DNA of 17,053 bases, from NCBI GenBank assembly GCA_027028805.1, contig JALVHX010000024.1:1-17053 (forward strand). Reading direction: 5' to 3'. The stretch comes from Desulfurococcales archaeon. Lineage in GTDB: Archaea; Thermoproteota; Thermoprotei_A; Sulfolobales; Desulfurococcaceae. Each line of letters opens with the position of its first letter. Positions within the stretch are counted from its first letter, which is position 1. Shown one piece after another: positions 1-17,053 of this stretch. A program made the translations under genes and the position numbers. The notes beneath the pieces were generated by a model that was given only the letters and a program-made list of their open reading frames with translations, searched no databases and was not told the origin of the DNA.

Positions 1-3
1 TCT

Positions 4-14
4 CATGGTCTCCT
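4..14 (-). promoter_or_regulatory. Possible start of a gene leaving the left edge
   Basis: On the minus strand an AGGAGA ribosome-binding-like sequence (14 to 9) sits three bases before an ATG (6 to 4), and A/T-rich TATA-like stretches lie upstream around 28-45. This would fit a minus-strand gene that begins here and runs out of the window. Only two codons are visible, so nothing can be said about the product. The rest of 1-80 shows no coding signal. Confidence 0.22.
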
Positions 15-51
15 AACTATTGAGTAGTAATTAAGGATATACAGTGATTGT

Positions 52-56
52 AAAAA
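52..56 (-). terminator. T-tract after the small minus-strand gene
   Basis: Read on the minus strand, five T residues follow the stop codon of the 81-392 gene by about 25 bases. Archaeal termination often needs only a short U-tract, so this is a plausible terminator. No hairpin is visible beside it. Confidence 0.25.
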
Positions 57-80
57 GGATATATTGCTTTGTATGGCTCC

Positions 81-392
81 TTAGGTTGCCGCTGTGGCTT
101 TCTCGCTTGTCTCTGCTCTGGGTATTCCGTGGTGTTCGAGGTATATTGCTACTATTATTCTCCCGCGTCTAGGGAACACTGTTATTTCTGCCCCATCATA
201 GTTGACTGTTAGGTTGCGGGGAGCCGTGTACCCGAGCTCGGAGAGTATGAAAGCCACCGTCCTGTATATATCGTATGCGATCCTGCTGTATTCTTTTACC
301 GCCGAGAACCCTATGTCGGGTGCTAGCGCGTAGTCTACGACGCGTCCATCCCTATCAAGGACCACGACCGAGAAAGATGAGGCCACGTGCAT
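81..392 (-). CDS. Small protein of unknown function, possibly Roadblock/LC7-like
   Basis: This encodes a 103-residue soluble protein. I do not recognise it with confidence. The order of predicted elements is an N-terminal strand (FSVVVLDRDGRVVDYAL), a long central helix (about residues 30-53), then two or three strands (NLTVNYDGAEITVF, RIIVAIYL). Helix-flanked sheets of about 100 residues of this kind occur in archaeal Roadblock/LC7 proteins, which bind small GTPases; that assignment is inference only. There are no membrane segments and no cysteines. The ATG at 392 follows GAGAGGTG closely, which supports the start. The gene is monocistronic as far as can be seen, divergent from htpX, with its own TATA box and a palindrome between the TATA box and the start. 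Confidence 0.7.
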   Translation of the reverse strand: MHVASSFSVVVLDRDGRVVDYALAPDIGFSAVKEYSRIAYDIYRTVAFILSELGYTAPRNLTVNYDGAEITVFPRRGRIIVAIYLEHHGIPRAETSEKATAAT

Positions 393-427
393 GCACCTCT
401 CTCCCAGGCTTGACCTGTACCTGTTCC

Positions 428-447
428 ACGTGTAAGCACTTACACGT
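428..447. promoter_or_regulatory. Perfect palindrome, probable operator
   Basis: The arms ACGTGTAAG and CTTACACGT are exact reverse complements separated by CA, giving a 20-bp dyad. It lies about 25-30 bp downstream of the minus-strand TATA box (471-480), so it covers the expected transcription start of the 81-392 gene and its early leader. A homodimeric repressor bound here would block that promoter. The regulator is not identifiable from this window. Confidence 0.6.
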
Positions 448-470
448 CTACTAGATCATCGGGGCGCGCC

Positions 471-480
471 GCTTATTTAA
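471..480 (-). promoter_or_regulatory. TATA box for the 81-392 gene
   Basis: On the minus strand the sequence reads TTAAATAAGC in an otherwise G/C-rich stretch. With the usual archaeal spacing the transcript would start near 450, leaving a leader of about 58 bases that contains the palindrome at 428-447 and the ribosome binding site. Confidence 0.55.
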
Positions 481-499
481 CGGGGCAGGGCCGGTATTC

Positions 500-545
500 C
501 AGGGGTATAGGGGATACCTATATACGCCGCTATACAGGGGTATAA
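500..545 (+). promoter_or_regulatory. htpX promoter region with direct repeats
   Basis: CAGGGGTATA occurs twice, at 500-509 and 535-544. The second copy contains the TATA-like GTATAATT, which lies about 26 bp before the GTG start of htpX, so that promoter would give an almost leaderless transcript. A further TATA candidate (CTATATAC) lies near 509-516. GGTAT-AGGGG-ATACC at 504-518 is a small inverted repeat. The repeats could be regulator sites overlapping the promoter. Confidence 0.45.
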
Positions 546-568
546 TTCATCACTAGGGGCTGGTAGCG

Positions 569-1519
569 GTGCTGGCCAAGCTGTATCTAGCGATGATAGT
601 GACCGCGGTAGTGGTCCTAGGGATCTCGAGCCTCGTGCTCTACGGCCTGCTCGTATTCATAGGCGATCCCGGTATAACGGGGCTCGTATTCATGATAGCA
701 CTGATGGTTATCCTCCAGTGGCTCCTCGCACCCTATATCATAAACCTGATGTACCACGTCCACCCATACGACGGAGACCCGGCGATACTTGAGCTCTACG
801 AGGAGGTTGCGAGGAGGAGCGGGTTCAAGAACCCGCCTCCCCTCATGATAGCGGAGATCACTATACCGAACGCGTTCGCCTACGGCAACACGTTCACGGG
901 ATACAGGGTAGCCGTCACGAGGAGGCTCCTAGAGATACTAGAGCCCCGCGAGCTCGCAGCAGTCCTAGGCCACGAGCTGGGCCATATAAAGCACAGGGAT
1001 GTAGCCGTCATAATGGTTATAGGGCTCCTGCCAGCCATAATCCTGTGGCTGGGAGAATACCTGCTGCGCTGGGGATGGCTGTTCGGCTACAGGAGGGATC
1101 GCGAGGGAGGAGGCGCCCTCTACCTACTAGCACTAGGCGCCGCCCTGGCCGCGATAGGGTTCCTGCTAAACCTTATGATGCTCTACTTCAGCAGGCTCAG
1201 AGAATACTACGCCGACGCACACTCGGCCACGCACGTCGACAACGGAGCATACCTGCTCCAGAGAGCACTGGCCAAGATACTAATAGACACAGGCTACCTG
1301 GCGCGCAGGGGAATAAACCTATCCAGGTATACACAGATGAAAGCCCTGTTCATACAGAGCCCGGAGTATAAGGCGCCGCTATACGGCGACATAGACTATG
1401 TCATAGAGGAGATAAAGAGGTCGAAGCCGAGCCTGCTCCGCGAAATATTCAGCAGCCACCCCCACCCAGCCAAGAGGTTCAGGTTCCTCGACAAGCTCGC
1501 CTCCGAGACACGCGGCTAG
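569..1519 (+). CDS. htpX: HtpX-type membrane zinc metalloprotease (M48)
   Basis: This 316-residue integral membrane endopeptidase of the M48 family is expected to act in quality control of membrane proteins, with its active site facing the cytoplasm. Two N-terminal membrane segments lie at about residues 6-32 and 36-60. The zinc motif HELGH is at 135-139, and the third ligand is Glu212 in EYYAD (212-216). Two more hydrophobic segments lie at about 145-167 and 182-208. NAFAYG upstream of HELGH is also typical of the family. A C-terminal HPHPAKR motif is present (S-S-H-P-H-P). The length matches archaeal HtpX. The GTG start at 569 gives a normal first membrane helix, and AGGGGC lies just upstream. 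No key residue is missing. The gene stands alone between its own promoter and a new promoter after its stop. Confidence 0.95.
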   Translation: MLAKLYLAMIVTAVVVLGISSLVLYGLLVFIGDPGITGLVFMIALMVILQWLLAPYIINLMYHVHPYDGDPAILELYEEVARRSGFKNPPPLMIAEITIPNAFAYGNTFTGYRVAVTRRLLEILEPRELAAVLGHELGHIKHRDVAVIMVIGLLPAIILWLGEYLLRWGWLFGYRRDREGGGALYLLALGAALAAIGFLLNLMMLYFSRLREYYADAHSATHVDNGAYLLQRALAKILIDTGYLARRGINLSRYTQMKALFIQSPEYKAPLYGDIDYVIEEIKRSKPSLLREIFSSHPHPAKRFRFLDKLASETRG

Positions 1520-1556
1520 GAACACATATATTGCGTCGACACGGGATGTAATAACA

Positions 1557-1575
1557 TAATTTATTTTATTATACA
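1557..1575 (+). promoter_or_regulatory. TATA box region for the 1647-2780 gene
   Basis: An A/T-only stretch (ATAATTTATTTTATTATA) stands out from its G/C-rich surroundings. Placed about 27 bp upstream of 1594, it would start a transcript near the base of the hairpin at 1596-1618. The T-rich run may also end htpX transcription. Confidence 0.5.
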
Positions 1576-1595
1576 CGGCCTCCGGGGCCATTGCT

Positions 1596-1618
1596 GAGCC
1601 GCCCGGGCTCGGCGGCTC
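1596..1618 (+). repeat. GC-rich hairpin at the expected transcript 5' end
   Basis: GAGCCGCC (1596-1603) and GGCGGCTC (1611-1618) are perfect complements around a 7-base loop CGGGCTC. The 8-bp stem is nearly all G/C and would be very stable even at high temperature. It lies between the TATA box and the start codon at 1647, so it would sit at or near the very 5' end of the mRNA. It could protect the message or act as a DNA-binding site. Confidence 0.55.
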
Positions 1619-1646
1619 TCGGCGAAGAGCGAGAAAGGGGAGCGCT

Positions 1647-2780
1647 ATGTACGAATACTATGCGCCTACGAGAATACTTATAGGAAACGGCGTCTCCGGC
1701 AAGCTACAGGAGGCCCTCGCGTTTCTCCGGGAAACATACTCCTCGGTATACGTTGCCGCGTCTAAGACCCTGTGGGAAAACGGGGCTCTAGGAGCCTTCA
1801 GGGACACCCTCGAGGATCTTGGCGCGGACGTGCACTTCAATATATACAGCGTCAACGGCCCATCGGTTAAAGAGGTCCTCGAGCTATACAGAGACATGGA
1901 GGCCGTGGAGGCCGACATCGCCATCGGTGTCGGGGGCGGAAGACTCCTAGACGCCGTCAAGCTGGCCGCCGCCATATATGCCTCCGGCGGCGTGGGAGAG
2001 GCAGAGCTATCCCGGAGAGAGCTGGAGCTCGAGGAGAGCATACCCGTTATACTGGTGCCGACAACGTTCAGCGGTGCAGAGACCAGCAGGTTAGCATATA
2101 TAGTTGTGCCGTCGACGGGGGCGAAGCTCTCGGTCGAATCACATACACTCTACCCCCGCATAGTTCTCGGAGACCCCTCCCTATCATCCACCCTCCCCCC
2201 GCGCACAGCCGCTGCCCAGATCATAGCGCTCCTGGCCGCATCAATAGAGGCCTATGTATCCCTCTCCACAACCTGGTTCGCAAGAATCTTTGCACGCGAA
2301 GCTGTAAGGCTCGTAGCCCGCAACCTCTACCCTCTCCTACAGGGCGGGGGAACCAATGTAATGGAAGCCCTACACGCCGCCTCCACCCTGACAGGCCTGG
2401 CTCTCAGCCACTCCTCCCCCACCCTGCTGACAGCGATGGCAATGACACTTAACAGCCTCTACCACATCCCATACGGCGAGGCGGCGGCCGTGCTTCTCCC
2501 GGCATGGCTCACTGTGATCAGGGGGGCCCGCGAACAGGATCTAGGGAGCCTGGCGTGGTTCGCACAGATAGGGCTCTCCTCGAGCAACCTGATCAAATGG
2601 GTCTCCGCGGCCATCTACGCGGCCCAGCTCCCGCGCAGACTCAGAGACCTCGGCGTGGACATGGAGGGTCTCCGGGGCATGGCCCTGATAGTATGGAACG
2701 ATATGAGGGGATTCGTAGAGAACAACCCTGTCCCTATGGGTGTTGAGGATATCATAGAGGTGTATAAGGCAGCCTACTAG
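1647..2780 (+). CDS. Iron-alcohol-dehydrogenase-fold protein lacking all metal ligands
   Basis: This 377-residue protein has the layout of group III (iron-dependent) alcohol dehydrogenases. The N-terminal Rossmann-like half carries the nucleotide loop GVGGGRLLD (94-102) and PTTFSGAET (138-146). The C-terminal half is helical. When aligned on E. coli FucO from memory, the ligands D196, H200, H263 and H277 fall on Ala194, Ala198, Thr262 and Tyr276, and the active-site H267 falls on Met266. The flanking landmarks are conserved (SIEAYVS after the first pair, IPYGEA around the last), so the alignment is well anchored. Catalysis of metal-dependent alcohol oxidation is therefore unlikely. It could be a cofactor-binding regulator or a metal-free reductase. 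Glycerol-1-phosphate dehydrogenase is an unlikely alternative because that enzyme also needs the metal. ATG at 1647 follows AAAGGGGAGCGCT. It may be an upstream neighbour of the fumarase operon but has a separate promoter. Confidence 0.85.
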   Translation: MYEYYAPTRILIGNGVSGKLQEALAFLRETYSSVYVAASKTLWENGALGAFRDTLEDLGADVHFNIYSVNGPSVKEVLELYRDMEAVEADIAIGVGGGRLLDAVKLAAAIYASGGVGEAELSRRELELEESIPVILVPTTFSGAETSRLAYIVVPSTGAKLSVESHTLYPRIVLGDPSLSSTLPPRTAAAQIIALLAASIEAYVSLSTTWFARIFAREAVRLVARNLYPLLQGGGTNVMEALHAASTLTGLALSHSSPTLLTAMAMTLNSLYHIPYGEAAAVLLPAWLTVIRGAREQDLGSLAWFAQIGLSSSNLIKWVSAAIYAAQLPRRLRDLGVDMEGLRGMALIVWNDMRGFVENNPVPMGVEDIIEVYKAAY

Positions 2781-2799
2781 GCCCGGCCATTATCTCATA

Positions 2800-2815
2800 G
2801 GAACACACTTGTTCC
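2800..2815. promoter_or_regulatory. Dyad upstream of the fumarase/Hdr operon promoter
   Basis: GGAACA (2800-2805) and TGTTCC (2810-2815) are exact reverse complements with a CACT spacer. The dyad lies 20 bp after the preceding stop codon and about 38-53 bp upstream of the TATA box at 2853, a position suited to an activator or to a weak hairpin ending the upstream transcript. Confidence 0.4.
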
Positions 2816-2851
2816 ATAGAATATATGGTACCCATGTATCCTCCCGGCAAC

Positions 2852-2863
2852 GTTTTTATAATA
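2852..2863 (+). promoter_or_regulatory. TATA box of the fumarase/Hdr/fumarate reductase operon
   Basis: GTTTTTATAATA is the only strong TATA-like element between 2780 and 2947. The predicted transcription start is near 2884. This decides the start of the first gene, because the open frame reaches back to 2809, upstream of the promoter itself. A 10-bp palindrome ATCCATGGAT (2927-2936) lies in the leader just before the ribosome binding site. Confidence 0.6.
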
Positions 2864-2946
2864 AACAGGCTGGAAGAACTATTCATTGCATCCACCGACA
2901 CACGCATCCACGCCAGCGCCTCCATGATCCATGGATGGTGGTGTTT

Positions 2947-3819
2947 TTGAGCATCAGAGAAGCGGTTATGAACGCCCTATACGACGCTATCCATAGAGCC
3001 GTGGTTTACCTGCCGCCGGATGTAAAACAGGCTATTAGGCGCGCATACGAGGAAGAAGACAACCCGGCGGCCAGGGCCCAGCTAGAAGCTATTCTACGCA
3101 ACATAGAGCTCGCGGAGAAAACAGGGAAACCCCTGTGCCAGGACACGGGGCTCCTAACACTATACGTCGAGCTCGGGAAACGCTTCCCCCTACCAGACGG
3201 GTTCCACGAGATCGTGGCCGAGGCGGCTAGGAAGGCTACACGAGAGATCCCGCTCCGGCCCAACTCCGTCCACCCGTTCACCGGCAGAAACACGGGAGAC
3301 AACACTGGGAGGCTTGTACCCTATATACACTGGGAGATAAACGATGGAGACGAGCTGAAGATAACAGTGGTGCCCAAGGGAGGAGGAGCAGAAGCTGTCT
3401 CCATGCTAAGGCTCCCCCCGCCCGGCAAGGGTGTGGAAAACGTTGTGGAGACAGTGATAGACGCGGTCCTCGAAGCCGGCGCAAAGCCGTGCGCCCCCCT
3501 CATAATAGGGGTGGGCGTGGGGGGCGGCGCGGACATAGCCATGATCCTAGCCAAGAAGGCCGCCGCACTCAGGAGGATAGGGGAGAGAAGCCCCGACCCC
3601 TCCATAGCCGGTCTCGAGGAGAAGCTCCTGGAGGCCGTTAACTCTCTGGGCATAGGCGTCATGGGCCTGGGTGGATCACACATGGTTCTAGACGTGCACA
3701 TAGAGTATGCACATAGACACCCCGCCAACTACCCCGTGGCGGTGGCCTTCCAGTGCTGGGCCGCGCGCCGAGCCACCGCCATAGTATCGAGCAGCGGAGA
3801 GTACAGGGTGTACCAGTAG
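2947..3819 (+). CDS. fumA: Fumarate hydratase class I, alpha subunit
   Basis: This N-terminal half of the two-subunit, oxygen-sensitive [4Fe-4S] fumarase interconverts malate and fumarate. With the chosen start it has 290 residues. The three cluster ligands are Cys64 in PLCQDTG, Cys182 in KPCAPLIIGVGVGG, and Cys270 in FQCWAARRA; their spacing matches single-chain class I fumarases. The segment HPFTGRNTGDN is also conserved. The frame is open from 2809, but those codons precede the TATA box and look unlike the family. The TTG at 2947 follows GGTGGTG and gives the expected N-terminus ending in YLPPDV. ATG 2935 and ATG 2968 are alternatives. The beta subunit follows after 26 bases. This is the first gene of the operon that also holds fumarate reductase, so the enzyme probably supplies fumarate to it. 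Confidence 0.93.
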   Translation: MSIREAVMNALYDAIHRAVVYLPPDVKQAIRRAYEEEDNPAARAQLEAILRNIELAEKTGKPLCQDTGLLTLYVELGKRFPLPDGFHEIVAEAARKATREIPLRPNSVHPFTGRNTGDNTGRLVPYIHWEINDGDELKITVVPKGGGAEAVSMLRLPPPGKGVENVVETVIDAVLEAGAKPCAPLIIGVGVGGGADIAMILAKKAAALRRIGERSPDPSIAGLEEKLLEAVNSLGIGVMGLGGSHMVLDVHIEYAHRHPANYPVAVAFQCWAARRATAIVSSSGEYRVYQ

Positions 3820-3845
3820 AGAACACCCAGGAGGTGACGAGACAA

Positions 3846-4457
3846 ATGACTGTCCACCACCTATCCACTCCCCTCTCAGAAGAAGATGTCCGGGGCCTCA
3901 GGGCCGGCGACATTGTTTATTTATCAGGAATAATAGTTACGGCACGGGACGCGGCCCACAGGAGAATGATCGAGTATATTGAGCGCGGAGAACCACTCCC
4001 CATAGACCTCAGGGGGCTCGCGATCTACCACTGCGGCCCCGTTGTCCGGAGAAAGAACAGTGAATGGGAGATAGTGGCGGCCGGCCCCACCACGAGCGCC
4101 AGGATGGAGCTCTACGAGGCCACCATTATAGAGAAGCTGGGCGTGAGAATGATCATAGGGAAGGGCGGCATGGGGGCCAGAACCGCCGAGGCCTGTAGGA
4201 GACACGGAGCTGTATACACCGTGTTCACGGGAGGCGCCGCCGTCCTGGCCGCCGAGGCCGTGGAGAAGGTGGAGAGAGTGGAGTGGCTGGATCTAGGCGT
4301 GCCCGAGGCCCTATGGGTCCTCAGGGTCCGCGACTTCGGCCCCCTCCTCGTCGCCATAGACTCGCATGGCAGAAACCTTATCGAGGAGACTCTTCTCAGG
4401 GCCCGCGAGAGGAGGGAGGCCGCATTATCGATCGCTAGGAAGGCCATCGAGGGGTGA
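3846..4457 (+). CDS. fumB: Fumarate hydratase class I, beta subunit
   Basis: This 203-residue C-terminal (swivelling) domain partner completes the fumarase active site with the alpha subunit. Family motifs in order are LRAGDIVYLSG near the N-terminus, then YHCGPVV, GPTTSARM, IGKGGM, and VFTGGAA, ending with the helical tail. The length is normal for the two-subunit type. The ATG at 3846 is preceded at eight bases by a strong GGAGGTGA (3830-3837), which decides the start although the frame is open further upstream into the alpha gene. Its stop overlaps the hdrA start (GTGA), so the two are probably translationally coupled. Confidence 0.93.
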   Translation: MTVHHLSTPLSEEDVRGLRAGDIVYLSGIIVTARDAAHRRMIEYIERGEPLPIDLRGLAIYHCGPVVRRKNSEWEIVAAGPTTSARMELYEATIIEKLGVRMIIGKGGMGARTAEACRRHGAVYTVFTGGAAVLAAEAVEKVERVEWLDLGVPEALWVLRVRDFGPLLVAIDSHGRNLIEETLLRARERREAALSIARKAIEG

Positions 4458-6424
4458 GCCCTGGAGTGGCTGGTGGGGAAGGAGAGAAGCCCCGTATAGG
4501 CGTATTCGTGTGCCACTGCGGCACAAACATAGCCGGGGTCGTTGACGTCAAGAAGGTGGTGGAGGAGGTCAGCAAGCTCCCCGGCGTCGTACACGCCGAG
4601 GACTATGTCTATATGTGCTCACAGATAGGCCAGCAGAAGATCATAGACGCTATACGGGAGAAGAAGCTCAACGGCGTCGTGGTCGCGGCGTGCACCCCGA
4701 GCCTCCACGGAGAAACCTTCGCCAAGGCGGTGGAGCACGGGGGGCTGAGCAGGCATAGATACGAGTTCGTATCCATAAGAGAGTATGTGAGCTGGGTTCA
4801 CTGGCACGACAGGAAAAAGGCTACGGAGAAAGCTATAAGGGAGATAGCGGCGGCGGTGGCCAAGCTCGCCGACAACAAGGTATATGAGCCGATAAGGAGG
4901 GCGGTCAAGAAAAAGGCCCTCGTCATAGGCGGCGGCATAGCCGGCATGACCGCGGCCGTTGATCTCGCCAACGCGGGTATACCCGTGGTACTGGTGGAGA
5001 AGAGCCCGACGATCGGGGGGAGGATGATACAGCTCAGCATGACTTTCCCCACACTCGACTGCGCCCAGTGCACCATAACACCCAAGATGGCGGAGGTCGC
5101 CAACCACCCCAACATAAAGCTCTACACGCTCTCAGAGGTCATAGACGTCGAGGGGCATGTAGGCAACTATAAGGTCAAGATACTGCAGCATCCCAGGATG
5201 GTCGATATAGACGAGTGCAGGCTATGCGGCTTCTGTGAGAGAGCCTGCCCCGTAGAGGTGCCCAACGAGTTCAACAGGGGTCTCGGGAAGCGCAAGGCCA
5301 TATACCTGCCGTTCGCACAGGCCGTGCCCTCGGCCTACGTCATAGACGCGGAGCACTGCACGCGGTGCGGGCTCTGTGTCAGGGCCTGCCCCGTGGACGC
5401 GATCAATCTCGACGAGAAGGAGAGGATCATAGAGGAGGAGGTTGGCTCGATAATAGTCGCCACAGGCTTCGATATATATCCGCCCGAGAACCTGCCAGAG
5501 TATGGATACGGTATATACAAGGATGTCGTGGACGCGCTCCAGTTCGAGCAAATGATAGTCCCAAGCGGGCCGACGCGCGGAAGAATAGTGAGGCTCAGCG
5601 ACGGGAAGCCCGCGAAAACAGTTGTCTTCATCCAGTGCGCCGGCAGCAGAGACGTCAACCATCTCCCCTACTGCTCAAAGATATGCTGTATGTATACCGC
5701 TAAGCAGGCAATGCTCTACAAGATGAAGGTCCCGGACGGGAAGGCATACATCTTCTACATAGACGTGAGGGCTGCGGGCAAGGGATACGAGGAGTTCTAT
5801 AAGAAGGCCCAGATGACGCCCGGCATCCACTATGTGAGGGGCCGCGTATCCAGGGTGTACAGGGAGCCCGGCGACGACAGGCTCACCGTAGAGGGAGTGG
5901 ATACTCTTAGCGGCAAACTAGTCAAGATCAAGGCTGATCTAGTCGTGCTGGCCGTCGGCATAGTGCCCCGCCTCGACCCAGAGCTGGCGTCGAAGCTCAA
6001 GATCGCTGTAGACGAGTATGGCTTCGCACAGGAGGTGCATCCCAAGCTCAAGCCCGTCGAGACAGAGGTCGGAGGAGTCTTCGTGGCGGGAGCCGTGCAG
6101 GGCCCCAAGGATATAAGCGAGAGCGTTGCACAGGCGTCCGCCGCAGCCGCGAAGGCTATGCAGCTCCTGGTCAAGGACTATGTGGAGAAGGAGCCCCTGA
6201 TAGCCGAGGTGGACGAGGAGCGGTGTGATGGATGCGGCATATGCGCCTCCACATGCCCCTACGAGGCTATAAAGATAGAGAATGGGAAGGCTCATGTAAC
6301 CCCTATACTCTGTGAGGGATGCGGCATGTGTGTATCCGCGTGCCCCGTGGGCGCCATGGAGCTCCGCAACCTCACGGATAAACAGATAACCAACATGGTT
6401 AAAGCGATCGCGAGGTGGCCCTAG
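4454..6424 (+). CDS. hdrA: Heterodisulfide reductase subunit A (bifurcating FAD protein)
   Basis: HdrA is the FAD- and [4Fe-4S]-rich core of soluble Hdr complexes, where electrons are split between ferredoxin and the HdrBC branch. It has 656 residues, as in methanogens. Visible parts in order: VCHCGTN at 19-25; FAD-binding GGGIAG at 159-164; DCAQC at 202-206; ferredoxin motifs C255-C258-C261-C265 and C302-C305-C308-C312; the CAGSRD and CSKICC cysteines of the inserted cluster region; and a C-terminal ferredoxin domain C591-C594-C597-C601 plus C620-C623-C626-C630. All cluster motifs are intact, and no in-frame TGA suggests selenocysteine. GTG 4454 overlaps the fumarase beta stop. The following mvhD, which docks on HdrA in methanogens, begins one base after the stop. 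Its electron partners in this organism are inferred, since coenzymes M and B are not expected. Confidence 0.96.
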   Translation: MSPGVAGGEGEKPRIGVFVCHCGTNIAGVVDVKKVVEEVSKLPGVVHAEDYVYMCSQIGQQKIIDAIREKKLNGVVVAACTPSLHGETFAKAVEHGGLSRHRYEFVSIREYVSWVHWHDRKKATEKAIREIAAAVAKLADNKVYEPIRRAVKKKALVIGGGIAGMTAAVDLANAGIPVVLVEKSPTIGGRMIQLSMTFPTLDCAQCTITPKMAEVANHPNIKLYTLSEVIDVEGHVGNYKVKILQHPRMVDIDECRLCGFCERACPVEVPNEFNRGLGKRKAIYLPFAQAVPSAYVIDAEHCTRCGLCVRACPVDAINLDEKERIIEEEVGSIIVATGFDIYPPENLPEYGYGIYKDVVDALQFEQMIVPSGPTRGRIVRLSDGKPAKTVVFIQCAGSRDVNHLPYCSKICCMYTAKQAMLYKMKVPDGKAYIFYIDVRAAGKGYEEFYKKAQMTPGIHYVRGRVSRVYREPGDDRLTVEGVDTLSGKLVKIKADLVVLAVGIVPRLDPELASKLKIAVDEYGFAQEVHPKLKPVETEVGGVFVAGAVQGPKDISESVAQASAAAAKAMQLLVKDYVEKEPLIAEVDEERCDGCGICASTCPYEAIKIENGKAHVTPILCEGCGMCVSACPVGAMELRNLTDKQITNMVKAIARWP

Positions 6425-6425
6425 G

Positions 6426-6848
6426 GTGTCCGGGGAGAGGGATGTATTGGTAATAGGGTTCCTGAGCAGATGGTGCGCGGGAATAGCGGCCGAGACCGCT
6501 GGAGTCAACAGGATAAAGTATTCGCCGAACATCGTCTTCATAAACCTGCCCTGCGTGAGCAGGCTCAACCCATCCCATGTCGTAGACGCATTCCTCAACG
6601 GCATAGACGGGGTGCTCATAGGCGGCTGTCTCCCCCCAGGCAACTGCCACTACAAGACCGGGAACTTCAAGGCGTTTAAACGAATGTATCTCCTCAAGAA
6701 GCTCATGGCACAGTTCGGCGTAGAGCCGGAGAGGGTTAAGATGGACTGGTTCGTCACGCCGCAATACGAGAAGATCGCGCGTGTCGCAGACTCCTTTGTC
6801 GAGGAGATAAGGCGCCTAGGCCCGGTGATGAGCCGTGGAGAAGCCTAG
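6426..6848 (+). CDS. mvhD: MvhD-type [2Fe-2S] electron transfer subunit
   Basis: This 140-residue protein of the MvhD/FlpD family normally carries one [2Fe-2S] cluster and links a hydrogenase (or formate dehydrogenase) module to HdrA. Conserved blocks are VIGFLSRWC (residues 9-17), FINLPCVSR (38-46), GIDGVLIGGC (59-68) and NCHYKTGN (73-80). Four cysteines remain: C17, C43, C68, C74. The family usually has a cysteine pair in GFCCNWC; here that pair reads Leu13-Ser14. There is also one extra residue between GGC and CHY. Four cysteines can still hold one cluster, but the coordination may differ from the methanogen protein. GTG at 6426 begins one base after the hdrA stop, and the end overlaps the next gene by 14 bases. 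Confidence 0.92.
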   Translation: MSGERDVLVIGFLSRWCAGIAAETAGVNRIKYSPNIVFINLPCVSRLNPSHVVDAFLNGIDGVLIGGCLPPGNCHYKTGNFKAFKRMYLLKKLMAQFGVEPERVKMDWFVTPQYEKIARVADSFVEEIRRLGPVMSRGEA

Positions 6849-7734
6849 CCTGGCCATAGTGCCCCTAACCTGTTGCGGCGCATGCATGCAGAGCATATAC
6901 GAGGACAGAGAGCTGATGAAGACGATAACACGCTACCGGATCATCTACTGGCCCGGCTATGCCGAGGGAGAACTGGGAGATGCCGTGGACGCCGCGATCA
7001 TAGTTGGGGTTGCGAGGACGCGGAGAGACTACGAGGCCGCGGAGAAAATGTATAGGGAGGCCGGCCTCGTAGTCATGTATGGAACCTGCTCCGTCTACGG
7101 CGGCATACCCGGGCTCACAGCCCTGGTTCCACGCGAGGAGCTCGGCGAAGACTATGCAGACACCGCGAAGCCGCCCGCAGTGCTCCGCCAGCCCAGCGTC
7201 CTAGCACCGGGATGCCCGCCCTCAGCCAGCGTCAGGAAGAGGCTTGCCGAGATCCTGGAGGCTTATCTCCGGGGCGAGAAGCCGGATAAAACAGTGTTCC
7301 TCGGAAACACGGAGAGCCTGTGCCGCAACTGTCCCCTGAGGCCACGGGATCCCGGTAGAATAGAGATGCCGGGAATCAAGAGGGTTTACGAGGGCGTCTC
7401 CATGGACAAGTGTTTCCTAGAACAGGGTATACTCTGCCTAGGCCCGGTGACAAGCGCGTCCTGCAACCATGACTGCATCAGGATGGGGCTACCCTGCACC
7501 GGGTGCGCCGGCCCGGTTCCGGGAATAGATGATGCTGGGCTCCGCTACATAGGGGCCATAGGCTCGATCCTAATGGTGAAGCGCGAGAGACAAGTAATGT
7601 TCCCCGGTCTCGCAAGGGAGCTCGACAAGATCCATGACCCGATGGGCCTCCTCTACAAATACACGTTGCCAAGGGCTAAGCTGACCCAGCTCGCGCTTAT
7701 AAGAAGAGGGCTTGCCGGGGGCGGGGAGAAGTGA
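6835..7734 (+). CDS. mvhG: Hydrogenase small-subunit homologue (MvhG-like)
   Basis: This 299-residue protein resembles the small subunit of F420-non-reducing/F420-reducing [NiFe] hydrogenases (group 3), which passes electrons from the large subunit through iron-sulfur clusters. Proximal-cluster ligands are all present: C14 and C17 in TCCGAC, C85 in GTCSVYGG, and C127 in APGCPPS. The C-terminal part has C163-x2-C166, then C193, C201, C210, C214 and C221-x2-C224 in a layout typical of MvhG, enough for two more [4Fe-4S] clusters. The length is normal. There is no twin-arginine signal, so it is cytoplasmic. The GTG start overlaps mvhD, and the stop overlaps the large-subunit start as GTGA. Its partner large subunit lacks a normal [NiFe] site, so the source of electrons is unknown although this relay looks functional. 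Confidence 0.92.
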   Translation: MEKPSLAIVPLTCCGACMQSIYEDRELMKTITRYRIIYWPGYAEGELGDAVDAAIIVGVARTRRDYEAAEKMYREAGLVVMYGTCSVYGGIPGLTALVPREELGEDYADTAKPPAVLRQPSVLAPGCPPSASVRKRLAEILEAYLRGEKPDKTVFLGNTESLCRNCPLRPRDPGRIEMPGIKRVYEGVSMDKCFLEQGILCLGPVTSASCNHDCIRMGLPCTGCAGPVPGIDDAGLRYIGAIGSILMVKRERQVMFPGLARELDKIHDPMGLLYKYTLPRAKLTQLALIRRGLAGGGEK

Positions 7735-8942
7735 GGGTTACCGAGTCCCTTCTCCTAGCCAGCGACGGCGGCATAAAGCCGGCCTCCACAACAGGATACT
7801 CTATAATAACACGTGGAAGACACGTCGAAGACATACCAAGGCTCGCATCGATACTATGCGGCACACAGTCATGGGGCCACTACCTGGCCGCTTCCAGGGC
7901 CCTGGACAAGTTGTTTGGGAGAAAAGTACCGGCTCCCGCAGAAGCTGTTAGGAGAGCCGGCCTCCTCCTAGATATAGCGCACGGCCATATACATAGGCTC
8001 TATACCGGCATACTGCCCAGGATCCTGGCCGGGAGAAGCCATCTATCCATAGATAACCATGACGAGCTTGGAGAAGCCTATAGGGGGGCCGTAGAGGATC
8101 TCGCCGAGGCGAAGACCCTTATAGGCGGGAGACCCGTCCACCCAGCCTTCACGCTACCAGGCGGCGTATCGCCCGGGGTAAGGGCGAGGCTCCCCGGGAT
8201 AAGGGAGGCGCTTGAGAAAGCCGCGGAGAAGATAGAGGCGTTCGCCGAGAAAGCCGCGGAAACAATCCGTTCAAGCAATATACAGGCAATCGCCGAATAC
8301 ACGGGGCTAGGCCGGGAGACGCTTTATGTAGCCATGGTGTGTGGGGGGGAGCCGTGTTTTATGGGGGACAGTATACGCGTCGTGGGCGAGGGCGTGGACG
8401 AGGTGTTCCCCCTAGAGGAGTACGGGGAGAGATTCAAGATAACATGTAGCGGCGGCTTCTGTAGAGCCCTGTATAGGGATGGCCGCGTAGCCGTTACAGG
8501 CCCCCTGGCCAGGATGAACGCGTGGAGAGGACTAGGGGGAAGATACCGTGATCTCGTCGAGGAGGCCAGAGGCGTGTTCGGCGGAGAAAACATGGCCAAC
8601 GCGGCCGCCGGCATCTATGCTATGGCGGCCGAGCTCCACCTGATTGCCGAGAAGCTACGCGGCCTATCCACCAATATAGGCGACGGCTCCCTGGTAGAGC
8701 TGCGTGGGAAGCCGGGGGGACGCGGCGTCGGCGGCGTGGAGGCGTCGCATGGCCTGATAATACACGAGGTCTCCGCCGACCAGCGCTACGTAGTAGACTA
8801 TGCACGCGCCCTAACCCCATCCATGATCAACATATATGCCGCCGAGAAAGCTGTCGGCGCTGCCGGCGCGCAGTGGGCCGGCATCATAATCCCTCTCTAC
8901 GGCCTATGCGGCCTAGAGCTCATGCATACATGGAGGAGGTGA
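7731..8942 (+). CDS. MvhA-like hydrogenase large-subunit homologue without a [NiFe] site
   Basis: This 403-residue protein aligns with MvhA around GRHVEDIPRLASILCGTQ (RNIEEVPRIVPRICGIC in the family, from memory) and GGRPVHPAFTLPGG. It is about 70 residues shorter. The N-terminal CxxC is C43-G-T-Q46, and the C-terminal DPCxxC is C393-G-L-E396 with His399 kept. Thus both terminal Ni thiolates remain, but both bridging cysteines are gone. The conserved R-x-E-G-H strand is missing at the N-terminus, EAPRG is E337-A-S-H-G341, so the Arg near the Fe(CN)2CO unit is His340, and only four residues follow His399, leaving no tail for a maturation protease. H2 activation is therefore very unlikely. NuoD of complex I is a known precedent for loss of these residues. 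C43, C393 and E396 might hold a single metal ion. The gene is intact and coupled to mvhG, so it is not a decaying pseudogene. Confidence 0.9.
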   Translation: MRVTESLLLASDGGIKPASTTGYSIITRGRHVEDIPRLASILCGTQSWGHYLAASRALDKLFGRKVPAPAEAVRRAGLLLDIAHGHIHRLYTGILPRILAGRSHLSIDNHDELGEAYRGAVEDLAEAKTLIGGRPVHPAFTLPGGVSPGVRARLPGIREALEKAAEKIEAFAEKAAETIRSSNIQAIAEYTGLGRETLYVAMVCGGEPCFMGDSIRVVGEGVDEVFPLEEYGERFKITCSGGFCRALYRDGRVAVTGPLARMNAWRGLGGRYRDLVEEARGVFGGENMANAAAGIYAMAAELHLIAEKLRGLSTNIGDGSLVELRGKPGGRGVGGVEASHGLIIHEVSADQRYVVDYARALTPSMINIYAAEKAVGAAGAQWAGIIIPLYGLCGLELMHTWRR

Positions 8943-8945
8943 GCC

Positions 8946-9320
8946 ATGGACATGGATGGGTTCGTGGAGGAGGTTGTCAGGATAAGTGGGAGAAACCCTT
9001 ATCTCTGCTACCAGTGCGGCATGTGTAGCGCCGTCTGCCCCGTGGCCCAGTACATGGATATCCTGCCACACCAGATCATTAGGCTGGTGCAGATGGGAGA
9101 CCCCGCGGTGCTTGAGAGCGACGCCATATGGGTATGCATATCATGCATGGCCTGCGTGGACCGGTGCCCCAGAGACGTGGGCCCAGGCATAATAATAGAC
9201 GCCCTCCGCCAGTTCAAGCTACGGAGAGGGGCCGAGAAATACGATTATTTCCAGGTACCGGAGCTGGGAGAGGCGCCGTCTCTAGCACTCGTCGCCGCCT
9301 CAAGGAAGCTGACGGGGTGA
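8946..9320 (+). CDS. hdrC: Heterodisulfide reductase subunit C
   Basis: This 124-residue ferredoxin-like protein has two [4Fe-4S] motifs: C21-x2-C24-x2-C27-x3-C31-P and C64-x2-C67-x2-C70-x3-C74-P. HdrC carries electrons from HdrA to HdrB. The helical linker between the motifs (DILPHQIIRLVQMGD) and the RDVGPGIIIDALR segment after the second motif are characteristic. There is no membrane segment, unlike HdrE-linked forms. ATG 8946 follows GGAGGTGA, which spans the stop of the previous gene; hdrB follows after seven bases. Its presence argues that hdrB is a true Hdr subunit rather than only a fumarate reductase anchor. Confidence 0.94.
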   Translation: MDMDGFVEEVVRISGRNPYLCYQCGMCSAVCPVAQYMDILPHQIIRLVQMGDPAVLESDAIWVCISCMACVDRCPRDVGPGIIIDALRQFKLRRGAEKYDYFQVPELGEAPSLALVAASRKLTG

Positions 9321-9327
9321 CGCGTAG

Positions 9328-10230
9328 ATGGCCAAGGCGCTCCTCTACTATCCCGGATGCTCTGTTAAGAGGAACTCGCCGTGGTATGAGAAAAGCGCCC
9401 TCGCGGTCCTCGAGGCTCTCGGCTACCGTGTCAAGGAGCTGGATAAATGGTACTGTTGCGGCGCAACGATAAGCTTGGCAGCCGACGACGTGATCAGGCA
9501 CCTTGGCGCGATCAGGAGCCTGATCCAGGCTGAGAAGGAGGGAGAAGCCCTAGGCACAAACGAGATGCTAACCGTCTGCCCAATGTGCTACAACGTGTTA
9601 GCCAGGGTCAATAACCTGTTGAAGCGTGACAGAGAGAAGCTCGAGACCGCGGCCAGGTATCTGCGCGACGAGAACCTTGAGAAATACTCGTTGTCGACAA
9701 GGGTTATACACGTGGTACAGGTTCTACACAGGGAGCGGGAAAAACTGGGAGAGCTGGTTAAGCGGAGGCTCGACGGCGTCCGGGTTGCCGCATACTATGG
9801 ATGCACCCTTGTCCGCCCGAAGGACGTCGCAGTCGATAACCCCGAGTCGCCCAGGGTTATGGAGGAGATCCTGAGATCAGTGGGGATCGAGACCGTCGAG
9901 TACCCCTTCAAGACTCTCTGCTGCGGCGCCTACCACTCGGTGTATAGGAAAAACATAGCTGTAGCTAACAGCGGCCTAATACTAACCGATGCCGCGGCGA
10001 GAGGCGCCGATATAATGGTGACCGTGTGCCCCCTATGCCACTACAACCTGGAGCTGGCCTACCGCTCCATGGCGCGGAAACCCGGTATAAGGGTCATGTA
10101 CCTAACGGATCTCCTCGCATACGTGATGGGGCTCGATGACGCGCTCAGCCCCGAGACCAGGTCGTTTTTGGATAAGCTCCGCGAGGCTAGGAGGGAGCTA
10201 GTGGCTACTCCTGGGGGTGGGAATTCTTGA
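9328..10230 (+). CDS. hdrB: Heterodisulfide reductase subunit B (two CCG domains)
   Basis: This 300-residue protein has two complete CCG domains: C11, C43-C44, C84-x2-C87, and C159, C198-C199, C234-x2-C237. These bind the two noncubane [4Fe-4S] clusters that carry out disulfide chemistry in HdrB. The length matches HdrB. SdhE of Sulfolobus succinate dehydrogenase and MfrE of Wolinella have the same CCG pattern and serve fumarate or succinate enzymes, so with frdB directly downstream this subunit might serve both HdrA-HdrC and FrdAB. There is no obvious membrane helix. ATG 9328 has GGGGTGA upstream. Its stop overlaps the frdB start as TTGA. The natural disulfide, if any, is unknown, as coenzyme M/B synthesis is not expected in this lineage. 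Confidence 0.94.
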   Translation: MAKALLYYPGCSVKRNSPWYEKSALAVLEALGYRVKELDKWYCCGATISLAADDVIRHLGAIRSLIQAEKEGEALGTNEMLTVCPMCYNVLARVNNLLKRDREKLETAARYLRDENLEKYSLSTRVIHVVQVLHREREKLGELVKRRLDGVRVAAYYGCTLVRPKDVAVDNPESPRVMEEILRSVGIETVEYPFKTLCCGAYHSVYRKNIAVANSGLILTDAAARGADIMVTVCPLCHYNLELAYRSMARKPGIRVMYLTDLLAYVMGLDDALSPETRSFLDKLREARRELVATPGGGNS

Positions 10231-10961
10231 GCAGCAAGGAGTCCCCTGAGACAGGGCCCCGCCCCGTCTCCGGGAAGGAGGAGGGCGGGAAGACTATCAG
10301 GATCTATGTGATGGGGAGAGCATACGAGGTGCCCGAGGGCCTGACCATACTCAAGGCCCTCGAGTACGCCGGGTTCAGGCTAACCAGGGGAGTCGGGTGC
10401 AGAGGAGGCTTCTGCGGCGCATGCGCAGTAATGTATAGGATGCCAGGCGAATACAAGCTCCGCACAGCCCTCGCCTGCCAGACGCTAGCCAGGGACGGAA
10501 TGCACCTAGTGTTCATACCATATGCTCCCATGAAGAAGCCGCGCTACGATATCGAGAAGCTGAGGCCCGACGCGGGCTCCGTGATAGCGATATTCCCCGA
10601 GGTCACAAGGTGCCTGGCATGCAACGCGTGCACAAAAGCGTGTCCCCAGGGACTACAGGTGATGGATGCTATCCAGGCCATTATACGCGGCGACATAGCG
10701 GCGGCCGCGAACCTGGCGTTTGACTGTATAGGATGCGGGCTCTGCTCGATCAGGTGTCCCGCGGAGATAAGACACGTCTACGTGTTCCAGCTCGTGCGCC
10801 GCCTCTATGGCAAATACATGCTGCCGAAGGCGAAACACGTCGAGGAGAGGATCAAGGAGATAGAGGCTGGCAAATACGATGAGGAGATGGAGAAGCTTAT
10901 GAAGCTAAGCCTCGAGGAGCTCAAGAGGCTCTACATGTCCCGCGACATAGAGAAGGCCTAG
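10227..10961 (+). CDS. frdB: Fumarate reductase/succinate dehydrogenase iron-sulfur subunit
   Basis: This 244-residue protein carries a plant-type [2Fe-2S] domain with C58, C63, C66 and C84 (GCRGGFCGAC), then C129-x2-C132-x2-C135-x3-C139-P and C167-x2-C170-x2-C173-x3-C177-P. The third motif has a full set of four cysteines (CIGCGLC), so a [4Fe-4S] rather than the usual [3Fe-4S] cluster is likely. A charged helical tail follows. Methanogen TfrB has a CCG domain fused to its C-terminus; here that domain is absent, and hdrB lies immediately upstream as a separate gene. The TTG start at 10227 is preceded by GGGGGTGGG and overlaps the hdrB stop. About 20 poorly conserved residues precede the domain. 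It should pass electrons to the flavoprotein encoded 10 bases downstream. No sdhC/sdhD anchor genes are present. Confidence 0.93.
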   Translation: MSSKESPETGPRPVSGKEEGGKTIRIYVMGRAYEVPEGLTILKALEYAGFRLTRGVGCRGGFCGACAVMYRMPGEYKLRTALACQTLARDGMHLVFIPYAPMKKPRYDIEKLRPDAGSVIAIFPEVTRCLACNACTKACPQGLQVMDAIQAIIRGDIAAAANLAFDCIGCGLCSIRCPAEIRHVYVFQLVRRLYGKYMLPKAKHVEERIKEIEAGKYDEEMEKLMKLSLEELKRLYMSRDIEKA

Positions 10962-10971
10962 GCTTCATGGG

Positions 10972-12663
10972 GTGATGGGCTTGGTATATGAAGGTTATCC
11001 GCCCGAGATGCGCGAGAAGATACGTGTAGTGGAGGAGACGCGTGAGGAGAGGCTTGGGCAACAGATACCCAAGCTAAGCCTCGAGGAGAGAGAGAAGCTT
11101 GTCAGGAAATGGCACCCGGACTATAGGGAGGATACGAAGAGGCCTGTCCGCATAGGACCCAACAAGGGCCAGGTCATATACCGTGAGGTCGCCGACCTCC
11201 TAGAGTCATGGCCGGCCGTGAAGCCGGGCGACGTGGACCTGGACAACATAGACTATGACGTAGACATATTGATTATCGGCGGAGGAGGCGCCGCGGCCAG
11301 CGCCGCTCTCTGGGCAGTGTACAGCGGCGTTAGCCCAGAAAACATATTGATCGCTACAAAGCTCCGCTTCGGCGACGCCAACACCGTTAAGGCCCAGGGA
11401 GGCATACAGGCAGCGGACAGGCCCAATGACTCGCCGGTGAGACACTATCTCGACACCATTGGTGGGGGCCACTTCGCCAACAAGCCGGAGCTCGTCAGGG
11501 CCCTTGTAATGGATGCCCCGTTCATCATAAGGTGGCTCGAGGATCTCGGCGTCATGTTCGACAAGACCGGGGAGGGAGAGATGATCGAGTATACCGGGGG
11601 AGGCGCCAGCAGGAGGAGACTGCACGCCGCCAAGGACTATACGGGCCTAGAGATCATGCGTGTGATAAGAGACGAGGTATGGAACAAGGGTGTCAACGTC
11701 CTCGAGTTCAGCCCCGCCGTCGAGCTCCTCACCGACCCGGACACCGGGGCCGTGTCGGGCGCCGTCCTGTGGAACATGGAGGTCAAGGCATACTACGTGG
11801 TTAGGGCAAAGGTCACCATACTCGCCACCGGCGGCTTCGGGCGCCTCCACCTAGCCGGGTTCCCCACCACAAACCACTACGGCGCCACAGCCGACGGGAT
11901 AGTGATGGCGTACCGTGTCGGGGCCAACCTACGCGACCTCGACTCCGCCCAGTTCCATCCAACCGGCGTCGCATGGCCCGAGGCTATACGGGGAGAGCTC
12001 ATAACCGAGAAATGCAGGAGCCTCGGGGCGCAACTGGTCAACGCCAACGGGGAGCGGTTCATAAACGAGCTCGAGCCCAGAGACGTGGTGGCCTCGGCGA
12101 TCATAAGGGAGTGCGCCGAGGGACGCGGGATCATAACACCCACCGGGGCCTGCGGCGTCTGGCTCGACCTGCCCATGATAGACAGGGTTAGGGGGGAGGG
12201 AACGATTAGGAGGAACCTGCCAGCCATGTACCGCCAGTTCATACGCCACGGCATAGATATAACCAGGGAGCCCGTGCTGACCTATCCAACGCTTCACTAC
12301 CAGAACGGGGGCATAGAGATTGATCCATGGACACACGTGCTACGGCCCGATGGAACACCTATACCAGGCCTCCTCGCCGCAGGAGAAGTAACCGGCGGCG
12401 TGCACGGAAAGAACAGGCTCATGGGCAACTCCCTCCTAGATATAACCGTGTTCGGCCGCAGAGCCGGGATAACAGCTGCGAAGCTCGTTAAAGAAATGAG
12501 CGGCAAACCCAGGATAAGCCTCAAGCACGTGGAGAGATACATGGAGGAGCTGAAGCGGCTGGGCGTGCCGGAGAACAGGAGGGCGCCCGTACTGCTCCCC
12601 GACTACCGCGGCGAGCGCGTGTTGCTGAGGAAACTGGATCTAATAGACCTTGCCCCGATATAA
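10972..12663 (+). CDS. frdA: Soluble fumarate reductase flavoprotein subunit
   Basis: This 563-residue FAD protein reduces fumarate to succinate, or the reverse. The FAD loop GGGGAAAS is at 103-110. Substrate and catalytic residues are all present: His329 (QFHPTG), Arg370 (EPRD), His442 (LHYQNGG) and Arg482 (KNRLMGNSLLD). At the site of the covalent flavin His there is Asn137 (DANTVKAQGG), so FAD is probably bound non-covalently, as in thiol:fumarate reductase. About 100 residues precede the FAD loop where most homologues have 5-15, rich in charge (MREKIRVVEETREERLG), perhaps a docking region. The C-terminal helical domain of membrane enzymes is largely missing. The start is uncertain: GTG 10972 and ATG 10975 overlap the GGGGTGAT ribosome binding site (10969-10976), so TTG 10981 may be the real start. 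It is the last gene of the operon. Confidence 0.94.
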   Translation: MMGLVYEGYPPEMREKIRVVEETREERLGQQIPKLSLEEREKLVRKWHPDYREDTKRPVRIGPNKGQVIYREVADLLESWPAVKPGDVDLDNIDYDVDILIIGGGGAAASAALWAVYSGVSPENILIATKLRFGDANTVKAQGGIQAADRPNDSPVRHYLDTIGGGHFANKPELVRALVMDAPFIIRWLEDLGVMFDKTGEGEMIEYTGGGASRRRLHAAKDYTGLEIMRVIRDEVWNKGVNVLEFSPAVELLTDPDTGAVSGAVLWNMEVKAYYVVRAKVTILATGGFGRLHLAGFPTTNHYGATADGIVMAYRVGANLRDLDSAQFHPTGVAWPEAIRGELITEKCRSLGAQLVNANGERFINELEPRDVVASAIIRECAEGRGIITPTGACGVWLDLPMIDRVRGEGTIRRNLPAMYRQFIRHGIDITREPVLTYPTLHYQNGGIEIDPWTHVLRPDGTPIPGLLAAGEVTGGVHGKNRLMGNSLLDITVFGRRAGITAAKLVKEMSGKPRISLKHVERYMEELKRLGVPENRRAPVLLPDYRGERVLLRKLDLIDLAPI

Positions 12664-12672
12664 GACGTCTCC

Positions 12673-12705
12673 CGCGGCGAGCCGTCCGCGAGCTCAATGT
12701 TTTTT
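12673..12705 (+). terminator. Operon terminator: hairpin and T-tract
   Basis: CGCGG (12673-12677) pairs with CCGCG (12686-12690) around an 8-base loop, and TTTTTT follows at 12700-12705, starting about 37 bases after the frdA stop. The T-run also merges with the TATA box of the next gene, so the same bases may end one transcript and place the next promoter. Confidence 0.4.
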
Positions 12706-12716
12706 ATTTAAAAACC
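12705..12716 (+). promoter_or_regulatory. TATA box of the malic enzyme gene
   Basis: TATTTAAAAA stands about 40 bp before the TTG start at 12748, predicting a transcription start near 12733 and a very short leader. A small dyad CCGC-CT-GCGG (12727-12736) covers that start, and GGGGTG (12735-12740) is the ribosome binding site. Confidence 0.55.
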
Positions 12717-12747
12717 ACTATATTCTCCGCCTGCGGGGTGCTATGCT

Positions 12748-14085
12748 TTGTCCAAGGATAAGATTGACTGGTACCGGGTCTCGAACGAGCTACACTACAA
12801 GTATAAGGGGAAGATCGAGGTTGTCCCGAAGGTACCGGTGCTTAAGCTCGAGGACTTCGCCATATGGTATACCCCGGGGGTCGCGGGGCCCTGTAAGAAG
12901 ATCAAGGAGGAGGGGCCTGACGCGTCCTTTGAGTACACTCTCCGATGGAACTATGCCGCGGTTATAAGCGATGGGACACGGGTTCTGGGCCTCGGAAACA
13001 TAGGGCCCGAGGCCGGCATGCCGGTGATGGAGGGCAAGGCCCTGCTCTTCAAGTATCTAGGCGGCGTAGACGCGGTTCCCCTAGTCATAAACGCGCGTGA
13101 TCCCGAGAAGTTCATAGAGGTTGTCAAGGCCCTTGAGCCGAGCTTCGGCGCCATAAACCTCGAGGACATAGAGAGCCCTAAGTGCTTCTATCTACTAGAG
13201 AAGCTCAACGAGATCCTGGATATCCCTGTCTGGCACGACGACCAGCAGGGCACGGCCCTCGTCACGCTCGCAGGCCTCATAAACGCGCTGAAGATCGTGG
13301 GCAAGAAGCTTAGCGAGGTCAAGATAGTGTTCGTAGGCGCCGGCGCAGCCAACATAGCCGCCGTCAAGTATACGAGGATAGCCGGGGCTGATCCCAAAAA
13401 GATGATAGTTGTGGACAGCAAGGGGATACTCCACCCAGGCCGGCCGGACATAGAGGAGCTCAAGGAGAAGAACCCGTGGAAATACAGGATCGCGATCGAG
13501 ACTAATGCCGAGGGGAGGACAGGCGGCATACCCGAGGCCCTTGAGGGAGCCGATGTAGTGATAGCAGCATCGAGGCCGGGGCCCGGGGTGATCAAGAAGG
13601 AGTGGATAAAGAAGATGGCTGACGACCCCATAGTCTTCGCCGAGGCTAATCCCGTCCCAGAGATATGGCCATGGGAGGCAAAGGAGGCCGGGGCAAGGAT
13701 CGTGGCCACTGGTAGAAGCGACTTCCCCAACCAGATAAACAACAGCCTCGGCTTCCCCGCAGTGTTCCGCGGAATACTAACGGTGCGTGCTAGGAAGATG
13801 ACTGATTCAATGTTCATAGCCGCCGCCTACGCCATAGCGAGATATGCGGAGAAGAAGGGTATACACGAGGAATACATTGTACCGACAATGGAGGAGGCCG
13901 AGATGTATGTTGAGGAGGCTGTGGCGGTGGCGGAGAAGGCAATTGAGGAGGGCGTGGCTAGGAGAAAGCTGGGGAGAGACGAGCTGGAGGCCGAGATAAG
14001 AGAGCTAATATATAGGCCCCGGCGCTACATGGATCTAGCGCTCAAAAACGATCTGATAAAGATCTATCCACCGTACCCGAGGTAG
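12748..14085 (+). CDS. NAD(P)-dependent malic enzyme
   Basis: This 445-residue enzyme converts malate to pyruvate and CO2 with reduction of NAD(P), or runs in reverse to fix CO2. Family residues are visible: Tyr41 in YTPGV, Lys97 in MEGKA, the metal ligands Glu139-Asp140 in NLEDIESP and Asp164/Asp165 in WHDDQQGTA, and the dinucleotide loop VGAGAANIA at 197-205. [10 protein letters not shown] and [10 protein letters not shown] are also typical of the short prokaryotic type. There is no phosphotransacetylase domain. The start is TTG at 12748 with GGGGTG seven bases upstream; the nearby ATG at 12743 is out of frame. It has its own promoter directly after the fumarase/fumarate reductase operon, so it extends the same C4 pathway (pyruvate-malate-fumarate-succinate). 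Cofactor preference cannot be judged from the sequence alone. Confidence 0.95.
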
Positions 14086-14098
14086 GCTCGGCCACAAC

Positions 14099-14120
14099 AA
14101 TAGTGATCCCCACTGTTTTT
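14099..14120 (+). terminator. Hairpin and T-tract after malic enzyme
   Basis: A 7-bp stem (14099-14105 with 14111-14117, including one T-G pair and running into the T-tract) around an ATCCC loop is followed by TTTTT at 14116-14120, about 30 bases after the stop codon. It resembles an intrinsic terminator. Confidence 0.5.
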
Positions 14121-14164
14121 CCCAGATAAACCCTCTCTCCACGGATTCTCCCAGAGCCCACTGC

Positions 14165-14173
14165 TTTATTAAA
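14165..14173 (+). promoter_or_regulatory. TATA box for the cysteine-rich small protein
   Basis: TTTATTAAA lies about 54 bp before the ATG at 14223, predicting a transcription start near 14195. GGGTGAT (about 14206-14213) serves as the ribosome binding site. Nothing else is seen between the terminator and this promoter. Confidence 0.5.
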
Positions 14174-14222
14174 TGCATTAAGGGTTATTGGAGACAATGG
14201 AGCGATAGGGTGATAGGCCGGT

Positions 14223-14636
14223 ATGCCACAGTGCCCCTACTATGATGGCGGCCTATGCTACAGCCCGAAGACCCTGAGAGAATACGGCCAGCCAGTGTCG
14301 TCAATAGTTGATCCCGAGAAGTGTCTAACGGACTCATATAGAGAGTGCCCATACTTTGTCGAGGAGAAGAGCGGGCAGGCCGGGATAGAGGAGGCGGCTG
14401 AGGCCACGGCTCCCGGCCTCAAGGAGATGCCGCCACTGTATCTAGCCATACACGTGATCCCGGCCGACACGAGATCCGACTGCCCCTATTTCATGCTCGT
14501 GAAGGTTAAGGAGAATGCCTATGTTGCGCGTTGCAAAGCCACTGAGAGGTATCTCACGCGATCCGCGGTGGAGAAATGCGTGTCCAGCTGGAAGACATGT
14601 CCATTCTATCTCTTTTATAAGGCTAGGAACCTTTAG
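14223..14636 (+). CDS. Cysteine-rich protein with two CPY[F/Y]-C-C-CP[F/Y] halves
   Basis: This 137-residue protein is not one I recognise. It has eight cysteines in two similar blocks. The first is C4-P-Y-Y, C12, C34, C42-P-Y-F; the second is C87-P-Y-F, C104, C119, C126-P-F-Y. Each half therefore begins and ends with a Cys-Pro-aromatic-aromatic motif and has two single cysteines between, which looks like an internal duplication with a linker at about 47-80. Each set of four could bind a zinc ion or an iron-sulfur cluster; that is inference. There is no signal peptide or membrane segment. ATG 14223 has GGTGAT upstream at suitable spacing. The gene has its own promoter and lies apart from the operon. 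Confidence 0.8.
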   Translation: MPQCPYYDGGLCYSPKTLREYGQPVSSIVDPEKCLTDSYRECPYFVEEKSGQAGIEEAAEATAPGLKEMPPLYLAIHVIPADTRSDCPYFMLVKVKENAYVARCKATERYLTRSAVEKCVSSWKTCPFYLFYKARNL

Positions 14637-14661
14637 CACAACATATTCTCTATGGCCCCGG

Positions 14662-14671
14662 TGTTTTAAAC
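14662..14671 (+). promoter_or_regulatory. TATA-like element before the 94-residue gene
   Basis: TGTTTTAAAC at 14662-14671 lies about 46 bp before the ATG at 14713. A second A/T element, CTATATAATAAG near 14689-14700, is too close to the start to serve as the TATA box unless a later start is used. Transcription through from 14223 is also possible. Confidence 0.4.
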
Positions 14672-14712
14672 GGGAACAACGCTTCATCCTATATAATAAG
14701 GGTGCCTGCGCC

Positions 14713-14997
14713 ATGGATAAGCCGCATATATACCTTATACTCGGCCCCGGCGACGACGGCTTCGAGGAGATATTCATGTTGGCGTACAGGGTTGTGAGAG
14801 ATAGCCTCGGAATAGATCTAGATGTCACGGTGCTGCACTCGCCGGATGAGAATGCCGGGCCGCGGCTAAACTATAGAGGAGTTGACGTGTTGTTGAAGGA
14901 CATGGATCTATATGAGATAGTCGACCTGTTGGCGGCAGCTGGCGCTCCATGGATACCTCCTGTGGGCGGGGAAGGCGTGGAGGCTGCCGAGGCCTAG
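14713..14997 (+). CDS. Small protein of unknown function, possibly thioredoxin-fold without cysteines
   Basis: This 94-residue protein is not recognised. The predicted order is strand (HIYLILG), loop (PGDDG), helix (FEEIFMLAYRVVRDSLG), strand (DVTVLHSP), a loop, strand (GVDVLLKD), helix (LYEIVDLLAAAG). This resembles a minimal thioredoxin or glutaredoxin fold, with the GDDG loop where the redox CxxC would be; no cysteine is present, so it would not be redox active. That fold call is a guess from the pattern. The frame is open upstream to 14515 but overlaps the previous gene in a different frame; ATG 14713 with GGGTG upstream is the sensible start. The last three bases overlap the stop of the convergent minus-strand gene. 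Confidence 0.65.
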   Translation: MDKPHIYLILGPGDDGFEEIFMLAYRVVRDSLGIDLDVTVLHSPDENAGPRLNYRGVDVLLKDMDLYEIVDLLAAAGAPWIPPVGGEGVEAAEA

Positions 14998-15623
14998 TGG
15001 CCGTGTTCTCCGAGACACTTCTCTATACCAGCTATATAGATCTGGATATTGCCCTTGCGTGTCGAGGATACAGGGATTTTCTCGCGCTCAACGCATACAT
15101 AAATAGATGTTTCACCCGTGTCCTCGTTCTCGACAACCCTTACGGCTCTGAGACGGCCGAGGCCGCGGGAATACATGAGCGGGGAGAGCTCTACCAGAGT
15201 TTTCTTCGCTATCTTCGCTAGATCAGATATCCACCTCGGCGTCTTACCAGGCTCCCCTATGTTGACGAGGAAGATGAAGGCGTTGCTGTAGCGGGGCCCG
15301 CTGAGTATTCTCCTCATAAGCCTCGCGCGGCCGGGGAAGGCGTCGTGTATAACTATGTCGTGGTACTCGTTTATCGTTATAATAGCGTCTATGGGCTTGT
15401 CGAACTGCTCCGAGAACCGTGTCCTGACAAACCATGTTCCCTCCTTACAGTAATCAGTTATGATCTTGAACATATGCGAGAAGCTTACAACTCTCCTGGG
15501 AACCATTATTATCTGCCACTCATAGGCCTTGCTCCGCCTGAGCTCGTCTAATGTATGTATCTGTGGACTAGGCAGTACTAGCGTGAAGCCGCCGACGCTG
15601 AACACTGTTACTTCACGGCTCAT
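14994..15623 (-). CDS. Conserved-looking protein of unknown function
   Basis: This encodes a 209-residue soluble protein that I do not recognise. It starts with alternating strands (VTVFSVGGFTLVLP), has a mixed middle with ITINEYHDIVIHDAFPGRARLMRRIL at about residues 83-108 and FIFLVNIGEPGK, and ends with strands around TSIYVCVEREKIPV and NIQIYIAGIEKCLG. No signal peptide, membrane helix or known catalytic motif is apparent. ATG 15623 is chosen because GGTGG lies five bases upstream; an in-frame GTG at 15632 is the alternative. It overlaps the end of the upstream UPF0104 gene by 11 bases, so it is likely co-transcribed and coupled with it, and may work with that membrane protein. It ends tail to tail with the gene at 14713-14997. 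Confidence 0.8.
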   Translation of the reverse strand: MSREVTVFSVGGFTLVLPSPQIHTLDELRRSKAYEWQIIMVPRRVVSFSHMFKIITDYCKEGTWFVRTRFSEQFDKPIDAIITINEYHDIVIHDAFPGRARLMRRILSGPRYSNAFIFLVNIGEPGKTPRWISDLAKIAKKTLVELSPLMYSRGLGRLRAVRVVENEDTGETSIYVCVEREKIPVSSTRKGNIQIYIAGIEKCLGEHGH

Positions 15624-16551
15624 CTCTTCCACCTTCCCCAGCCAAGCCGGTCAACAATATTCCCCGCGACGCGTTGAGAACATAGAGGCCTAGAACCATG
15701 GTATAGAGCACGGTGAAGGCCCGGGCACGGACAACCATGGGGGGCGGCATAGCGAGCGTATAGCCATACTCCATTACACCTGCTCCACCAGGCGTCGGGA
15801 GCGCTCCCATGCTTAGTGCATAGATGTAGCCTGCGAAGGCCCGCCAAGGCGCTATCGGCCAACACAACAATAGTATTGTCGCAGTGTTTAATAAATGGTA
15901 TAATATGGTTGTAGACACCATCGCCGCCACGCACCGCGCCCCGCATCTACCCATAACCCTCCTATACGAGTCAAGAAACACCGCGACCTGGCCCGCCACG
16001 ATCCCGGAGAACCTTTTAACTATAAAACGGTAGAGTCTCCCGCCGCCGCGCAGGATGATGAGAGGCATAGGAGCCCATACGCCCAGCGACGCCGCCGATA
16101 CTATGAGAACAGGGATTGTATAGGGTAGATAGAGCAGGGAAGCCGCGGCAGCGGCGGCGGCCGTAAACACTACATCGTAGTAGACCTCGTAAATTGTCAA
16201 CGCGAAGTACCCCGCAGTACTGTCTCCACGCGCCCTGGCCAGATAATGAGCCCTCACAGGCTCGCCCCCTATGGCGCTGGGGGTGAGATAAGCGGCTATG
16301 CCGCCCAGTATTCTGGCATAGAAATAGTGTCTAAGCCCCAGCGGCTCGCCGGCAAAGTATCTGTCGAGAACCATGAGCCTATAGGCGGAGACAAGCCATG
16401 CCGCCGTATACGCGGCGGTGGCCGCCGCCAGCATCAAGGGGTTTACATCGAGCAGTTCCTCCAGATTAACACCCATATACAGTGTGTACGCTACTAAGAC
16501 TAATGCTACAAACAAGGTGGTTGCCGCAGCCGCCTTGGCTGTGATCCTCAT
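15613..16551 (-). CDS. UPF0104 / lysylphosphatidylglycerol-synthase-TM-type flippase-like protein
   Basis: This 312-residue polytopic membrane protein has about seven to eight hydrophobic segments. Family landmarks are visible: ILGGIAAYLTPSAIGGEPVR (81-100) and PTPGGAGVMEYGY (252-264), which match the conserved GG-E-P-R and P-GG-G--E motifs of the UPF0104 (YbhN/AglD C-terminal) family. Members are thought to move or modify lipid-linked molecules; the substrate here is unknown. No soluble glycosyltransferase or synthase domain is attached. The ATG at 16551 gives a proper first membrane helix starting at residue 10. It lies 22 bases after tsaC on the same strand and overlaps the downstream unknown gene, so the three probably form one transcript. 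Confidence 0.87.
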   Translation of the reverse strand: MRITAKAAAATTLFVALVLVAYTLYMGVNLEELLDVNPLMLAAATAAYTAAWLVSAYRLMVLDRYFAGEPLGLRHYFYARILGGIAAYLTPSAIGGEPVRAHYLARARGDSTAGYFALTIYEVYYDVVFTAAAAAAASLLYLPYTIPVLIVSAASLGVWAPMPLIILRGGGRLYRFIVKRFSGIVAGQVAVFLDSYRRVMGRCGARCVAAMVSTTILYHLLNTATILLLCWPIAPWRAFAGYIYALSMGALPTPGGAGVMEYGYTLAMPPPMVVRARAFTVLYTMVLGLYVLNASRGILLTGLAGEGGRDEP

Positions 16552-16573
16552 CTCTCATCAACACTACCGGGGA

Positions 16574-17053
16574 TCAGGAGGGTCTCGAGGCTTTTCCCGC
16601 CAAGAGCGTGTAGAGGCGTGTAATCGTCTTAGAGGAGACTGCTCCCTCCCTTACAACTCTTAGCCCGTTCACCGAAACCTCTATGACGGTTGACGCGGCC
16701 CCTATCGGGGATGCGCCGGAGTCTATGTAGAGGTCTATTGTTTCCCCTAGCTGTGCGAGAGCCTCCCGTATCGTGCGGGGCGGCTGCCTACCCGATATGT
16801 TGGCGCTGGTGCCTGTGATCAATCCCCCGTTTTCCCCGGCTATCAGTCTCGGGAGGGGGGCGGCGGGGACTCGGAAACCCACCTTCCCGCTTCCGAGATG
16901 AATGTTCTCGGCGACGCCGCATCGCTTGATGGGAAGTATTATAGTGACAGGGCCGGGCCATACTGCCCGCATAAAACGCTCTAGCCATACGGCGCCCGTG
17001 CACTCGATAACCTTCTCGGTGCTCGAGGCTAGCACCGGTATCGGCTTCCCGCT
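16574..17053 (-). CDS. tsaC: Threonylcarbamoyl-AMP synthase (TsaC/YrdC), 5' end cut by window edge
   Basis: The visible 159 residues belong to the YrdC domain, which makes threonylcarbamoyl-AMP from threonine, bicarbonate and ATP for the t6A37 modification of ANN-decoding tRNAs. Recognisable blocks are SGKPIPVLA at the cut end, AVWPGPVTIIL, KVGFRVPAAP, LITGTSANISGR, and ASTVIEV followed by LRVVREGAVS near the end. The N-terminal 45-60 residues, with the Lys/Arg ATP-binding start of the domain, lie outside the window. The protein ends about 25 residues after STVIEV, so it is the short TsaC form without the C-terminal Sua5 domain. The frame continues through the right edge; the GTG at 17035 is internal. 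It is the visible promoter-proximal gene of the minus-strand cluster. Confidence 0.93.
   Translation of the reverse strand, partial: SGKPIPVLASSTEKVIECTGAVWLERFMRAVWPGPVTIILPIKRCGVAENIHLGSGKVGFRVPAAPLPRLIAGENGGLITGTSANISGRQPPRTIREALAQLGETIDLYIDSGASPIGAASTVIEVSVNGLRVVREGAVSSKTITRLYTLLAGKASRPS

Follow-up and report, generated by a model that had tools for sequence, protein, structure and literature searches.

In an archaeal Hdr-Mvh-fumarate reductase operon, a homologue of group 3c [NiFe]-hydrogenase large subunits that lacks the bridging cysteines may be retained as a structural shell

What is a hydrogenase large subunit for when its operon is conserved and the bridging ligands of its NiFe site are not? 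The question is raised by the window, i.e. the whole stretch of 17,053 nucleotides analysed here (contig JALVHX010000024.1 of a Desulfurococcales archaeon, which is probably heat-loving), in which a single run of genes on the + strand leads from a fumarase through Hdr, Mvh and fumarate reductase genes to a malic enzyme. The large-subunit homologue, referred to here as MvhA', lies in the middle of this run, whose features are the following.

2809..3819, + strand, class I fumarase alpha (start uncertain)
3753..4457, + strand, class I fumarase beta (start uncertain)
4454..6424, + strand, HdrA; 26/26 conserved cysteines; E196 replaced by M and H418 by Q
6426..6848, + strand, MvhD homologue; C14 replaced by S, so that one of five otherwise conserved cysteines is gone
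6835..7734, + strand, MvhG homologue; 12/12 conserved cysteines and an extra Cys13 next to Cys14
7731..8942, + strand, MvhA', 403 aa; homologue of group 3c [NiFe]-hydrogenase large subunits, bridging cysteines missing
7857..7868, + strand, L1 motif codons of MvhA', C43-G-T-Q46 (placed by counting from the ORF start)
8907..8918, + strand, L2 motif codons of MvhA', C393-G-L-E396 (placed by counting from the ORF start)
8946..9320, + strand, HdrC; 8/8 conserved cysteines
9328..10230, + strand, HdrB with two CCG domains; 10/10 conserved cysteines
10227..10961, + strand, TfrB/FrdB-like iron-sulfur subunit; 12/12 conserved cysteines
10972..12663, + strand, FrdA/TfrA-like flavoprotein
12748..14085, + strand, malic enzyme

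The mvhA' frame begins with a GTG that overlaps the stop of mvhG and, as had been described in the sequence-only reading, is uninterrupted, and the hydrogenase homology proposed there was recovered by three kinds of match: NCBIfam VhuA over residues 21-378 (1.8e-21, 76 bits, far under its 800-bit cut-off), Pfam NiFeSe_Hases (2.2e-06, 27.4 bits, cut-off 25.8), and MvhA/VhuA chains in the PDB (9sfi_g, 4.8e-23; 5odc_F, 3.5e-13). Chance homology is ruled out by the VhuA and PDB matches. A NuoD-like assignment was rejected as well, because MvhA' of the window matched no NuoD model at E<=1e-3 and carries Cys in L1 and L2, the NuoD match of its relative from genome G023 being weak (8e-05 versus 3.6e-17 for VhuA); the NuoD-like pocket suggested earlier is therefore a less apt comparison than MbsL of the MBS complex, since the cysteines still found in both MbsL and MvhA' are missing from NuoD-type chains.

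In [NiFe] hydrogenases the first Cys of each CxxC pair is a terminal Ni ligand and the second bridges Ni and Fe. MvhA' shares homology with functional group 3c enzymes over most of the subunit, but it has CxxQ and CxxE in place of the two CxxC pairs, with H50 of L1 and H399 retained. The conserved columns of the RxEGH strand, including the conserved Glu, are gaps in the alignment, EAPRG has become E-A-S-H-G with loss of the Arg, and the four residues that follow H399 leave no maturation tail. Apart from H50, which is an addition, these residues are as the sequence-only reading gave them for the window, and they make H2 activity of MvhA' very unlikely.

Of 7998 candidates scored in a single-sequence protein search, the window's own protein was the one match, and a four-member profile search with 7997 scored brought up three more, two of the G023/G014 type and a new one, P0004. 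Five proteins (those of the window, G001, G014, G023 and P0004, called dead here) keep both terminal cysteines and have lost both bridging ones, and they carry Q, D, D, D and E at position 46 and E, G, E, E and G at position 396, respectively; in G014, G023 and P0004 the equivalents of C43 and C393 are the sole cysteines of the protein. The search of relatives for altered pairs that had been recommended has thus added four proteins, and because these share the loss of both bridging cysteines, the sequencing error that had been named as a way for the observation to be wrong is very unlikely, and sequencing or assembly error was rejected as an explanation. Two of the earlier observations hold for the window only, as the Arg of EAPRG is still there in the other four dead proteins and H399 is kept in none of them.

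The best 80 of 553 confirmed loci yielded 42 distinct MvhA-like proteins, that of the window included, after removal of identical sequences and of 11 hits from other contexts; some rows are partial. Six of these proteins lack the CxxC pairs (window, G014, G023, G001 and two Bipolaricaulota copies), and the remaining 36 have Cys at every motif column covered. In the alignment all four motif positions are Cys in 27/27 intact, i.e. CxxC-bearing, relatives, among which 27 columns are invariant; nine of these columns, C43 and C393 included, are kept in all four dead lineages. The chance that both named Cys columns would be kept is about 0.016-0.018 if the columns are treated as exchangeable, so that the retention of the terminal cysteines is suggestive rather than conclusive.

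In a tree of HdrA, HdrB, TfrB and FrdA the operons of the window, G001, G014 and G023 fell into one group (support 100) with the intact operon of G010 as sister (83), a statement that covers the four dead proteins with known gene context, P0004 being outside the tree; the deeper order of the intact archaeal operons was weak (32-63). With TfrB alone, G141 (72%) and G010 (69%), both of which have an intact MvhA, outscored the dead relatives as top matches of the window. Normal CxxC pairs in relatives had been named earlier as evidence against a changed function, and such relatives do occur (G010, G141, G006 and others); the window copy is not made an artefact by them, and they show instead that MvhA' derived from a CxxC protein.

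These CxxC Hdr-Mvh-Frd operons are direct relatives with the same core gene content. The core gene order is the same in G010, and also in G006, G018, G027 and G156, in which the malic enzyme is upstream, and contig fragments in G141, G094, G038 and G474 agree with it. Operons with a CxxC MvhA were also found, among the best 80 of the 553 confirmed loci, in records named Thermoplasmata, Bipolaricaulota/Acetothermia, Anaerolineales and others, and Hdr-Frd loci without any MvhA or MvhG match exist. Counting the window's genome, TfrB-like matches were obtained in 11/214 genomes of the order (E<=1e-20), 12/229 of the class (E<=1e-15) and 16/398 of a phylum sample (E<=1e-15). The cluster appears to couple fumarate/succinate chemistry to ferredoxin. 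It has the FrdA/TfrA and FrdB+HdrB-type modules in common with thiol:fumarate reductase TfrAB, unlike which it holds HdrB and a TfrB-like protein as separate genes and has HdrA, HdrC and Mvh parts in addition. Among the open-licence papers listed in capped literature searches, none was found to describe an Hdr-Mvh-Frd operon with a dead MvhA, which is not proof of absence; in the portions available, SdhA is placed beside Hdr and hydrogenase genes in Culexarchaeia (PMC9723716), and HdrABC with MvhDGA, with no annotated fumarate reductase, is described for Acetothermia (PMC6092417).

The same loss has a counterpart in Bipolaricaulota. The dead MvhA pair of loci L089 and L098 branches apart from the archaeal group in the four-gene tree, beside intact Anaerolineales operons (100), which marks it as a second, independent loss to judge from the tree. 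These copies retain neither terminal Cys position, one Cys being left in the L1 stretch of L098 in a column that depends on the alignment. One Bipolaricaulota genome (G554) carries a CxxC set and a dead set in tandem, and in another (G555) a search with the CxxC protein matched the dead copy only.

To find out which other redox sites had changed, conserved Cys columns (present in at least 80% of intact loci; 25 chosen intact loci, 21 to 25 per gene) were compared across the operon. The partners of MvhA and MvhD contain 69 such columns (HdrA 26, MvhG 12, HdrC 8, HdrB 10, TfrB 12 and FrdA 1), and the dead operons keep all of those that could be scored, the FrdA of L089 being too partial for scoring; losses of conserved cysteines in dead operons are confined to MvhA and MvhD. 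For MvhD, 51/61 rows, duplicates included, have the full set of five cysteines. The incomplete rows are those of the window (4/5), of G001, G014, and G023 with its duplicate record (2/5 each), of the two Bipolaricaulota dead sets (4/5), of one extra L099 copy and of two copies of a truncated fragment, so that 7/10 belong to dead-MvhA operons, one of them being the duplicate record. Eighteen of the complete rows come from loci without an MvhA match, where the cysteines are thus kept for another reason, perhaps other donors.

A parallel change was observed in HdrA. Glu196 is present in 45/45 short HdrAs outside dead operons and in 0/6 of those in dead operons, and it is present in 0/14 long HdrAs, in which the fused MvhD domain is poor in Cys and by eye is short of three to five of the MvhD cysteines; of the 69 HdrA rows, four stand outside these classes, namely two unusual long HdrAs that lack E196 and two rows (L104 and L137) that have it. 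H418 is no clean marker, as it is His in 35/45 short HdrAs. The intact operons of G010, G141 and G006 keep both CxxC pairs, five MvhD cysteines and HdrA E196, and the window does not. According to the available parts of PMC12350162 and PMC6019823, MvhD carries the [2Fe-2S] cluster from which the bifurcating FAD receives electrons, the crossing from MvhD to the flavin exceeding 30 A by a mechanism that is unsettled. Because the changes in the MvhA ligands and in MvhD and HdrA coincide in two lineages, the H2 site and the flavin entry changed together, twice. The fumarate reductase partners, the MvhD and HdrA changes, the intact relatives and the Bipolaricaulota case all go beyond the sequence-only reading.

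The window thus resembles the methanogen HdrABC-MvhAGD complex (PDB 5ODC series) in having Hdr, MvhG, MvhD and MvhA-type genes together in one operon and in the cysteines of MvhG and HdrABC, and it differs in that the NiFe bridging ligands are gone, MvhD is one to three cysteines short of the complete set for [2Fe-2S] entry to the HdrA FAD, and TfrB/FrdA, fumarase and malic enzyme are added.

Selection on the operon was estimated from dN/dS between G014 and G023, a single genome pair compared over stop-to-stop frames. MvhA' gave 0.188, the highest of ten operon genes, versus 0.032 for MvhD, 0.072 for MvhG and 0.034-0.155 for the other seven, among which FumB is raised (0.155); in the same pair MvhA' is 81% identical and the other operon genes 92-98%. 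MvhA' is therefore under purifying selection, but relaxed. Across operons, two intact pairs share 52-53% identity in MvhA and four dead-to-intact pairs 26-32%; for MvhD the values are 65-72% and 50-56%, respectively. Dead-to-intact identities are slightly lower than intact ones for MvhG (39-47 versus 46-51%) and HdrB (46-48 versus 54-55%), and nothing like the fall in MvhA is seen for HdrA (65-71 versus 70-75%), FrdA (76-79 versus 72-76%) or TfrB (64-72 versus 61-65%).

Because of the losses in MvhA and MvhD, the loss of HdrA E196, the selection and the conserved operon, we infer that the H2 branch has been disconnected and its shell kept. Our best explanation, which we regard as only just probable, is that MvhA' survives as the shell of a group 3c hydrogenase and has a structural role in a complex of Hdr, Mvh and fumarate reductase. 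In the ancestor of this complex, with its CxxC pairs intact, electrons from H2 would have passed from MvhA through MvhG and the [2Fe-2S] cluster of MvhD to the FAD of HdrA, to be split there between ferredoxin and a path through HdrC/HdrB, TfrB and FrdA to fumarate, or would have run in reverse with succinate. In the dead clade, with the H2 site lost and the MvhD-to-flavin port damaged, no H2 electrons would be fed in, and the working complex would most likely move electrons between ferredoxin at HdrA and fumarate/succinate at FrdA via HdrC, HdrB and TfrB, MvhA', MvhG and the altered MvhD remaining as structural subunits. C43 and C393 may form a staple, as a disulfide or through a bound metal, that ties the N- and C-terminal loops together at the former place of the NiFe centre. 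The earlier idea of a protein kept for another use is upheld to the extent that the H2 site has gone, that the operon has been conserved and that signs of purifying selection can be detected. There is a precedent in ElpA of Methanothermobacter, an FdhA homologue without the molybdopterin domain that is a subunit of an Hdr complex, as stated in the accessible part of PMC12350162; both systems have a catalytic-subunit homologue without the cofactor part, but Elp-Hdr, as described there, is FdhA-derived and takes in electrons by an F420H2-oxidising subunit and an intact [2Fe-2S] ElpC.

Nevertheless, several observations weigh against a retained shell. MvhG keeps 12/12 cysteines in every dead operon, and a structural module does not obviously need three wired clusters; this is the weak point of the explanation and leaves room for a repurposed pocket. 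The MvhD proteins of the window and of Bipolaricaulota keep four of five cysteines, enough in number for a [2Fe-2S] cluster, the Hdr-Frd loci without MvhA and MvhG indicate that the shell is dispensable elsewhere, and the absence of terminal cysteines from the Bipolaricaulota copies counts against a universal staple. Moreover, uncoupled transfer from ferredoxin to fumarate would waste energy.

The strongest alternative, which we nonetheless consider unlikely, is that the vacated pocket has taken on a new redox function of the MBS kind, a small sulfur compound or other acceptor or donor reacting at the proximal cluster of MvhG beside C43 and C393, coupled to ferredoxin and fumarate/succinate. 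In 5/5 dead proteins the terminal cysteines remain and position 46 is occupied by an acid or an amide. MbsL of P. furiosus (6u8y_L), which is also hydrogenase-derived, matches this fingerprint with C-V-P-E and C-P-P-D, where each pair has retained its first Cys and has an acid in place of its second; the ligand loss in MvhA' repeats the MBS pattern. In agreement with such a role, MvhG keeps 12/12 cysteines and the residues beside its proximal CxxC are changed in both dead lineages. However, MBS is of group 4 type, a membrane complex with an unrelated operon, and its proximal cluster is held by three cysteines through a shortened loop; in MvhG of the window the CxxC spacing and all four proximal cysteines are kept, and no Mrp-type membrane arm was found among the operon ORFs scanned. 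An MBS mechanism is thus possible by fingerprint and unsupported at the cluster. In the available portions of PMC7684303 the two retained MbsL cysteines are described as dispensable for activity and not catalytic, the three-Cys proximal cluster doing the chemistry, and MBS is placed by its authors on the way to complex I. Further against this alternative, MvhD, the known route to HdrA, is short of cysteines, 3/5 being lost in G001, G014 and G023, the Bipolaricaulota dead copies have no terminal cysteines, and the host has a separate MbsL-like protein (G000:C200, C-V-E-D and C-A-P-D, with P. furiosus MbsL as best PDB match). The fuller proposal, that the complex is a soluble group 3c counterpart of MBS in which sulfur or another small molecule at the MvhG proximal cluster takes over from H2 the part of mid-potential partner to ferredoxin and fumarate/succinate, appears distinctly unlikely; if true, group 3 and group 4 hydrogenases would each have undergone the same conversion via the same two ligand positions.

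A mononuclear Zn or Fe site made from C43, residue 46 and C393, structural or catalytic, is close to the metal site of C43, C393 and E396 suggested by the sequence-only reading and seems to us markedly improbable. C43, C393 and Q/D/E46 are present in 5/5 dead proteins, three of which hold no other cysteines, but residue 396 is Gly in 2/5 and H399 is kept in 1/5, so the earlier proposal is weaker at E396 than at the two cysteines. MBS, moreover, keeps the same two cysteines, and the available part of PMC7684303 mentions no metal there.

There is little chance that MvhA' is a relic drifting to loss and carried along by its operon. Its dN/dS is the highest of the operon genes, as a relic would predict, but the value is far below 1, which led us to reject a simple pseudogene; none of the five dead proteins has a broken frame, mvhA' adjoins or overlaps the genes on either side in the window and in G001, and MvhG and the altered MvhD are strongly constrained. 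Finally, a working hydrogenase with unusual ligands has next to no chance: terminal cysteines and a HypD in the genome would fit it, but the bridging cysteines, the RxEGH Glu and the tail after H399 are gone, and other large subunits can account for HypD, such as the four-Cys, group 4-type one on contig C99 of the window's genome (G000). HypD was found in 12/14 genomes searched, all four dead-operon genomes among them, and G001, G014 and G023 each encode an FrhA-like large subunit whose motifs are normal and whose score is below the frhA cut-off. The hosts probably still make [NiFe] hydrogenases; a search of the window's genome (78% complete) with MvhA' matched the window copy alone.

Taken together, the archaeal and Bipolaricaulota operons are two independent natural examples of an Hdr-linked hydrogenase that has lost its metal ligands while MvhD has lost some of its cysteines, with the other conserved cysteines retained. 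They single out HdrA Glu196 as linked to the input from MvhD into the bifurcating flavin and as a direct target for study, and the retention of MvhA', MvhG and MvhD as a shell would suggest how an energy complex can drop hydrogen and yet keep its parts.

The window MvhG carries an additional cysteine that adjoins its proximal-cluster CxxC (residues 13-17, C-C-G-A-C), and MvhA', the large-subunit homologue that lacks the bridging cysteines, has four cysteines arranged as two C-x4-C pairs (C204/C209 and C239/C244; residues 204-244).

6835-7734, MvhG
7731-8942, forward strand, MvhA'

According to PMC7684303, a neighbouring cysteine pair is likewise present at the proximal cluster of complex I. 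Among the other MvhA' relatives, those of G014, G023 and P0004 contain only the two terminal cysteines, and that of G001 contains one more. The window's own genome also encodes an MbsL-like subunit with C-V-E-D and C-A-P-D motifs (L183 1240-2361, G000:C200).

A Bipolaricaulota operon (L089 1776-7869) presents two HdrA-MvhD-MvhG-MvhA sets in tandem, one CxxC-bearing and one dead, from which a mixed dimer could be formed. In a bacterial locus (L099 2644-6377), a TfrB/FrdA pair is adjoined by HdrA-like proteins and three MvhD copies, one of which is missing one cysteine.

The HdrAs of about 800 aa encoded in Hdr-Frd loci, most of which have no hydrogenase gene nearby, contain a fused MvhD domain devoid of three to five of the five cysteines.

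Loci with fused-MvhD HdrAs: L057, L059, L060, L061, L065, L067, L102, L123, L127, L128 and others

Glu196 is missing from these HdrAs, as it is from those of the dead operons. The fused-MvhD HdrAs represent a broader class predicted to lack the MvhD port.
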